Assembly (NCBI RefSeq): GCF_022701255.1
Contig: NZ_CP031705.1
Location: 2,555,501 to 2,619,500 of the forward strand
Direction: 5' to 3'
DNA: 64,000 bases
DNA from: Microcoleus vaginatus HSN003
GTDB taxonomy: Bacteria; Cyanobacteriota; Cyanobacteriia; Cyanobacteriales; Microcoleaceae
Part shown: piece by piece, positions 1 through 64,000 of the stretch
How positions within the stretch are numbered: the first letter of the stretch is position 1
Layout: the number at the start of each line of letters is the position of its first letter
Notes under the pieces: generated by a model
What the model was told of the DNA's origin: nothing
The model's input: the letters and a program-made list of their open reading frames with translations, nothing else
Database searches by the model: none
Program-made: the position numbers and the translations under genes

Positions 1-1
1 C

Positions 2-3000
2 GTTTTGGCAATTGCTAATAAAAAATCTCAGTCAGAGACGGCAAGGGATTTATGGGAAGCGCTACAAGCTGGTTTCGTTCTGCCACTAAATAATTCCTAC
101 AAAATCCCCCTGCTATTTGACTCGGAAATATCTACAGAAAACTCAACGGAGCAGTTTAATGTCACCTACAAGTTTTTGCATGACCGAGTGCAACAGGCGT
201 CTTATTCTCTGATACCCGACGATCAGAAAAAAGAAACTCACCGAAAAATTGGTCAACTACTGCTGAATTCCACCACCCCTGAAGAACGAAAAGAAAATAT
301 ATTTGCACTGGTTAACCAACTAAATTATGGAACGGATTTAATCACTTTGGAGTGGGAAAGATATGAGTTGGCAGAACTGAATCTGATCGCCGGACAGAAA
401 GCCAAAGCTGCCACAGCTTATGAGTCGGCTGTCAAATATTTGAATGTGGGTTTAGGACTACTGCCGGAGGATTGTTGGGAGAGTCAATATGATTTGACAT
501 TAAACCTCCATCTGGAAGCAGCAGAAACTGAATATATAAACACTAACTTTGAGCGATCGCAACAGTTGTCTGAGACGAGCTTGAAACAAGCGAAAACTCT
601 TCTGGAAAAAGGCAAGGTTTACGAACTTAGAATTCAATTAGAGATGTCTCAAAATCGGAGAATATCAGCTATAGATAATGGACTCGCCGTTCTGGAAATG
701 TTCGGAATTAGCTTAGAGCAAGAACCACCTCAAGAACTGATAGTGGATGATTTAGCTAACTTGCCGACAATGACAGCTCCCGATAAACTCGCAGCTATGC
801 GAATATTAAATCTTATTATAACACCAGCTTTTATTGTAAATCCTGCGATGTTTCCGCGAATTCTTTATACAAAAATAGCCTTGTCTATTAAGTATGGGAA
901 TTCGCCTGAATCTGCTTTTGCTTATGTTTGGTATGGAGTGTTACTCTGTGGAGGATTAGGAGACATAGATTCTGGATATCGATTTGGCAAGTTAGCTATT
1001 GATTTACTAGAAAAATTCAACGCAGTTACCCTTAAATCAAAAATAATTTGTATATTTAATTGTCTGGCAAGGTTTTGGAAAGATCCGCTTAAGGCAACCC
1101 TAGAATCTTTGGTTGAGGCCATTCAAAGTGGTATAGAAACTGGAGATATAGAATATGCTTGTCACAGTATAGCAAATTATTGCAATCACTTATTTTTTAG
1201 CGGAGGAGATCTACAAAAACTTGAACAAGAACAGGCAAAATATGTTGCTATGACCATTCAGCTCAAACAAGAATATGATACTTTATTTGTGAAAGTTCAC
1301 CAGCAAATAGTTGACAATTTACTGGACAAAAACTCAGACAAATCCCATTTACTAGGTGCAAGCTTTAATGAAGAAGAACTACTGCCAGGAATTATAGCTT
1401 CTAACAATGGGACTTTGCTCTATGCCTATTATGCCGGCAAAATGATGCTATCTTATTTATTTAAAGAGTTTAATCAAACACTGATGATTGCTGATTTAGC
1501 ATTAAAATACGCCAGCATGGGTGCAGGATTAATCCACATGAGTATCGACAACTTCTACCATTCTCTTTCCCTCCTAGCACTGTATCCAAAAGCCTCGCCC
1601 AAAAAGAAAGAAAAATATCTAAGTGTAGTAGCAGCTAACCAAGAAAGAATGAAGACTTGGGCGTTCCATGCGCCGTGCAATTTTCAGCACAAGTATGAGT
1701 TAGTAGAAGCAGAAAAAGCGCGGATTTTGGGACAACCTTTAGAAGCGAGCGATTATTACGATCGCGCTATAGCGGGAGCCAAAGAACAGGGATATATCCA
1801 AGAAGAAGCATTAGCCAACGAATTAGCAGGAGAATTTTATTTTTCGTTTGGGAAACATAAAATTGCTCGGATTTATTTAACAGATGCTCACTACGGATAT
1901 ATTCGCTGGGGAGCTAAAGCTATAGTCAAAGATTTGGAAGCCAGATATCCTCAAATATTTTCCCGGATAGCCAAGCCAGAAAGTCAAGGTAGCCCGGTTC
2001 CGATGCTCACTACCTCGACGAGTGGAGGAAGTGCAGGATCTCTAGATTTAGCTACTGTGATCAAAGCATCCCAAGCTCTTTCTGGTGAAATTGTACTGAG
2101 TAAGCTGTTGGCGAAATTGATGAAAATTGCGATCGAGAATGCGGGCGCTCAAAGTGGCATTTTCATTTTAGAGAAAGCTGGAAATCTACTAATAGAAGCC
2201 TATGGAACCGTAGATAGCGATGTAGAAGTGCTGCAAACAATACCAGTTGAAAACAGTCAGCAACTACCCATATCTTTGATTAACTATGTTGCCAGAACTC
2301 AGGAAAATGTTGTATTAAACGATGCGAGTTGTGAGGGAACCTTCACGGCGGATACTTATATCGTCAACCAAAAACCGAAGTCAGTATTATGTACTCCCAT
2401 CGTCCATCAAGGAAAACTTACTGGGATTCTTTACTTAGAAAATAATCTCACAACTGGTGCTTTTACTCCCGATCGTTTAGCAGTTTTACAAGTTTTATCT
2501 TCTCAAGCAGCTATTTCGATTGAAAATGCCCGTCTTTATAACGATTTGGAAGCAGCAAACGCTACTTTAGAAGCGAAGGTGGTAGAAAGAACGCAACAGT
2601 TACAAGAAAAAAATATCCATTTACAAAAAGCAGAAGAATTAGCGAAAGCTGCCAACTCTGCCAAGAGTGAGTTTCTTGCTAATATGAGCCACGAGCTCCG
2701 AACGCCACTCAATGGCATTTTGGGTTACACGCAAATCCTCAAACGACAAAAAAACTTGGCTGAGCAGCAAAAAGATAGTCTGAACGTCATTAGTCAGTGC
2801 GGCGATCACCTCTTAACCCTGATTAACGATATTTTAGACCTCTCTAAAATCGAAGCCAGAAAAATGGAAATCCACCGGAGTAATTTCCATTTTTCTGAAT
2901 TTTTGGAAGGTATCGCTGAAATTTGCAATATTCGGGCAGAACAAAAGGGAATCTCCCTCATTTACGAGCCAATTACCCAACTACCTATTGCCGTCCAGGG

Positions 3001-4048
3001 TGATGAAAAACGGTTGAGGCAAGTTTTAATCAACTTACTAGGCAATGCGATTAAGTTTACCGAAAAAGGCGGAGTGGCATTCAAAGTAGGATATCAGGAT
3101 GGCAAGATTCGGTTTCAAGTGGAAGATACCGGAGTTGGGATGGCACCAGAGCAATTGCAAGATATATTTTTGCCTTTTCACCAAGTAGGGGATGCCAACC
3201 GCAAGGTTGAAGGAACCGGGTTGGGACTGGCAATTAGCCGCCAATTAGTCCAGATGATGGGCGGTGAAATAAAGGTGAAGAGTACATTAGGACAAGGGAG
3301 CATTTTCTTCTTCGATTTAGATTTGCCAGAGGTATCGGAATGGGCGACTAATGCAGCCAAAGCGAATGCCCACACAATCGTTGGTTTCAAAGGCGAAAAG
3401 CGAAAAGTTCTCATAGCTGACGATAAGTGGCAGAATCGCTCGATCATCGTAGGAATACTTCAGCCGTTAGGATTTGAAATTCTGGAAGCAACGGAGGGTC
3501 AGGACTGTTTAAACAAGGTGGTCGAGTTTAAACCAGACTGTATTTTAATGGACTTGATGATGCCAGTAATGAGTGGCTTAGAAGCAACGCGCCGGCTTCG
3601 CAAATCATTAGGTCAGACTAAGTTAGTGGTGATTGCTACTTCTGCTAGCGTTTTTGATTTTGATCGACAACAAAGTGCCGAGGCAGGTTGCAATGATTTT
3701 ATTCCGAAACCCATACGAATCGAGGAGCTTTTAGAAAAATTACGTACTCATTTAGGGTTAGAATGGATTTATGAAGAAAATTTGGAAGACGTTAGGAAAG
3801 GAGAAGGAGAAAAAAAATCTCTAAGTTCGGAAATGGTAGCTCCCCCCGCTCACGAAATCGCGGTTCTATTCGATCTAGCGCTGATGGGCGATCTCCGAGG
3901 TATTGCGGAGCAAGCTGCAAAACTTGAACAACTTAATGAGCAATGGGTACCCTTTGCTACCCATCTGCGCCAGTTAGCGAAAGGATTTGAAGAACAACAA
4001 ATCCTAGAGTTTATTAAACAATATAGGACGACAACAAATGAAGAGTGA
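2..4048 (+). CDS. Hybrid sensor histidine kinase (ATPase/TPR-like, GAF, HisKA, HATPase, REC), 5' end missing
   Basis: The reading frame is open from the window edge, so the true start lies upstream; the TTG at 5 is probably internal. Counting from that TTG, residues 1-100 look like the end of an AAA-type predicted ATPase region. About 100-660 is helical TPR-like sequence, and 680-850 is a GAF domain. A short coiled coil leads to HisKA ([12 protein letters not shown], phospho-His near 895), HATPase_c ([11 protein letters not shown] near 1005; [15 protein letters not shown]) and a receiver domain with CILMDLMMP near 1180. In cyanobacteria this order is usual for multi-sensor kinases that begin with a Ser/Thr kinase domain, so such a domain may lie upstream. 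The last four codons overlap the next kinase gene, implying co-transcription and a shared phosphorelay. The ligand is unknown. Confidence 0.9.
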
Positions 4049-5582
4049 ACTTCCCGAACAAAGCACCATTTTAATTGTAGATGACACCCCCACTAATTTA
4101 GGTGTCCTGTTCGATTTCTTGGCGGATTTTGGCTTTAAAGTATTGGTAGCTAGAGATGGGCAAAGTGCTATCCAGAAGGTCGAATATGCTGCGCCCGATC
4201 TGATCCTGTTGGATGTGCTTATGCCGGGAATAGATGGGTTTGAAACTTGCCGTCGTTTGAAAGCAAATGATTTAACGAGAGACCTTCCGGTAATTTTTAT
4301 GACGGCTCTGGCTGATACCGTGGATAAGGTTAAAGGTTTGAGTCTTGGTGCAGTGGATTATATCACTAAGCCTCTTCAGCATGAAGAAGTTTTAGCTCGC
4401 GTTAATGTCCACATGAAGCTCCGCAACCTGTCGAAGAAACTCTTAGAAAAAAATGTGTGCTTGGAAGCAGAAATTGAACAGCGTGTCAATGCTGAATCCT
4501 TGCTCTTGAAGCTGGCATCGGAGTTGGAAAGGCGAGTTGAGGAAAGGACGGCTGAACTTTTCAAATCCAATCAATTGCTCAAACAGGAGATTCAAGAGCG
4601 TCTGCAAGCAGAGGCGGGATTGCAACAATCGGAAGCTCTCTTGCGAGCCCAAGCTCAATCTTTAGAAAAGGCTTTTCGAGAACTGCAAATCACGCAGACT
4701 AAACTTGTGCAGAGCGAAAAAATGTCTTCTCTAGGTCAGCTTGTGGCAGGTGTAGCCCATGAAATCAATAATCCCGTTAATTTCATTTATGGGAATCTTT
4801 CTTATGCCCATGATTATACCAAAAATCTGATTGAGCTAGTCAATATTTATCACCAAGAATTCCCTGCTGCTGGGCAAAAAATTGAAAATAAAATAGACGA
4901 AATAGAACTAGATTTTTTGGTTGAAGACTTACCTAAATTGCTGAGTTCAATGAAGGTAGGTGTAGACCGGATTCGGGAAATTGTTCAGTCGCTGCGAATC
5001 TTCTCGCGATTGGATGAATCTGAGATGAAACCAGTGGATATTCACCAGGGTATTGATAGCACTCTGTTAATTTTGCATAACCGTGTTAAAGGAAGGGGCG
5101 ATCGACTTGCGATTGAGGTGGTCAAAGAATTCGGCAATCTGCCTCTAGTAGAGTGTTATGCGGGTCAGCTTAACCAGGTGTTTATGAATCTTGTTGCTAA
5201 TGCTATTGATGCCCTAGATGATTATAATACGACGCGATCGTTAAGTGAAATGAAAGCTAATCCTTCTAAAATTTTCATTCGCACGGAAGTCACGGAATCT
5301 AATCGGGTGTTAATCCAGATTAAGGATAATGGGCCTGGGATGACGGAAGACATTAGCCAACGCCTATTTGAGCCATTTTTTACTACTAAACCTATCGGGA
5401 AGGGCACTGGTATTGGGCTGTCAATTTCCCATCAGATTGTAGTGGATAAACACGGGGGCCAGCTCAATTGTATTTCAGCTCCTAATCAGGGGGCAATCTT
5501 TATTATTGATATTCCCATTCACCAGAAAAATTTTGCTAATAATTTAATTACGAGGTCGGAAACAGCTTTGGGTATTTCTTAG
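4038..5582 (+). CDS. Receiver-histidine kinase (REC, coiled coil, HisKA, HATPase)
   Basis: This is a 514-aa cytoplasmic two-component protein with no membrane segment. Residues 10-125 form a receiver domain ([19 protein letters not shown] with the phospho-Asp; FMTALAD; DYITKPL). A long coiled coil fills 130-220. The HisKA box [19 protein letters not shown] starts near 228 and carries the phospho-His. The HATPase domain has an N box ([10 protein letters not shown]), DNGPGM and [11 protein letters not shown]. The ATG lies inside the last codons of the upstream hybrid kinase (11-nt overlap), so translation is probably coupled. The receiver is a plausible phosphate acceptor from that kinase. The output partner is not visible here. 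Confidence 0.92.
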
Positions 5583-5969
5583 TTGATTTTAACTTAACGA
5601 GACTTAAACAAATTTTAAGCCCAAATAAATCCCAAACGGGCTTGATACCCAATAAATACGTCCATATTTTCTTGCAGCCCGTGCACAAATCTATAAAATA
5701 TCGCTATTCTCAAAGCTGACCAAGCAGAGGGTAGGTGTGCGTAAATTTAGGAGACTGCAATCCTAATCACTTAAGACCGTCATCAGGATTTTTTAGCTAC
5801 CCAATTAAATACAACTGAACCAAAACTTCAGATCTGTCAAATTATTTAATTGGGGAACTAAAACGTCGAGATGTTCCGATGTTTATCGTCTCGTGGGTGG
5901 ATACTCCTGTGCGGTGTAGCCACACAGGAGAGCTTATGACCAGGGGTTTAGTGCTTACCAACTTTATTG
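5583..5969. other. Intergenic region with a hairpin, convergent gene ends
   Basis: These 387 bases separate the ends of the plus-strand kinase and the minus-strand GT4 gene. An 8-bp perfect inverted repeat (CTCCTGTG at 5904-5911, CACAGGAG at 5923-5930) could end transcription from either side, but no T-run follows. I see no gene or RNA in the rest. Confidence 0.5.
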
Positions 5970-7250
5970 CTAAATTCTCACTGCAAAAGATGCTGCTAAT
6001 TCCCGTTCTGGTTCCATACCAACTGTAGGGGGCATGGAACGATTTGCTACTTGCTCGATCAGTTGTAAATGTTGTGGCAGCATTTTAGCTAAACTGTAGC
6101 GTTCTAGGGCAGTTTGACGGGCTTTGATGCGAATTTCTGCCATGCGGGTAGGATGGTCTAAAACTTCATCAATGCGATCGGCTACTTGTTTCGGTGAGAA
6201 GTAATCGACTAGCAAACCGTTTTCTCCGTCGCGGATAACTTCTCTGACTGGCCCGGTGTCGGAACCGATTACTAAACATCCGGTTGAGAGAGATTCAATC
6301 ATCGACCAAGATAACACGAAAGGTCTGGTCAAATAAACGTGTACGTCGGATGCTTGAATTACTTTTAAATACAGTCCGTAAGGTAGGGGCCCGACAAAGT
6401 GAACTCGCGACAAATCTAGGGGGACTTTTTTGAGCATATAGTCTTTGTAAGACTCGCCGTTGGGTAAAGAACGCCCGTAACAAACTCTTTCGGAACCAAC
6501 GATTACGACGTGACAGTTGGGGCGGCGTTCTTGCACATAGGCGATCGACTCAATGAATTCGGGAAAACCTCGGTAAGGTTCCATTCCCCGCGATACGTAG
6601 GTGACAATTTCATCAACGCCAGACAAGTCTAAGTTAGGCAAAACCAGCTTAGCACCGGGGTCGGGTTTGAAGTAATCGGTATCTACGCCGTCGTGGAGTG
6701 TTGATAATTTTTGTTGTAATTCTGGCGGAAATTGCGATCGCTGCCAATAAGTGGGCGACAAACCCCAATCGCAAGAGTATAAATCAATCAAAATCGGCGC
6801 ATTTTTAACTCTAATTCGAGCCATGTCATCCACTGTTAAAGGTTCCGCTGGGTCAAAATCTGCGTCGGAACCAACAGCATGATAAAACCACTCGAAATAA
6901 CACAAAAGCGGCGTATTTGGAAAAGCTTCTTTGACAAATAATGTTGGCCCCCAACCGGAATGTCCGCAGATAATATCGGGTACGAAACCGTCTGCTTTGA
7001 GTTGTTCTGCCATTCTAAATACGGCTTGTCCGTAGATAACGGCACTTTCTAAAGGGCGGACGTATTGGTGAGTCTGCGCGTGGGGTTCTCGGCTGGGGGT
7101 AAATGCTGCTTTGCGAACGCCGGGAATGTTCCACTCTGGGCGCTCGTTTTTAGTGCCGAAAACAATTTGATTTTTGGGATCTGCGCCTAAAGCCGTGATA
7201 ATGTGGCGGTATTGGGCGGGGAAGTTGGGATGGAGAAATAATGCTTTCAT
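5970..7250 (-). CDS. Glycosyltransferase family 4
   Basis: This 426-aa GT-B fold protein begins MKALFLHPNFPAQYRHI, typical of the cyanobacterial GT4 subgroup with its own N-terminal acceptor domain. The C-terminal nucleotide-sugar domain shows VTYVSRGMEPYRGFPEF, then HFVGPLPYGLYLKVIQASDVHVYLT, and the GT4 donor-site pattern SMIESLSTGCLVIGSDTGPV followed by a Gly-Leu-Leu-Val turn. It probably transfers a hexose from a nucleotide sugar onto the glycan made by this operon; donor and acceptor cannot be read. It is the last gene of the minus-strand cluster. No Shine-Dalgarno is present: the bases before ATG are heptamer repeats (7251-7307). Confidence 0.9.
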   Translation of the reverse strand: MKALFLHPNFPAQYRHIITALGADPKNQIVFGTKNERPEWNIPGVRKAAFTPSREPHAQTHQYVRPLESAVIYGQAVFRMAEQLKADGFVPDIICGHSGWGPTLFVKEAFPNTPLLCYFEWFYHAVGSDADFDPAEPLTVDDMARIRVKNAPILIDLYSCDWGLSPTYWQRSQFPPELQQKLSTLHDGVDTDYFKPDPGAKLVLPNLDLSGVDEIVTYVSRGMEPYRGFPEFIESIAYVQERRPNCHVVIVGSERVCYGRSLPNGESYKDYMLKKVPLDLSRVHFVGPLPYGLYLKVIQASDVHVYLTRPFVLSWSMIESLSTGCLVIGSDTGPVREVIRDGENGLLVDYFSPKQVADRIDEVLDHPTRMAEIRIKARQTALERYSLAKMLPQHLQLIEQVANRSMPPTVGMEPERELAASFAVRI

Positions 7251-7307
7251 TGTCTGTTGTCTGTTGTCTGTTGACTGTTGACTGTTGACTGTTGACTGTT
7301 GTTAGTT
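7251..7307. repeat. Heptameric STRR array forming the 5' leader of the GT4 gene
   Basis: About eight tandem 7-mers, first TGTCTGT-type and then TGTTGAC-type, lie immediately before the GT4 start codon. On the gene strand they read as ACAGTCA/ACAGACA units running straight into ATG. Such short tandem repeats are well known in filamentous cyanobacteria and vary in copy number. Confidence 0.85.
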
Positions 7308-7344
7308 GGATAAAATATTTAGGTTCGGCTAAAAAGCTTTGGTT

Positions 7345-9009
7345 TTATTCATTGGGGGTTGGTGCTTTGCATATCCACACGCAATCTCGCGGTACTGAAG
7401 ATGTATTTTTCAGGAGGATTTCATAGTTTAAATGAGTGAGAAATTTTTCCATAATTGTATCAGTCATAACTGAAAATGCTGTGCCGTCTCTGCGTCCCAG
7501 CAGGTTTTTGTCCCACTCGCTGGCGAATTTTTGCCACCCTAATTCGCTGAGAATATTGCCGTGGTGAAAGACGCAAATTCGATCGCCGCGCAGTAGTTTG
7601 GGGATTTGAGTTAGGTAGTTGAATATGTCTACCGGCTCTATGTGTACCATTGTATCGTAACAAAAGCAGGCATCGGCTGAGGACGGGGCGATGCTGTCTA
7701 ATGTTAAACCGTCGAGTTTGACGTAAGAAACGCGATCGCTCCCCAAGCGCGATCGGGCGGCTTGCAGCATTTGACTGGAAATGTCGGCACAAATTAGTTG
7801 ATCGCAATATTTCAGCAACAGCGAACCTGTTTTTCCGCCGCCGATACCAATTTCTAAAACCCTATGTTCTTTTTTGATGTACGGTGCAATAAATTGCTGT
7901 TCTATCAAGGATTCATATTCTGATAGCGAGTTAGCCGCACCGGCACCTTTCCCTATCCATTCATCCCCCAAATAAGCGAGTTCAGGATTATTGTCTTTCC
8001 ATTCTTGGGCGTAGCTATCCCAAGCTTCTTCGTAGTCTATTTTAGGCGGTATTATTTCCATTGTTTTTGGTTTTTTTTGTCTCAGAATACACAAACAAAA
8101 ATCGCTTGATAGTCCTCCGGGTACAGCCATTAAGATTTTTTCAATCTCAAGCAATAACTTGACGATCGTTTCACTCTTGGGCTCTCCGTCTGAAAGTTGA
8201 TAGTGATCTAACAAAGGGTAAAGTTCGTGAAGCAACCCCCCACCGGCTGGATTCAAGACTTCCACATCAAAGTAGAATTCTAAAAACGGAAGTATCAGCT
8301 TTGACCGGACTGCTTCTGAAGGGTCTTTCGCCAATACTCTCTCAATACTTGGACTCGTAAATATTTCACTTGTTCCCGATCTTAGCGTGTAGTGAAAACA
8401 TTTGTAAATGCCATTAATCAAATTCATTTGATTTTGATTGTATATATTGTAGCAATCTCCTATGTATTCATTTACAATAAAATATCCATCTGGTTTTAAA
8501 CATTTCCGAACACTTGATAAACATCGTTCTAGTTCTCTGACGTGGTGCAGCGAACCCGAGCAAAAAACGAGATCGTATTTTTTATTATCATCAATCGTAA
8601 ACAAATTAAAGTCATCTTGATAAAAATTAATCTCTACTCCCGCTGCTGCGGCATCTTTTCTAGCAATTTCTAAAGAACTTTCAGAAAAGTCAAACGCATC
8701 AATCTGAGTGACTAATCCTAATTTAGCCATCGCGATCTCGTGATTCCCCACACCGCAACCAATAGACAAAAGACGATCGAACCGTCGATCTTTGAAATAA
8801 TTTTTGACTAACCACTGTAGCCAGTAATCATGAGCCTGACCACCTGACAACCGCTGGTTTATAGCTTTTTCAATAATTGGATTAGACAACCAGTAACCTT
8901 GCTTCCCAATGGCGGCTGTTGGGTTAGTCTCCCAGTAATTTTTAGCTGTTAATTCATTGGAGCTGTTCTCTTCCCTAGGCTCAGAATTGGACTCCATACT
9001 TTTCCCCAT
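7345..9009 (-). CDS. Tandem SAM-dependent methyltransferase (two class I domains)
   Basis: This 554-aa protein has two separate class I methyltransferase domains. The first, about residues 60-270, has the SAM loop LLSIGCGVGNHEIAMAK near 80 and an acidic motif II (QIDAFDFSE), then FCSGSLHHV. The second, about 365-550, has VLEIGIGGGKTG near 380, LICADIS, and CYDTMVHIEP. The two halves are not close copies, so this looks like a fusion rather than a recent duplication. It starts 14 nt after the stop of the giant glycosyltransferase gene, so it is in the same transcript. A role in O-methylation of the exported glycan is inferred from context. The TTG- or GTG-free N-terminus gives M1 as the only strong start; M5 is also possible. 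Confidence 0.85.
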   Translation of the reverse strand: MGKSMESNSEPREENSSNELTAKNYWETNPTAAIGKQGYWLSNPIIEKAINQRLSGGQAHDYWLQWLVKNYFKDRRFDRLLSIGCGVGNHEIAMAKLGLVTQIDAFDFSESSLEIARKDAAAAGVEINFYQDDFNLFTIDDNKKYDLVFCSGSLHHVRELERCLSSVRKCLKPDGYFIVNEYIGDCYNIYNQNQMNLINGIYKCFHYTLRSGTSEIFTSPSIERVLAKDPSEAVRSKLILPFLEFYFDVEVLNPAGGGLLHELYPLLDHYQLSDGEPKSETIVKLLLEIEKILMAVPGGLSSDFCLCILRQKKPKTMEIIPPKIDYEEAWDSYAQEWKDNNPELAYLGDEWIGKGAGAANSLSEYESLIEQQFIAPYIKKEHRVLEIGIGGGKTGSLLLKYCDQLICADISSQMLQAARSRLGSDRVSYVKLDGLTLDSIAPSSADACFCYDTMVHIEPVDIFNYLTQIPKLLRGDRICVFHHGNILSELGWQKFASEWDKNLLGRRDGTAFSVMTDTIMEKFLTHLNYEILLKNTSSVPRDCVWICKAPTPNE

Positions 9010-9023
9010 TGAATCTTGAAAGG

Positions 9024-12000
9024 TTACTTTTTAGTAAAATAAGCTTCTCGAAAAATTTGACCGTAAGTTTGAGTCATTTCTGCAAAAGTATTCAACGACT
9101 CTAACACATATTTAGCATTTTCTGCTAACCGCTGGCGCAAAGATTTATCGTCCAATAAAGTATGCAGTGATGCCGCTAGTTCTTCGGGACGATCGGGCGT
9201 ATAAAATAAACCATTAATTCCTGGGCGCACTTGTTCTCTAATTCCAAAAACAGGCGTTGTAATAATTGGCAAATCGCAAGCCATCGCCTCCAAAATCACT
9301 CTCGGAAAACTTTCGACGCGAGAAGTGCAAACAAAAACATCAGCCGCTTTGTAATATTTCCCTGTCTCCCCAGTTTCCGGGACTACTGTCACCCTTTGCC
9401 GCAACTCTTCGGGCAATTCTTCCACCAACTCGGCTAATTTATTGCTGTAAATACTCGGGCGATCGCCCACAATAAAACACCTAATTTTATTGTGCCATTT
9501 GTCAGGCAAAACTGAAAGTGCTTTAACTAAATCCTGCTGTCCTTTGCGTTCGCATACCGTTCCCAGCAGCAAAATTACCACATCTTCCGCTGCAACACCT
9601 AAACTTTTTCTAGCCAATTCAGAATCCTCCGAATTTTCCAGTTTGCTCAAATCTAAGCCGTTGTGAATCACGGTAAAATTGTGGTGGCTGTTGAGAGACA
9701 AATACCTATCCCGCGTTGCGTCCGCTACAAAAATTACCTTGTAAGGAAAGCGAAAACACTCTAAAGCTCTCGACGCAATCTCAGAACCAAACCTGTTAAA
9801 ATAAGTTTGCCAAGGTTCGCTTTCGTGCACGTTCCACACCACAGGAATTCCGATTTCGCGCGCCGCATCAACTACAAAAAAGTTTTCTAAAGTATTGGCA
9901 TAAATGGTATCTACTTTTAAACTTGCAATTTCTGTGCTAAAACTGCGAATGGCTTGATCATAAGCATCGCGCTGATAGATGTGTTCGAGAGGATTATCGC
10001 GCACAATTACTTCAATTCCCTGCTGTTCGTAAGCTTGACGCAGAGGCCCCTCTGTTGTGCAAAGTACGATCGGCTTAATCACACCCTCAGCCGCCAATTT
10101 CACCGCGATTTCGTACTGATGCAGCGGCGCCCCAGTGAAATCCAGCGAATTGCTGCACATCAAAACTTTGATAGGATGGATAGAACTGTTTGCTACTGAT
10201 AACAAACCACACTCAGCCAATTCTAATTCTTCCTTATTCCTGACATCCGTTACATCTATATCAGTTACATCTTGTACAGTGTTCGTTGCCGAACTTCCTT
10301 CTTCCTTCATAAAAACCCGTCGAGGTTGAATATGAAAATACTCATCTTCTAAAGACAAGTGAGGACTGTAAAAACTGTCATTTTTCCCCGCATACTTGCG
10401 TCTAAAAGCCGCCACTTCTTGAGGATTGTCGGTAAAACCCCTAGAAGTTCCCTCTTTGTGCAACAACTCCGCATCAGGACAATATACGCACCGATAACCC
10501 CGTTCTAACAGTCGGTATCCGTAATCTGCATCATTGTAAGCAACCGCAAAATTCTCTTCATCAAAACCGCCTAATTCTAAGAACAATTGACGCGGAGTAA
10601 TCGTGCAAGCGGCTGTTACCGCAGAGTAATTTCGCGTTACCATCGCTTGAGAAAGATAGCCTCGATTGTCGCTGTTCATCAGCTTAAAAGCGTGACCCGC
10701 CAAACCATGATGCAGCCCGTGAATTACGCCCGCGTGCTGAATTCGGCCGTCGGGATATAACAGCCTCGCACCGACGGCACCCACGCCAGGGATTTGAGCG
10801 TATCCCACCATCTGACTCAGCCAGCGCGGGTTAATTACTTCAGTATCGTTGTTCAAAAACAACACATATTCGCTATCAACTTGTTCGGCAGCGCGGTTGT
10901 TAATTGCTGCAAAACTAAATTTGCCACCAGGATTTTTTATATGCAAAACTTGGCAAGTTAATTGCTTTAAATATTCCAGAGTTTTAGGGTCGTCGCTTTC
11001 GTTGTCGATGACGGCAACTTGATAATTTTTATATGTTGTAGTTTCTAGAGAATCCAGACAGGCTTTCAGCAATTGAAGCTGATTTTTAGTAGGAATAATT
11101 ACCGTTACTGATGGGCCATTATCCGGGAAATCCTGGGAAAATATGCCCAAATTTTCTTTAGTTGCCCATGCGTGCTGAGCGACATTGCCGTTAATTTGGC
11201 GGCGGTTGAGTGCGTCTTGAATGGCTTTTTGACCTGCGGCAAAACTGGCGGGTTTCGCGGCCCCAGATATGGCTGTAGAACCGGGTGCGGTTCGCCAGTG
11301 ATACAGCACTAATGGCAGGTGCGCGACGTGGCGAGAAATTTCGGTAGCTCTCAATGCAAAATCGTAATCTTGCGAACCTTCAAGACCTATCCGCAAACCG
11401 CCTATTTGTTCAAAAATGTGTCTTCTCACGGCGCACAAATGACCGAGATACATATAGGAAAGCAGCAGTTCCGGCGACCATTCCGGTTTGAATTGCGGGG
11501 CGAAGCGGCGACCTTTAGTGTCGATTTTGTCGTCGTCGGAATAGAGAAAATCGGTGTCGGGATGCGAGGCAAAATATAGGGCGACTTCGCCTAATGCGTC
11601 GGGAGTGAGTTCGTCGTCGTTGTCTAAAAACAGGATGATGTCGCCTGTTGCGAGGGCGGCGGCGCTGTTAGTTGCTGCGCTGATGTTGCCGTTTTCTGTA
11701 CGAAATGTGATGCGGATACGATCGTCCTTTTGAACCCAGTTTTTCAAAGTGTCAGCAACAGTGACATCGGTGCTACAATCGTCGGCAATGCAGAGTTCCC
11801 AGTTGAAATAAACTTGATTGATTACGCTGTCGATCGCACTTTTGAGAAAATCTATCTGCGGATTGTAAACTGGCATCACCACCGAAATTTTTGGTAGCGG
11901 TTCCCCGCAGGACTTTAAGCGAGAAATCAAGTAATCGCGCGCGCGATCGTTCCATTGATTCACCTCCAGCCAAGCGTCATATCTATCAATAGGTTTAGGC

Positions 12001-14387
12001 ACGACAAAACCCGCAGGTGGCAGCAAATCTCCCGGCGCAGTAAACTGTTTTTGCTGCCGGTAAATCTTCCCCAACTGGCGGAGCACTTTCACAATTTCCC
12101 AAGGCATCGGCACAATCCTGCCCAGACGCTGTTTTCTTTCCCTCGCCCGCTGCTGGATTGCGACTGTAAACCTTGATAACTCCTCAAATTTATCAGCACT
12201 TCGCTGCCAAATATGGTAGCGCCGCACAGTCAATTTTTTCGGCGCTTGAAAAGACAAAATTTCCCCGGTTTCTAACTCAGCTTGCAGAGAAACGTGCCAT
12301 TCGCCCGGAGGCAAATCGACAAGGGCCTCAAAACCGCTTTCCGAACTGTTAACCCAGTCGGGAAACACTTCGCCGACATCTTTTCGCCGCAAACCGTAGG
12401 CGCATTCTACAGAAGTATCGCCACACAACAAGCTTAATTTAGCAATTTTGCGATCGTGGTGGCAGCACCAACCTGCAAACAAAATTTGACCCTGACGCTG
12501 TTCCCACAGCACCGGTACATCTAACGATGCTTGAATCGTTGAAACTAACAACGGATAAGCTGCCAAAAGATGCCATTTACCTTGATCATCTTGCGCTTCC
12601 AGTAGCACTTCGTGCCGTCCGGCAGGCGCTTCCAATTGAATTGTAAAACCTGATTTCTTCGCAGCCGGAATATTAGAGTGTGCTAGCGCTATATCACTTC
12701 TATCTATGCCGTAAACGCCTGCGAAACTCTGGTCTTTAATTCTGGCCCGGACTGCTGTAGTCTCTCTTTTTTTGTGAAAAACCCAGCCCACAATTAGCAG
12801 GTGGGAATCGGAAACTTGCCAAGTAGTGGGTTGGTCTAACGAAAAAATAAATTTAGGGAACAAGTCGCGGATTTTGCGCTGAACTTCCCACAATTTTTCT
12901 CTCACTTGCCACCATCTAGAAGACTTGATTGTAGCAAGTTCTGCCCGAAAAATTTCATTTTCCTGGCGGGCTTGTTCTAAATTTTCCTGAGTATCCTTTA
13001 ATTTTTCCTGAGTTTGACTTTGGGCTGTTTCTAACTGAAGTAACTCAGCTAACTTTTGCTGCAATACAAATTCTGTTTCTTCAAATTGTACCTGAGTTTG
13101 CCCTAATTCGGCTTCTAATTCTAATACTTTCGCTAAAGCTTCTTGAAATTGCGATTCTTTGCCTGCAAGCTGTACCTGAGTTTGTCCTAATTCTGTTTCT
13201 AATCCCAGGAGTTTCGCTAACGCTTCTTGAAAATTTGATTCTTTACCTGCAAGCTGTACCTGAGTTTGCCCTAATTCTGCTTCTAATTCTAATACTTTTT
13301 TTAAAGCTTCTTGAAATTGTGATTCTTTGCCTGCAAGCTGTACCTGAGTTTGTCCTAATTCTGTTTCTAATCCGAGGAGTTTTGCTAAAGCTTCTTGAAA
13401 ATTTGATTCTTTACCTGCAAGCTGTACTTGAGTTGCTCCTAATTCTGTTTCCAAGCCCAACACTTTCGCCTGGGCCTCGTGAAATTGTTCTTGCCACTGT
13501 TTGAGTTCGGAAGACCTAGTTTTTTGCTGTTTTTCCAGCAAGCGGATTTTTAGCCAATCTTCAAATGGCCAGACTGGAGAGGCTGGGAAATGAATAGCTT
13601 GATCGATCGCATCTTTCGATTCGCTGCTCAGATTGCCAGCTTGGGTTTCCAAAAGTTCATATAGTTCTAATGCTTCGGGAAAATATTTTTCTATTAAACT
13701 TGGTCTGTGACTTTTGACACTATCATTGACTAATAAAGATTCTTCAAAATTGTCGCCCGGTATCGCACCTAAGTTAACGTTAAATTTTTCGTTGACTCGA
13801 TCGAGGAAAAGTTCAGGAGTGTTCCCGATGGGGTAAACGTTGGCTAGCAGACAGCGATGAGGAAAACGTTCGTAAAGTTCTAAAACTTTTTGATTGTAGT
13901 GAATCCACATTTTTACTGCCATTTCGGGATTTTGCAGCAAGCTGACATCGGTTCCCCGGCGGTAAAGGGAATCGACTACTTCCCAGGGCGATCGATAAAC
14001 ACAGATAAAATTAGCTTCGGGGAGTAAATTCAGCCAAAAATCCCAAAAAAGAGCTGTTCGGGGGTCTTTCCAACCCCAATGCTTGTGAGTTTGTTGATTT
14101 TGCTCGATCGCGCGTTTGGCGATTTCCACGTATTCCGCTGCTACCGGAATCGTTTTTTCAAACGTACATCCGAGTTCATCAATACCCTGCGATCGCAAAA
14201 CACTTTTGTGCAACTCCACAAAATCAACATTCTCGAAATGACCTTTCACATTTCCGTCAGCCGGGCCCACTAACTTTTTGCCAATATCAACCCCGACTTT
14301 CTGAAACAAAGAAGCTGTTAAAGACGTACCGGAACGGTGCATTCCGGTAACAATAAAAACCGACGGTTTGCTGTCATTTGTACTCAC
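9024..14387 (-). CDS. Giant sulfotransferase-coiled coil-GT2-GT2-GT4 protein
   Basis: The 1787-aa product joins several enzymes. Residues 1-270 form a sulfotransferase-family domain with a P-loop-like PAPS site (IVTGMHRSGTSLTA) and a KDPRT motif. About 280-485 is a coiled coil built from 28-residue repeats, ending in SSRWWQVREKLW. About 520-745 holds two beta-rich modules with GW...R-x-D...SGF features. GT2 number 1 starts near 832 (ISVVMPVYNP, LFLDNDDEL), GT2 number 2 near 1092 (VTVIIPTKNQ, LFLNNDTEV), and a GT4 domain near 1404 (VLMCSNSLDFTGAPLHQYEI; FVCTSRVESFPRVILEAMAC). It likely builds several linkages of a glycan and may sulfate it; this combination of activities is inference. It lies between two methyltransferase genes. 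A dispersed repeat is translated in the linker near residue 1370. Confidence 0.9.
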   Translation of the reverse strand: MSTNDSKPSVFIVTGMHRSGTSLTASLFQKVGVDIGKKLVGPADGNVKGHFENVDFVELHKSVLRSQGIDELGCTFEKTIPVAAEYVEIAKRAIEQNQQTHKHWGWKDPRTALFWDFWLNLLPEANFICVYRSPWEVVDSLYRRGTDVSLLQNPEMAVKMWIHYNQKVLELYERFPHRCLLANVYPIGNTPELFLDRVNEKFNVNLGAIPGDNFEESLLVNDSVKSHRPSLIEKYFPEALELYELLETQAGNLSSESKDAIDQAIHFPASPVWPFEDWLKIRLLEKQQKTRSSELKQWQEQFHEAQAKVLGLETELGATQVQLAGKESNFQEALAKLLGLETELGQTQVQLAGKESQFQEALKKVLELEAELGQTQVQLAGKESNFQEALAKLLGLETELGQTQVQLAGKESQFQEALAKVLELEAELGQTQVQFEETEFVLQQKLAELLQLETAQSQTQEKLKDTQENLEQARQENEIFRAELATIKSSRWWQVREKLWEVQRKIRDLFPKFIFSLDQPTTWQVSDSHLLIVGWVFHKKRETTAVRARIKDQSFAGVYGIDRSDIALAHSNIPAAKKSGFTIQLEAPAGRHEVLLEAQDDQGKWHLLAAYPLLVSTIQASLDVPVLWEQRQGQILFAGWCCHHDRKIAKLSLLCGDTSVECAYGLRRKDVGEVFPDWVNSSESGFEALVDLPPGEWHVSLQAELETGEILSFQAPKKLTVRRYHIWQRSADKFEELSRFTVAIQQRARERKQRLGRIVPMPWEIVKVLRQLGKIYRQQKQFTAPGDLLPPAGFVVPKPIDRYDAWLEVNQWNDRARDYLISRLKSCGEPLPKISVVMPVYNPQIDFLKSAIDSVINQVYFNWELCIADDCSTDVTVADTLKNWVQKDDRIRITFRTENGNISAATNSAAALATGDIILFLDNDDELTPDALGEVALYFASHPDTDFLYSDDDKIDTKGRRFAPQFKPEWSPELLLSYMYLGHLCAVRRHIFEQIGGLRIGLEGSQDYDFALRATEISRHVAHLPLVLYHWRTAPGSTAISGAAKPASFAAGQKAIQDALNRRQINGNVAQHAWATKENLGIFSQDFPDNGPSVTVIIPTKNQLQLLKACLDSLETTTYKNYQVAVIDNESDDPKTLEYLKQLTCQVLHIKNPGGKFSFAAINNRAAEQVDSEYVLFLNNDTEVINPRWLSQMVGYAQIPGVGAVGARLLYPDGRIQHAGVIHGLHHGLAGHAFKLMNSDNRGYLSQAMVTRNYSAVTAACTITPRQLFLELGGFDEENFAVAYNDADYGYRLLERGYRCVYCPDAELLHKEGTSRGFTDNPQEVAAFRRKYAGKNDSFYSPHLSLEDEYFHIQPRRVFMKEEGSSATNTVQDVTDIDVTDVRNKEELELAECGLLSVANSSIHPIKVLMCSNSLDFTGAPLHQYEIAVKLAAEGVIKPIVLCTTEGPLRQAYEQQGIEVIVRDNPLEHIYQRDAYDQAIRSFSTEIASLKVDTIYANTLENFFVVDAAREIGIPVVWNVHESEPWQTYFNRFGSEIASRALECFRFPYKVIFVADATRDRYLSLNSHHNFTVIHNGLDLSKLENSEDSELARKSLGVAAEDVVILLLGTVCERKGQQDLVKALSVLPDKWHNKIRCFIVGDRPSIYSNKLAELVEELPEELRQRVTVVPETGETGKYYKAADVFVCTSRVESFPRVILEAMACDLPIITTPVFGIREQVRPGINGLFYTPDRPEELAASLHTLLDDKSLRQRLAENAKYVLESLNTFAEMTQTYGQIFREAYFTKK
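10264..10306. repeat. Dispersed ~40-bp repeat, copy inside the giant glycosyltransferase gene
   Basis: This copy shares TCGTTGCCGAACTTCCTTC and a preceding TACA(G/T)TG and GTTACATC with copies at 35543-35583 (same strand) and 62361-62402 (opposite strand). Here it is translated, giving the linker EGSSATNTVQDVTD between the second GT2 and the GT4 domain. Confidence 0.8.
13083..13445. repeat. 84-bp in-frame tandem repeats (coiled-coil coding)
   Basis: The segment reading CTGTACCTGAGTTTG (plus strand) recurs at about 13086, 13167, 13251, 13335 and 13419, roughly 84 bp apart. Each unit encodes 28 residues (four heptads) of the LGLETELGQTQVQLAGKES type. Two unit types alternate (LGLETEL and LELEAEL), giving a higher-order period of 168 bp. 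The near identity of units points to recent unequal exchange. Confidence 0.9.
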
Positions 14388-14429
14388 AATTTATCTCCCT
14401 CACCCTAATTCCCACACCAAATTTACTCG

Positions 14430-15929
14430 CTACTCTCCCGCTAAGCCCAGGGAGCGCCTGACTTGAAACCACGCGCTTCTGATCTTCCAGAACTTGCTGC
14501 TTTCCATTGCTAAAACTCGGCACTTCGCTTGCTCTACTTCTTCCTTGAGATTAATTAGTTGATTTTCCGTTTTCTCCAACTGCATTTGCACCGATAATAA
14601 GTGATTTTGAGTTTGCTCCAATTGTGTTTGAGCTAAAACTAATTCAGTTTGAGTTTCTTCCAACTTTGTTTCAGTAATCATTAACTTACTTTGCTTTTGC
14701 TCGCTTTCTATCCTAGCCGACTCTAACTGAGTCTCTAGTAATTTAAGTTTTGTCTGGGTAGACCCCAACAAAGACTGCGATTGCCTTTGGTTAACCAGCG
14801 ATTTAACAGTGCAAGTTTCCAGAATCCATTCCAAACCATAGTTATTGATTGCTTTGACTATTAACACCTCCTGCAGCCCCACCGTGTTTTTTGGTAAATA
14901 ACACCTCCAACCCGACTGCAAAGCCCCATCATTGTCAAAATATCCAGCCACATCAGGGCGATTGTAAAAAGGCTCGCACTTCTCTACAACCTCGCCGTTT
15001 ACCAGCACTTGCAGCTCGTTAACTCGACCCTCGAAATTCACATCAGCCACCCATCCTTCCAGATACAAATTCTCCTTATTCGTAAAAGCAGCAACATCAA
15101 TATATCCTTCGGGATGATGATGGAATTTCAACTCCGAAAAATCTCTAACTAACTCATTTGTTACAACATACAAATCCTGAAATCTGCATATACCTTTTTT
15201 GATGCGGTGAACAAAAGCTTTGCCTCCGCTAATTTTCTCGACACATTCTCTCACAAACTTTTCACTTACATAAGTTGTGCCGTATTCCTCCTTATCTAAA
15301 GATTGACTTTCGCTTTGAGGGCTAAACAAAATACCATTAGCCGGCATTTCTGTATTGGCTGCCCGCAAACACTCATCGTGAACGCTGAACATCAAAATGC
15401 CGTTAGGAGTCAACAAATCGTACAAATTGTGCAACCAGCTTGTAAAAGTTTTTTCCGGCATATGGCTGAAAAAGGAATTAGCCAGAATGCAGTCAAACTT
15501 GCGGTCAATTAAATAATTTTCTGGGTTTCCAGTTGAGACAATACCGTTGACGCCCAGGTATTCAGTTTGAAACTTAATCGCGTTAGCATAAATATCAGAA
15601 ACCCAAATTTGTTCCGGCGACATTTCCTGAATCAAAAACCGGGTAAATCGACCGTAACCGCAGGCAAAATCTAGAAAAGAGGGGACCTTTTCAAAACTGC
15701 CAAAATGCCATTCCACAACTTGTTTAACCGTATCCAAGATGCGACGCCCGATCGAATAATAGCGCACCAAAGCCCGATCGCGATCGTCTTTGACGTTCTT
15801 CAAGCTGAACAAATACATTTCATCGTCTTCGCAGATATTCAGTTTAAAATTTTCAGGAAACTTAGCTTGATCTTGAATAAATGCTTTAATTACAGGATTT
15901 TCGACTAAATCTAAATTGATATCACTCAT
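14430..15929 (-). CDS. SAM methyltransferase with C-terminal coiled coil
   Basis: This 499-aa protein has a class I methyltransferase domain at about residues 65-200 (FLDFACGYGRFTRFL near 88; IWVSDIYANAIKF; ILANSFFSHMPE). A beta-rich module follows at about 285-385 (GWVADVNFEGRVNELQVLVN; NRPDVAGYF; SGW). About 388-478 is a coiled coil rich in TQTxLExTQ heptads. The end is an amphipathic Trp/Arg tail (SSKFWKIRSAWFQVRRSLG) much like the one in the giant glycosyltransferase. It starts 15 nt after the ABC ATPase gene and lies upstream of the giant gene. The order of parts recalls WbdD, the chain-capping methyltransferase/kinase of ABC-dependent O-antigen systems, but I see no kinase domain. A capping role is inference. 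Confidence 0.88.
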   Translation of the reverse strand: MSDINLDLVENPVIKAFIQDQAKFPENFKLNICEDDEMYLFSLKNVKDDRDRALVRYYSIGRRILDTVKQVVEWHFGSFEKVPSFLDFACGYGRFTRFLIQEMSPEQIWVSDIYANAIKFQTEYLGVNGIVSTGNPENYLIDRKFDCILANSFFSHMPEKTFTSWLHNLYDLLTPNGILMFSVHDECLRAANTEMPANGILFSPQSESQSLDKEEYGTTYVSEKFVRECVEKISGGKAFVHRIKKGICRFQDLYVVTNELVRDFSELKFHHHPEGYIDVAAFTNKENLYLEGWVADVNFEGRVNELQVLVNGEVVEKCEPFYNRPDVAGYFDNDGALQSGWRCYLPKNTVGLQEVLIVKAINNYGLEWILETCTVKSLVNQRQSQSLLGSTQTKLKLLETQLESARIESEQKQSKLMITETKLEETQTELVLAQTQLEQTQNHLLSVQMQLEKTENQLINLKEEVEQAKCRVLAMESSKFWKIRSAWFQVRRSLGLAGE

Positions 15930-15944
15930 TGTTTTTACAGAATT

Positions 15945-17357
15945 TTAGATAACCTCTGTTGACTGCTCTTTCACTAGAGGATCAGCATTAACAACAGTTA
16001 AACACGGTTCGATCAGCAAGTCAACGATGCCGTTACCGCAGGACTCTGTACAAGACTGAACTCTAAACATCGCCACATCAACGCAGCGATCCAGATAAGT
16101 TAAATCTCCATCAACCGTTCCCACAACCCCAGCATTCAGAAAATAAACCCCGGGATTCAGCAAACATTTAAACTGAAACTTAACTACAATTGTCGTTCCT
16201 GCTTCCACATACCTAACTGACTGACTAGAAGCCTTCAAAGAAGCACCCGCCAACTCAAAACCGCTAATCGTTTTAATCAACATTCCAAACCTAACCTTGG
16301 AAGTTGACCTCGAAAAAGTGACAGAGTAAGTATAAATATAATCTTGACGGCCGAGCAAGTGATTTACCACATTTCCCTTCAGCGTCTCGATGTGGGGGTT
16401 GATAATTTCCGCTCCGCGAGACGGATACCTTACCGTATTCGAGGGTATCATCCCCGGATCGTAAAATTCATCGTAATATTCCTTGGGTTTAGAGAGATGT
16501 TGCTCCGGTTTAACTTCCCTCTTTGTGCTTTCTAAATTAGCATCCTGAAGGTGGTCTTGACTTTCCTGTTTTGTCAGTTGGTTCAGAGCTCGAATATCTG
16601 ACTTCAACCCCAGAACCTGATCCGGATCGGCATAAATCAGCTTTTGATACTTAGAAATTACCACCTTCGGCGTGTGAGCGAGCAGCAATTCACCGCTATC
16701 CATTAAAATCGCCGAGGTACAAAGTTGCACCACAGAAGTAGCAGCGTGAGAAACAAATAAAATCGTTCCGCCACCTTCCTGAATGCTTTGCAAGCGGGCA
16801 AAACACTTGCGTTGAAAAGCTTCGTCGCCCACCGAAAGCGCCTCGTCAACCACCAAAATATCTGGCTCGACGCTAGTCGCAACGGCAAAAGCTAGCCTGA
16901 CAAACATACCGCTAGAATAAGTTTTGACTGGCTGTTCGATGAAATCGCCAATATCAGCAAAAGCAGCTATATCGTCAAATTTTTCTTCAGTTTGTTTTTG
17001 ATTGAATCCCAGTAACTGAGCGTTAAAAAACACATTTTGTCGCCCGGTAAATTCCGGGTTAAACCCGCTTCCGAGTTCCAACAAAGCGGAGACTCGCCCT
17101 TTAACATCCACGCTTCCTGCGGTTGGAGTCAGCGTCCCTACAATTATTTGCAGGAGAGTGCTTTTTCCCGAACCGTTGCGACCGACGATTCCCAGAGTTT
17201 GTCCTTGAGGAATTTCCAGATTGATGTCGTGTAGGGCCCAAAATTCGTCAGCCAGTTTTTTGCTGGGGTAAATAATTTCCTTTAAGCGGTCTCCAGGATG
17301 ATCGTACCGCTTAAAGCATTTGGAAACATTTTTTAGTGAAATTACATTTTCTGTCAT
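15945..17357 (-). CDS. Polysaccharide ABC transporter ATP-binding protein (Wzt-like) with C-terminal domain
   Basis: This is a 470-aa ATPase of the ABC-2 glycan export type. It has Walker A GIVGRNGSGKST near 57-68, signature YSSGMFVRLAFAVA near 140, Walker B DILVVDEAL and the H-loop LFVSHAA. About 250-290 is a polar linker. About 300-450 is an all-beta region (VTFSRSTSKVRFGMLIKTIS; FQFKCLLNPGVYFLNAGV), as expected for the Wzt C-terminal cargo-binding domain. In characterised relatives that domain recognises the modified non-reducing end of the glycan. The membrane partner is encoded just upstream at 17492-18352. A gap of 134 bp filled by a tandem repeat separates the two. Confidence 0.93.
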   Translation of the reverse strand: MTENVISLKNVSKCFKRYDHPGDRLKEIIYPSKKLADEFWALHDINLEIPQGQTLGIVGRNGSGKSTLLQIIVGTLTPTAGSVDVKGRVSALLELGSGFNPEFTGRQNVFFNAQLLGFNQKQTEEKFDDIAAFADIGDFIEQPVKTYSSGMFVRLAFAVATSVEPDILVVDEALSVGDEAFQRKCFARLQSIQEGGGTILFVSHAATSVVQLCTSAILMDSGELLLAHTPKVVISKYQKLIYADPDQVLGLKSDIRALNQLTKQESQDHLQDANLESTKREVKPEQHLSKPKEYYDEFYDPGMIPSNTVRYPSRGAEIINPHIETLKGNVVNHLLGRQDYIYTYSVTFSRSTSKVRFGMLIKTISGFELAGASLKASSQSVRYVEAGTTIVVKFQFKCLLNPGVYFLNAGVVGTVDGDLTYLDRCVDVAMFRVQSCTESCGNGIVDLLIEPCLTVVNADPLVKEQSTEVI

Positions 17358-17368
17358 TGGCGGCAGTC

Positions 17369-17500
17369 AATCGATTTTAGATTTTAGATTTTAGATTTTA
17401 GATTGACTTGAAATCTCAAACATATTTACAGCACAATCGATTTTAGATTTTAGATTTTAGATTTTAGATTGACTGTATATCTCAAACAAATTTACAGCAC
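17369..17500. repeat. 66-bp tandem direct repeat with ATTTTAG heptamers
   Basis: Copies at 17369-17434 and 17435-17500 have the same length and differ at only about four positions. Each contains AATCG, four ATTTTAG heptamers, ATTGACT, ATCTCAAAC and TTTACAGCAC. The second copy includes the final nine bases of the ABC permease gene (stop at 17492-17494), so the first copy carries a duplicate of that gene end. The repeat fills most of the permease-ATPase spacer. Confidence 0.9.
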
Positions 17501-18352
17501 GTCAGCAAAAGCGGGACGCAAACGCCGGTAAACCGCCAAACCTCCACAAAATATAGCTGCAGAGATTAGTGTGGCGACACCCCATTCGCCCCAATGCTTA
17601 ACTTCTCCAACCAGTATGAGGTCTCGATAAACCTCCGAGATGGCAGCCATTGGATTTAGCCAAAATACCCACCCTCGCCACTCTTGGGGGATGATTGATG
17701 CTGGGTAGACGATCGGCGTCAAATAAAACCAAAAATTTAGAATAACACCTAATGTCTGAGGAATGTCTCGCAAAAATACAGTCAAGCCGGCTGTCAAATA
17801 TCCCAAACCAGCAGTTATCAGCAACTGAGGCACCCACACCAACGGCAGTAAGCATAAAGTAGCGTTGAGCTTTTGCGACGATACTGCTACTATCACAATC
17901 AAAGCTGCTAAACCCAGAGAACTTTCAAGAAAAGCTGTAAAAATCGGCACTAAGGGCAGCAAACCGAGAGGAAATACCACTTTTTTCACTAAATTCGGCT
18001 GCCCCACCACCGATACTCCCGACTTGATCAAACCGCTGGTGAAGGCAGTCCAAGGCAGCAAACCTGCAAACAACCAGACTCCAAATGTAATGTCGCTGTT
18101 TTCTGGGAAGCCTGCAAGGCTGAGCTTTACCTTGAGGACGATCGAAAATACGTATGTGTAAATCACCAATTGCGATAGCTGATTCAGCAGCGGCCACAAA
18201 TTGCCCAGAATCGAGCCTTTGTATTGAGCTTCCAAGTCCCGGCGCACCAATGTTGCCAGCAGATTCAGCTTCGCCCACCGTTGGCTACTTGCCTGCCGCC
18301 GCCGGCCCAGCCTTCGGGCCTTTTGGGCAAATTCTTTCACAGTTCTCTGCAA
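17492..18352 (-). CDS. Polysaccharide ABC-2 transporter permease (Wzm-like)
   Basis: This 286-aa membrane protein has an N-terminal amphipathic segment, the family motif LLATLVRRDLEAQYKGSILG near residues 30-50, and about six membrane spans. LTPIVYPASIIPQEWRGWVF and PMAAISEVYRDLIL are the usual ABC-2 (O-antigen/teichoic acid export) C-terminal motifs. It pairs with the ATPase at 15945-17357 to move an undecaprenyl-linked glycan across the inner membrane. The listed start is TTG; a GTG four codons in is an alternative. It is the first gene of the minus-strand cluster. Confidence 0.92.
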   Translation of the reverse strand: MQRTVKEFAQKARRLGRRRQASSQRWAKLNLLATLVRRDLEAQYKGSILGNLWPLLNQLSQLVIYTYVFSIVLKVKLSLAGFPENSDITFGVWLFAGLLPWTAFTSGLIKSGVSVVGQPNLVKKVVFPLGLLPLVPIFTAFLESSLGLAALIVIVAVSSQKLNATLCLLPLVWVPQLLITAGLGYLTAGLTVFLRDIPQTLGVILNFWFYLTPIVYPASIIPQEWRGWVFWLNPMAAISEVYRDLILVGEVKHWGEWGVATLISAAIFCGGLAVYRRLRPAFADVL

Positions 18353-18521
18353 TTTTTTCGCCCTCGTTCACTACCTTCACACCTAAATCAACTCAAGCTA
18401 CAATTGTGCAGCTTTTGTTAAACCGCAATTATTCCACAGCCCCGCCGCTTTGATCAAGGATCTGCCACCCTAGCTTCGGCTTCTTCTTTCTTTGTTCTGT
18501 CGTCTTCCTTAGGAGGTTATT

Positions 18522-19061
18522 TTAGCCGATCGCCGATCGAACTGCCGAATCGATCGCTAGTTTTTGCTCGTCGTCGTAGCCCCACCGCTGGAAAAATTTT
18601 TCATACTTGCCGTTGGCACTCTGCAAACTTTCTAGCATTTGCAACGCTATAGTTTGACAGGCTGGCATTTGCAGCATTTGAATTAAATTGCGCGATCGCT
18701 CCTGCACTCTAGCAGAATCGGCCGCCATTTCCTGCTTTTGCTGGCGCGAATGATGCACAACCATTGCCGCCGACATCGCCAAATTTTTCACCAGCAGTTC
18801 TGCTACGATCTCAGGAGCCGAGCGCAGCGCCTCGACTACTCCGGGTGACGGGTGATCTGCCTCCTGTCGATCGTCCGTTAGATAGGTGACAAAAAACCCC
18901 CTAGCACCATTTTGTGTTTTCACCAAAGATGTAACAGCTTGCTGGATGTCGGCTTGTAAAAGCCGATCAGCCTCAATGAACGACAGTAAAGATTGAGTCA
19001 GCTCGATCGCCCCCTCAAAAGTTATGCTTTCCGATGCTAATAAAGAAGAGGGAATACTCAT
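18522..19061 (-). CDS. Conserved cyanobacterial hypothetical protein
   Basis: I do not recognise a named family. From the ATG at 19061 (MSIPSSLLASESITFEGAIE) the product has 179 aa and is mostly helical with no membrane segment. An upstream ATG at 19109 would add 16 hydrophobic residues ([13 protein letters not shown]), which I judge less likely. Features are an N-terminal helical region (LLSFIEADRLLQADIQQAVT), a GARGFFVTYLTDDR segment and a helical C-terminal half with QQKQEMAADSARVQERSRNL. It is divergent from ruvB with 74 bp between the starts, room for back-to-back promoters. Confidence 0.75.
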   Translation of the reverse strand: MSIPSSLLASESITFEGAIELTQSLLSFIEADRLLQADIQQAVTSLVKTQNGARGFFVTYLTDDRQEADHPSPGVVEALRSAPEIVAELLVKNLAMSAAMVVHHSRQQKQEMAADSARVQERSRNLIQMLQMPACQTIALQMLESLQSANGKYEKFFQRWGYDDEQKLAIDSAVRSAIG

Positions 19062-19135
19062 AACGAACTCAATAATTTTAAAGATTCTGCTAACAACAAT
19101 TGTAAACACTTCCCGCTGCCAGATCGCAAATAAAT

Positions 19136-20233
19136 ATGGCTATTATCTCCTCCAAACAACAGCCCCCCGACCCAAATCTACCCGAAGACATAGCCCCGGC
19201 CCGTCGCAAAAAAGTGGCAAAACCCGCGGCGGAATCGCTGCTAGAATCGCAAGAACTACCCGACGAAATCAACAGCAAACAAGACGACAAAATCCGACCC
19301 CAGCGGTTAGCTGAATACATCGGGCAAAAAGACTTGAGAGAAGTTTTGGCGATCGCAATTGCAGCCGCCAAATCTCGCGGCGAACCTATGGATCACCTGT
19401 TACTCTACGGGCCGCCAGGGTTGGGCAAAACCACAATGTCGCTAATTTTAGCAGCAGAAATGGAAGTTGAATGCAAAATCACCACCGCCCCTGCTTTAGA
19501 AAAACCGCGAGATATTGTCGGATTGCTGATCAACCTCAAAGCAGGCGACGTGCTGTTTATCGACGAAATTCACCGCTTATCTAAAGTTACAGAAGAAATT
19601 CTCTATCCGGCGATGGAAGACTGCCGCTTAGATATTACGATCGGTCAAGGCAAAAGCGCCAAAATCCGCAGCATTCCCCTCAAACCCTTTACCTTAGTAG
19701 GAGCAACCACAAAAGTCGGGTCGCTGACATCTCCATTGCGCGATCGCTTCGGCTTGATCCAAAGATTGCGCTACTACGAAATAGACGAACTCAGTCTAAT
19801 TGTCCAAAGAACCGCCCAAGTTCTCGACACTCAAATCACCCCAGAAGGAGCAGTAGAAATTGCCCGCCGAGCGCGTGGAACACCCCGGATAGCTAACCGC
19901 TTGCTGCGACGAGTTAGAGACTACAGCGAAGTCAAAAACTTAAAGCCAATTGATGCTGAAGTTGCCTCACTAGCCCTGGAATTATTCAACGTCGATCCGC
20001 TAGGTTTAGATTGGACAGATCGGCGAATTTTGACAGCAATGATTGAGAATTTTAACGGCGGTCCAGTGGGATTAGAAACCCTCGCAGCTTCTACAGGAGA
20101 AGACACTCAAACTATTGAGGATGTATACGAACCTTATTTAATGCAGATCGGATTTTTGCAGCGGACAAATCGCGGGAGAATGGTAACGGTTGCTGCTAGA
20201 AAACACTTGGGTTTTATCGAAGAGAAGGAGTAG
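19136..20233 (+). CDS. ruvB: Holliday junction branch-migration helicase RuvB
   Basis: The 365-aa AAA+ motor drives RuvA-bound Holliday junctions during recombinational repair. An N-terminal tail of about 55 residues precedes the family start [18 protein letters not shown]. Then come Walker [26 protein letters not shown], Walker [11 protein letters not shown], sensor 1 [20 protein letters not shown] and a C-terminal winged helix with RTNRGRMVT. The length is normal for cyanobacteria, which often carry the extra N-terminal tail. The Uma2 gene follows after 3 nt. ruvA and ruvC are not in the window. Confidence 0.97.
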
Positions 20234-20236
20234 AAA

Positions 20237-20800
20237 ATGGTACAAATACAAACAAAAACACTAACTTGGTCAGAGTTTCTCAAACTGCCAGAAACAGAAC
20301 CAGCTAGCGAATATATCAACGGTGAAATCATCCAAAAACCACTGCCACAAGGAAAACATAGCAGGATTCAAGGTGAATTAGTCCCAGCCATCAATGTCGT
20401 AGTTAAAAAGCCGAAAATTGCCTTAGCTTTTCCCGAATTGCGGTGTACTTTTGACGGCAGATCGATCGTGCCAGATGTCACAGTATTTACTTGGGACAGA
20501 ATACCTGTTGATGAAAATGGGGATGTTGCTAATGTATTTGAAACTTACCCTGATTGGACAATTGAAATTATGTCTCCTGGTCAGAGTCAAACTAAAGTAA
20601 CTGGGAATATTTTACACTGTCTGAAAAACGGCACTAAAATGGGTTGGCTGATCGATCCGATGGTGCGCTCGATTTTAATTTATCCCCCGGGAAAGCAACC
20701 GGAAATTTTAGCAAAACCAGAAGAATTGTTGCCGGTTCCAGATTGGGCAGCAGAATTGCGGCTGACGGTAGGAGATTTGTTTGGATGGTTGAAACTATAG
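20237..20800 (+). CDS. Uma2 family (DUF820) endonuclease-fold protein
   Basis: This 187-aa protein belongs to the Uma2 family, a large cyanobacterial PD-(D/E)XK nuclease-like group of unknown role. It shows the family N-terminus (LTWSEFLKLPETEPASEYINGEI), the Glu/Asp core (FPELRCTF, IVPDVTVF) and the hallmark WTIEIMSPGQSQTKV followed by GTKMGWLIDP. The Asp, Glu and Lys expected in the active site appear to be present. It begins 3 nt after the ruvB stop, perhaps co-transcribed. These genes are often mobile and multi-copy, so the link with ruvB may be chance. Confidence 0.88.
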   Translation: MVQIQTKTLTWSEFLKLPETEPASEYINGEIIQKPLPQGKHSRIQGELVPAINVVVKKPKIALAFPELRCTFDGRSIVPDVTVFTWDRIPVDENGDVANVFETYPDWTIEIMSPGQSQTKVTGNILHCLKNGTKMGWLIDPMVRSILIYPPGKQPEILAKPEELLPVPDWAAELRLTVGDLFGWLKL

Positions 20801-20803
20801 CAG

Positions 20804-20845
20804 AAGTCAGTTGAAAGTTGAAAGTTGACAGTTGAAAGTTGTTAC
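20804..20845. repeat. Heptameric repeat (AAGTTGA type)
   Basis: Five or so degenerate copies of the 7-mer AGTTGAA/AGTTGAC lie just after the Uma2 stop codon. They belong to the same STRR class as the arrays at 7251 and 53571. Confidence 0.75.
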
Positions 20846-20889
20846 CAATAATTTTCCCGGCTCTGCCTCCAATTAGCAATTAGCAATTA

Positions 20890-20999
20890 TAGCGGTTCTC
20901 AAGAAAGTGAGGTATGCTTTTCGGCCCAATGCCCAATGCCCAATGCCCAATACCCAATGCCCAATGCCCAATAGTACCTCATGTTACTGAGAAAGGCTA
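20890..20999. repeat. MITE-like element of about 110 bp with a heptamer core
   Basis: Imperfect 25-bp inverted ends, TAGCGGTTCTCAAGAAAGTG (20890 onward) and the complement of a segment ending in GAGAAAGGCTA (20999), enclose tandem CCCAATG heptamers at 20927-20973. TA dinucleotides lie at both borders, as for IS630/Tc1-type insertion. The inner ends GAGGTA and TACCTC also match the IS630 element at 29941. No ORF is carried, although the array is open in the recN frame. Confidence 0.5.
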
Positions 21000-21039
21000 T
21001 ACCAATTACCAATTCCCAATTCCAAATTTCAAATTCCCC

Positions 21040-22794
21040 ATGTTAATATCCCTTAGAATAGAAAACTTTGCCTTAATTGACTGCCTCGACTTAGAATTTG
21101 GCCCGAGTTTGAACGTATTTACAGGGGAAACCGGCGCTGGGAAATCGATTATCCTAGATGCGATCGATGCAGTTTTGGGCGGGAAAGTCGATCGCCGATC
21201 AATTCGCACCGGAGCAGCGCGGGCAATATTGGAAGCTACCTTTGAATTAGACAAAGCCGCAGCTTTGTGGCTGGGCGAACAAGAAATCGAACCCATAGAC
21301 GGAAATTTAGCCGTTTGCAGCCGGGAAATTAACGCATCGAGCGGTGCTCTACGCACCAGATCCCGCTTGAACGGAATTCTCGTCAACCGCCAGTTAATGG
21401 ACCAACTGCGCGATCGGCTGGTCGAAATTACCGCCCAAGGCCAAACCGTCCACCTCGGACAAGAAACCCTCCAGCGAGAATGGCTCGATTTATACGGCGG
21501 CAAAAAGCTCACTGAAGCGCGATCGATCATCGCCTCCGCGTGGCTGGGAGTCAACAACGCCAAAACAGCCCTCAAACGCAGGCGTCAGTCGGAACAGCAG
21601 CGACTGCAAAGACTTGATTTGTTAGAATACCAAGTCCGAGAACTCGGCGAAGCCCACATCGAAGACCCCGACGAACTCGAACAGCTAGAACAAGAATCAA
21701 TCCGGCTCGGCCACGTCGTCGAATTGCAGCAGCAGAGTTACCAAGTCCACCAAGCCCTTTACCAAAACGAGGGCGACAGCGCATCAGCCGCCGACTTGTT
21801 GAGCAAAGCCGAAGTAATTTTAAGCGACATGGCGGTTTACGATGTGCAGTTGCAACCAATCCTAGAAATGGTCAGCGATGCTTTAGCTCAAGCCACAGAA
21901 GCCAGCCTGCAAATTAGCAGCTACGGCGAACAATTAGAAGCAGATCCCGAAAGACTCGAAGAAGTAGAAGATCGGATTCGGGAGCTCAAACAAATTTGCC
22001 GCAAATACGGGCCGCTCAAAGAAGCGATCGCCTACTACCAAAGCATCCAAAACGAACTAAATGAACTTTTAGAAGGAGGCGAGTCAATGGAAGCCTTAGA
22101 ACTCGCATATCAGACCGCTTTAGAGCAATTAAAAGACGCTTGCAGCCACCTCACTACCCTGCGGCGCGAAGCAGCCCTCAAACTAGAAACGCACCTCGTA
22201 GGAGAACTTAAGCCGTTAGCAATGGAAAAAGTGCAGTTTCAAGTCGAAATCTCGCCTTGTACCCCAACCGCCACCGGCGCTGACCAAATCGCCTTTTGTT
22301 TCAGCCCCAACCCGGGCGAACCTTTGCAACCCCTAGGCGCGATCGCCTCCGGGGGAGAAATGAGCCGCTTTCTACTCGCCATCAAAGCCTGTTTTTCCCA
22401 AATAGAAAGTGCCGGTACGCTGATTTTTGACGAAATCGACGCCGGAGTCTCCGGGAGAGTCGCCGGCGCGATCGCCAAAAAACTCTACCAACTCTCCGAC
22501 AAACACCAAGTTCTCTGCGTCACGCACCAGCCGCTGATCGCCGCGATGGCTGATTTTCATTTTCGCGTCAACAAACAGACGATCGAAGCAGAACCAAGTA
22601 TCGGCGAACCTGCAGCCGACTCCGAACCAGTCGAACGCACAGTAGTCAGAGTTGCCGCCCTCAACAGTGAGCAGCGGCGCGAAGAACTCGCCCAACTCGC
22701 TAGTGGTCGCTCAGCAACAGAAGCCATCGCCTTCGCCGAATCCCTGCTTGTCGAAGCCGCCGGATTGCGCCAAACTCAGTCGGCCAAACTCTGA
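21040..22794 (+). CDS. recN: DNA repair protein RecN
   Basis: This SMC-like ATPase acts in double-strand-break repair. From ATG 21040 the product is 584 aa and starts MLISLRIENFALIDCLDLEF, the exact family N-terminus. The frame extends upstream to 20914, but those 42 codons are a heptamer repeat (PNAQCPI units) and are not protein-like, so I reject the longer start. Walker A is FTGETGAGKSIILDAID, the central part is coiled coil (about 165-400), the signature is ASGGEMSRFLLAIK, and Walker B is TLIFDEIDAGVSG with the His switch CVTHQPLIAAMAD. Length is slightly above the usual 550-575. No clear Shine-Dalgarno is visible. Confidence 0.95.
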   Translation: MLISLRIENFALIDCLDLEFGPSLNVFTGETGAGKSIILDAIDAVLGGKVDRRSIRTGAARAILEATFELDKAAALWLGEQEIEPIDGNLAVCSREINASSGALRTRSRLNGILVNRQLMDQLRDRLVEITAQGQTVHLGQETLQREWLDLYGGKKLTEARSIIASAWLGVNNAKTALKRRRQSEQQRLQRLDLLEYQVRELGEAHIEDPDELEQLEQESIRLGHVVELQQQSYQVHQALYQNEGDSASAADLLSKAEVILSDMAVYDVQLQPILEMVSDALAQATEASLQISSYGEQLEADPERLEEVEDRIRELKQICRKYGPLKEAIAYYQSIQNELNELLEGGESMEALELAYQTALEQLKDACSHLTTLRREAALKLETHLVGELKPLAMEKVQFQVEISPCTPTATGADQIAFCFSPNPGEPLQPLGAIASGGEMSRFLLAIKACFSQIESAGTLIFDEIDAGVSGRVAGAIAKKLYQLSDKHQVLCVTHQPLIAAMADFHFRVNKQTIEAEPSIGEPAADSEPVERTVVRVAALNSEQRREELAQLASGRSATEAIAFAESLLVEAAGLRQTQSAKL

Positions 22795-23392
22795 TCAGAC
22801 CCTCAAGCCGATAGTGGGGTCAAAACGCGGAGTTTTTTCAGAGTCGGAGGTTACACTAAAAATATCAACCGCAAATTTTACCAAAAAAGTTGAAAACCCT
22901 GTGAATTTAGTCGGATGAAAGCTAAGAGCAGCAAAATACAGAGAAATTCTACTTAAAAACCACAATTGTGTAGAGAAGGGCACACATCACTAGCAACTGG
23001 TAGTGTCACAATTGCCGCTAGTCCCACCATGCCATCCCTCTTTCAACAGTCCTCTTCCCACTACCATTCATGTTCCGGCGGGCGATCGGCTCAAAGATCG
23101 GCAGAACCTACTTAAACCAGGCACGCACAATGTCAAAATCACCTAATAAACCATTTAAACAAGATTCGCGATTTCTAAAAAGATTGCAGCACTCCCATCG
23201 CCTCGTTACTCTCCCACCCTCCGTTCAGCAGCAAGGTCAACTGAATTTCCCTTGCCTGGTGGCCGGAGTTCTGTAAACTGAGAAATACTTTCACACATAC
23301 TTGAGTCTTGTGCGACAGGTGACTCACTAATCAACTTCCCCCCTCTCTTCGCTTAGAGACTAACCCTTACACTTAAGCTTCTGTAAAGGTCT
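22795..23392. other. Leader region upstream of the adenylate cyclase gene
   Basis: I see no convincing gene in these 598 bases. A 68-codon frame at 23070-23276 has no family features. The stretch before 23393 ends in AAAGG three bases from the ATG. The long gap may hold the cyclase promoter, but no clear -35/-10 pair or operator was found. Confidence 0.4.
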
Positions 23393-26300
23393 ATGAAATC
23401 TGCATCTTCCACCAATTACTCTTCTCTGGACAACGTGATTGATGTCGCTGTTGTCGGCGGTGAAAATCATCATCAGGAAAATTATTCTCCCCCGGAAATT
23501 AGGAGCAGCGCAATTATCCCGGGCCAAGGAAACCTCTCCGGCATTCTCGACCTTCTAAATAAGCAAAGTTTCACAGTAGTAGTTAAGGAAGTAGAAGACA
23601 AACTTAAGGTTGTCAATCAAACCCTGGGAATGCTCGACAATATCCTGGAGAGCGAGGGATTTGATGCCATCCTTAACGAGATGTTGCAGTCGATTACCCT
23701 CAAAACAGGGGAATTGCTGAATGCCGATCGCAGCACAATATTTTTATTAGACGACGAAAAAAATGAACTATGGGCGATCGTCGCTAAAGACGAAAATGGC
23801 AAAAACTTAGAACTCCGATTTCCTGCCCATGTGGGCATTGCGGGAGAAGTAGCCACGCACAAAAAAGTGGTGAACATTCCTTATGATTTTTATAACGACC
23901 CCCGCTCGACTAACGCAAAAAAAACTGACGAAAGAACAGGATATCGCACTTATACAATGCTGGCGATGCCCCTGATAAACGAAGAAACAGGAGAGTTAGT
24001 CGCAGTCGTTCAACTGATTAATAAACTCAAGCCTAACCACGAACATTATGGTACTTTAGAATCACAGATTGACAATGCAGGATTTACTCAAGAAGATGAA
24101 CAAGTTTTTCGAGAATTTGCCCCGTCGATTCGCCTAATTCTAGAGTCTTCTAAATCTTTCTACGCAGCAACTCAAAGACAACGGGCCGCCACGGCGCTGA
24201 TGAACGCCGTCAACGCTCTTTCTCAGAGCAGTTTAGACTTAGAAGATACCCTAAAAAGGGTGATGGATCAGGCCCAAGAACTGATGAACGCCGATCGCAG
24301 CACCCTGTGGCTGATCGATGAAGATAAAGACGAACTATGGACGAAAATCCCGATCGCCGACAGCCTGAAAGAAATTCGCATACCCAGAACAGCAGGTTTT
24401 GCAGGCATCGTCGCCCAGTCCGGCGAACCGCTGTTGATTCCCTTTGACGTGTACGATGATCCCCGCGCTGAAATTTCCAAAGAAACCGACAAAAAAACAG
24501 ACTACCGTACTTGCAGTATGCTCTGTATGCCAATTTTTAATGCAGACCACAAATTGATCGGAGTTACTCAATTAGTCAACAAAAAAAAACAAGGAGAATA
24601 CCCTCCCTATAACCCCGAAGATTGGCCGCACGCCCCCGAACAGTGGAAAGCGAGTTTCAATCGCAACGACCTGGAATTTATGAAGGCGTTTAACATCCAA
24701 GCAGGAGTCGCCCTACAAAACGCCAAACTGTTTGCCGAAGTCAAACAGCAAGAACAAAGACAAAAAGATATGCTGCACGCCCTGACTAACGGCGTGATTT
24801 CTACAGATAAAAAAGGCAATATAGTAGCGACCAATCCCAGTGCCCAAAAATTACTGGGTGTCAGCGAGGCAGAATTAGCCGAAGGTCAATCTTTGCGCGA
24901 GTTAATTAAGTTAGAAAAAGGCGATTTTGCCAAATGGTTTGATGCGTCTTTGTCTCCAGAAGACGATAAGGACCGCCAGCAGTATTACCCGGATCAAATT
25001 TTGCTGTCCTGTGAAGCAAAATCGCAGAGTATCAATCTCTCGATTAATTCAATGACCGACGCTACCGACCCCAGCAAGGTCAACGGCGCGTTAGTCGTCA
25101 TGGAAGATATTAGCGAGGCAAAGCAAGTCAAAAACTTGATGTACCGTTACATGACCCCCGAAGTAGCCGAAGCGCTTTTAGCTTCAGGGGATCATGGATT
25201 GGGCGGCAAGCGCAAAAACGTTTCGGTGCTGTTCTCAGACATTCGCAGCTATACCACACTTACGGAAAAATTGCAAGCCGAAGAAGTGGTAGTGATGCTC
25301 AATAAATATTTTGAAGTGATGGTAGATGTCGTGTTCGAGTACGGAGGGACTCTCGACAAATACATCGGCGACGCTCTGATGGCAGTTTTTGGCTCTCCAG
25401 CGCCCCTAGAGGATCATGCCTGGTGCGCCATGCAAACCGCAGTGAAAATGCGGGAAAAACTGGCCCTGTTCAATCAAGAGCGTATGGCGAATGGGGAATT
25501 GCCGATCGGCATCGGTATGGGCGTACATTCCGATGAAGTTGTCAGCGGCAACATCGGTAGTAGCAAACGCATGGAATTGACTTCTATAGGAGACGGCGTA
25601 AACCTCGCCTCTCGCTTAGAAAGCGCTAGCAAGCAATACGGCACCGACTTGATCATCAGCGACAATACTTACAGAGATTATGCCGATCGGCTGTACGTGC
25701 GAGAACTCGACTTTATTACTGTCAAAGGCAAAAGCGAACCTGTAATCGTTTACGAACTCATGAGCATCCGCGAGGGATACTCGCCAGTTGGCAAGCCACT
25801 AACCGAAACACAGCAAAAAATTGTAGAACATTACACCAAGGGCCGCGAACATTACAAAACTCCCGTCAGCCAAAGACTCTCAGAAAGTGAGGTGAAAAAC
25901 ATCTTAAAGGATGTCGCTGAAATGCCAGAGGCAGAGATTAAGAAACTGTCCTACAATCTAGAGCAACAGTTGGAACACGAACTAAAGAACCTGTTATATC
26001 AACTGAAAAAGCTGTCAGAATACGACCCGAAAAACCTGTCAGAAGCAGACCAACTCATCGTACTGTTGCAGACAGAAATCCAACTGCTGAAATTGGAAGG
26101 CATCAAAAACCTGTCGGAAGACGAAGCCAAAATGCTGCTGCAAGCAAAAGTCAAGCCTTTATCAGCAGACGAGATTAAATACTTGCAAGAAGGCGAAGTC
26201 AAAAAACTGTTGGAAGCCGACATCTTAGAACCATCAAATCCCAAAATCAAGAGGCTGAAACCCTCAGAGATCAGGCGGCTATTGCAGGCGAAAATTAAAA

Positions 26301-26575
26301 GTCGTGCCTGCGAGACAGTTGCAGAAATGTTAGATGAGGAATTTGAAAATCTGGCACTCGATCAAGTTAAAAAACTGCTGAACGAGTTTAAGAAAGCCTT
26401 AGAACCAAAAGCCAAGCAAGCCTTTACAGACGCTAAACGCGAATTTAACGCCGTTCTGGAAGTTGACCCGAAAAACAAGGCAGCTAAATTGCACGTCGAT
26501 CGCTGTATGTTATTTCAGCATCAGTTTTCAGATGTACTTAACTGGGATGGTGTGTGGAATCTCACAGAAAAATAG
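23393..26575 (+). CDS. Adenylate cyclase with GAF-GAF-PAS sensory modules
   Basis: The 1060-aa soluble class III cyclase makes cAMP. Order: polar N-terminus, GAF 1 (about 85-240; LNADRSTIFLLD, VGIAGEVATHKKVVNIPYDF), GAF 2 (about 270-445; MNADRSTLWLIDEDKDELW, AGFAGIVAQSG), PAS (about 460-570; ALTNGVISTDKKGNIVATNP), then the cyclase domain (about 590-790). Metal-binding Asp residues lie in VLFSDIRSYTTL and GDALMAVFG. The purine pocket KRMELTSIGDGVNLASRLES has the Lys/Thr-Ser pattern of bacterial adenylate rather than guanylate cyclases. The GAF NKFDE-like features suggest cyclic nucleotide binding, as in Anabaena CyaB1/B2. About 800-1060 is an unusual Leu/Lys-rich helical repeat region. It is monocistronic. 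Confidence 0.93.
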   Translation: MKSASSTNYSSLDNVIDVAVVGGENHHQENYSPPEIRSSAIIPGQGNLSGILDLLNKQSFTVVVKEVEDKLKVVNQTLGMLDNILESEGFDAILNEMLQSITLKTGELLNADRSTIFLLDDEKNELWAIVAKDENGKNLELRFPAHVGIAGEVATHKKVVNIPYDFYNDPRSTNAKKTDERTGYRTYTMLAMPLINEETGELVAVVQLINKLKPNHEHYGTLESQIDNAGFTQEDEQVFREFAPSIRLILESSKSFYAATQRQRAATALMNAVNALSQSSLDLEDTLKRVMDQAQELMNADRSTLWLIDEDKDELWTKIPIADSLKEIRIPRTAGFAGIVAQSGEPLLIPFDVYDDPRAEISKETDKKTDYRTCSMLCMPIFNADHKLIGVTQLVNKKKQGEYPPYNPEDWPHAPEQWKASFNRNDLEFMKAFNIQAGVALQNAKLFAEVKQQEQRQKDMLHALTNGVISTDKKGNIVATNPSAQKLLGVSEAELAEGQSLRELIKLEKGDFAKWFDASLSPEDDKDRQQYYPDQILLSCEAKSQSINLSINSMTDATDPSKVNGALVVMEDISEAKQVKNLMYRYMTPEVAEALLASGDHGLGGKRKNVSVLFSDIRSYTTLTEKLQAEEVVVMLNKYFEVMVDVVFEYGGTLDKYIGDALMAVFGSPAPLEDHAWCAMQTAVKMREKLALFNQERMANGELPIGIGMGVHSDEVVSGNIGSSKRMELTSIGDGVNLASRLESASKQYGTDLIISDNTYRDYADRLYVRELDFITVKGKSEPVIVYELMSIREGYSPVGKPLTETQQKIVEHYTKGREHYKTPVSQRLSESEVKNILKDVAEMPEAEIKKLSYNLEQQLEHELKNLLYQLKKLSEYDPKNLSEADQLIVLLQTEIQLLKLEGIKNLSEDEAKMLLQAKVKPLSADEIKYLQEGEVKKLLEADILEPSNPKIKRLKPSEIRRLLQAKIKSRACETVAEMLDEEFENLALDQVKKLLNEFKKALEPKAKQAFTDAKREFNAVLEVDPKNKAAKLHVDRCMLFQHQFSDVLNWDGVWNLTEK

Positions 26576-27033
26576 CAGTAGCCCACAGCAAATGCTCGCG
26601 GTGGCGCCAGGGTTCTGGGTGGGGAGGATCGCCATCGGGGGTGCGGCTCCCATTCCACCACCAATTAACCTTAATATCCGATTGAGGTAATTGTAAATAA
26701 GCTCCAACAGGTATTATGGTTATATAACCGGATTTGAATTTGCAAGTGAGATGCCGGGGTTTCGCCCTACGTGTTTCCTTCGCACTACCTACCTACCGCA
26801 ACAAACTTAGCACTTCTATATATTTGAAGCGCTTAAAAATAGTTATGACTGGCGGCAGCGTTACCCGGTTTCTGAGAAACATCTTGGAGAAAGGCGACGA
26901 AACATCCGCTCAAAAACCGGGTTTCTCACCCCGCCCGCGTAAGTCTTAATAGCGTTAGCGGCTCCTAAAAAGAGCTTCCTTCGCAGATAGTCAATGTTCT
27001 AGTCTTAGATATAGAAAACCACTAGCGTCAGTT
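26576..27033. other. Intergenic region with paired CCGGGTTT inverted repeats
   Basis: ACCCGGTTT at 26863-26871 and AAACCGGGT at 26914-26922 form inverted arms around 42 bases, extended partly by neighbouring A and T runs. A similar two-armed element lies at 29120-29171. No gene is recognised in this 458-bp gap. Confidence 0.5.
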
Positions 27034-27582
27034 ATGGATAATTGGAATTCGCAATCGGGAGATGTTGAGTGGGTAGATCAGGTTTACCAACTATTGCTGG
27101 AGATTGCTCGGAGCTCCCTGTCAGATATCCCCAGAATCCCGGAAAACATCACTGTTAAGGCTATCCCTCTGATCCAGAAGGTACAAAGCATTCAGCAAAG
27201 ACCTGACGGGCAAGTGTTCAAATCCGGTTCTTTTTCAGTCAACGATCACGAATGGGTCGATCGAGTCTGCCAACTATTGGTAGAACTAACCAGCGCGTCT
27301 TTGTCCGAACAGCCCAAACTGCCGGAAAACCTTGCAGGCAGATCTTTAGCCCTCGCTGATCGAGCACAAAAAATTAAAGAAGATATCGAAGAAAATGCAG
27401 CCCAAGCCCCAGCAGATGAAGAGGACAATTCCGTACAGTCTCCAGACGCGCTGCTTTCCCTCTTGCACCACAGTTTGAAAACTCAGCGCGCCAAAAGCTA
27501 CAACCCCGATGCCCCCGAATGGCAGCAAGTCTTGAGCCTGCTCGACGTAGTGCAGTCGATTTACAAGCAAATCCAAAATTAA
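27034..27582 (+). CDS. Hypothetical protein with an internally duplicated helical domain
   Basis: I do not recognise the family. The 182-aa product has two similar units: residues 9-53 (VEWVDQVYQLLLEIARSSLS, then PENITVKAIPLIQKVQSI) and 72-116 (HEWVDRVCQLLVELTSASLS, then PENLAGRSLALADRAQKI). A third weak match is EWQQVLSLLDVVQSIYKQI at the end. An acidic linker (EENAAQAPADEEDNS) separates units two and three. It is soluble and helical. It lies 160 bp upstream of a Ser/Thr kinase gene on the same strand and could be a partner, but nothing shows this directly. Confidence 0.75.
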   Translation: MDNWNSQSGDVEWVDQVYQLLLEIARSSLSDIPRIPENITVKAIPLIQKVQSIQQRPDGQVFKSGSFSVNDHEWVDRVCQLLVELTSASLSEQPKLPENLAGRSLALADRAQKIKEDIEENAAQAPADEEDNSVQSPDALLSLLHHSLKTQRAKSYNPDAPEWQQVLSLLDVVQSIYKQIQN

Positions 27583-27742
27583 ATTCAAGCTTAACTCAGG
27601 GGCATCTTTATGGTGCGCGATCGCTGGCTCTTAAAGGCAGTTGCTCTTTGACATAAAAATTTTTTTGCCGTAGCCCGAACATTTCCGATTATTGCACTTT
27701 TGTCAACTACACTAGGTTTAATCGGTTCTAGGGCAAGAGAAC

Positions 27743-29077
27743 ATGAGCGGACAAAACCTCGGCGATTTGTCAAAAGAAATATTAGCCGATCGCTATCAGT
27801 GCGATCGGCGGCTCGGCAAGCAAGCAGGACGGCAAACCTTACTCGCCCGCGACTTAAAAACGCAACAGCAAGTAGTAGTCAAACTTCTCTCATTCAGCAG
27901 CGACTTTAACTGGGAAGACTTAAAACTGTTCGAGCGAGAAGTCGAAACCTTAAAATCCCTATCCCATCCCGCAATTCCCCGATATCTAGACTCCTTTGAA
28001 ATCGACACCCCCAACCGCAAAGGATTCGCCCTAGTCCAGAGTTACATCGAAGCCAAATCCCTACAAGAATATCTCTCAGACGGCCGCACCTTCAGCGAAA
28101 GCGAAGTCAAACAATTAGCCACAGCATTATTAGACATCCTCGCCTACCTGCACCAGCGACAGCCCCCGGTGATTCACCGCGACATTAAACCCAGCAATAT
28201 TTTACTCAAGAATCGATCGGGTAACAGCGTCGGCGAAGTTTACCTAGTCGATTTCGGTGCAGTTCAAACCCTAGCAACGCAACAGGGAAAAACAGTCACA
28301 GTTGTCGGAACCTACGGCTATATGCCGCCCGAACAATTTGGCGGGAGGGCAGTTCCCGCTTCCGACTTGTACGGTTTGGGAGCAACCTTAATCGCCTTAA
28401 TCACCAAGCAGCATCCTGCCGATTTACCGCAACAAGATTTGCAGATTGAATTCGAGCAATTCAGCCAACTGAGTCCAGGTTTTACCAATTGGCTGAAGTG
28501 GATGACACATCCGAGTTTAGAACGCCGTCCCACCTCAGCCCAGATCGCAAAAGAAGTTTTAGAAAAACCACAGGAAATAAATAAATATTCCCAGACATTG
28601 AGACCGGGAAAAACCGTGACTACCTTTAGCTTGTTCGACAATGCGATCGACCGCAGCACTGAGATGGGAACCCTAGCTGTAGGAGCTTGTGCAGCAATTT
28701 ACAGCACCTTTATTATTCCGGTACTGGGGACAATTGTCGGAGGATTTATCGGTCTTTCTCTCGGCTTGCTGCTGGGGTTGGGGAACGGAATAATCGTAGG
28801 AATCGTCACGCGCTTGTGGTTTTTTCCCCTAACTAATCCCAAACTTCACCGACAGGTTTTAACCGCGATTAGTATCTTATTCTGTACCTCCACAAGCCTC
28901 GTCTTCTTTTGGATCATGAATGTGATTATAGAGGTGATAATGGGGGGTTCGATGATCTTCCACAATATTGATATGGATATTATCTTCCTGCTTGCACCGT
29001 CGCTGATTGCAGGACTGTCAATGGGGGCAAGTAGCAAGTCTATTGCCCGGTGGTATCAAATAGAAAGCGGACTGTAA
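27743..29077 (+). CDS. Serine/threonine protein kinase with C-terminal membrane segments
   Basis: This 444-aa eukaryotic-type kinase has its catalytic domain at about residues 16-285. The ATP Lys is K47 (VVVKLL), the catalytic loop is HRDIKPSNILL, the metal site is LVDFGAVQ, the activation segment ends GYMPPEQFGG, and subdomain XI has LERRPTS. The Gly loop (RRLGKQAGRQ) is poor in Gly, as in many cyanobacterial kinases of this group. After residue 300 there are hydrophobic spans (near 310-365, 372-392 and 415-435), so the enzyme is anchored with its kinase domain in the cytoplasm. It is about 60% alike in appearance to the disrupted kinase at 29221. Its stop codon lies inside a 10-bp hairpin stem. 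Confidence 0.93.
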   Translation: MSGQNLGDLSKEILADRYQCDRRLGKQAGRQTLLARDLKTQQQVVVKLLSFSSDFNWEDLKLFEREVETLKSLSHPAIPRYLDSFEIDTPNRKGFALVQSYIEAKSLQEYLSDGRTFSESEVKQLATALLDILAYLHQRQPPVIHRDIKPSNILLKNRSGNSVGEVYLVDFGAVQTLATQQGKTVTVVGTYGYMPPEQFGGRAVPASDLYGLGATLIALITKQHPADLPQQDLQIEFEQFSQLSPGFTNWLKWMTHPSLERRPTSAQIAKEVLEKPQEINKYSQTLRPGKTVTTFSLFDNAIDRSTEMGTLAVGACAAIYSTFIIPVLGTIVGGFIGLSLGLLLGLGNGIIVGIVTRLWFFPLTNPKLHRQVLTAISILFCTSTSLVFFWIMNVIIEVIMGGSMIFHNIDMDIIFLLAPSLIAGLSMGASSKSIARWYQIESGL

Positions 29078-29095
29078 TCTACATTTTACAGTCCG
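29068..29095 (+). terminator. Hairpin at the kinase stop codon
   Basis: CGGACTGTAA (29068-29077, including the stop codon) pairs perfectly with TTACAGTCCG (29086-29095) around an 8-nt loop. No T-run follows, so it may be a stability hairpin rather than a classical terminator. Confidence 0.5.
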
Positions 29096-29115
29096 GGACG
29101 CACTCCGACTCCTAG

Positions 29116-29175
29116 AAATCTGGTTTTTACGAAAAGACGCGTTGCCACCGGCAGACTCGCTAAAAAACCAGGTTG
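29116..29175. repeat. Two-armed inverted repeat (CTGGTTTTTA type)
   Basis: CTGGTTTTTA at 29120-29129 faces TAAAAAACCAG at 29161-29171, enclosing about 31 bases. It resembles the element at 26863-26922 in design and in the (A)AACC-GGTT core, which suggests a small dispersed repeat family. Confidence 0.55.
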
Positions 29176-29220
29176 ATGGACTCCGACGATAACCTTAAAT
29201 TAAAATTAATGTAAAAAAAA

Positions 29221-29940
29221 ATGACCAGCAAAATATTAGCAGAACGCTATGAAGTGCACCGACAACTGGGAAAACAAACTGGTCGGCAAACTTTGCTGGC
29301 TCGTGACTTACAAACTCAAGAATTAGTTGTCATCAAACAGCTATTCCTCGGCAGCGATTGTGAATGGCAAGATCTTAAGCTATTTGAACGGGAAGCGGAA
29401 ACTTTAAAAGCACTTTCTCACCCATCAATTCCGCGCTACCTCGACTACCTGGAAATTGACGAACCAGACAGCAAAGGATTTGCCCTGGTACAGACTTATG
29501 TAGAGGGTAAAACTTTGGAAGAGCATTTGCGTTCGGGGCGTACTTTTAGCGAAAGCGAGGTGAAAGAATTAGCTAAATCGCTGTTAGAAATTTTGATTTA
29601 TTTGCACGAGCAAGATCCGCCTGTTATTCACCGCGATATTAAACCCAGCAATATTTTACTGCACAGCAGATCTGCCCACTCCGTGGGACAAGTTTATTTA
29701 GTTGATTTCGGTTCGGTGCAGAACCAAGCTGCAAAATTTGGCGGCACAATTACAGTAGTGGGAACTTACGGATATATGGCACCAGAACAATTTGGCGGGC
29801 GCTCCGTTCCAGCTTCTGACCTCTACGGTTTAGGTGCAACTTTAATTTATTTGGTAACGGGTTTGCATCCTACTGAACTGTCACAGCAGGATTTGAGAAT
29901 TCAATTTGCCGATCGGGTAACGCAGCTCAATTCTAATTTA
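29221..29940 (+). pseudogene. Serine/threonine protein kinase, 5' part, interrupted by IS630 element
   Basis: The first 240 codons of a kinase paralogous to the one at 27743 are intact: ATP Lys K39 (VVIKQL), HRDIKPSNILL, LVDFGSVQ and GYMAPEQFGG. The frame is cut at 29940 by the insertion. Read-through into the element adds only QHFRML before a stop at 29961, so the product would lack kinase subdomain XI and the membrane anchor. Joining base 29940 to 30959 restores an open frame (LNSNL-IDWLEWMTEPSLEKR) matching LSPGFTNWLKWMTHPSLERR in the neighbour. The insertion therefore looks recent, and the interrupted gene has no other visible damage. Confidence 0.92.
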
Positions 29941-29955
29941 CAGCACTTCCGGATG

Positions 29956-30522
29956 TTATGAGGTACAGTAGCAGCAATTAGTAAACCAGTTTTTGAGATG
30001 TTTCGGATTAATTAAGTCAAGAGCCACAGCAATTATCGTGTCAACCATTTTAGTGCTGGTTGGTGAAAACTGTCGCAATAAAGATTTAAGTTGCGACCAC
30101 CATAATTCAATCGGATTAAAATCAGGAGAGTATGGGGATAAACATAAAATAGAAGCACCCACCACGGCAATCATCGATGTAATTGAATCTACTTTATGCG
30201 CTGGTAACTTATCCATCACTACTACGGCTCCGGGCCACAATTGTGGCACTAAACATTTCTCGATAAACACCTCAAATGCTTTGCTATCCATCGAGTTGTC
30301 CAGGGTCATTAATGCCACTACTTTCGTGAGGCTAATTGCACCAATTACTGTGACTTTCTTGCCTCGATAAAAAGGTTTGACCGCATAGGCTCTAGTTCCT
30401 CGTTGCGAACGTGCATGAGTTCTGGTTAAACCTAGCAATACTCCAGTCTCATCTAAAAATACTAGATTTTTTGGCTCGATATCCTTGACTTTTTCCCAAT
30501 AGTCTAACCTTAACTTCATCAC
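29956..30522 (-). CDS. IS630 transposase, DDE catalytic part (orfB)
   Basis: The 188-aa frame holds the DDE domain: first Asp in NLVFLDETGV, second in VVVMDKLPAHK, and Glu in DFNPIELWWSQLK, with a 34-residue type spacing. Its ATG overlaps the orfA stop (ATGA). The frame stays open upstream of the ATG as far as a run of nine A in orfA. This suggests the true product is an orfA-orfB fusion made by -1 frameshifting, about 315 aa. Confidence 0.9.
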   Translation of the reverse strand: MMKLRLDYWEKVKDIEPKNLVFLDETGVLLGLTRTHARSQRGTRAYAVKPFYRGKKVTVIGAISLTKVVALMTLDNSMDSKAFEVFIEKCLVPQLWPGAVVVMDKLPAHKVDSITSMIAVVGASILCLSPYSPDFNPIELWWSQLKSLLRQFSPTSTKMVDTIIAVALDLINPKHLKNWFTNCCYCTS

Positions 30523-30902
30523 TCTTTCTGTGCCTGCTTGGCTACTCCTGACTGTTTTTTTTTACGATTTAATCCCAACTTCTGTAAGGCGCTACACATG
30601 GCTGTTCTGCCTACCCAATTTCCTGTCTTTTGGGCGAACAACTCACACAATTCTACCAAAGTTGCATCGGGATGTGTGACCACTATTTCTCTTAACTCTT
30701 GTGACGCATTATTCAAATGACTGAATCTGGGTTTACCCCTCGGTTTAGGCTGTAAATTCCCCTCTATTTTTTGTTGCTTGACAAGTTTTTGAACTAAGCT
30801 TTTACTGCAGGCAAATATTTCTGCTGTTTTTCTGATCGACAGCTTCTGCTCGACATGGGCTGCTACTATTTTGGATCGCAAATCTACTGAGTATGCTTTC
30901 AT
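30519..30902 (-). CDS. IS630 transposase, N-terminal DNA-binding part (orfA)
   Basis: The 127-aa product starts MKAYSVDLRSKIVAAHVE and has a helix-turn-helix (SIRKTAEIFACSKSLVQKLV), a GNLQPKPRGKPRF linker, and a second HTH-like region (THPDATLVELCELFAQKTG), as usual in IS630 orfA. It ends NRKKKQSGVAKQAQKE. The three Lys are AAA AAA AAA (30555-30563 on the complement), a slippery site. A -1 shift there gives TVRSSQAGTERVMKLRLDYW, continuous with orfB. Confidence 0.9.
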   Translation of the reverse strand: MKAYSVDLRSKIVAAHVEQKLSIRKTAEIFACSKSLVQKLVKQQKIEGNLQPKPRGKPRFSHLNNASQELREIVVTHPDATLVELCELFAQKTGNWVGRTAMCSALQKLGLNRKKKQSGVAKQAQKE

Positions 30903-30958
30903 TGGTATATTATTTTTAGTCGATTCTATTGTACCTCATAACATCCGGAAGTGCTGTA

Positions 30959-31648
30959 ATTGATTGGCTGGAGTGGATGACAGAACCTAGTTTGGAAAAA
31001 CGGTTATCTTCTGCTGGGGAAGCATTGCGATCGCTCAAAAATCCCTGCCCTATCCACAAAAGTCCTATGGTGGTGCAGCGGCCACCAAGCAGCGATATTA
31101 AACTAACAAAAAATTCGGAGTATATAGAAATTGTAATTCCGCCACAAGGAATCGGTTTTGGTTTAATTGCTCTGCTTTCTGCAGCGGTACCTGCGAGTAT
31201 TTTTTCATTAAAGTGGAATTCGTTTTTTACCAATAACTTAGGGATAAATCCCCAATTTATTATGCTAATATCAGGAAGTATTTTAGGTGCGGTAGGAGTC
31301 ATGTTTCTGTTTGCACTATTTCGGAAATTGCGTCTCAGAATCGATCGCCACAAAATCTCCTTTTTCAGTCATCTATTGGGGGGGAAATGGAATTATTGCA
31401 AGCCAGCCCCCAGACAGGAGATTTGCCAGTTGGAAATTGAACAAATTGAATATACTATTCCCGTCACGGAAGAGAAATTATGCCGATATTGTGTAGTAAT
31501 TGTTATTGCCGGAAACCAAAAATATCGACTCGGAGAAAAGCAGAGACTAAGTGAATCAGAAATCGAATGGTTAGCAACAGAACTCAGCCAGTGGTTGGGA
31601 TTGAAAATTAAAAGAACTTTGAAAGACGGTGAAATGATTATATGGTAG
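30959..31648 (+). pseudogene. Serine/threonine protein kinase, 3' part beyond the IS
   Basis: This is the rest of the kinase gene begun at 29221, with 229 codons plus stop. It starts with kinase subdomain XI (IDWLEWMTEPSLEKRLSSA). Then follow a linker, two membrane segments (GIGFGLIALLSAAVPASIFSL and FIMLISGSILGAVGVMFLFA), and a C-terminal beta-rich domain of about 110 residues rich in basic and aromatic residues (ICQLEIEQIEYTIPV; EIEWLATELSQWLGL). Together with the 5' part, minus one TA copy, the gene would encode 469 aa. No stop codon or frameshift is seen in this half. Confidence 0.9.
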
Positions 31649-31701
31649 ATATGAAAATATCTCCCCACGACAAAAACAAAGCATTGCGCCCTCAACCTGT
31701 G

Positions 31702-31722
31702 GGATGGGCGTCCCGCCCATCC
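31702..31722. repeat. REP-like palindrome GGATGGGCG-TCC-CGCCCATCC
   Basis: A perfect 9-bp stem with a 3-nt loop lies 54 bp after the kinase stop. Similar GGATGGGC hairpins are dispersed in Oscillatoria-type genomes. It may also act as a transcription end. The rest of the 31649-31907 spacer shows only the ppa ribosome site. Confidence 0.6.
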
Positions 31723-31895
31723 GGTGTATTTTCCGCCCAGGCGAGACACTCCACAAGCATCCTCTTCAAATTGTGCAACGCCGATCGCACTCGCCCGCTT
31801 TCGGTCAATCTCATGCAGCCGAAAGGCCCGATCACCCGTAAAATGCTATCAAAGGGATTTGGCAAGTAGCACTCATCCCAATCATCTGTTAACTT

Positions 31896-31899
31896 GGAG
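31896..31899 (+). promoter_or_regulatory. Ribosome binding site deciding the GTG start of ppa
   Basis: GGAG lies 8 nt before the GTG at 31908. The next Met in frame is far inside the conserved enzyme, so the GTG is the likely start. Confidence 0.75.
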
Positions 31900-31907
31900 A
31901 TATTGTT

Positions 31908-32420
31908 GTGGACTTATCGCTAATTCCGGCACAGCCGAAACCAGGACTGCTCAACGTCCTCATCGAAATTACCGCCGGTAGCAAAAACAAGTACGAATTT
32001 GATAAAGACTTACAAGCCTTTGCTCTCGATCGGGTGCTTTCTTCCTCAGTCCAATATCCGTGCGACTACGGCTTCATACCCAATACCTTAGCCGATGATG
32101 GCGACCCCCTCGACGGCATGGTGATGATGGATGAGCCCACATTTCCAGGGTGCATAATCGCAGCCCGTCCGATCGGAATGCTGGAAATGATCGATGGAGG
32201 CGACAGGGACGAAAAACTGTTGTGCGTTCCCGACAAAGACCCGCGCTACGCTCACTATAAGTCCCTCAAAGACGTAGCCCCCCACCGCTTGGACGAAATA
32301 GCCGAATTTTTTAGAACCTACAAAAATTTGGAGAAAAAAGTCACGGAAATTCTGGGTTGGCAAGATGTTGATCAAGTAATGCCCTTAGTGGAAAAGTGCA
32401 TCGCAGCCGATCGCAAATAA
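31908..32420 (+). CDS. ppa: Inorganic pyrophosphatase (soluble, family I)
   Basis: The 170-aa enzyme hydrolyses PPi to phosphate and so pulls biosynthetic reactions forward. The length is typical. The N-terminal substrate region is [19 protein letters not shown], and the active site includes [21 protein letters not shown] (the D-x-D-P-x-D metal site near residues 64-69), [14 protein letters not shown] and [11 protein letters not shown]. The start is GTG, giving [16 protein letters not shown], the usual cyanobacterial N-terminus. It is not part of an evident operon. A large hairpin follows the gene. Confidence 0.97.
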
Positions 32421-32939
32421 GCCCCTAGCCCGCACTCCTCGACTGCAACCCGACTAAAAACTCAGAAGGCCGAACTTAAGGCGACCGCTGCAGGTCTAGG
32501 GATGCAGTCGAGGAACGGGTGGCGGCTAGAATGTCAAATCAGTCGTGAATGTCGAGTCACCGGAACGGCATTCCTCAAAACCCCGCCCCGGCCCCAATCT
32601 TGAAAAAAATACTACTCCTAGAGTAAGATGAAGCGCAAATTCTACCCCTGGGGAATGTCTTCTACGTTTGAGGAAATTTTACCTGAACACTCTGGTTCGG
32701 CCCTATCTTAATCTCAGAACACAGAACAAGCCGGGCAGCCCGCAGGGTACAAAAAATAATCTCTCAAGCGTGACATCTCCTACACCAACCCGTAAGCTTG
32801 AAAATTCTAATAGCCCAAGTATTCCGCATTCGGATGGTTTCCTGCTCAAGCGCTTGATTATAGTACAGATTGCTAAAAAGTAAAAACTAAAAACTTTAAG
32901 ATTTCAACTCCCCAATTCCTGCCCTCAAAGCTAAAAAAA
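32421..32939. other. Gap after ppa with a long structured segment
   Basis: CCTCGACTGCA (32437-32447) pairs perfectly with TGCAGTCGAGG (32503-32513), and outer bases CCCG/CGGG can extend it. The 55-base loop also holds CTGCAGG and GATGCAG. This could be a transcription end or a small structured RNA. A 71-codon frame at 32668-32883 has no family features. I see nothing else. Confidence 0.45.
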
Positions 32940-33848
32940 ATGCCAGATTCCGCACCCTCTGTAGCCAATCCACAGCCTTCCGATCACAAAGCCACTATGG
33001 AAAATAGTCCTTTGACCGAGTTTGTCGTTCAGTTTTGGGGTGTGCGGGGCAGCATCGCCACCCCCGGCACCAAAACACTTCGCTACGGAGGGAACACCTC
33101 CTGTGTAGAAATGCGATTGGGCAAAAAACGCCTGATCTTTGACGGTGGCACAGGCCTGCGAGTTCTGGGTCTAAACTTGCTGCGGCAAATGCCTGTCGAA
33201 GCCCATATGTTTTTTAGTCATACTCACTGGGATCACATTCAAGGGTTTCCGTTTTTTACTCCCGCCTTTATCCCAGGGAACTGCTTTCACATTTACGGTG
33301 CGATCGCCCCCAACGGCACTACCATCAAACACCGTCTTGCCGACCAAATGCTACACCCCAATTTTCCCGTCCCCATCCAGGTAATGCAGTCAGACCTCAA
33401 ATTCAACGATTTGACGCCTGGGGATATTCTCGAACTCGACGATGTGAAAATAGAAACCGCACTGCTCAACCATCCTAATACGGCGATCGGATATCGAGTC
33501 ACCTGGGAAGGACATACAGCCGTCTACTGCACCGATACAGAACATTTTCCCGATCGCCTCGACGACAACGTGTTACACCTAGCTCGCAACGCCGACGTGC
33601 TGATTTACGATGCCAACTACACCAACGAAGAGTATTACAACTTCAAAACCCCGAAAGTCGGTTGGGGACACTCGACTTGGCAAGCAGGAGTAGAAATAGC
33701 GAAAGCTGCTGGAGTCAAAAAGATCGTGATGTTTCACCACGATCCAGGCCATGACGACAACTTTCTCGATCAGGTAGAAGCAGACGTGCAGACAGTCTTC
33801 GCCAACGCCTGCTTGGCCCGCGAAGGCATGAGCATACCAGTGATTTAG
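32940..33848 (+). CDS. Metallo-beta-lactamase-fold hydrolase
   Basis: This 302-aa MBL-fold protein has the phosphodiesterase-like N-terminus VQFWGVRGSIATPGTKTLRY and GGNTSCVEMR. The metal site SHTHWDHIQGFPFF lies near residue 92; further ligands are in the DTEHFPD and FHHDPGHDD segments and the Asp of VLIYDANYT. Relatives are distant from RNase Z and are often linked to signalling domains, but no other domain is present here. The first 20 residues are polar, and M20 (MENSPLTEFVVQF) is an equally good start. The substrate is unknown. The next gene follows after 73 bp in the same direction. Confidence 0.88.
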   Translation: MPDSAPSVANPQPSDHKATMENSPLTEFVVQFWGVRGSIATPGTKTLRYGGNTSCVEMRLGKKRLIFDGGTGLRVLGLNLLRQMPVEAHMFFSHTHWDHIQGFPFFTPAFIPGNCFHIYGAIAPNGTTIKHRLADQMLHPNFPVPIQVMQSDLKFNDLTPGDILELDDVKIETALLNHPNTAIGYRVTWEGHTAVYCTDTEHFPDRLDDNVLHLARNADVLIYDANYTNEEYYNFKTPKVGWGHSTWQAGVEIAKAAGVKKIVMFHHDPGHDDNFLDQVEADVQTVFANACLAREGMSIPVI

Positions 33849-33921
33849 GAAACAAATCGATGCAGGCTCAAAAAAACCGCCGACCCAAGGCAGAAATTAG
33901 CACCGAGAAGGCAGAAACACC

Positions 33922-34488
33922 ATGAACCACAAAACCCCCCCCAAGCGTCGCTCTCGTGGCTTGCGGGGGCTTTACTCAGCTTTGCTGGTGTTGATAATTG
34001 TCTGCTGTACCGGAGGCGGATGGGTAGCCGCCCAGACTTCCGGCTCTAACATTCCGGCGCGAATTGCTCAAGTGTCTGCAATTGAGGATAATGGCACTGT
34101 CGATCGTATCCCCGAACCCTACCAACTCGGACAGCAACTGTACCTAGAAAACTGCGCCACCTGTCACATCGGTTTACCGCCACAAGTATTACCTACAGAA
34201 ACTTGGCGCAGATTGCTGCAAGATCCCCAACATTACGGACAAACCATCAAACTGCTAGTAGACCCGCCTCGTCTGCTAGTGTGGAACTACCTGCAAACTT
34301 TTTCTCGTCCCCAAGCAAAAGACGAAGAACTCGCGTACCGAGTCGCCAGTTCTCGCTATTTCAAAGCACTGCACCCCAAAGTCAAAATGTCACAACCCGC
34401 AAATATCAGCAGTTGTGTTACTTGTCACCCTGGTGCATCTAAATACAATTTCCGCAAGCTTACCACCGAGTGGGAAAACTCTCCGTAA
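33922..34488 (+). CDS. c-type cytochrome with two CXXCH motifs, membrane-anchored or exported
   Basis: The 188-aa protein has a basic N-terminus and a hydrophobic stretch (GLYSALLVLIIVCCTGGGWVA, cleavage possible after AAQ). The exported part has two haem sites, CATCH near residue 78 and CVTCH near 165, with possible distal Met or His ligands (LHPKVKM). The spacing fits a diheme cytochrome c rather than a small cytochrome c6. It likely carries electrons in the thylakoid lumen or periplasm; the partner is unknown. It lies just downstream of the MBL-fold gene and could share its transcript. Confidence 0.82.
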   Translation: MNHKTPPKRRSRGLRGLYSALLVLIIVCCTGGGWVAAQTSGSNIPARIAQVSAIEDNGTVDRIPEPYQLGQQLYLENCATCHIGLPPQVLPTETWRRLLQDPQHYGQTIKLLVDPPRLLVWNYLQTFSRPQAKDEELAYRVASSRYFKALHPKVKMSQPANISSCVTCHPGASKYNFRKLTTEWENSP

Positions 34489-34887
34489 CGAAGATTAAGT
34501 TCGTAATTATATCCGAGTGCGAGCGACAAGATCGCACTAACCAGAAAAGGGCGATCGCATTCTGAACTAGAGACTTACCCAAAGTGTGGGTGCGATTTTT
34601 CAATTCATGCTTACTGGGCATCGCACCTTACAAATAACCTCTCGCTTTACCCTCATCAATAACTCTGACGGCTAACGGTGAAGTTGTGCGACTGCCGATA
34701 AAGTCTGTTGCAAAACCGACCAAACTTGCAAGTCCGTTCCAAGCGAGTGGTTAGCTGCAGCCTGAGTGGCATACAAGTAAAAAATCTGTGCGTTTAGCTA
34801 CTTTTTGACAAATTGTTATGATATCTTAACTTTACCCGAGGCTTGTTCAGACAATTTAAGAAGCCTGGTTAGCAAGTAACGTGATTT
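34489..34887. other. Gap between the cytochrome and HPP genes
   Basis: These 399 bases contain HIP1-like sites (GCGATCGC near 34551) but no gene, RNA or strong hairpin that I can support. The last 100 bases are AT-rich and could hold the promoter of the HPP gene. Confidence 0.4.
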
Positions 34888-35445
34888 ATGATTGACAGTA
34901 AAAAAATTCAACTAAAATGGGAAAGTTATTGGTTTAAAACCTTTGGGAGATGGCGATCGTGTCCATTGACCTGCCCCGTAGACAGAACTCACCCTCGGCA
35001 TATTTTTTGGAGTTTGATTGGCAGTTTTTTGGCAATTACTGCAACGTCCTATCTTGCTCTAAAAACTAATACTCCTTTACTAATGGCTCCGTTTGGCGCT
35101 ACAAGCGTTCTGATATTTGGTGTCCCTGACAGCCCTTTGGCTCAACCCCGGAATGTCATTGGGGGCAATTTCTTAGCTGCTCTCACCAGTTTAATGATTG
35201 TGCATTTTCTCGGTTCTTCTCCCTGGACGATGGGAATGGCTGTGTCTAGTGCGATCGGAATTATGCAGATTACCAGAACTCTACATCCGCCTTCGGGAGC
35301 AGTTGCCTTAGTCGTCATGATGACCAAACCCGACTGGAAATTTTTGCTAACACCTGCTGTTGAGGGGTCAATAATCTTGGTCTTGTGCGCCGTCATCTTT
35401 AATAACTTAGCGGCAGAAAGGACGTATCCCCAGCACTGGTTATAG
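34888..35445 (+). CDS. HPP family membrane protein
   Basis: The 185-aa integral membrane protein has an N-terminal amphipathic region and four predicted spans. It carries the family hallmark LHPPSGAVAL near residue 131 and the conserved LLMAPFGATSVLIFGVP and LAQPRNVIGGNFLAAL segments. HPP proteins in cyanobacteria and chloroplasts have been linked to nitrite uptake; whether this one does so is inference. No nitrogen genes lie nearby, and no NtcA site was evident upstream. Confidence 0.85.
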   Translation: MIDSKKIQLKWESYWFKTFGRWRSCPLTCPVDRTHPRHIFWSLIGSFLAITATSYLALKTNTPLLMAPFGATSVLIFGVPDSPLAQPRNVIGGNFLAALTSLMIVHFLGSSPWTMGMAVSSAIGIMQITRTLHPPSGAVALVVMMTKPDWKFLLTPAVEGSIILVLCAVIFNNLAAERTYPQHWL

Positions 35446-35469
35446 CATTGTCTCTAATGCTCTCATCCT

Positions 35470-35507
35470 TCCCTCGGGAGCACTACCCAAAATCGGGATG
35501 CTCCCTC
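35470..35507. repeat. REP-like hairpin, GGGAGCA...GGGATGCTCCC
   Basis: GGGAGCACTACCC and GGGATGCTCCC form an imperfect stem around AAAATC, 25-60 bases after the HPP stop. The half AAAATCGGGATGCTCC recurs at 40859-40874, which indicates a dispersed family. Confidence 0.55.
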
Positions 35508-35542
35508 GATTCCGACTTCCATCGCACTTCTTTCTTCCATCC

Positions 35543-35583
35543 GTTACATCCCGTACAGTGCTTCGTTGCCGAACTTCCTTCTG
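35543..35583. repeat. Dispersed ~40-bp repeat, intergenic copy
   Basis: This is the copy of the TCGTTGCCGAACTTCCTTC repeat located between the convergent HPP and phosphodiester glycosidase genes. It shares GTTACATCCCGTACAGTG with the reverse-strand copy at 62361-62402. Confidence 0.75.
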
Positions 35584-35588
35584 CTAGA

Positions 35589-36743
35589 TCAATCAAAAAA
35601 AACGGACGGATCAGGCGTTGGTCGAGATCCCTTTTGAAAGCGTTCCCAAGACTGTTTTAACTCAGCCGGCGCCGGGTATTCGCGATCGTAAACCACCAGC
35701 ACATTCGTCAAATTCCGACCCGCTGGCAATAAAATCTGCCCTTGATGAGCCAAACCCACCGAAGCGCCCCCGTCCAAATTCATGGCTTCAAAACAGCCGA
35801 TCGCCTGCATAACTTTAGCTTCTGCTTCCAAAGACAAACTGTCAAAAAAAGTTACCAAAAATAACTTATCTCTCGAAGCCGGAAAGCCGATCGCCGTTCT
35901 CGAACCCACACCCAAAACATGAGAATCTTTAAAACCTTCCGATAAAGGAGACAGCCAAACTTTCCCCCCTTTAACCAATCTCGGCCCGCAAGTCAGAGAA
36001 AACCAATGTTGACTCCAATCCGGCTTACCTTCGGTTCTAGCCGTCACCATTTCCAATTGATTTCCCGCTTTAATCCCCAAAGTCGTGCCGTAATTTTCCC
36101 ATCGGCTGTATTTGAGAAACTTACCCGCCGCCACCATATTTCCCAGCACAGATTTCTGCTTATCTTTACCAAAAAAAGTCCCGTTAGCAACAACAGCAGC
36201 CCGGTAACGCGCCACCATATTTTCAAAAGGTTCGTCACCCCGCGTTACTTTAGAAGTATTTGCAAAATCTGCATTATTAGCTAACCCAATCGTGAGATAA
36301 GTTTCTGGGTCGGCGAGGTCAATAGTTGTGAGATAAAAACTTGCGCCCGCTACATTTTGGCGGCTGACTTGTAGGGGTTTTGCTTGCTTAGCAGAACGTC
36401 TGATAATTTGAGGTTGAGACTGCACAAAAGGAGAATTGGCAGCATTTGGTTGAGGAGTTTCCGGCGATTTTACTATGGGATTTCTGGACAGAGTTTGAGG
36501 AGTTTTCGCGGATTTTACAACGGGATTGCTGGGCAGAGGTTGAGGAGTTTGATTTGATGGTATACTTGATAAAAAAGCGAGTGACTTTTGCCACAGTTGA
36601 CCTGCGATAGTCAAGAAACTGTCTCGATTTTGGGCGATCGCAAAATAGTCAGCCGCCACCCGCGCCAAAGCTATGCCCGTTAAAAATAAAAAAGTGCGCC
36701 GCAGCATCGGGCGACAACCTTCAGACTGTTTACGTTTAGACAT
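35589..36743 (-). CDS. Phosphodiester glycosidase family protein (NAGPA-like), exported
   Basis: The 384-aa protein has an N-terminal signal or anchor (MLRRTFLFLTGIALARVAA), then a Pro/Ser-rich linker with three repeats of the type (S)NPVVKS-TPQ (about residues 62-105). The catalytic-type domain lies at about 130-365: FYLTTIDLADPETYLTIGLA, AVVANGTFFGK, SLTCGPRLVKGG, and the signature EAMNLDGGASVGLA near 325. The family (formerly DUF2233) removes GlcNAc-type caps in animals; in bacteria the substrate is mostly unknown and probably a cell-surface glycan. It is transcribed alone, divergent from nothing nearby. Confidence 0.85.
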   Translation of the reverse strand: MSKRKQSEGCRPMLRRTFLFLTGIALARVAADYFAIAQNRDSFLTIAGQLWQKSLAFLSSIPSNQTPQPLPSNPVVKSAKTPQTLSRNPIVKSPETPQPNAANSPFVQSQPQIIRRSAKQAKPLQVSRQNVAGASFYLTTIDLADPETYLTIGLANNADFANTSKVTRGDEPFENMVARYRAAVVANGTFFGKDKQKSVLGNMVAAGKFLKYSRWENYGTTLGIKAGNQLEMVTARTEGKPDWSQHWFSLTCGPRLVKGGKVWLSPLSEGFKDSHVLGVGSRTAIGFPASRDKLFLVTFFDSLSLEAEAKVMQAIGCFEAMNLDGGASVGLAHQGQILLPAGRNLTNVLVVYDREYPAPAELKQSWERFQKGSRPTPDPSVFFD

Positions 36744-36884
36744 AAAAAAATCTCAGCTAGTAGGATAGCGAACAGTTTCCTATGGCTGTGACTACAATGG
36801 GCGATCGCGCGAATTCTGAAACTACCAGTAGCAAGGTGCGTAAGCGCGCACCTCACCACTAATTCAAAACTCAAAACTCTTTCC

Positions 36885-39800
36885 CTAGCCGGTATTCCGC
36901 ATCCCCGCAGCAATTCCATTAATCGTTAGCAGAGCTCCCCGCAATAATTCACCCTTGCTGTAACGCGAGTGAATCACCCCCGGAACCCCGCCACTACCGT
37001 GCTGCCGCAAGCGTTTCAGCAGCGAAACCTGCAACAAACCCAAAGGCACAATCGTGGCATTTCGCAACTGCACCGATCGCTGCAATGCCGGATCTTCGTC
37101 CAACAAACGTTGGTGTCCGGTAATAGTTAAAACCAAATCGCGAATTAAGTGAAATTCGGTCGCAATTTGATCGAATAAAGCCTTAAAACGCTCCTTATCA
37201 GCCGGCAAAGCTAACTCCTGCACGTAGTGTTCTGCAATCTGCAAATCCACCTTAGATAAAGTCATTTCCACCTTAGAAATTACCATTCTAAAAAATGGCC
37301 ATTTCAAGTAGAAATACTGCAAAAGTTTCATGTGTTCTTCCGGTTCCTCCACCAAAAACTCTTGCAAAGCTGTGCCGACACCGTACCAAGAAGGCAGCAA
37401 AAAGCGGCTTTGAGTCCAGCTAAACACCCACGGAATTGCTCGCAAACCGCTGATGTCTTTTTTGCCACCGCGACGGGCCGGACGAGAACTAATTTGCAAC
37501 TGGCTGATTTCTTGAATCGGGGTAACTTGGTGGAAGAAATCGACTAAATCCGGCTGTTCGTAGATTAAATTGCGGTAGTGCGATCGCGATCTCGCCGACA
37601 ACTCCTCCATAATCTCATTCCAAGGGTCGATGCCATCAAAACCAGTGTGCAGCAAACTAGCTTGAATTACCGCCGCCGCTACAGTTTCCAAATTGTAAAG
37701 CGCCAACTCCGGCAAAGAATATTTAGAAGCCAAAACCTCGCCTTGTTCAGTAATCTTAATTCGCCCGCTGATACTCTTTCCGGGCTGAGCCAAAATCGCC
37801 TTGTAAGCAGGCCCGCCGCCGCGCCCTACAGAACCGCCTCGGCCGTGAAAAATCCGCAACTCTACACCATGTTTTTCCGCAACCACTTGCAAAGCCTTTT
37901 GAGCTTTCTGAATTTCCCAATTGCTGCTGAGGAAACCAGAATCTTTATTGCTGTCCGAATAGCCCAGCATCACCTCTTGCAATTTGAGAGTTTCGATTGG
38001 ACATTGGATATTTTCTTCGCTTTTTTCCGCTATTTCCTGCGCGTATCCTCCTGTTAGTAAAGCCCTATAAAGCGGTAGATCTAATACCTGCTGCATTACT
38101 TCCGGCGCTTTTTTCAAATCTTCCACCGTTTCAAACAGGGGAACTACTTGAATACTGCTAATTCCTGTACCCGGATCGTAAAGTCCTGATTCTTTTGCTA
38201 ACAGCAAAACCGCCAGCAAATCGCTGACCTCGTGACTCATGCTGATTACGTAAGTTTGGCAGATTTCCGGACCAAACTCCTGCTGCATTTGCCGCAATAT
38301 TCGGAAGGTATTAATCGTCTCGCAAGTTTTGGGAGAAAATGGCAATTCTGCTGGAATTAAAGGGCGGCGAGTTTGCAGTTCAGTTGCGAGCCAAATAATT
38401 CGATCGCTTTCCGACATTTGATTGTAAGACTTCGGCAAAATTTGCAAGTATTCAGCAATTTCGCTCAAAGCGTCGGAGTGTACGGTTGACTCTTGGCGGA
38501 TATCGAGGTAAGCCAAATTAAACCCGTAAATTTCTACTTGGCAGAGCAGATTTTCCAAGTCTCGACAGCTCAAACCTGTTTCCACTAAATTGTGCTCGAT
38601 GAGCTGCAGCTCGGTCAAAAACTCAGCGCCCGATCGATAAAGGCCGGTCATTCCGGGATTTTCTGACAAAGCTTCGCGCTCGCGCTGCAACTCGTCTCCT
38701 TTGTAGAGCCGCCAATTGCGATCGCGCGTATTTTCGAGTCGCTGCTGCACGTAGGCCAGCTTCAACCGATAAGGTTCTTGGCGGTAGCGGATCGCCCACT
38801 GCTCGTAAACCTCCGGAAATTCCGATCTGTCGCGATCGAGAGATTCCAGCAATTCCGGCAGCACGTCGCTCCAGTGCAGCGACAAACTCAAAAGTTCGTT
38901 CAGCCGCTTCACCGCGCCGATGTACTTCTCTAGCACCAAGTGGCGCTGATAGCAAGCCGTTTGCCAAGTAACTTTCGGAGTCACAGAAGGGTTGCCATCC
39001 CTGTCCGATCCCACCCAAGAACCGAACTTGCAAAAATTGTAACTCGGCGGTTTCAGATAAGGATAAGAAGCGTGGAGCGCTTGCTTTAAGCGGTGGTAGA
39101 GTTCGGGAATAGCATCAAACAGAACTTCCTCGAAGTAGTGGAGAGTGTATTCCACCTCGTCAAGCACAGTCGGCTTGAATTGGTGCAGTTCGTCAGTGCG
39201 CCACCAGAGGCGAATTTCTTCCATCAGTTGCTCTTGGAGAGCGGCCGCTTCCCAGCAAGACACCGGGTAGGGGCTTTGAGAGTCGGTTCCGATCGCCTGA
39301 AATTTCTCGTCAACTTGGTCTAGCTGTTGGAGAATCTTCGCCATTCGCCGCTGCTTGGTGCGGATCGTGTGGCGGACAATTTCCGTCGGGTGAGCGGTGA
39401 ATACCAAGCGGATGTCCAACTGATCGATCAACCGCTGGATTTGCTGGCTCGGCACGTTCAAGCGCTGCAGCATCGGGAACAGTTGGTGAAAAGTTCCGGC
39501 ATCTCGGGCGATTGTCTCGCTGCTGTCTGCCTTGCTCAGAGCCGTTTGGGCGGAACCTGGGCCTTCCCTGTGCCGCGGGCGATCGGGGGCATCCGTTGCT
39601 TGTCCGGGCAGCTTAGAAAACATCCGCCCACCAGCGTCGTTGCTGCTAGCGTAAGCTAGCTGTTGGTCTCGCTGTTCGTAGTGCTGTTCGACAAGGTTGA
39701 TCAACTGGAAATACAGTGCAAAAGCCCGAGCCGCGCGGATGGCGGCGTTGAGGTCGAGCTTTTCGATTAGCTGTACGACATTCGACTCGCGAAAGTGAGT

Positions 39801-40025
39801 GGCCTGTCCCTCGGCGGAATTGATCGATCGCATTTGTTGGAGCAAATCCACCAATTCCTGCCCGCACTCCTGTCGCAGCACCGATTCCCACAAGTCCTCT
39901 ACTACTTTGAGGCGATTTCGCAGAAACAGGTCTGATTTTGAGTAAGCGGGAGAATGGGAAATAGATGTTGCATCAATAGCCTGTTCTGAAGACTGGAGGA
40001 CTGAACTCATCGGGCTGTTCCTCAA
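36885..40025 (-). CDS. ppc: Phosphoenolpyruvate carboxylase
   Basis: The 1046-aa enzyme adds bicarbonate to PEP to give oxaloacetate, feeding the incomplete-cycle carbon skeletons of cyanobacteria. Diagnostic parts are [16 protein letters not shown] near 205, [17 protein letters not shown], the lysine loop [16 protein letters not shown], the active-site loop [39 protein letters not shown], and the invariant C-terminus [10 protein letters not shown]. An acidic insert around residues 140-175 ([18 protein letters not shown]) is absent from most bacterial enzymes and is cyanobacterial in style. The plant-type N-terminal phosphorylation site is not seen. M1 or M6 (MSSVLQSS) may be the start. It appears monocistronic. 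Confidence 0.97.
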
Positions 40026-40432
40026 TAGCTGCGGGTGTCAAGAAAATTGTATGGTTTAGTTTCGCCTAAAACACTTTTGTTTGCAGTCAAATTTGAGACA
40101 ACTTATTGCAACGTAGAAAGTAGAAGGCACTTATGTACAAAGTATAAGGAAAGATTAATTCTTAGACCACAGATTGTACCTATTGTCAAGCTTTTATATC
40201 AGTTGACTGGCGATTTTAGACTTTTAGACGATCGACGTGAGACGTTCGGCGATCGCGAGCGTCGAGTCGCGCTCAGTCGAACAATTTTAGATTTACTCCC
40301 AAGATAAATCTGGGAAGTTGAACTCGGGTCGAAAATTTTTCTCTCTCCCCGACAGGAGTCGGGGGCTAGTATCCATTTTTGGGCGGGGTCAAAAAAATTA
40401 ACTTCTAGCTGCAGCATCCGGACTTGGGCCTT
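40026..40432. other. Gap upstream of ppc with a GC-rich hairpin
   Basis: A perfect CCCCGAC/GTCGGGG hairpin with an AGGA loop lies at 40347-40364, and GAGCG-GCGCTC arms lie near 40258-40275 beside a HIP1 site. The hairpin could end the small minus-strand gene at 40433. The ppc promoter should lie at the left end, but no box was clear. Confidence 0.45.
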
Positions 40433-40657
40433 CTATTCCTGTGATTGAGGAAAGTTGAGTACGGGAAGGCGCGAACCCCGAAAGACTTCTTCGCTTTCAA
40501 CGCCGATCGACGCAACAAACTCAGCAGCAGCTTTAGCCACCACCAACCCGCCCAGCATAGGTAAAGCGACCAAGCTCAACAAAATATCTGAGGGAACTGG
40601 CAACTTTGGACTGTTAGGTGTTTGATTTTTGGGCAAGTCTTGGTTTTCCGACGGCAT
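40433..40657 (-). CDS. Small hypothetical protein with one hydrophobic helix
   Basis: The 74-aa product starts at ATG 40657, chosen because AGGAG lies 6 nt upstream; a TTG start seven codons earlier would place that site inside the gene. A polar Pro/Asn-rich N-terminus (MPSENQDLPKNQTPNSPKLP) is followed by a hydrophobic segment (DILLSLVALPMLGGLVVAKAAAEF) and a short acidic tail. I do not recognise a family; such small one-helix proteins occur in many cyanobacteria. Confidence 0.65.
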   Translation of the reverse strand: MPSENQDLPKNQTPNSPKLPVPSDILLSLVALPMLGGLVVAKAAAEFVASIGVESEEVFRGSRLPVLNFPQSQE

Positions 40658-41292
40658 AAATTTCTCCTGTGTCAATCCGTAATCCTCAGTTTACAAGGCA
40701 AACAATCATCTTGACCGCTGCTTTCTGACTAATGACTTCTGAGATTAAATCCGGTGACATCCGAATGATATCTTGCAAGCGATCGTCCCCGCGTAGCCAA
40801 ATCTATAAATATCTTCTCGCCAGATATTAAGCTCCCACTCGGAAAAAACGGTTTGTATAAAATCGGGATGCTCCCCGAAGGAGAGCGATCGTGCGACTGT
40901 CTCCGCGTAGCTCAGCGAAACCACAGCACTACAGTCAGAAAATAATAGACATTTCCCGAAAAGCCAGTCTTGAACAGGCAAAATGCCTGTTCCACAAGAA
41001 TTATGAGAGAAATCTAATTATTATTCGGATGCAAACAGAAACGATATGACTAATTACGAATAACTTGTTGCTTGGCTTAATTTGGACTTATCTGTGCCAA
41101 AATGTCGAGGTATTATCAAAAAAATATTCCCCAACGGCTCGAAGCTGAGGGGATACAAAGCCAGACACTAAGTCCAGCATGGCTTAAACCAGACAAAACG
41201 GTTAGGCTCGGCAAATAAAATAATTGTCGGTAAAATTTGTAACTGTGCTATTTCTAGAAAACAAAACCAGCTTTGGCAAAATTTAGAGTTTC
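40658..41292. other. Repeat-rich gap of 635 bases
   Basis: A dispersed AAAATCGGGATGCTCC copy is at 40859-40874. A REP-like palindrome, GAACAGGC-AAAAT-GCCTGTTC, is at 40972-40992 with CTTG and CAAG outer bases; a related half lies near 57942. A 78-codon minus frame across these repeats is probably chance. No gene or RNA was recognised. Confidence 0.5.
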
Positions 41293-44200
41293 ATGTTGAA
41301 TGCGAACGGGAGCATATTGGCAGACAATCGATCGAGCGCGTCGCAGTGGGCACAAGAAGCTTTAGGGCTTCCCGAAGTTCAAGTACAAGCGCGTTTGCGG
41401 GGAAATCACCTGCACATTTTGTGTGAAGCAGCGCAGTGTCCGTCTCAAGAATTGGTGACGGCGAGATTTACCAATGCCCTCGAACACACTGATTTAACGC
41501 GACTGCTGCCCGATCGACCTAAAATTTACCAGTTGTTTCTGTGTGGCCGAAAACTCGGTTCCCGACAAAATGACTGGACAGTCCGGCTCGATTGCAGCAG
41601 TCCCAAGCGACAGCAACAGCAACAGCCACAGCCACCGGAACCAGAAGTTGCCCAAGCGCCGCTGCCAGCGAGTTCCCCCGACGAACCGCCAGCAAGCCCT
41701 AAAAGAGGCGGATTTTTCGGCAAATTTAAGAATGACAACCACAAACTCCAACAGACACCCAAACAGGTAGAAACATCCGCCCACCCGCCACAAGTACGGG
41801 AAGAACTGGATTTTGACGCCGAAAGTCTACCCATCGCCTCCCGCATTGAATACCCAGAAGTTTTTGAAACTTCCCCCGTGACGATCGACACTTCGGCTGC
41901 TGCGACGCGGGAAGTTGTCGGTTCCGCCGTTCCCCCGCAGCAGAAAGCGAACCGTGGCGCGGTGGCTTTGATTCAATCCCCGCAAGCTGACTCAGGCGAG
42001 GGCGATCGCGATGGAACATTGAGGGTTTCGCCGGAAACGTTGGCGCGCCGAGGCTATCCAGATGCGATCGCCAGCTATCTCAGCGAAATCCTCGGGCCGA
42101 TGGGAGTTTCGGTGAAAGTCAGCATTCGGGAAAAAGAACTCAAAACCAGCCCAGAAACCCTGCCGATCAATGGGTCGGAAAATATCAAGCCCAAGGAACG
42201 CCGACTGCTGGTGCTGTGCGAGTCAGCTTACAGCCCCGACCCCTCATTGCTGGCAGAACCCATCGCCGGCAGGCTGCGGAAACTGCAACTAGAGGATTTG
42301 CGGGAAGCCGTGATCGCCAGCCAAGTGAGCGGCGAAGCGAAGCCGGACTGGCTGCTGCGAGTGGATTTGACTTCGCCGGACAAAATTCTCAAGGAATGGG
42401 CCAGGTGGGGAGACGTACAGTCGATCGCCAAACTGCTAAACCAACACTTGGCGGCATCGAGAGTCGAAGTGCGGGCTACCCTCAAAGAAGCAACCCTCCA
42501 CCTGTTTTGCAGCAAAACTGCCAAAAAAGGACAAAAGCCTAAACGGCAAGAATACCCCGACAAGCAGCAAACCACCGACGCGATCGCCCCTTTGTTAGCC
42601 TCCTTTGCGCCCCAAGGCATCCGCGCAGCTACTATCTACGGCGTAGAACCAGCCAAGGACTCTCAGGCCGCGCCGGAGTCCCCCGTGTGGATAGACTGGG
42701 TGGACTTGCCTGCCGCCCACCACCCCGACTTGGCTGCAAACGCTAGAACGCTGGCAGTCGAGGGCGACCAATTGGCTCTGACTTTTTTATTGAACAGGTT
42801 GCTCAACCCCAATCTCAGACGCAAGCTGGAAACAGGAGGGATTCGGGCTGTCGTGCTGCAAAAAGCCAACGTGCTGCACGTCATGACAGAAGCTCTGACT
42901 TGCCCTTCTCAGTCGAAGGTAGGCCCGCCGGTGGCGAAATTTTTGCGGCACTTACAAATTCCGGGAGTGGCAGGGGTGCGAGTCTACGGACGCCGCGCCG
43001 GCCAGAAACTGCCCCTGTGGCGCTACGCAATCGACCTCAGAACGGTTGTTGACGAGGAATCAGCGGTGGCACCCGCACCGGTTCCCTCGCAAGTGGCTGT
43101 GTTGGAAAAGGAACCGGTGCCGGAGTTTGCGCCGGCGGAGGATGGGAGTTTTTCGGGTTTGGGCGACAATTTGGTGTTCGATGCTCCGACGCCCAACTCC
43201 TGGCGGCCCCGCTTCCAAATCCGACTCCCCGGATACAATCTGGGCGAGAAGTTAGTTCAAGCTGCGGTGCAACCGCTTGTCGCTTCGGGTTTGTTTGTTC
43301 CCAACGATGGTTTGTCAACGAATGCTGCTGCGCCCGGTGGCGTGAGAGCCGATCGCGCGGCGCGAATGGCTTTGATTTGGGCGATCGCTGGCTGTCTGGT
43401 GACTTTCAATACCGATTGGCTCCTCGGTCTATTTATGCAATCTGTGGCGGTCACTCAAGCTCCTAGCGCCTCGGAAGTTTGCAGTGGCCCAAATTGTCAA
43501 AATCCCTCTCCCAAGGCTGTGGACGACGTTACAGCCCGACTGCCGAAGGAAACCCCGAACCCCGTTCCCCCTGCTGATGAGGTGAATTTGCCTCAAACTC
43601 CGTTGTCGCCGTCGCCAGAAGCCAACCGGGAAGAAGCTTTTAATGGCTCTGGGTTTACGAAACCGGGAAATACTAGCGTTCCTGTAGTTGATGTTTCTGC
43701 TCCTCCGGTGTTCCCAACTTTGAGGAGCGAGCAGCTTGACGATCAGATAGCACGCTATCAAGAGTACATTCACCTTCACAAAAAACCGCCGGATATTTTA
43801 ATTGTCGGTAGTTCGAGGGCGCTGCGGGGAATTGACCCGGCGGTGTTGGAAAGCGCTTTGGCAGCTTCGGGCTACCCGGGGCTGAGGGCTTACAATTTTG
43901 GGGTGAATGGAGCTACTCTCCAGGTTGTAGATTCGATTATCCGCCGGATTTTGCCTCCGCAACAACTGCCGAAATTGCTGGTGTTGGCTGACGGGGCGAG
44001 GGCTCTCAACAGCGGGCGGCCGGATTTGACTTTTAGTGCGATCGCTTCTTCGGAAGGTTACAGGCAATTGAGTCGGGGTAGTTTTCTGATCCGCACCAAT
44101 CAATTAGAATCCGAAACATCGAAGGAAAGCGCCAACAATCCGGTGGCGACTGCCACTGAATTGGTGAACAATTTGGGACAAACTCAAGCTAACGTTCAGC

Positions 44201-44817
44201 AATTGGTGAGTCAAAAGTTGGTTGAGGGTTCTGCAATTTACAAAAAGCGCGATCAACTCAAAGGGTTTTTGCGATCGATCGTTAATCCTTCAGCCCCTGT
44301 GGCAACCGACAGCCCCCAAACCGCAGCCCTGGGTGAACAAACAACTGACAACGTTCAGCCCACTGCTATGAGTAAACCAGTCAGCGAGTATCAACCAAAT
44401 GGCTTTTTGCCGATCGATATACGCTTCAATCCCGAGACTTACTTTCAGAAGCACCCGAAAGTATCTGGTTATTACGACTCCGACTATCAAAATTTTAAAT
44501 TGATAGGCGAACAAGCTCTAGCACTGAAAAATCTGATCGAATTTACCAAAGTTCGCAACATCAATCTCGTGTTTGTGAATATGCCTCTGACTGAAGATTA
44601 TTTAGACCCGGTGCGGACAGGTTACGAACAAGAATTCCGGCAATATATGCAAGAATTAGCAGCTCAAAGCGGACTAATTTTCCTAGATAATAGTTTATTG
44701 TGGCCCCAGGCGCGGGAATCTTTTTCCGACCCCAGCCACCTCAACCGTTACGGTGCTGTTGAAGTTTCTAAGCGGTTGGCTCAAGATCCCATGATTCCCT
44801 GGCCGGCGAAACAATAG
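41293..44817 (+). CDS. DUF1574 / SGNH-like membrane protein with repeated N-terminal domains
   Basis: This 1174-aa cyanobacterial protein has about four related N-terminal alpha/beta units: residues 12-100 (VQVQARLRGNHLHILCEAAQ, CPSQ), 260-360 (VSVKVSIREKEL, RRLLVLCESAYSP), 380-470 (SRVEVRATLKEATLHLFCSK) and 485-585 (IRAVVLQKANVLHVMTEALT). A Pro/Gln-rich linker at about 105-180 follows the first. One membrane span lies near 690-712 (MALIWAIAGCLVTF). The exported-type C-terminal half has an SGNH-like block (ILIVGSSRALRGIDP near 833; YNFGVNGATLQ; FVNMPLTEDY) and a terminal DPSHLNRYG near 1146, which would supply Ser, Asn, Asp and His. A surface-glycan esterase or acyltransferase role is inference. 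Confidence 0.82.
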   Translation: MLNANGSILADNRSSASQWAQEALGLPEVQVQARLRGNHLHILCEAAQCPSQELVTARFTNALEHTDLTRLLPDRPKIYQLFLCGRKLGSRQNDWTVRLDCSSPKRQQQQQPQPPEPEVAQAPLPASSPDEPPASPKRGGFFGKFKNDNHKLQQTPKQVETSAHPPQVREELDFDAESLPIASRIEYPEVFETSPVTIDTSAAATREVVGSAVPPQQKANRGAVALIQSPQADSGEGDRDGTLRVSPETLARRGYPDAIASYLSEILGPMGVSVKVSIREKELKTSPETLPINGSENIKPKERRLLVLCESAYSPDPSLLAEPIAGRLRKLQLEDLREAVIASQVSGEAKPDWLLRVDLTSPDKILKEWARWGDVQSIAKLLNQHLAASRVEVRATLKEATLHLFCSKTAKKGQKPKRQEYPDKQQTTDAIAPLLASFAPQGIRAATIYGVEPAKDSQAAPESPVWIDWVDLPAAHHPDLAANARTLAVEGDQLALTFLLNRLLNPNLRRKLETGGIRAVVLQKANVLHVMTEALTCPSQSKVGPPVAKFLRHLQIPGVAGVRVYGRRAGQKLPLWRYAIDLRTVVDEESAVAPAPVPSQVAVLEKEPVPEFAPAEDGSFSGLGDNLVFDAPTPNSWRPRFQIRLPGYNLGEKLVQAAVQPLVASGLFVPNDGLSTNAAAPGGVRADRAARMALIWAIAGCLVTFNTDWLLGLFMQSVAVTQAPSASEVCSGPNCQNPSPKAVDDVTARLPKETPNPVPPADEVNLPQTPLSPSPEANREEAFNGSGFTKPGNTSVPVVDVSAPPVFPTLRSEQLDDQIARYQEYIHLHKKPPDILIVGSSRALRGIDPAVLESALAASGYPGLRAYNFGVNGATLQVVDSIIRRILPPQQLPKLLVLADGARALNSGRPDLTFSAIASSEGYRQLSRGSFLIRTNQLESETSKESANNPVATATELVNNLGQTQANVQQLVSQKLVEGSAIYKKRDQLKGFLRSIVNPSAPVATDSPQTAALGEQTTDNVQPTAMSKPVSEYQPNGFLPIDIRFNPETYFQKHPKVSGYYDSDYQNFKLIGEQALALKNLIEFTKVRNINLVFVNMPLTEDYLDPVRTGYEQEFRQYMQELAAQSGLIFLDNSLLWPQARESFSDPSHLNRYGAVEVSKRLAQDPMIPWPAKQ

Positions 44818-44923
44818 TTCTAATTTTTGAGTTTTGAGTTATTTTAGAAGTTAAATGCTCCCAACGTTGCGAGTGCGGCGCGACTATCTCAAAACTATTC
44901 TTTCCGGCGGCTAAATACTGAAA

Positions 44924-47797
44924 ATGAAAAGATTGATATTTCCTGAAAATAGCAAAAATACACAGATAAAAAATCCTAGAAAAAATCTGCCTTTGATATT
45001 TTTTATATTATCTTTAGCATTTTTCTGTTGGAGTTTGTATAAAGGTTTATTTTTACCTTTGGCTTTATCATCTCCGCCGCCCAGAAACGAACAAAGTAGC
45101 GAACAGCAAACTATGGCACCCTTTGAAGAGGTTGTCAAAGACGCGCAAAAGTTAGAGGGACTATTTACCCTTTACCGCAATCAAGCAACTAATAAAGTAT
45201 ATCTGGAAATTAAGCCGCAACAACTCAACAAAAAGTTCCTGTGCTTTGTGACATTGGCATCGGGTTTGGGGGAAGCCGGCATTTTGAGCGGAATGCCGAT
45301 CGGTGATTTCTTGTTTCAACTGCGGCGCGTCCAAAATAACGTGCAGTTTGTGATACCAAATATAAATTTTCGCACAAGTCCGGGCGACCCGCAAGCAGGT
45401 TCGGTAGAACGGGGATTTAGCGAGTCGATTCTCTATTCTTTGCCTCTCAAAAGCATTCATCCGCAAAGACAAACTCTGCTAATCGATTTAGGAGATTTGC
45501 TGATGAGCGAAAAACGCGATTTACCAGGGGTAAAAGCGATTTTGCCGATGCTTTTGGGTTCTTCTTACTCGATCGATGCAGATACGTCTTCTTTTAAAGA
45601 TGTTAAAGCGTTTCCACTGAATGTGGAGATTGCTTCTGTCTATGGTTTTTCTAGCGATAACGACAGTGCGGTTAACTATTTGCCTTCGGTTCCTGACAGT
45701 CGGGCTTTTAACCTCCGCATTCACTACAGTTTCTCGGAAGTGCCGCTAAATAACGGCTACCGCCCCAGACTGGCGGACGAGCGAGTGGGCTATTTTCTCA
45801 CAGCCTATAAGGACTTTTCTGACAAGAGCAGCCGGGAGCCTTTTGTGCGCTATATCAATCGCTGGCATTTGCAAAAGCAAATCCCGACAGCGCCGATGTC
45901 GCCTCCGGTACAGCCGATCGTCTTTTGGATTGAAAATAATGTGCCTCCCGAATACCGAAACGCAATTCGCGAGGGCGTTTTGGAGTGGAACAAAGCTTTT
46001 GAAAAGGCAGGTTTTACTGAGGCAATTCAGGTAAAACAAATGCCGGACAATGCTAAATGGGACCCGGCTGACGTTCGCTACAATACTATCCGGTGGTCGA
46101 GTTCTTTTGAGCCTCAGTTTGCCGGCATCGGGCCCTCTCGCACTAACCCGCTGACGGGGGAAATTTTGGATGCTGACATTCTCTTGGATGCTAATGTTGT
46201 CCGGGAAATCAAACAGGGTTATGGGTCTTTGGCAGAACAAAATAAATCGCTATCTAAGAGTTTTCAAGGGCGAAACGGTTCTAATACCAATCCCTGTCAG
46301 TTTGGGATGTATTCTCGCTATTTGAATGTGCTAGAAAATGGGGATTTAGGAAAAAGCAGCGGCGAAAATGCTCAAGGTGGAATTGCTGATGATTTGCCGA
46401 CTTTGGTAGAAAGATATCAAGAGCAAAAGCGCTCGCCTTTATCGCGCTTGATGTTGAGTTCGGATATGTGTTTTGGGTTGGAATCGAGCCGCCAGTTTGC
46501 GATGGGGGCAATGTCGATGGATCTGTTGGAAAAGGCAGCGCCTAGCAGTCCGGCAATTGACAATTATGTCAATCAATATATCCGATATTTGACAGCCCAC
46601 GAAGTCGGTCACACTCTCGGTTTAAGGCACAATTTTCACGGGAGTACGATGCTGCAACCTGAGGAGTTGAACAATACTCAGGTAACTCGCACCCAAGGTT
46701 TGGTAGCGTCGGTTATGGATTATGTGCCGATTAATTTGGCACCGCAGGGAACTGTGCAGGGCGACTATTATCCAACGATTGTAGGGCCTTATGACGATTG
46801 GGCGATCGAGTATGGTTACAAGGTGATTGGCGGGGTAAACCCCAACAGCGACTTACCAGCGCTGCAACAAATTGCCAGTCGCGGTGCCCAACAGCAATTA
46901 GCTTACGCGCCGGATGAGGATTCTGTGGATATTCTCGATCCGGCTGCGAATACTTTCGATCTCAGCGCCAATATGCTGAAGTATTCGCAATGGCAATTGG
47001 ATAATGCTAGGGCGATGTGGAAGCGTTTGGAAAAGCGGATTCCGGTTGGGGAAGACGGTTATAACGAACTGCGGGTGATGTTTGATTCGGTGTTCGGGTA
47101 TTATGTCAACCAGGTGATGAATGCGACTTTGTATGTGGGGGGACAGTCGTTTAATCGGGTTCGCCCTGGCGATACTAATGCGAAGTTGCCGTTTGTGCCG
47201 ATCGAACTTTCTCAGCAGCGAGAAGCTTTAGCAACATTAGAAAAGTACGTTTTTGCGCCGGATGCGTTTAGTTTTGCACCGGAGTTGCTCAACAAATTGG
47301 CGCCTTCGCGCTGGGAGCACTGGGGAAGTCCGGCTTTGGTGTTTCCTCTAGATTACCCGATCGGCGATCGAATTACTTTTTTGCAGCGGTTTGTGTTGCG
47401 GGTTTTGCTATCTCCGATGCGCTTGGCGAGGCTGCGGGATGCCGAGTTAAAATCAGCGCCGGAAACTGCTTTGAGGTTGCCGGAAGTGTTGGATACTGTA
47501 CAAAAGGATATCTGGGAAGAGGTTTTGCAGCCGGAAAAGAAGATGCAAATTTCAAACTTTCGCCGTTCTTTGCAACGGGAACATTTAGCGATTTTGATTG
47601 GAATGGTGCTGCGAAAAACGAGTGTTCCAGAGGATGCGCGAAGTTTGGCTTGGTACGAGTTGCGGCAGTTGCGGGAGGGTTTGAGCAAGAGTATTCGGAA
47701 TTTGGATCGGAATGCGGATGCTTATACGCGGGCTCATTTGGAGGAAACGCGCGATCGAATTTCTAAGGTTTTGAATTCGCAAATTCAGTCGAATTAA
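44924..47797 (+). CDS. Zinc-dependent metalloprotease (DUF5117/DUF4953 type), exported
   Basis: The 957-aa protein has an N-terminal basic segment and a hydrophobic stretch (NLPLIFFILSLAFFCWSLY) that anchors or exports it. A beta-rich region (about 60-320) is followed by a zincin domain. The zinc site TAHEVGHTLGLRHNFHGS lies near residue 556, extended by the Met-turn-like ASVMDYVP. The C-terminal 250 residues are helical. Overall it matches large bacterial zinc-dependent metalloproteases whose substrates are unknown. It lies 106 bp after the DUF1574 gene in the same direction and could be in one transcript with it. Confidence 0.88.
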   Translation: MKRLIFPENSKNTQIKNPRKNLPLIFFILSLAFFCWSLYKGLFLPLALSSPPPRNEQSSEQQTMAPFEEVVKDAQKLEGLFTLYRNQATNKVYLEIKPQQLNKKFLCFVTLASGLGEAGILSGMPIGDFLFQLRRVQNNVQFVIPNINFRTSPGDPQAGSVERGFSESILYSLPLKSIHPQRQTLLIDLGDLLMSEKRDLPGVKAILPMLLGSSYSIDADTSSFKDVKAFPLNVEIASVYGFSSDNDSAVNYLPSVPDSRAFNLRIHYSFSEVPLNNGYRPRLADERVGYFLTAYKDFSDKSSREPFVRYINRWHLQKQIPTAPMSPPVQPIVFWIENNVPPEYRNAIREGVLEWNKAFEKAGFTEAIQVKQMPDNAKWDPADVRYNTIRWSSSFEPQFAGIGPSRTNPLTGEILDADILLDANVVREIKQGYGSLAEQNKSLSKSFQGRNGSNTNPCQFGMYSRYLNVLENGDLGKSSGENAQGGIADDLPTLVERYQEQKRSPLSRLMLSSDMCFGLESSRQFAMGAMSMDLLEKAAPSSPAIDNYVNQYIRYLTAHEVGHTLGLRHNFHGSTMLQPEELNNTQVTRTQGLVASVMDYVPINLAPQGTVQGDYYPTIVGPYDDWAIEYGYKVIGGVNPNSDLPALQQIASRGAQQQLAYAPDEDSVDILDPAANTFDLSANMLKYSQWQLDNARAMWKRLEKRIPVGEDGYNELRVMFDSVFGYYVNQVMNATLYVGGQSFNRVRPGDTNAKLPFVPIELSQQREALATLEKYVFAPDAFSFAPELLNKLAPSRWEHWGSPALVFPLDYPIGDRITFLQRFVLRVLLSPMRLARLRDAELKSAPETALRLPEVLDTVQKDIWEEVLQPEKKMQISNFRRSLQREHLAILIGMVLRKTSVPEDARSLAWYELRQLREGLSKSIRNLDRNADAYTRAHLEETRDRISKVLNSQIQSN

Positions 47798-47807
47798 TCT
47801 TGGCTTT

Positions 47808-47836
47808 TGTACCTCATAACAGCGGGAACCGCTGTA
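47808..47836. repeat. Solo IS630-like terminal repeat
   Basis: TGTACCTCATAACAGCGGGA onward matches about 23 of 27 positions of the right end of the intact IS630 element at 30930-30956 and is followed by TA. No partner end or transposase is nearby, so this looks like a relic or part of a related short element. It also forms the small hairpin ACAGCGG-GAA-CCGCTGT. Confidence 0.6.
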
Positions 47837-47897
47837 AGTCCGGTTAGTTGTAGGTGCATGGTAAAAAAAAACGATTTCTGCGTCACTGGAACGCAAA

Positions 47898-47933
47898 AAT
47901 TAAAATTAGGGGTGAGTGCTTTTCACTTACCCC
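47898..47933 (-). terminator. Rho-independent terminator for psaK
   Basis: On the minus strand GGGGTAAGTG (47924-47933) pairs with CACTCACCCC (47909-47918) with one mismatch. It is followed by TAATTTTAATTTTTG, a T-rich tract. It lies about 80 bases after the psaK stop in the correct orientation. Confidence 0.7.
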
Positions 47934-48014
47934 TGCCATTCATTTTTTGGGCGCTTTTTAGCTTACTACAAATTGTAGCAATAATAAATCACCCCAAAAG
48001 CGACGCAATTTATC

Positions 48015-48293
48015 CTAAAAATACTTGTCGATGTGGAGGCTCAAAATCATGAATGTTCCCAGCAAATGACCTGCGCTCATGCAAGCCAGAAATGCCGGTA
48101 CGCTTACATTATTGAACAGAGAGGGGAAGGGCAAAGGCATTTTCGGTCCGACGTGGGGATACCAAATTCTGCGGCTGAGAACTAGCAATGCTAAGATATT
48201 GCAAACAAACATCACCAAAGGCTTTTGCCAATTTCCTGATGCTGTGTCAGTCACAGTCGATGCTACTACTGCCAGTAAATTTGAGTTAATCAT
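48015..48293 (-). CDS. psaK: Photosystem I reaction centre subunit PsaK (divergent)
   Basis: The 92-aa thylakoid membrane subunit sits at the edge of photosystem I and helps attach antenna. The start at 48293 (MINSNLLAVVAS) is set by AGGAG 8 nt upstream; the frame extends further up without family similarity. Two membrane helices are visible: QKPLVMFVCNILALLVL and SVPAFLACMSAGHLLGTFMI. The conserved CNILA, VGPKMP-PF and SVPAFLA-S-GH-LG features match PsaK. The sequence is unusual in the loop and ends early after HIDKYF, so it may be a PsaK2-like, light-responsive form. A terminator follows. The hlip gene lies upstream on the same strand, 302 bp away. Confidence 0.85.
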   Translation of the reverse strand: MINSNLLAVVASTVTDTASGNWQKPLVMFVCNILALLVLSRRIWYPHVGPKMPLPFPSLFNNVSVPAFLACMSAGHLLGTFMILSLHIDKYF

Positions 48294-48301
48294 TGTTGAT
48301 G

Positions 48302-48306
48302 CTCCT
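48302..48306 (-). promoter_or_regulatory. Ribosome binding site of psaK
   Basis: AGGAG on the minus strand lies 8 nt before the ATG at 48293. It decides the short psaK start against the long frame beginning at 48446. Confidence 0.8.
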
Positions 48307-48538
48307 ACTTTTTCATAAACTATCAGAAATGCTCGATGAGATTTCTTTCCACCAATATAATAGCAGGAGCGAGCGCCTTTACGTAATAAATATCTATCCG
48401 TAGGAATATTCACCACGCCAGCGACATCGCCCCCACCCATAATCATGGAATCACAGCAAGAAGTCTTTTAATGCCATTCAAAAGTAACGAAAGATACAAA
48501 GGGACAAAACCATACTCGCTGCCATTTGTAACTTTTAG

Positions 48539-48580
48539 CCTGTCTGGCAGTGGCGGCATTTAGTCACGCTGCCAGACAGG
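48539..48580 (-). terminator. 12-bp perfect hairpin between hlip and psaK
   Basis: CCTGTCTGGCAG (48539-48550) and CTGCCAGACAGG (48569-48580) pair perfectly around an 18-base loop, just after the hlip stop. No U-run follows on either strand. It may end hlip transcription or protect its 3' end, and it separates hlip from psaK. Confidence 0.6.
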
Positions 48581-48595
48581 AAAGAGTGCTACTCA

Positions 48596-48808
48596 TTAGT
48601 GAGCAATGTAGGTAGGCAGAAAGTGAAGTATGTCACGTAGAACGCTATATCCAGCGGCATCCCAAAGCAAATAAGCTAAGAAACCGATCATCGCTAAGCG
48701 ACCGTTCCAAAGTTCTGCTTGCGGGTTGAAGCCAAACAAAAAGGCATTCCGATCTTTGCCGTTGTAAGCATTAGCTGTAGGAGGCAAGTTAGTAGGACGA
48801 GTTTCCAT
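48596..48808 (-). CDS. High-light-inducible protein (HLIP/SCP, CAB/ELIP family)
   Basis: The 70-aa thylakoid protein has a polar N-terminus (METRPTNLPPTANAYNGKDR) and the single chlorophyll-binding helix NAFLFGFNPQAELWNGRLAM with the E-x-x-N-G-R motif. A second hydrophobic stretch with IGFLAYLLWDAAGYSVL completes it. HLIPs bind chlorophyll and carotenoid, protect photosystem assembly intermediates, and are induced by high light or nutrient stress. AAGGAA lies about 9 nt before the ATG. No clear HLR1-type repeat was found upstream. It neighbours psaK on the same strand. Confidence 0.93.
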   Translation of the reverse strand: METRPTNLPPTANAYNGKDRNAFLFGFNPQAELWNGRLAMIGFLAYLLWDAAGYSVLRDILHFLPTYIAH

Positions 48809-49188
48809 GTTTTTACATTCCTTAACAATGTTCGCTTCTCATGGTAGCGACCTAATTTCTGCTTTGCTATCTGTCTCTAGGCTCAAGATACACACAAGTC
48901 TAAAGGAGGATTTTGAAACAAAAAATAAAGTGTTAAGTTTTGTTGCGCGAGATTTTTCCGCGATCGCCTGTATCTGTAGATACTAAATACAACTGCAAGT
49001 TGAGATGGCCGCTGTGAAAGGCTCGATCGCCCCGTAGCCACAAACAACGGCGCTGGTGACTCGACAATACTGAAGCCGCGCTCTGCTAGAGGCAAGAAAA
49101 TTTAGTAAATTTGAACTTAAAACCCGAACACGATCGCCCTTGAGTTAACTAAAATAGGAGATAAACAGAGCGATCGGGAGAAACAGTT
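48809..49188. other. Divergent promoter region of hlip and hflX
   Basis: This 380-base stretch should carry both promoters. It has GCGATCGC-type sites near 48960 and 49020 but no strong hairpin. AGGAG at 49156-49160 is followed by an in-frame TAA relative to hflX, so it does not serve that gene directly; GGGAG at 49176-49180 may. Confidence 0.4.
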
Positions 49189-50982
49189 ATCGAAACCATC
49201 TACGGCCATCTTCAAGGTTTAAAGTCCAGCCAGCTCAAGCAACTCGAAAAGCTTTACCATCAGCGACTACCGGGCGATCGCATCACCACTGCAGACTTCG
49301 CCCAGCGCGTCGCGGCCATCAGCACGGAAATAGACAAACCAATCTGCACCTACATCAACCGTCGCGGACAAGTAATTCGCGTCGGGGTGGGTTCACCCCG
49401 CCAAACGCAGATTGCGCCCCTAGAATTGCCCCGCTACGGGGGAGGTCGCCTCAGCGGCATTCGCTGCATCGCCACCCACCTGAAGCCAGAAACCCCAAGC
49501 GAAGCAGCCCTCACAGCAATGGCAATTCAGCGCCTGGATGCCCTGGTTTGGCTGACACTGACCGGCGGAGGATTTCAGCGCCGCGGCGGCGGCGGGACTG
49601 GTTACATCCAAGAAACTTATCTCGCTCACCTGATACCCCAGGGAGACCAGCCAAATTTTGAGTTCTCTGTTTTGAGCGCTCAGTTAGAACCAGATTCAAC
49701 TGATGAAATAGAAGAGCCTTCAATTGAAAAGTCACTAATCAAAACTCCACACTTTCCCTGGAAAATATCAGAACCGCTGAATTTGGACGAACTCGCCAAC
49801 CAAGACTTTCTGGATTTGGTGGAAGGACTCGAAGCAGAGTTTGAAGCAGAGTTTGTTGCTAAGCAAGTCGATGCAGACCAAGACAAAGTGCTGCTGGTGG
49901 GTGTAATGACTCAGCACATGACTCAGTTGGAGTTTGAGGACGGGCTGGCAGAAATCACGCGGCTGGTTGAAAGCGCTGGCGGTCAGGTGCTGCAAACAGT
50001 GCGCCAAAAACGATCGCGCCCCCATCCGCAGACAGTCGTCGGCGAAGGCAAAGTTCAGGAAATTTCCCTCGCCGCTCAGACGGTTAGCGCTAACCTCGTG
50101 GTATTCGATCGCGACCTGGGCTCCGCACAAATACGGAACTTGGAAACTCAGATAGGTATCCGGGTCGTCGATCGAACAGAGGTAATTCTCGACATCTTTG
50201 CCCAAAGAGCTCGAACGAGCGAGGGTAAATTGCAAGTCGAACTCGCTCAGCTAGAGTACGCCCTGCCCCGGCTCAGAGGGATCGGTCAGGCAATGTCGAG
50301 ACAGGGTGCTGGTATTGGTACCAGAGGTCCTGGGGAAACCAAACTCGAAACCGAACGGCGGACGATCGCCAAACGCATTTCTCGATTGCAGCAAGAAGTA
50401 AATCAACTGCTGGCGCACCGCTTCCGGCTACGGCAGAATCGGCATCATCACGAGGTACCCTCAGTGGCGATCGTCGGCTACACCAACGCCGGTAAATCGA
50501 CTCTGCTCAACCTGCTCACCAATTCCGAGGTCTACGCCGCCGACCAGTTATTTGCCACCCTCGACCCCACAACCCGACGGTTGACCATTCCTGGCAGTGT
50601 GACCGGAGAGCCTCTGTCGATCGTCCTCACAGATACAGTGGGTTTTATTCGCGAACTGCCCCCCGCCTTGATCGACGCTTTTCGGGCTACCCTCGAAGAA
50701 GTCACTGACGCCGATGCTTTGCTGCACCTGGTCGATCTCTCCCATCCTGCGTGGCAGAGCCAAATTCGATCGGTCATGAATATTTTGACCGATATGCCCG
50801 TAACTCCCGGACCAGCCCTTGTAGTTTTTAACAAAATCGATGCCGTAGATGGAGAGACTCTCGCCCTCGCCCGAGAAGAATTTCCTCAAGCAGTATTTAT
50901 TTCGGCCGCCAAAGGTCTGGGGATGGAAACTCTCCGGGACAGACTAGCTCAGCTCATTGAATACGCCCTCTACCCTCGGTAA
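49189..50982 (+). CDS. hflX: GTPase HflX, probably starting at a non-standard codon
   Basis: HflX is a ribosome-associated GTPase that splits stalled ribosomes under stress. The family N-terminus (cyanobacterial form M-E-T-I-Y-G-x-L-x-G-L-K) is matched by codons from 49189, where the first codon is ATC; GGGAG lies 8 nt upstream. Between the in-frame TAA at 49162-49164 and GTG 49387 there is no ATG, GTG, TTG or CTG. A start at 49387 would cut into conserved sequence (531 rather than 597 aa). The middle has RSRPHPQTVVGEGKVQEISL and GRPGETKLETER-like (GPGETKLETERRTI) motifs. The G domain has VGYTNAGKSTLLNLL, the DTVGFI switch and VFNKID. Confidence 0.9.
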   Translation: METIYGHLQGLKSSQLKQLEKLYHQRLPGDRITTADFAQRVAAISTEIDKPICTYINRRGQVIRVGVGSPRQTQIAPLELPRYGGGRLSGIRCIATHLKPETPSEAALTAMAIQRLDALVWLTLTGGGFQRRGGGGTGYIQETYLAHLIPQGDQPNFEFSVLSAQLEPDSTDEIEEPSIEKSLIKTPHFPWKISEPLNLDELANQDFLDLVEGLEAEFEAEFVAKQVDADQDKVLLVGVMTQHMTQLEFEDGLAEITRLVESAGGQVLQTVRQKRSRPHPQTVVGEGKVQEISLAAQTVSANLVVFDRDLGSAQIRNLETQIGIRVVDRTEVILDIFAQRARTSEGKLQVELAQLEYALPRLRGIGQAMSRQGAGIGTRGPGETKLETERRTIAKRISRLQQEVNQLLAHRFRLRQNRHHHEVPSVAIVGYTNAGKSTLLNLLTNSEVYAADQLFATLDPTTRRLTIPGSVTGEPLSIVLTDTVGFIRELPPALIDAFRATLEEVTDADALLHLVDLSHPAWQSQIRSVMNILTDMPVTPGPALVVFNKIDAVDGETLALAREEFPQAVFISAAKGLGMETLRDRLAQLIEYALYPR

Positions 50983-51461
50983 ATACTTAAATATTCCCTT
51001 TGAAGAGTTGACATTAGGGAATATACGTACATATACTGAGGACAGATCTAGTCGAACTATGAGATTATAAAAGAGTAGTCAGATTGTGCATTCCACAGTA
51101 AAATACACCATCTCTATTCTGCGCTCGGTTAAATAATTAATTTCCCGATGCCGCTGTGAAGGTAAAAGCACTCTTTGTTAATGGCTGTAATAATGGCTGT
51201 AACGGCTGTTGGTTCAGAGGTGGCAAACAGATGTTGCTTCACTCTGGGCCAACCACGGTACGCGACGTAAATGTGAAAGAGAATAATATTATTATTAAAG
51301 TGTTTGGGCAATCACCTCAAGCGCTATACTATCTTTTACAGACGTTCGCGAGAGAATACATCCATTTACGGTAAGAGCTCTAAAATCCTTGCCCGTCGTG
51401 CAGCGCTAATCTCTAAGACTATTTCTATTTTTCGATTTTACCACTGTTTAACTAAATAGTT
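50983..51461. other. Gap after hflX with a possible gene remnant
   Basis: A 72-codon frame (51156-51374) begins with a repeated AATGGCTGTA stretch giving NGCNNGCNGCW, then ends in ENNIIIKVFGQSPQALYYLL, which reads like real protein. The latter recalls the end of COR domains, but the match is weak. It is probably a decayed fragment. No other feature is seen in this gap. Confidence 0.35.
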
Positions 51462-51800
51462 ATGTGTACGCCACTGGCAAAACTAGCAATTGGACTCTCT
51501 GCCACAATGGCAACAGCGTTTTACTATCTAGCTGCCGCCCCTCCGGCTTCAGCGCAAGTAGATGTGTGTGGGCCTGGAAATTATTCTAGTGCCTGTGTCC
51601 CCAGCGAGGCACCAACCCCAACGGAACCCGACCCACAAGTGGGGACCCAGCCGAGTTTGCCCCCAATATACACAAGCCCACCTTCGAGAACGCCAACTGC
51701 TATTCCTGAACCGGGTACTGCGCTCGCAGTCCTACTGACAGGTGCAGGAATGATCTGTTCGTGCAGAAAACGAAACAAGCAGGTTGGTCCGCAGCGCTAG
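51462..51800 (+). CDS. PEP-CTERM sorting-domain protein
   Basis: The 112-aa exported protein has a signal peptide (MCTPLAKLAIGLSATMATAF, cleavage likely after ASAQ). A short mature part rich in Pro, Ser and Thr includes two Cys (DVCGPGNYSSACVPS). It ends in a PEP-CTERM tail: AIPEPGTALAVLLTGAGMI followed by CSCRKRNK. PEP-CTERM proteins are processed by exosortase and are often tied to extracellular polymer. No exosortase gene is in the window. The mature part has no recognised function. A hairpin overlaps the stop codon. Confidence 0.88.
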   Translation: MCTPLAKLAIGLSATMATAFYYLAAAPPASAQVDVCGPGNYSSACVPSEAPTPTEPDPQVGTQPSLPPIYTSPPSRTPTAIPEPGTALAVLLTGAGMICSCRKRNKQVGPQR

Positions 51801-51818
51801 GCAGGCGGAGGACCAACC
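51782..51818 (+). terminator. Hairpin at the end of the PEP-CTERM gene
   Basis: GGTTGGTCC (51782-51790) pairs with GGACCAACC (51810-51818), extended by GC pairs, with the stop codon in the loop. It is followed by GGTTTGCCTT, a weak T-tract. Confidence 0.6.
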
Positions 51819-52278
51819 GGTTTGCCTTCCAAATGTCTCCGTTTATTTAAGCGTGGGTATTTGTTTCCTTAATATATAAAATAATAAAAAATTGTATAAA
51901 AAATAACTTCACACCTAGCTTGTACGCTGCAAATAGAGCCGGATGTTGAAGGAAGAAAGCTATAGCGACTTCAGTCAGGGTAAAAACAAGGAAGAAGGCA
52001 AATGCACTTCCCGGTAAGGGTTTCAGCCATGAATAACCTCCGGTGCAACAGATAAGGTTGCTAGATGTAATAAAAATTAAAATATAAAAATTAAAATAAG
52101 ATTGGTTAAGATCAATCCTTCGGACAGTTTTTGATAGCCAACCGTATAATAAGGGTTTCAAGGCTCCAAGGCAAGTTCCCTACCAACGAAAAATCAAGGG
52201 TTTCAGCCTAGGAACTAAAAACCGTCCGCACTAGGGTTAAGATTACAATTAAAAAATATTGTTATTGCTTGAGCGTCC
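51801..52278. other. AT-rich gap upstream of grxC
   Basis: Apart from the hairpin above, an inverted repeat CGGACAGTTTTT (52121-52132) / AAAAACCGTCCG (52217-52228) with one mismatch frames two copies of AAGGGTTTCA (52151 and 52196); a third is at 52016. A 104-codon hydrophobic minus frame here is not supported as a gene. The inverted repeat may be a small element or leader structure. Confidence 0.4.
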
Positions 52279-52542
52279 ATGACCCCTAAAGTAGAAATTT
52301 ACACTTGGAGAACGTGCCCGTTTTGCATTCGTGCCAAAGCACTGCTAAAGCGAAAAGGGATTGATTTTACAGAGTACGCGATCGACGGAGATGAAGCAGC
52401 ACGGGATCAAATGAGCGATCGAGCCAACGGAGGGCGCAGCCTGCCCCAGATATTCATTAACGACCAACACATAGGCGGCTGCGACGACATCCACAGACTC
52501 GATACTCAAGGCCTGCTAGATCCGCTGCTAGCAGCAAAATAA
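52279..52542 (+). CDS. grxC: Glutaredoxin 3
   Basis: The 87-aa dithiol glutaredoxin reduces disulfides and glutathionylated proteins with glutathione. The active site is C13-P-F-C16 (IYTWRTCPFCIRAK). It has the cis-Pro loop SLPQIFIND and the glutathione-binding GGCDDIHRLD. Length is normal for GrxC. The glutathione synthetase gene follows after 67 bp in the same direction, a common and functionally meaningful pair in cyanobacteria, likely co-transcribed. Confidence 0.96.
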   Translation: MTPKVEIYTWRTCPFCIRAKALLKRKGIDFTEYAIDGDEAARDQMSDRANGGRSLPQIFINDQHIGGCDDIHRLDTQGLLDPLLAAK

Positions 52543-52609
52543 GGCCTTCCCTGTGGGATTTTTAGTGAGCCCAAATTTTCCGGCGACCAATTCTTAATTT
52601 TAACTGACA

Positions 52610-53569
52610 ATGAAATTTGCATTCATCATCGATCCCCTCGCGCGACTAATTCCAGGACACGATACCAGCGTAGCGCTGATGGAAGCCGCTCAAGAGTTGG
52701 GTCACGAAGTCTGGGCGACTCAAGCCAACGAATTAAGCGTCATCGGCGGCAAAACCTGGGCAATGCTGAGTCGGGTAGCCCTCACCCCAGTAAAAGTGGT
52801 AGAGGGACGCTGGGAGGCTGCTGAGGCTTGGTACCAGGTAGAACAGCCTACTTTGCAGCCTCTGGAAGCAATGGACGCAGTATTTATGCGGACAGACCCC
52901 CCAGTCAACATTCCTTACCTCTACGCTACTTACCTTTTAGATGGCATCGATCCCACGAAAACTTTGGTAGTTAACAGTCCCAAAGGATTGCGGGCGGCGA
53001 ATGAAAAGATGTATGCTTTGCAATTTGAGGGAGCGATCCCCGAGACAATTGTTTCTCAAAACAAACAGGTAATTCGGCAATTTGTTGAGAAAAAAGGAGC
53101 GGCAGTTCTTAAACCATTGGGTGGCAAAGCTGGCGAGGGGATTTTGTTCTTGGAAGCCGACGATCGCAATCTCAACTCCCTGGTCGAAATTAGCACTCAA
53201 CAAGGGCAAATTCCAGTGATGGTTCAGACTTATCTGCCGGAAGCAAAAGAGGGAGATAAACGGATTATATTGTTGAACGGCAAGCCCATCGGTGCTATCA
53301 ACCGCATTCCCACTGGCAATGAATTTCGCGGCAACATGGCCGTCGGCGGCCGAGTCGCAAAAACAGAAATTACCGATCGCGAACTGCAAATTTGTGCTCA
53401 GTTAGAACCAGTGCTGCAACGAGACGGACTGTACTTTGTCGGCATTGATATCATTGGCGGTTATCTCACAGAAGTTAATGTCACCAGCCCTACAGGGATC
53501 AGAGAAATTGACTTGTTTGACGGCGTTAATTTGGGCAAACAAGTAATGGAATGGGTAGTTAGTCAGTAG
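52610..53569 (+). CDS. gshB: Glutathione synthetase
   Basis: The 319-aa ATP-grasp enzyme joins gamma-glutamylcysteine and glycine. The N-terminus MKFAFIIDPLARLIPGHDTS is diagnostic, followed by AVFMRTDPPVNIPYLYATYL, VVNSPKGLRAANEKMYAL, the glycine-rich loop KPLGGKAGEGILFLE, DKRIILLNGKPIGAINR and the metal site LYFVGIDIIGGYLTEVNVTS. Length is normal. The final codons (VVSQ-stop) read into the heptamer array that follows, so the gene end lies inside STRR-like sequence. It pairs with grxC upstream. Confidence 0.97.
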   Translation: MKFAFIIDPLARLIPGHDTSVALMEAAQELGHEVWATQANELSVIGGKTWAMLSRVALTPVKVVEGRWEAAEAWYQVEQPTLQPLEAMDAVFMRTDPPVNIPYLYATYLLDGIDPTKTLVVNSPKGLRAANEKMYALQFEGAIPETIVSQNKQVIRQFVEKKGAAVLKPLGGKAGEGILFLEADDRNLNSLVEISTQQGQIPVMVQTYLPEAKEGDKRIILLNGKPIGAINRIPTGNEFRGNMAVGGRVAKTEITDRELQICAQLEPVLQRDGLYFVGIDIIGGYLTEVNVTSPTGIREIDLFDGVNLGKQVMEWVVSQ

Positions 53570-53818
53570 TCAGTGGTGAGGGGTCAATAGTCAGTGGTCA
53601 GTAGTTATGAGTTATTAGTCATTGATTAGTCGTTATTAGTTATTGGTCATTAGTTATTGGTCGCAGCTAACAAATAACAACAGTCAACAGTCAACCGACA
53701 ACAGTCAACAGTCAACAGTCAACCGACAACAGTCAACCGACAACAGTCAACAGTCAACCGACAACAGTCAACAGTCAACAGTCAACAGTTAACAGTCAAC
53801 AGTCAACAGTTAACAATT
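53555..53818. repeat. Long heptameric STRR array between gshB and the oxidoreductase gene
   Basis: About 260 bases consist mainly of 7-mers: AGTCAGT/AGTTATT/GGTCATT types on the left and CAACAGT/CAACCGA types on the right. The right part repeats CAACAGTCAACAGTCAACCG units several times. The array begins within the last codons of gshB and reaches 9 nt before the next ATG. It fills the whole intergenic space. Confidence 0.92.
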
Positions 53819-53826
53819 ATTAAATT

Positions 53827-54966
53827 ATGTCAAAAATTGGCGTTGCAGTAGTCGGTACAGGTTTCGGTCAAAAAGTGCACCTTCCCGGATTCCAGGCCCA
53901 TCACCGGACAGAGGTTGTGGCTGTTTACCACCGGAATTTAGACAAAGCAAAGGCGATCGCCTCTACCCACAATATCCCCTACGCTTGCGACTCGATCGCC
54001 GATATAGTAGCCATCCCAGAAGTAGCGGGCGTCAGCATTTCCACGCCGCCATTTTTGCATTTTGAAATGGCAAAAACCGTCTTGGAAGCAGGCAAGCATT
54101 TATTATTAGAAAAACCCACAGCCCTGACAGCAAATGAAGCCCGGGAACTTTACCGATTGGCCAACAACGAATCTCAAAGCGATTTTAAAAATGGTGGTTC
54201 CAGAGCAATTGCCACAATGGACTTTGAGTTTCGCTTCATCCCCGCATGGCAAATGCTAGCAGAATTATTGGCAGCAGAATATGTGGGAGAAAAGCGTTTA
54301 ATTAAGATTGATTGGCTGGTGTCGAGCCGCGCTGATGCGAGTCGCCCCTGGAATTGGTACGCGCAAAAAGAGCGAGGCGGCGGAGTTTTGGGCGCGACCG
54401 GTTCTCACGTTTTTGATTATATTAGCTGGCTGTTCGGTCAGCCCCAGAGGCTTTCGGGGCAATTGATTACAGGAATTTCGGCGCGGCCTGATCCGAATGA
54501 TGGGGGAAATTTAAAATTAGTTGATGCAGATGATTCTTGCACGTTGATGTTGGAATTAGCCGGGGGAACTCCTTGTCAAGTTTGTTTGAGTTCTGTTACT
54601 TATCAAGGGCGGGGACACTGGGTGGAAATATACGGGAGTAAGGGTACGTTGGTGTTAGGAAGCGACAACCAGCAAGATTACGTCCACGGATTTCGCTTGT
54701 GGGGTTCCCAAGGTGGAGAACCTTTAGCTGAAATCAAAATTCCTCAAAGATTGGAGTTTCCTCAAGTTTATCCAGACGGGAGAATTGCACCGTTTATTCG
54801 AGTAGTAGATAGGTGGGTAGAAGCGATAGATGCAGGTAAATCGTTGATACCGTCCCTCAGAGAAGGGGTTTACTCGCAGTTGTTGATGGATTTGACCCAG
54901 GAGTCGAATGCTACGGGAACTTGGGTAGATTTACCGAATATAGATAAATTTTTGGGCACTAAGTAA
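53827..54966 (+). CDS. Gfo/Idh/MocA family oxidoreductase
   Basis: The 379-aa NAD(P)-dependent dehydrogenase has an N-terminal Rossmann fold (VAVVGTGFGQKVHLPGFQAH) and the family motif LLLEKPTALTANEA near residue 95. A C-terminal alpha/beta domain has the substrate-side GGGVLGATGSHVFDYISWLF, with the catalytic-type His. Substrates of this family are mostly sugars or cyclitols; the specific one cannot be read. Upstream sequence is entirely heptamer repeat, and no Shine-Dalgarno is seen before the ATG. Confidence 0.92.
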   Translation: MSKIGVAVVGTGFGQKVHLPGFQAHHRTEVVAVYHRNLDKAKAIASTHNIPYACDSIADIVAIPEVAGVSISTPPFLHFEMAKTVLEAGKHLLLEKPTALTANEARELYRLANNESQSDFKNGGSRAIATMDFEFRFIPAWQMLAELLAAEYVGEKRLIKIDWLVSSRADASRPWNWYAQKERGGGVLGATGSHVFDYISWLFGQPQRLSGQLITGISARPDPNDGGNLKLVDADDSCTLMLELAGGTPCQVCLSSVTYQGRGHWVEIYGSKGTLVLGSDNQQDYVHGFRLWGSQGGEPLAEIKIPQRLEFPQVYPDGRIAPFIRVVDRWVEAIDAGKSLIPSLREGVYSQLLMDLTQESNATGTWVDLPNIDKFLGTK

Positions 54967-55074
54967 AAGTGAAACATCCCACAGCAATCTCACGCACTCG
55001 ATCGCACCCCAAACCCGATAAACTACAAATAGAGAAACTCAATCCAACCCTATATCCAGAGTCGGTAGTTGTGA

Positions 55075-56913
55075 ATGGCGCGCCCTGAAAGTCCTTGCCT
55101 CAGTATAGCGATCGCTCGCCTGAGAACCGCTGGGGCAAACCATTTTGCCACTTGGGTTCTACAAGCTCCCTATCCCAGCGGGTACGTTCACCACGACTGT
55201 ATGTGGCCCGATACCCTATCCCAATCTTGGAAAGCTTGGCAGGAAATGTTTTCGCCCTCCGGGACAATTCACGAATTGCCCCTAAATCCTGATGGCAGTT
55301 TCGTCTCGCCGGAAAACAACCAGAATATACTGGCAGAAACTGAACAACGAAGTCCTCAGTCGCTAGACCTCGCTCCAGCGACGCCCTCTGTGCCGCTCCA
55401 CCTCGGTCAACGGGGGTGGGGCGACAAAGGGGATCAGCATCCGCCTCGGCCACCGGCAAGCTACAGCAGCCGCCTGATGCAGCATTTGGGGATGAATCTT
55501 TGGCAGTGGCTGTTTGAAGGGCCGATTCAGGGTAGTCTCCAGGAAAGTAAAGGTATCGCGATCGGGCAAAATCTACCCCTGCGAGTGCGCGTAGACTTGC
55601 GCGAACCGTATTTAATTGCTTTACCTTGGGAAATTATGCAGCCTCAAGCCGGTCAACCGGCAATTTCTCTGTCGCAGCAACTGCTTTTTAGCCGCACTAC
55701 CAGCAATGTTGAACCTTTGCCACCCCTGCAGCCTGCGGAGTCGCTCAACATTTTGCTAGTTTTGGGACAAGCAGAACCCGGCCGCGGTGCTAATTCTCAA
55801 TTTTCCAACAGCAATAACGGTCATTTGCAGTTGGGAGAGGAAGCACTCGCCTTAGCTGGCATTCTCGAAAGTGCTTTTCAAACCGACGACAGCGGCAAAT
55901 ATTTTGACATCAGCGTTCCGACTCGCGTCGATACTCTGATCGAACCTACTCCGGCGGAACTCATTTCTCGGCTGGAAACGCAAGCTTACAACATTCTGTT
56001 TTACGCGGGCCACGGAATCCCCGGCCCCGACGGCGGTTTGCTGTTTTTGGGGCCGGAAACGGCGATTAATGGCACTGAACTAGCTCAGGTATTAGTTCGG
56101 TGCCGCGTGACTCTGGCGGTGTTTAATGCCTGCTGGGGAGCTCAGCCGGCGGTGGAGAGGTTGCACTCAACTAACGGCCAGCAACAGGCGATCGCCCGCA
56201 GCAGTTTGGCTGAGGTACTGATCCATCACGGGGTGCCTGCGGTGTTGGGGATGCGGGACTCGATCGCCGATCGCGAGGCCCTGAGTTTTATCCAAACTTT
56301 TGCTCAAGCTTTGGCCGGACGGATGTCGATCGATCGGGCAGTCGCTGTCGCCAGACAGCAGCTATTAACGCTCTACAAGTTCAATCAACCGGCTTGGACG
56401 CTGCCTGTGCTGTATATGCACCCTGAGTTTGACGGTCAGCTAACTGAGCCGGTAGATGACCTAAAAACTGAATTGCCTTTAAATTCTTCTACTTGGCTGG
56501 GACGGTTGCCGTCTTGTGCTTATTTGCGGGGGCGCCATCGACCAAATGCCAAATCTACCGAATCGACCAATCAGGTTTGGCCGATTCGCGCAGGTATGGT
56601 TAGAGTCGGACGCTGGGAAGAAAACGACGTAGTGATTCGAGAACAGTGGGTTTCTCAAAAACACGCCGAGATTTTCTGCCGAAACACTATCGGAGATAGC
56701 CGGGAAGAACCTAGCTATTTCTTGCGCGATTTTTCTCGCTACGGGACTCTAGTTTTGGGATCTCAGGGATGGCAGAGAGTTCACCACCAAGAATTGCTGC
56801 TACGCAGCGGGACTCAGCTAAAATTTGGCAGTTCTCAAGGTCAGATTTTTGAGTTCACTATTGAGGTTCCTAAAACTTCGGGCTACAGTGAGACTGATTG
56901 CGGAACGAATTAA
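55075..56913 (+). CDS. CHAT domain protein with C-terminal FHA domain
   Basis: The 612-aa soluble protein joins a caspase-like CHAT protease domain (about 150-470) to an FHA domain (about 500-600). The CHAT catalytic His is in NILFYAGHGIPGPDGG near 310 and the Cys in AVFNACWGAQPA near 353. VNLRE-like (VDLREPYLIALPWEIM) marks the domain start. The FHA part has the phospho-Thr pocket pattern GRWEENDVVI, SQKHAEIFC and RYGTLVL. In such proteins FHA would recruit a phosphorylated partner, perhaps a Ser/Thr kinase target, and the protease would act on it; this is inference. N-terminal residues 1-130 are not assigned. A small gene follows after 166 bp in the same direction. Confidence 0.88.
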   Translation: MARPESPCLSIAIARLRTAGANHFATWVLQAPYPSGYVHHDCMWPDTLSQSWKAWQEMFSPSGTIHELPLNPDGSFVSPENNQNILAETEQRSPQSLDLAPATPSVPLHLGQRGWGDKGDQHPPRPPASYSSRLMQHLGMNLWQWLFEGPIQGSLQESKGIAIGQNLPLRVRVDLREPYLIALPWEIMQPQAGQPAISLSQQLLFSRTTSNVEPLPPLQPAESLNILLVLGQAEPGRGANSQFSNSNNGHLQLGEEALALAGILESAFQTDDSGKYFDISVPTRVDTLIEPTPAELISRLETQAYNILFYAGHGIPGPDGGLLFLGPETAINGTELAQVLVRCRVTLAVFNACWGAQPAVERLHSTNGQQQAIARSSLAEVLIHHGVPAVLGMRDSIADREALSFIQTFAQALAGRMSIDRAVAVARQQLLTLYKFNQPAWTLPVLYMHPEFDGQLTEPVDDLKTELPLNSSTWLGRLPSCAYLRGRHRPNAKSTESTNQVWPIRAGMVRVGRWEENDVVIREQWVSQKHAEIFCRNTIGDSREEPSYFLRDFSRYGTLVLGSQGWQRVHHQELLLRSGTQLKFGSSQGQIFEFTIEVPKTSGYSETDCGTN

Positions 56914-57079
56914 GGTGCGCGTGTAGCTAATGAAGGCAAGCGGCGAGTGGCACAGCAAAGTTCTGGGCGTTGAGTCTCCAATCTGAATTTAAAAGAGTTA
57001 CTTACCACTGATAGCTCCCAACTAGCTCTTGGCACAGTCCCCCTTCTATATTTTCCTTTTCCCCCTGAGGTATTACATC

Positions 57080-57661
57080 ATGGCTACCCAATCTCCTGAT
57101 TCTGAATATTTTCGCGACTCACAAACTCAGGCCCAGATGGAACTTCTCGCCACAATAGTTCAGACTGATGTTGCTTATCCCTGGAATCCTGCACAGCTTG
57201 AATCAGAATCTTATTTGGCTGCCCTAGAGCAGGAATTTGCGCTATCTGATTCCTTCAGCGACAGCGATATTGCCCTGAAGTCGCAAGTTTTATTCTCGCA
57301 ATTAGAACAAGTTTGGCTGGCGACTGCTCTGCAAAAATCTTTGCGCGAAAAATTTGCTCGCGTTCCTCAAGATTTTCTGGCCAGCATCGCTCAAAGCGTG
57401 CAAAACGCAACTGTTAAGTATCAATCTTTAGCTGACCAAATGGTGGAGTGCGTCTTAGATATTTTGCCTCAGTGGGCTGAGGAAGATTTGCAGGTGTTGG
57501 CACGTCCTTTGGCTTATGCCATGCGAGATGTTGATTCGGAAGGGGGGGAATTGGTCATGGCTACTAAAAGACCTTGGGCCCAATTGTCGGAAATAGAACA
57601 AGCCAGAGTTAGTTTGGCTGTCGCCCGCTATGCAATCTCGCAATTAGAAATTGCTGATTAG
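57080..57661 (+). CDS. Conserved hypothetical protein downstream of CHAT-FHA
   Basis: I do not recognise a family. The 193-aa product starts at ATG 57080, chosen because TGAGG lies about 9 nt upstream; an ATG-like start at 57029 would add a hydrophobic 17 residues of leader (MAQSPFYIFLFPLRYYI). The protein is helical and acidic with no membrane span: SLREKFARVPQDFLASIAQS, QWAEEDLQVLARPLAYAMRD, and a final EIEQARVSLAVARYAISQLE. It may be a partner or target of the CHAT-FHA protein, from position only. Confidence 0.75.
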   Translation: MATQSPDSEYFRDSQTQAQMELLATIVQTDVAYPWNPAQLESESYLAALEQEFALSDSFSDSDIALKSQVLFSQLEQVWLATALQKSLREKFARVPQDFLASIAQSVQNATVKYQSLADQMVECVLDILPQWAEEDLQVLARPLAYAMRDVDSEGGELVMATKRPWAQLSEIEQARVSLAVARYAISQLEIAD

Positions 57662-58269
57662 TTTTTGGATGGCTAAATTTTTGTGCTGCGATAGCGGTAA
57701 TTTTTTTAAATTAATATAAAATTTATCTACCTTTAGTTAGATGTAAAATTCGTCTAATTGCTAAATTCTCTGGATTGCTATAGTTTGATATAGCAATCCT
57801 ATTTAGTTTGTAGACAAGATAATTTTTTTTGGACTGTAGCAAGCGCACCCGACGTTTATGACTCAGATGTGGCAGCATTTTCAATAAGCTTTTTAGGGGC
57901 GGCGTCCGAGAAACGGCCCGCAATAAAAAATTTTTATTGTGGAACAGGCTTGAAAGCCTTTTGCAGGAATGTCAGCAAAAGGTAAGTTAGGAGGTTCTTA
58001 ATTGCTGAAATCCTTGCCGAAGATTGCTTCTGACTTTTCTCCTAGATAACTAAAGCCTTTTTCCTTCTTCCTTCTGCTATCTTGTGCCAGGTTTGGACTC
58101 GCTAAGAAGTTTGGCAACACCCAGCCAGATGAATTATCATACAATGGGCAGAATGTTAAAAAATGTAAATATGGTAATTGGGGTGTGTCGGAATTTTCAA
58201 CTGAATTAAAAAGTGGACAGCAGGAAACCGTTACTGTTGCATACACGATCGGGACTTTAAAATTATTTT
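57662..58269. other. Gap with a perfect 11-bp hairpin
   Basis: GGATTGCTATA (57772-57782) and TATAGCAATCC (57789-57799) pair perfectly around a 6-nt loop, about 110 bases after the previous stop. A half-copy of the GGAACAGGC repeat is near 57942. No gene is supported in this 608-base gap; the right end probably holds the promoter of the cellulose-synthase-like gene. Confidence 0.45.
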
Positions 58270-60771
58270 ATGACAACTTCAAGATTTGATCTTCAAGACT
58301 TGAAACGCCGCTTTTGGCGGATTTCGCGGGTGCCGAGGGCAACGCTAGTCGTGTTGGGGGCAGTTGCTTTCGCAGGTGCGATCGCCGGGGCCTGGTTTTC
58401 AGGTGAAGGTACTGTCAGCGATATTTTTGCCACAATCAACACTTGGCAGCAAAACCCGCCTGTGTGGCTGCAAGTGCCTGCTACGAGCAAAATGTATTTG
58501 TTAGTGCCGACTATCGCGCTTGTCTCCGTTGCTTTAGCTGCAATTAAAATTTCCCCTCAACCGCAGAAATGGTCGCGCGCTGTAGTAGTTGCAATAGTTC
58601 TGGCTTTAACCATTCGCTACGTTTTATGGCGATCGCTCGCTACTCTAAATTTAACCGATCCCTTCAACGGTATCTTTAGTTTGGGGCTGTTTTTCCTAGA
58701 AATGCTACTGGTTTTCAACACCAGTATTCAACTGTATTTAATGCTGAGAATGAAAGACCGGCGTCGAGAAGCCGATCGCATGGCAGTTGCAGTTGAAGCT
58801 GGAAACTTCACCCCGTCCGTAGATATTTTTATCCCAACTTACAACGAGCCGGCTTTTATTTTACGGCGCACAGTCATCGGCTGTCAAGCTGTAGATTATG
58901 CCAACAAAAAAGTATATTTGCTCGACGATACCAAGCGCCATGAAATCAAGTTGCTGGCAAAAGAACTGGGATGCGAGTATATAACCAGACCCGATAATAT
59001 TCACGCCAAAGCGGGAAACATTAATCATGCCACAGCCCTAACTAATGGAGAACTAATTGTAGTTTTCGATGCAGATTTTATTCCTACTAAAAACTTTTTA
59101 ACTCGAACAGTTGGATTTTTTCAAAATCCCGAAATCGCCCTCGTTCAAACACCGCAAAGCTTTTACAACCACGACCCCATATCCCGTAATTTAGGTTTAG
59201 AAAATGTGCTAGCGCCGGAAGAAGAAATCTTTTATCGGCAAATTGAAATCATTAAAGACAGCGCCGACAGCGTGGTTTGTTGCGGTACATCTTTTGTAGT
59301 TAGGCGGAGCGCTTTAGAAGCAGCGGGAGGCTTGGTTACAGATTCAATCTGCGAAGATTATTTTACCGGAATTCGGCTGTCAGCAACCGGATATCGCTTA
59401 GTTTATTTAGATGAAAAATTGAGTGCTGGTCTGGCGGCTGAAAATATAGAGGCTCATCTAAATCAAAGGCTACGCTGGGCCCGAGGCACGCTTCAGGCAT
59501 TTTTTATTGATTCCAATCCTTTAACAATTCGCGGTCTCAGATTTGTACAAAGGCTGTCTCATTTGGAAGGATTGCTGCACTGGTTTACCAGTTTAACCAA
59601 GGTTTTATATCTGTTGATACCTTTAGCTTATTCGTTTTTCGGCATCATTCCTTTGCGGGCAAGTGCGCGGGAATTGCTGTACTTTTTCCTGCCTTACTAT
59701 TTGGTGCAACTTACTGTATTTTCTTGGCTGAACCGCAGATCGGGTTCGGCTTTGCTTTCCGATGTTTATTCGTTCGTTCAGTGTATTCCTTTAGCTGTGA
59801 CGGTGGTGAGTTCCATGCTGAATCCCTTTGGGAAAGGGTTTCAGGTGACGCCAAAAGGAATGGCGAGCGATCGCTTTCGTTTTAACTGGAATTTGGGATG
59901 GCCTTTGATTGTTTTGTTTGCAGCTACAGCAATAAGTTTGTGGCACAATTTAAACATTAATTTAGTTAAAAATTTTGGCACCGTACAGTCAATATCAGAA
60001 AGTGCACATTGGTCAAAAGGAATGAGTTTGGGATGGATTTGGAGCGCTTACAACCTGCTGATGCTGGGGATTGCATTACTAATTTTGGTGGATATTCCTA
60101 AACCGGACATTTACGAATGGTTCAATTTACGCAGGGTTGTACAATTAAATATTGGCGGTCAAAGTTTTTGGGGTGTAACCACTGTAATTTCGGAAAGTGG
60201 CGCTGAAGTTGCTTTGACGCAGTGGCCAAGTTTTGCGGTGAAAAATAAAGGCAGTAAAGAGAGTTTTACAGCAGCAGAAATTTTGCCAAAATATGCCTTT
60301 GAGACAAGTTTATCGCAGGGTAAAATAAAAGCGAGCCCTCGCAGTGCGGCAGTCAAGCCAAGGAACTCGGTAGCGCCGTCTGTTGTGGAGTTGGGTACTA
60401 AGGGGAGTTTTGCCAAAGGTTTGATTGATTGCGATTCGGCGACTCTGAAAATTATGGAAGAGAATTGTTTTATTCCTGTGGCTAAAATTGAGTTGGTGAG
60501 CGATAAATCTCAGTTGGAGTCTAGTTTTCGGGATGGGAAAGAGTGCAGTTTTGGGGAATTTCCCACTGTGCGAATTGCGTTCGATCGCCTGAACATTAGC
60601 CAGCACCGCTGTTTGATCGAAATGCTGTATTGTCGCCCGGGCCAGTGGCAGCGGCAGGAAACTCCCGGAGAATGGCGATCGCTGTGGCTGTTGCTGAGAA
60701 TTGCTTTGAAACCGAGGGCTGTTTTTGAGAGGAATAGGTCAGTTAGACCGATCGGAGTTTCGCAAATTTAG
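58270..60771 (+). CDS. Cellulose synthase-like glycosyltransferase (BcsA family) with PilZ-like C-terminus
   Basis: The 833-aa membrane GT2 polymerises beta-glucan and moves it across the membrane. About four N-terminal spans precede the catalytic loop. Motifs in order: FIPTYNEPAF near 188, YLLDDTKRHE near 217, VVFDADF near 267, SICEDY near 360 (CED in place of TED), and QRLRWARGTLQ near 399. Further spans lie at about 430-600. A PilZ-like region starts near 622 (LRRVVQLNIGGQSFW; ISESGAEVAL), but the usual R-x-x-x-R and D-x-S-x-x-G residues are partly missing. It is transcribed alone; no BcsB or cellulase gene is nearby. Cellulose or a mixed glucan is the likely product. Confidence 0.88.
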   Translation: MTTSRFDLQDLKRRFWRISRVPRATLVVLGAVAFAGAIAGAWFSGEGTVSDIFATINTWQQNPPVWLQVPATSKMYLLVPTIALVSVALAAIKISPQPQKWSRAVVVAIVLALTIRYVLWRSLATLNLTDPFNGIFSLGLFFLEMLLVFNTSIQLYLMLRMKDRRREADRMAVAVEAGNFTPSVDIFIPTYNEPAFILRRTVIGCQAVDYANKKVYLLDDTKRHEIKLLAKELGCEYITRPDNIHAKAGNINHATALTNGELIVVFDADFIPTKNFLTRTVGFFQNPEIALVQTPQSFYNHDPISRNLGLENVLAPEEEIFYRQIEIIKDSADSVVCCGTSFVVRRSALEAAGGLVTDSICEDYFTGIRLSATGYRLVYLDEKLSAGLAAENIEAHLNQRLRWARGTLQAFFIDSNPLTIRGLRFVQRLSHLEGLLHWFTSLTKVLYLLIPLAYSFFGIIPLRASARELLYFFLPYYLVQLTVFSWLNRRSGSALLSDVYSFVQCIPLAVTVVSSMLNPFGKGFQVTPKGMASDRFRFNWNLGWPLIVLFAATAISLWHNLNINLVKNFGTVQSISESAHWSKGMSLGWIWSAYNLLMLGIALLILVDIPKPDIYEWFNLRRVVQLNIGGQSFWGVTTVISESGAEVALTQWPSFAVKNKGSKESFTAAEILPKYAFETSLSQGKIKASPRSAAVKPRNSVAPSVVELGTKGSFAKGLIDCDSATLKIMEENCFIPVAKIELVSDKSQLESSFRDGKECSFGEFPTVRIAFDRLNISQHRCLIEMLYCRPGQWQRQETPGEWRSLWLLLRIALKPRAVFERNRSVRPIGVSQI

Positions 60772-60895
60772 AGCGAGTTTCCATCGCGGGCGGGTTTCAC
60801 CAAACCTTTATCGCGCCAAGAAACAATCCCATCAAGCTGCCCCCGCCAAGGAACAATGGTAAATTTTACATAGACAAATGACCCGAACTTGTTTT

Positions 60896-62323
60896 TTAAT
60901 TAATCGGCACAAACTCGTAACCGTAACTCGTGCGATTTCCCGGTTTAACAGTTACTAATTGAACTGCTCGATTGCGATCGCCCGAAGGTAAAAACCGAAT
61001 CGGGCCGGATGCTCCATTTGCCGAAAAATCGGACGCCGATAAAGTTTGTTGAATGCCTGTACGAGTCGGATTGCGCCCTAAACCGACAATTAAGGCGATC
61101 GTCGCGTCGTAGGCTAAAGCTGTGCGCCAACTTACTTCCGCATTCCAAAGTTGTTTGGATGTTTCGCGAAAGTTTGACTGTGGATCTGCGAGAATGTGCC
61201 AAGGAACAGCCAGCACCATATCGGTTGCTCCTGCGCCACCGATTTGCAGTGTTTTAGCACTATAAGCATCGTCTCCTGCTAGTAATGGCAGGCGTTTGGC
61301 GTTTACTTGCACTACTTGCAAAGCTTGGTCGAGCGTGGCTGAATCGGATGCTAACAGAATCACTTCGGCTCCTTGGGCGATCGCACTTTTAACGCTCTCG
61401 GCAGCATTAAAAGCGCCATTAGCAAAGTCAAATTCGCCTACTATTTGTCCTCCATCTCCGTAAATAGCAGTAGTAAATTCATCTTTTAAAGATTTGCTGT
61501 AACTGCTGGCAGAATTGAAAAATACAGCAGCTTTTTGCTTTTGCAATTTTCCCACCATATAGCGGGAAAGAGCATTAGCCGCAAACCGATCGCTCGGCAC
61601 TGTCCGAAATATATTGTTGCCAACTCCTGAGATCTGCACAGACGTACTTGTCGGAGAAATTGCTACTAATTGTTTTTGCTGATAAATCTTGCTGGCTGCT
61701 AGCGTTGTATCTGAAGCAAAATGCCCGATTACTCCTAAAATTTCCGAGTTATTTGCTAAAGCACTGGCAATTTGTGCAGCCATTTCTGGGTTGTTGTCAT
61801 CGTTAGCAATTAGCACTTTTAATGGAGTGCCGCTAATGCCTCCACTTTGGTTGATTTCATTTTGAGCTTGAGCTACGCCCCGCATAATTTCTAGAGCAGC
61901 ATTGAGATCGCCGCCAATGGGAACCGCAGTGGCAATTGTGTAGGATTTTTGATTGCCGATGCGGGCGTTGTTGAGGTAAATTAGTGCTTCTGGATCGTTG
62001 CGATTGGTTTTCAGCGAAGCTTCTAAGTCGGAAATAGCTGCGTTATAGTTGCCAGATGCGATCGCCTGTACTGCTGCTTGTTTGGTTGTTGTGGCTTGCT
62101 CTGGAAGTAACAGTTTTTGGCCAGCACTCAGACGCTGCCCAATTGCCTGGTCTGATTGCGGCGAATTCCCTGTCGAAGATTTGGGAAATGTCTGATTTTG
62201 GGGCGATGAACCTCCGAGATTGATGCCGCCTTGGCTTACTAGCCACCAAATACCTGCACCGGCTAGCCCGAGCGTAATTAGGAGCGATAATAGCAGAATA
62301 GCGGTTTCATTTTTTTGGGACAT
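60896..62323 (-). CDS. ABC transporter substrate-binding protein (Leu/Ile/Val type) with TPR-like segment
   Basis: The 475-aa protein has an N-terminal membrane anchor (AILLLSLLITLGLAGAGIWW), a Ser/Gln-rich linker, and a short TPR-like segment at about 80-120 (AVQAIASGNYNAAISDLEAS, LKTNRNDPEAL). A Peripla_BP_6 domain follows at about 130-475 (AVPIGGDLNAALEIMRGVAQ; GVIGHFASDTTLAASKIYQ; VFFNSASSYSKSLKDEF; LALVYDATIAL-like region). No permease or ATPase lies nearby, so it may be a ligand sensor rather than a transport part. The anchor and TPR segment support that idea. Confidence 0.85.
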   Translation of the reverse strand: MSQKNETAILLLSLLITLGLAGAGIWWLVSQGGINLGGSSPQNQTFPKSSTGNSPQSDQAIGQRLSAGQKLLLPEQATTTKQAAVQAIASGNYNAAISDLEASLKTNRNDPEALIYLNNARIGNQKSYTIATAVPIGGDLNAALEIMRGVAQAQNEINQSGGISGTPLKVLIANDDNNPEMAAQIASALANNSEILGVIGHFASDTTLAASKIYQQKQLVAISPTSTSVQISGVGNNIFRTVPSDRFAANALSRYMVGKLQKQKAAVFFNSASSYSKSLKDEFTTAIYGDGGQIVGEFDFANGAFNAAESVKSAIAQGAEVILLASDSATLDQALQVVQVNAKRLPLLAGDDAYSAKTLQIGGAGATDMVLAVPWHILADPQSNFRETSKQLWNAEVSWRTALAYDATIALIVGLGRNPTRTGIQQTLSASDFSANGASGPIRFLPSGDRNRAVQLVTVKPGNRTSYGYEFVPIN

Positions 62324-63312
62324 GGCTGCTGAATTTTAGATTTTAGGTTTTAGATTCAAAGAAGGAAGGAAGTTCGGCAACGAGCAATGTATGGGATGTA
62401 AAGCATTTAATAACAAGTTCTCTTTCATTTAATAATTTATGTAGAATTATGCTAATTTTCATACTTTAGATAGATGATTGGGGGCTGACATATACCTATA
62501 TTTTAGCAGTTGTTAATTTATTTGATCTTGATATTATAGAATCTAGCTGTGTAGCAGCTTAGATCCCACTGAGGTTGACTGTGATACCTGCGGATTGTCC
62601 CGTCTCTGAGAGTTTGGCTTCTTTGCCGTATTTGGCGCTGCTGGGGGTGGGAGCCATTTCTGGGGTGATTGCTGGTGCTGTTTCAGGAACCGCGTCTCCT
62701 GAGTCTGCAATCGGTGGGGGTGCGATCGCTACGCAGCCTACTAGGGCCTGCAGGGAAGCTGGCATTTCTCTTGTTTTTTTCCATCCTTTAACTCCTTGCT
62801 CGCGGCTACGAAGCCTGGAGTTAAGAGTCGCTGGCTTCTAGCTTGCTTAACTTGTTGACTGCCATTTTATGTGCCGTCATACTTCCTACTAGGGTAGAAC
62901 AATCAGCTCAATATAGTTTGTTGGAAATCATAGTTTATAGGTTTTTTGATGTTGTTTAGTTTTTTGTACACACTTTTGAGCAGCTCATATCACAATCATC
63001 ATCTAAATTCTTTTTCTTAATTATCTCTTTATTATTCCGTGAAATCTCGACAGTGGGGGAGTTCTTAATTATCCCGGAGCGGGGAAAGATTAAAGTTTTT
63101 TTAAGTTTCACAAAATAAATGACATCTTTTGTAATATAAAGAAGAAAGTTGAAAAAAATATAAAGACAAACTAATTGGATAAAAGTGTCGCTAAGGTAGT
63201 AAAAATGACGGTTTGTCAGAGAAAAAGAGTGTTAAGCTAGGCTAAGCTCAGTCACAGCAAAACCTCAATATTTAATTAAGTTCGATCGATAACAAAGGCT
63301 AAGGTAAATTCC
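62324..63312. other. Long gap upstream of ctaA
   Basis: In 989 bases I support repeats only. The heptamers and dispersed repeat lie at the left. An inverted repeat TTAACTCC (62788-62795) / GGAGTTAA (62817-62824) encloses CGCGGCTACG. Overlapping frames on both strands at 62559-62841 are proline- or alanine-rich without family features; one could be a gene remnant. The 62840-63312 part is AT-rich and should hold the ctaA promoter. Confidence 0.4.
62361..62402. repeat. Dispersed ~40-bp repeat, reverse copy
   Basis: The complement reads TTACATCCCATACATTG, then CTCGTTGCCGAACTTCC, matching the copies at 10264 and 35543. Two ATTTTAG heptamers lie just to the left (62335-62355). Confidence 0.75.
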
Positions 63313-64000
63313 ATGGCAAACTCAGTTTTAAATCAGCCAAACGCAGCAGCAGGAGTGCAGTGGCAGCCAAAAGATATTATCCGCGGCCTAGTGTGGAAAA
63401 TTGCGATCGCAACCTGGCTGTTAATGGCTGTAGGCAGCGCCACACGAGTCATGAATGCGGGGCTCGCTTGCCCCGACTGGCCGCTGTGCTACGGTCAATT
63501 AATACCCGCAGCGCAAATGAATTTGCAGGTATTTCTCGAATGGTTTCACCGGTTGGACGCAGCAGCGATCGGCTTAAGTGCGATCGCACTTTTAGGACTA
63601 TCTTTGTTTTACCGCAGCCGCCTGCCAAAATGGCTGCCTTGGGCGAGCGCCGGAGCACTATTTTTAATCGTTTTTCAGGGCGTATTGGGCGGCTTGACAG
63701 TAACACAACTGCTGAGATTTGACATCGTTACCGCTCACTTGGGAACAGCTTTACTATTTTTTGGCGCCCTGCTAGTCATCGGTTTCATGCTGACTCCCTA
63801 CGAAGCTACAGGAAATGTCGGCAAATTGGCTTGGGTAAGTTCGATCGCAGCATTGTTAGTTTACCTGCAAAGTTTGCTAGGAGCATTAGTAGGCTCTAGA
63901 TGGGCGCTGCACCAATGTTTGGATTCCTCAGAATTGTGCTCGGTAATGAACAGCCACATCGCCGGTATCGTACCAGCTACAGCAGCGACTTTAGCCTTAG
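63313..64000 (+). CDS. ctaA: Haem A synthase CtaA/Cox15 (3' end beyond the window)
   Basis: The enzyme oxidises the haem O methyl group to make haem A for cytochrome c oxidase. The ATG at 63313 starts MANSVLNQPNAAAGVQW, and 229 codons are present before the window edge. Hallmarks: TRVMNAGLACPDWPLCYGQL, with the first Cys pair; EWFHRLDAAAIG, with a haem-ligand His; GVLGGLTVTQLL; TAHLGTALLFF, with the second His; and a later Cys-x6-Cys pair in LHQCLDSSELCSVMNSHIAG. At least six membrane spans are visible. In cyanobacteria ctaB and oxidase genes often lie near; they would be past the edge. Confidence 0.95.
   Translation, partial: MANSVLNQPNAAAGVQWQPKDIIRGLVWKIAIATWLLMAVGSATRVMNAGLACPDWPLCYGQLIPAAQMNLQVFLEWFHRLDAAAIGLSAIALLGLSLFYRSRLPKWLPWASAGALFLIVFQGVLGGLTVTQLLRFDIVTAHLGTALLFFGALLVIGFMLTPYEATGNVGKLAWVSSIAALLVYLQSLLGALVGSRWALHQCLDSSELCSVMNSHIAGIVPATAATLAL

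Follow-up and report, generated by a model that had tools for sequence, protein, structure and literature searches.

A Wzm/Wzt glycan locus of Microcoleus vaginatus with two coiled-coil enzymes and a candidate sulfate-bearing chain cap

Chain-end caps determine when an exported glycan is complete, and they allow the exporter to check it. How might such an end be made and read in a locus of Microcoleus vaginatus HSN003, where an ABC-exporter ATPase gene lies beside one for a methyltransferase with a coiled coil? We analysed the locus in a window of 64,000 nt (NZ_CP031705.1, 2,555,501-2,619,500), positions in which serve as coordinates throughout (Table 1). The pathways of sulfate-containing surface polymers in cyanobacteria are 'largely unknown' according to the available part of a phylum-wide survey (PMC4594306). 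Our main reading, to which we assign a probability of about 0.5, is that the window holds a Wzm/Wzt locus for a capped glycan with coiled-coil terminators, the cap bearing sulfate and perhaps also being methylated.

Table 1. Features of the locus, in positions of the 64,000-nt window
Feature	Position	Strand	Basis
GT4 glycosyltransferase, same direction	5970..7250	-	PF12000 + PF00534
Double methyltransferase, same direction	7345..9009	-	Pfam, two stretches
Sulfotransferase - coiled coil - tail - beta - beta - GT2 - GT2 - GT4 protein, 1787 aa, candidate terminator-polymerase	9024..14387	-	Pfam, alignments
Two GT2 and one GT4 glycosyltransferase domains	9111..11885	-	Pfam
Region of two beta (GW-like) domains, between tail and glycosyltransferases	12108..12755	-	Home-made profiles
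Internal tail of the 1787-aa protein, beginning SSRWWQVREKLWEVQRKIRDLF	12849..12923	-	Sequence, alignment
Coiled coil, 213 residues, 28-residue (84-bp) repeats; DNA repeat 13087-13469	12924..13562	-	Heptad counts
Sulfotransferase domain, residues 1-275, motifs GMHRSGTSL and RSPWEVVDSLYRRG	13563..14387	-	Sulfotransfer_3
Methyltransferase - beta domain - coiled coil - tail protein, 499 aa	14430..15929	-	Pfam, AF2, Wzt adjacency
C-terminal Trp/Arg tail SSKFWKIRSAWFQVRRSLGLAGE of the 499-aa protein	14433..14501	-	Alignment of 46 tails
Coiled-coil helix, residues 375-476	14502..14807	-	AF2, heptad spacing, a/d hydrophobics
Ig/FnIII-like beta sandwich, residues 270-375	14805..15122	-	AF2 models, Foldseek
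Class I SAM methyltransferase domain, residues 1-260	15150..15929	-	Methyltransf_12 and related Pfam profiles
Wzt, ATPase with C-terminal Wzt_C, 470 aa	15945..17357	-	ABC_tran + Wzt_C; solved chains 6amx, 8dku
Wzt_C carbohydrate-binding domain, Wzt residues 308-447	16017..16436	-	PF14524; solved Wzt C-domains
Wzm, ABC-2 membrane subunit of exporter	17492..18352, predicted start	-	PF01061 E 3e-19

Both genes from which the initial annotation had set out, the ATPase and the methyltransferase, are present, and the C-terminal beta domain that it described in the ATPase turned out to be a true Wzt_C. PF14524 covered the domain with its full profile (E 4e-26; 92 bits, cut-off 30.4), and a 32-domain Wzt_C profile, with that of the window as first member, recovered the solved chains 8dky, 6o14, 7k2t, 8dku, 2r5o and 5hno. 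The ATPase part matched 6amx and 8dku, which we take to be Aquifex Wzt (E 3e-69). Like the E. coli O9a/O8 WbdD-Wzt systems, the window has a Wzt with Wzt_C, a Wzm and a separate polymerase gene; a Wzt with a C-terminal carbohydrate-binding domain is a mark of ABC exporters of capped glycans.

The 499-aa protein is likewise a methyltransferase with a long coiled coil, as had been noticed. Methyltransf_12 matched residues 86-179 (E 1e-11), and the motif DFACGYGR is invariant across 19 aligned methyltransferase sequences. An AlphaFold2 (AF2) model (19 sequences; mean pLDDT 81.9) places the methyltransferase first, ending near residue 260, then a beta sandwich at 274-374, a single predicted helix of 102 residues at 375-476, a break, and a C-terminal helix at 479-493. 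Hydrophobic residues favour the a/d positions of the coiled coil (66% versus 19%), and 1 of 5000 shuffles was as good. Furthermore, of 37 reading frames, among them that of the window, 35 had a beta-domain-to-tail distance that departed from the mode by a multiple of 7; the remaining two departed from it by 11 and 18. The coiled coil is well supported because the AF2 helix, the a/d hydrophobics and the multiple-of-7 spacing all point to it; a home-made scan that missed the window's own coiled coil was discarded, and heptad counts and the AF2 model were used instead. An extended coiled coil on a modifying enzyme, another mark of capped-glycan systems, was thus found. Searched alone with Foldseek, the beta domain gave weak Ig/FnIII-like matches (best E 0.012); kinship to Wzt_C was considered and rejected (hhalign probability 0.8%). 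In 27 of the 29 loci L031-L059 the 499-aa-type gene directly follows Wzt in the same orientation. The two exceptions are a truncated contig (L054) and a divergent locus (L058).

This pair had been taken for a WbdD/Wzt-like capping module with a new, kinase-free ruler. A Wzm/Wzt_C exporter does stand beside a coiled-coil methyltransferase, and reading the locus as a capped-glycan locus of the WbdD/Wzt type is reasonable. Kinship to WbdD itself did not emerge: solved WbdD chains exist (PMC3482155, in its available part), and the profile of the 499-aa protein gave three hits at E<=0.01 among solved chains, none of them WbdD. The best 50 of 1430 Foldseek matches of the whole model were only generic class I methyltransferases, with no WbdD among them, and speak neither for nor against such kinship. 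Pfam and AF2 agree that a kinase domain is absent from the 499-aa protein, the beta sandwich occupying 274-374. Being kinase-free is not the novelty, because WbdD of E. coli O8 is methyltransferase-only, according to the available part of PMC3482155. The 499-aa protein is like O9a/O8 WbdD in its N-terminal methyltransferase, coiled coil and C-terminal tail region. It lacks the kinase domain that O9a WbdD has ahead of the coiled coil, after the methyltransferase (absent from O8 WbdD too), and it differs from WbdD in its intervening Ig-like beta domain.

Unlike the E. coli O9a/O8 systems, the window adds a second coiled-coil protein, headed by a sulfotransferase. The possible sulfotransferase of the initial annotation is real and lies in the next gene: Sulfotransfer_3 matched 31 of 31 aligned domains, that of the window with 29.5 bits (cut-off 27), and the full-length 1787-aa protein with 25.1 bits, below the cut-off. 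The motifs RSGTS and RSPxxxxxS are conserved, with R18, S19, G20, R132 and S140 invariant, and the GMHRSGTSL and RSPWEVVDSLYRRG motifs presumably bind PAPS. Among solved chains, the sulfotransferase profile matched tyrosylprotein and CurM sulfotransferases. Of 28 relatives measured, 25 differ in the length of the coiled coil behind this domain by a multiple of 7; the exceptions were L009, with a failed mapping and a negative value, the remote and cut L021, and L058, where the mapping hit a stretch outside the tail. The methyltransferase has no monopoly on coiled coil and tail; the next gene has them behind a sulfotransferase, and other heads carry them elsewhere. The 499-aa methyltransferase probably shares the role of terminator. 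By the descriptions in the available part of PMC11231755, Klebsiella WbbB (O12) is a terminator-coiled coil-GT-GT protein, and Klebsiella ORF6-O7, for which cyanobacterial orthologues are mentioned, is a methyltransferase-kinase-Ig-like CBM-coiled coil-GT-GT protein. The 1787-aa protein can be likened to both in its order of head, coiled coil and GTs, and the 499-aa protein to ORF6-O7 in its methyltransferase, Ig-like domain and coiled coil; unlike either, the 1787-aa protein is headed by a sulfotransferase and has no kinase. The caps named in that part of the source are methyl, phosphomethyl and Kdo.

We compared 74 dereplicated Wzt loci (109 minus near copies, each with at least 4 kb downstream); many of the compared loci had been obtained through similarity to the 499-aa gene. 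In 32 of them Wzt_C is at least 44% identical to that of the window, and all 32 have a sulfotransferase nearby, downstream on the same strand in 31 and on the opposite strand in L155. Where Wzt_C is less than 30% identical (42 of 74), a sulfotransferase was found in 3 (L110, L111 and L116; Wzt_C identity 18-23%). The same propensity was seen in the subset fetched through Wzt_C alone, with a sulfotransferase in 5/5 clade loci versus 0/17 others. Methyltransferases, on the other hand, occur both inside and outside the clade. As judged from these sequences, the Wzt_C clade tracks the sulfotransferase rather than the methyltransferase, and this suggests that the sulfotransferase may help make the chain end recognised by the exporter. 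With our home-made profiles, 6 of 35 sulfotransferase loci had no methyltransferase- or sulfotransferase-headed tail protein.

Methyltransferase and sulfotransferase also occur joined, ahead of one coiled coil and tail, in 11 distinct proteins, like the fused methyltransferase and kinase of WbdD. Fusion may be one event or two, because 10 of the 11 come from one family of genomes. Both domains were found by Pfam in three of four fused proteins tested; in the full-length proteins of L123 and L135, a sulfotransferase was not listed at E 0.001. Window-type methyltransferase hits in Wzt_C-holding loci from L060 upwards were accompanied by a sulfotransferase in 13/13 cases, 8 of them fusions; of further such methyltransferases, 8 have neither Wzt_C nor a sulfotransferase in their stretch, and 2 have a sulfotransferase only. 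A plasmid collection searched with a fused protein gave no full-length relative, as none of the 30 records returned reached 80% coverage of the query.

The tail of the 499-aa protein, initially called a Trp/Arg amphipathic one, is indeed Trp/Arg-rich, as well as basic and strongly conserved; its hydrophobic moment (0.24, reached by 3023 of 5000 shuffles) does not make it amphipathic on the scale used. Residues K, W, R and W are invariant in 46 aligned tails (from 60 out of 184, near copies omitted), an invariance that is partly selected because the tails had passed the search pattern. Heads in 178 unique tail ORFs were methyltransferase, sulfotransferase, GT2 (27 ORFs), GT4 or unassigned, and among the cyanobacterial loci retrieved, the module of coiled coil and tail follows methyltransferases, sulfotransferases or glycosyltransferases. 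The tail profile was present in 7/21 strong-Wzt_C regions, 0/19 weak-Wzt_C regions and 0/20 Wzx (flippase) regions; the 40 Wzt_C regions were hand-picked, with tail-fetched hits, the window's genus-mates and one near copy excluded and the second Wzt_C of the source genome included, and the Wzx regions were chosen among the best Wzx hits. In the whole source genome the tail's own site was the sole match at E<=0.001; a general role of the tail in cyanobacterial glycosyltransferases was rejected on this single hit and on the Wzx regions. Obligate co-occurrence of tail and Wzt_C was rejected too, as both occur together in 28 of 146 genomes, whereas 9 have just the tail and 18 just Wzt_C (9 of 37 tail-bearing genomes giving no Wzt_C hit at E<=0.001). 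The within-order table (25, 7, 10, 11) gave p 0.037, uncorrected for descent, and 16 of 60 tail-selected 20-kb regions held neither Wzm nor Wzt_C.

For the main reading we envisage that a lipid-linked chain is built up by the GT domains on the inner side of the membrane, and that the tails keep the terminators close to the membrane or to a common partner. The coiled coils, about 15 and 32 nm long if fully helical, would keep the head off the polymerase, so that only long-enough chains are capped. The sulfotransferase, in place of the WbdD kinase, would make the cap, the methyltransferase would act on or near the same end, and binding of the capped end by Wzt_C would license export. We put forward only tentatively the fuller version, in which a methyltransferase and a sulfotransferase, each on a coiled-coil ruler in Microcoleus but fused in another family, together produce a sulfated and O-methylated chain end, with the sulfotransferase replacing the WbdD kinase, a sulfate-specific Wzt_C clade as reader, and the SSKFWKLRxxW tail as a docking tag common to the enzymes that assemble ABC-type glycans in cyanobacteria. 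It counts against a sulfate cap that the repeat units could be what the sulfotransferases modify. If true, a cap that bears sulfate and is matched by a Wzt_C clade would be an added capping chemistry, caps could be predicted from genomes by a sequence rule, and length control would become testable in cyanobacteria. A 2019 paper by Mann, Kimber and Whitfield (Glycobiology 29:822) reportedly deals, by its title, with terminators, Wzt binding modules and the diversity of termination chemistry. Neither a sulfotransferase terminator nor this Trp/Arg tail was found in the available parts of the open-access literature (including PMC13171606, on E. coli capsules), a scope outside which the 2019 census lies.

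The variety of heads in front of the tail would also fit a mere assembly or membrane-docking module of ABC-type glycan enzymes, with no ruler and with methyl and sulfate as side decorations, the more so as the conservation of the tail exceeds the need of a plain membrane anchor and its moment is not amphipathic. We consider this unlikely, given that the tail is absent from the 20 Wzx regions, that coiled coils are described as a terminator marker in capped systems (available part of PMC11231755) and that docking and ruler roles are compatible. The link between sulfotransferase and Wzt_C could, alternatively, reflect shared operon descent only, the cap being something else, such as a sugar from a GT domain; GT2 heads are also found on the coiled coil. 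Indeed, the sulfotransferase label changes 3 times on the Wzt_C tree and 2 times on the NBD tree (L078 and L192, short stretches, were also left out of the 74 loci here), which makes the link essentially a single-clade one that operon descent explains as well as recognition does; for this label the Wzt_C tree had no advantage over the NBD tree. However, at equal NBD identity (70-75%) Wzt_C identity is split by the sulfotransferase, with medians of 51% in 245 sulfotransferase pairs, 24% in 103 pairs without and 22% in 135 mixed pairs, and this split, together with the fusions on one coiled coil, leaves descent alone highly improbable.

The methyltransferase of 499 aa might by itself be terminator and ruler, like O8 WbdD, with Wzt_C reading methyl and the sulfotransferase merely decorating the chain. 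A methyltransferase-only terminator is known (PMC3482155, in its available part), and the gene adjoins Wzt in nearly all close loci, yet the Wzt_C clade tracks the sulfotransferase, the next gene shares the coiled-coil layout and a similar tail, and orthologues of the 499-aa protein directly after Wzt in L168, L171 and L173 are free of the coiled coil; we therefore regard this as improbable for the window and retain the sulfate-bearing cap. In these three loci the sulfotransferase gene that follows is broken off at the contig end. Elsewhere in cyanobacteria methyl caps are likely, because tail-bearing Wzt loci without a sulfotransferase have a methyltransferase in 22/24 cases, a count that also speaks for the methyltransferase acting alone.

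By analogy, the locus would work like a capped-glycan system, with a polymerase, coiled-coil-borne terminator heads and a Wzt for recognition of the chain end; in contrast to the known systems, it has a sulfotransferase head. Its genes lie on the single 6.76-Mb contig of the host genome. In 27 of 29 close loci the methyltransferase gene directly follows wzt at its 3′ side and has the same orientation; of the two exceptions, L054 lies on a truncated contig and L058 has the genes arranged divergently. Between wzm and wzt lie two blocks of heptanucleotide repeats (GATTTTA units; window positions 17373-17400 and about 17439-17470).

Genes of the glycan export locus (window positions)
Gene	Position	Strand
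Wzm	17492-18352	minus
Wzt	15945-17357	minus
499-aa methyltransferase	14430-15929	minus
1787-aa protein	9024-14387	minus
Double methyltransferase	7345-9009	minus
GT4 enzyme	5970-7250	minus

The AlphaFold2 model of the 499-aa protein consists of a methyltransferase domain, an Ig-like beta domain, a single 102-residue helix, a break and a short helix. Hydrophobicity at the a/d positions and length changes in multiples of seven both speak for a coiled coil. Across 37 reading frames, counting the window's own (and with near copies, hence fewer independent events), the spacing between beta domain and tail was 111 (12 frames), 118 (18), 125 (3), or 90, 129, 136 and 146 (one each), so that 35 of the 37 are separated by multiples of seven. 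The tail that follows is very conserved among aligned relatives (consensus AMESSKFWKLRxxWFxxKxxLGL). The initial annotation, which described a Trp/Arg amphipathic tail, was right about its composition, and we add its conservation, but the hydrophobic moment gave no amphipathicity. Neither Pfam nor the model revealed a kinase domain; a kinase-free WbdD as such is not novel, because WbdD of E. coli O8 is described as methyltransferase-only in PMC3482155.

The initial annotation underrated the neighbouring 1787-aa protein, whose head is the sulfotransferase that it had listed as possible. All 31 aligned sulfotransferase domains match Sulfotransfer_3, and their profile matches solved sulfotransferases. 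Behind the head come, in order, a coiled coil of 213 residues, a tail, a pair of beta domains and three domains of glycosyltransferase type; the order of head, coiled coil and GT modules is shared with the terminators WbbB and ORF6-O7, as laid out in PMC11231755. The coiled coil consists largely of 28-residue repeats, seen in the DNA as 84-bp tandem repeats (window 13087-13469, 83-90% alike). In relatives this region differs by 7, 28 or 56 residues, and the length offset of the coiled coil is a multiple of seven in 25 of 28 measured, the other three being mapping failures or one remote, cut relative. We infer that either coiled coil could act as a ruler and that sulfate, methyl or both could stand at the chain ends.

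Eleven distinct proteins carry methyltransferase and sulfotransferase ahead of one coiled coil and tail (methyltransferase-beta-sulfotransferase in seven, methyltransferase-sulfotransferase in three, methyltransferase-sulfotransferase-GT2 in one). The sulfotransferase occupies the place of the kinase in WbdD, where methyltransferase and kinase share one coiled coil (PMC3482155). Pfam detects both domains in L118, L178 and L179. Ten fusions come from genomes of a single family (f4) and, therefore, may have arisen in as few as one or two events. L086, identical to L123, is the eleventh; it belongs to a different family, and its methyltransferase is not of the window type. In the full-length protein Pfam recognises the methyltransferase and GT2 domains and misses the sulfotransferase, although the sulfotransferase domain alone is among the 31 Sulfotransfer_3 matches.

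Among 74 dereplicated Wzt proteins, a sulfotransferase was encoded near all 32 that share 44% or more Wzt_C identity with the window's Wzt (in L155, on the other strand), and near 3 of 42 with less than 30% identity. In the subset fetched via Wzt_C alone, the counts were 5/5 for window-like versus 0/17 for distant Wzt_C. A methyltransferase was present in 28 of 35 sulfotransferase loci and in 32 of 37 loci without one. At 70-75% NBD identity, median Wzt_C identity was 51% among sulfotransferase loci, 24% among the others and 22% across groups. The sulfotransferase label changes three times on the Wzt_C tree and twice on the NBD tree; with so few changes, the association comes largely from a single clade and may be due to inheritance of the whole operon together. 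Confinement of most fusions to one family and the Wzt_C-only subset weigh on the odds in opposite directions. The window's genome has a second Wzm/Wzt locus (L204; G000:C1:233200-253199), with a 690-aa ATPase (Wzt_C match, 80 bits) and an 829-aa neighbour, a candidate sulfotransferase that matches our home-made sulfotransferase profile.

The tail profile found 178 distinct reading frames in loci L060-L187, with methyltransferase, sulfotransferase, GT2, GT4 or unassigned heads. Since these loci were fetched through similarity to the 499-aa protein, a second set was selected by Wzt_C or the flippase family PF13440. Here the tail matched in 7 of 21 strong-Wzt_C regions (an underestimate, because matches already fetched via the tail were omitted), 0 of 19 weak-Wzt_C and 0 of 20 Wzx regions. 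Two of the misses (L194, L199) end in a sulfotransferase that, judged by eye, bears a coiled stretch together with a Trp/Arg tail that has diverged. Run against the genome of the window itself, the profile (E≤0.001) matched nothing beyond the 499-aa protein. Across 146 genomes, 37 had the tail, 46 Wzt_C and 28 both; 60 tail-selected 20-kb regions contained Wzm and Wzt_C (34), Wzt_C only (3), Wzm only (7) or neither (16). Eight loci (L169, L170, L172, L174-L177 and L187) encode tail-less methyltransferase-beta orthologues in stretches without Wzt_C or sulfotransferase.

Outside cyanobacteria, proteobacterial plasmids of Azospirillum and Cereibacter encode proteins with a sulfotransferase-like head and, by eye, a long coiled coil (L250:6947-9022, L253:7022-8485); no Wzt is annotated within the stretches seen. 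The C-terminal end of the Cereibacter protein lies near SSTSWKVTRPIR, which may correspond to the tail found in cyanobacteria. A Comamonas plasmid (L251:4599-14444) encodes an ABC permease, a Wzt with Wzt_C, a methyltransferase (35% identical in its match to the L118 fusion) and a separate methyltransferase-GT2-GT4 protein.
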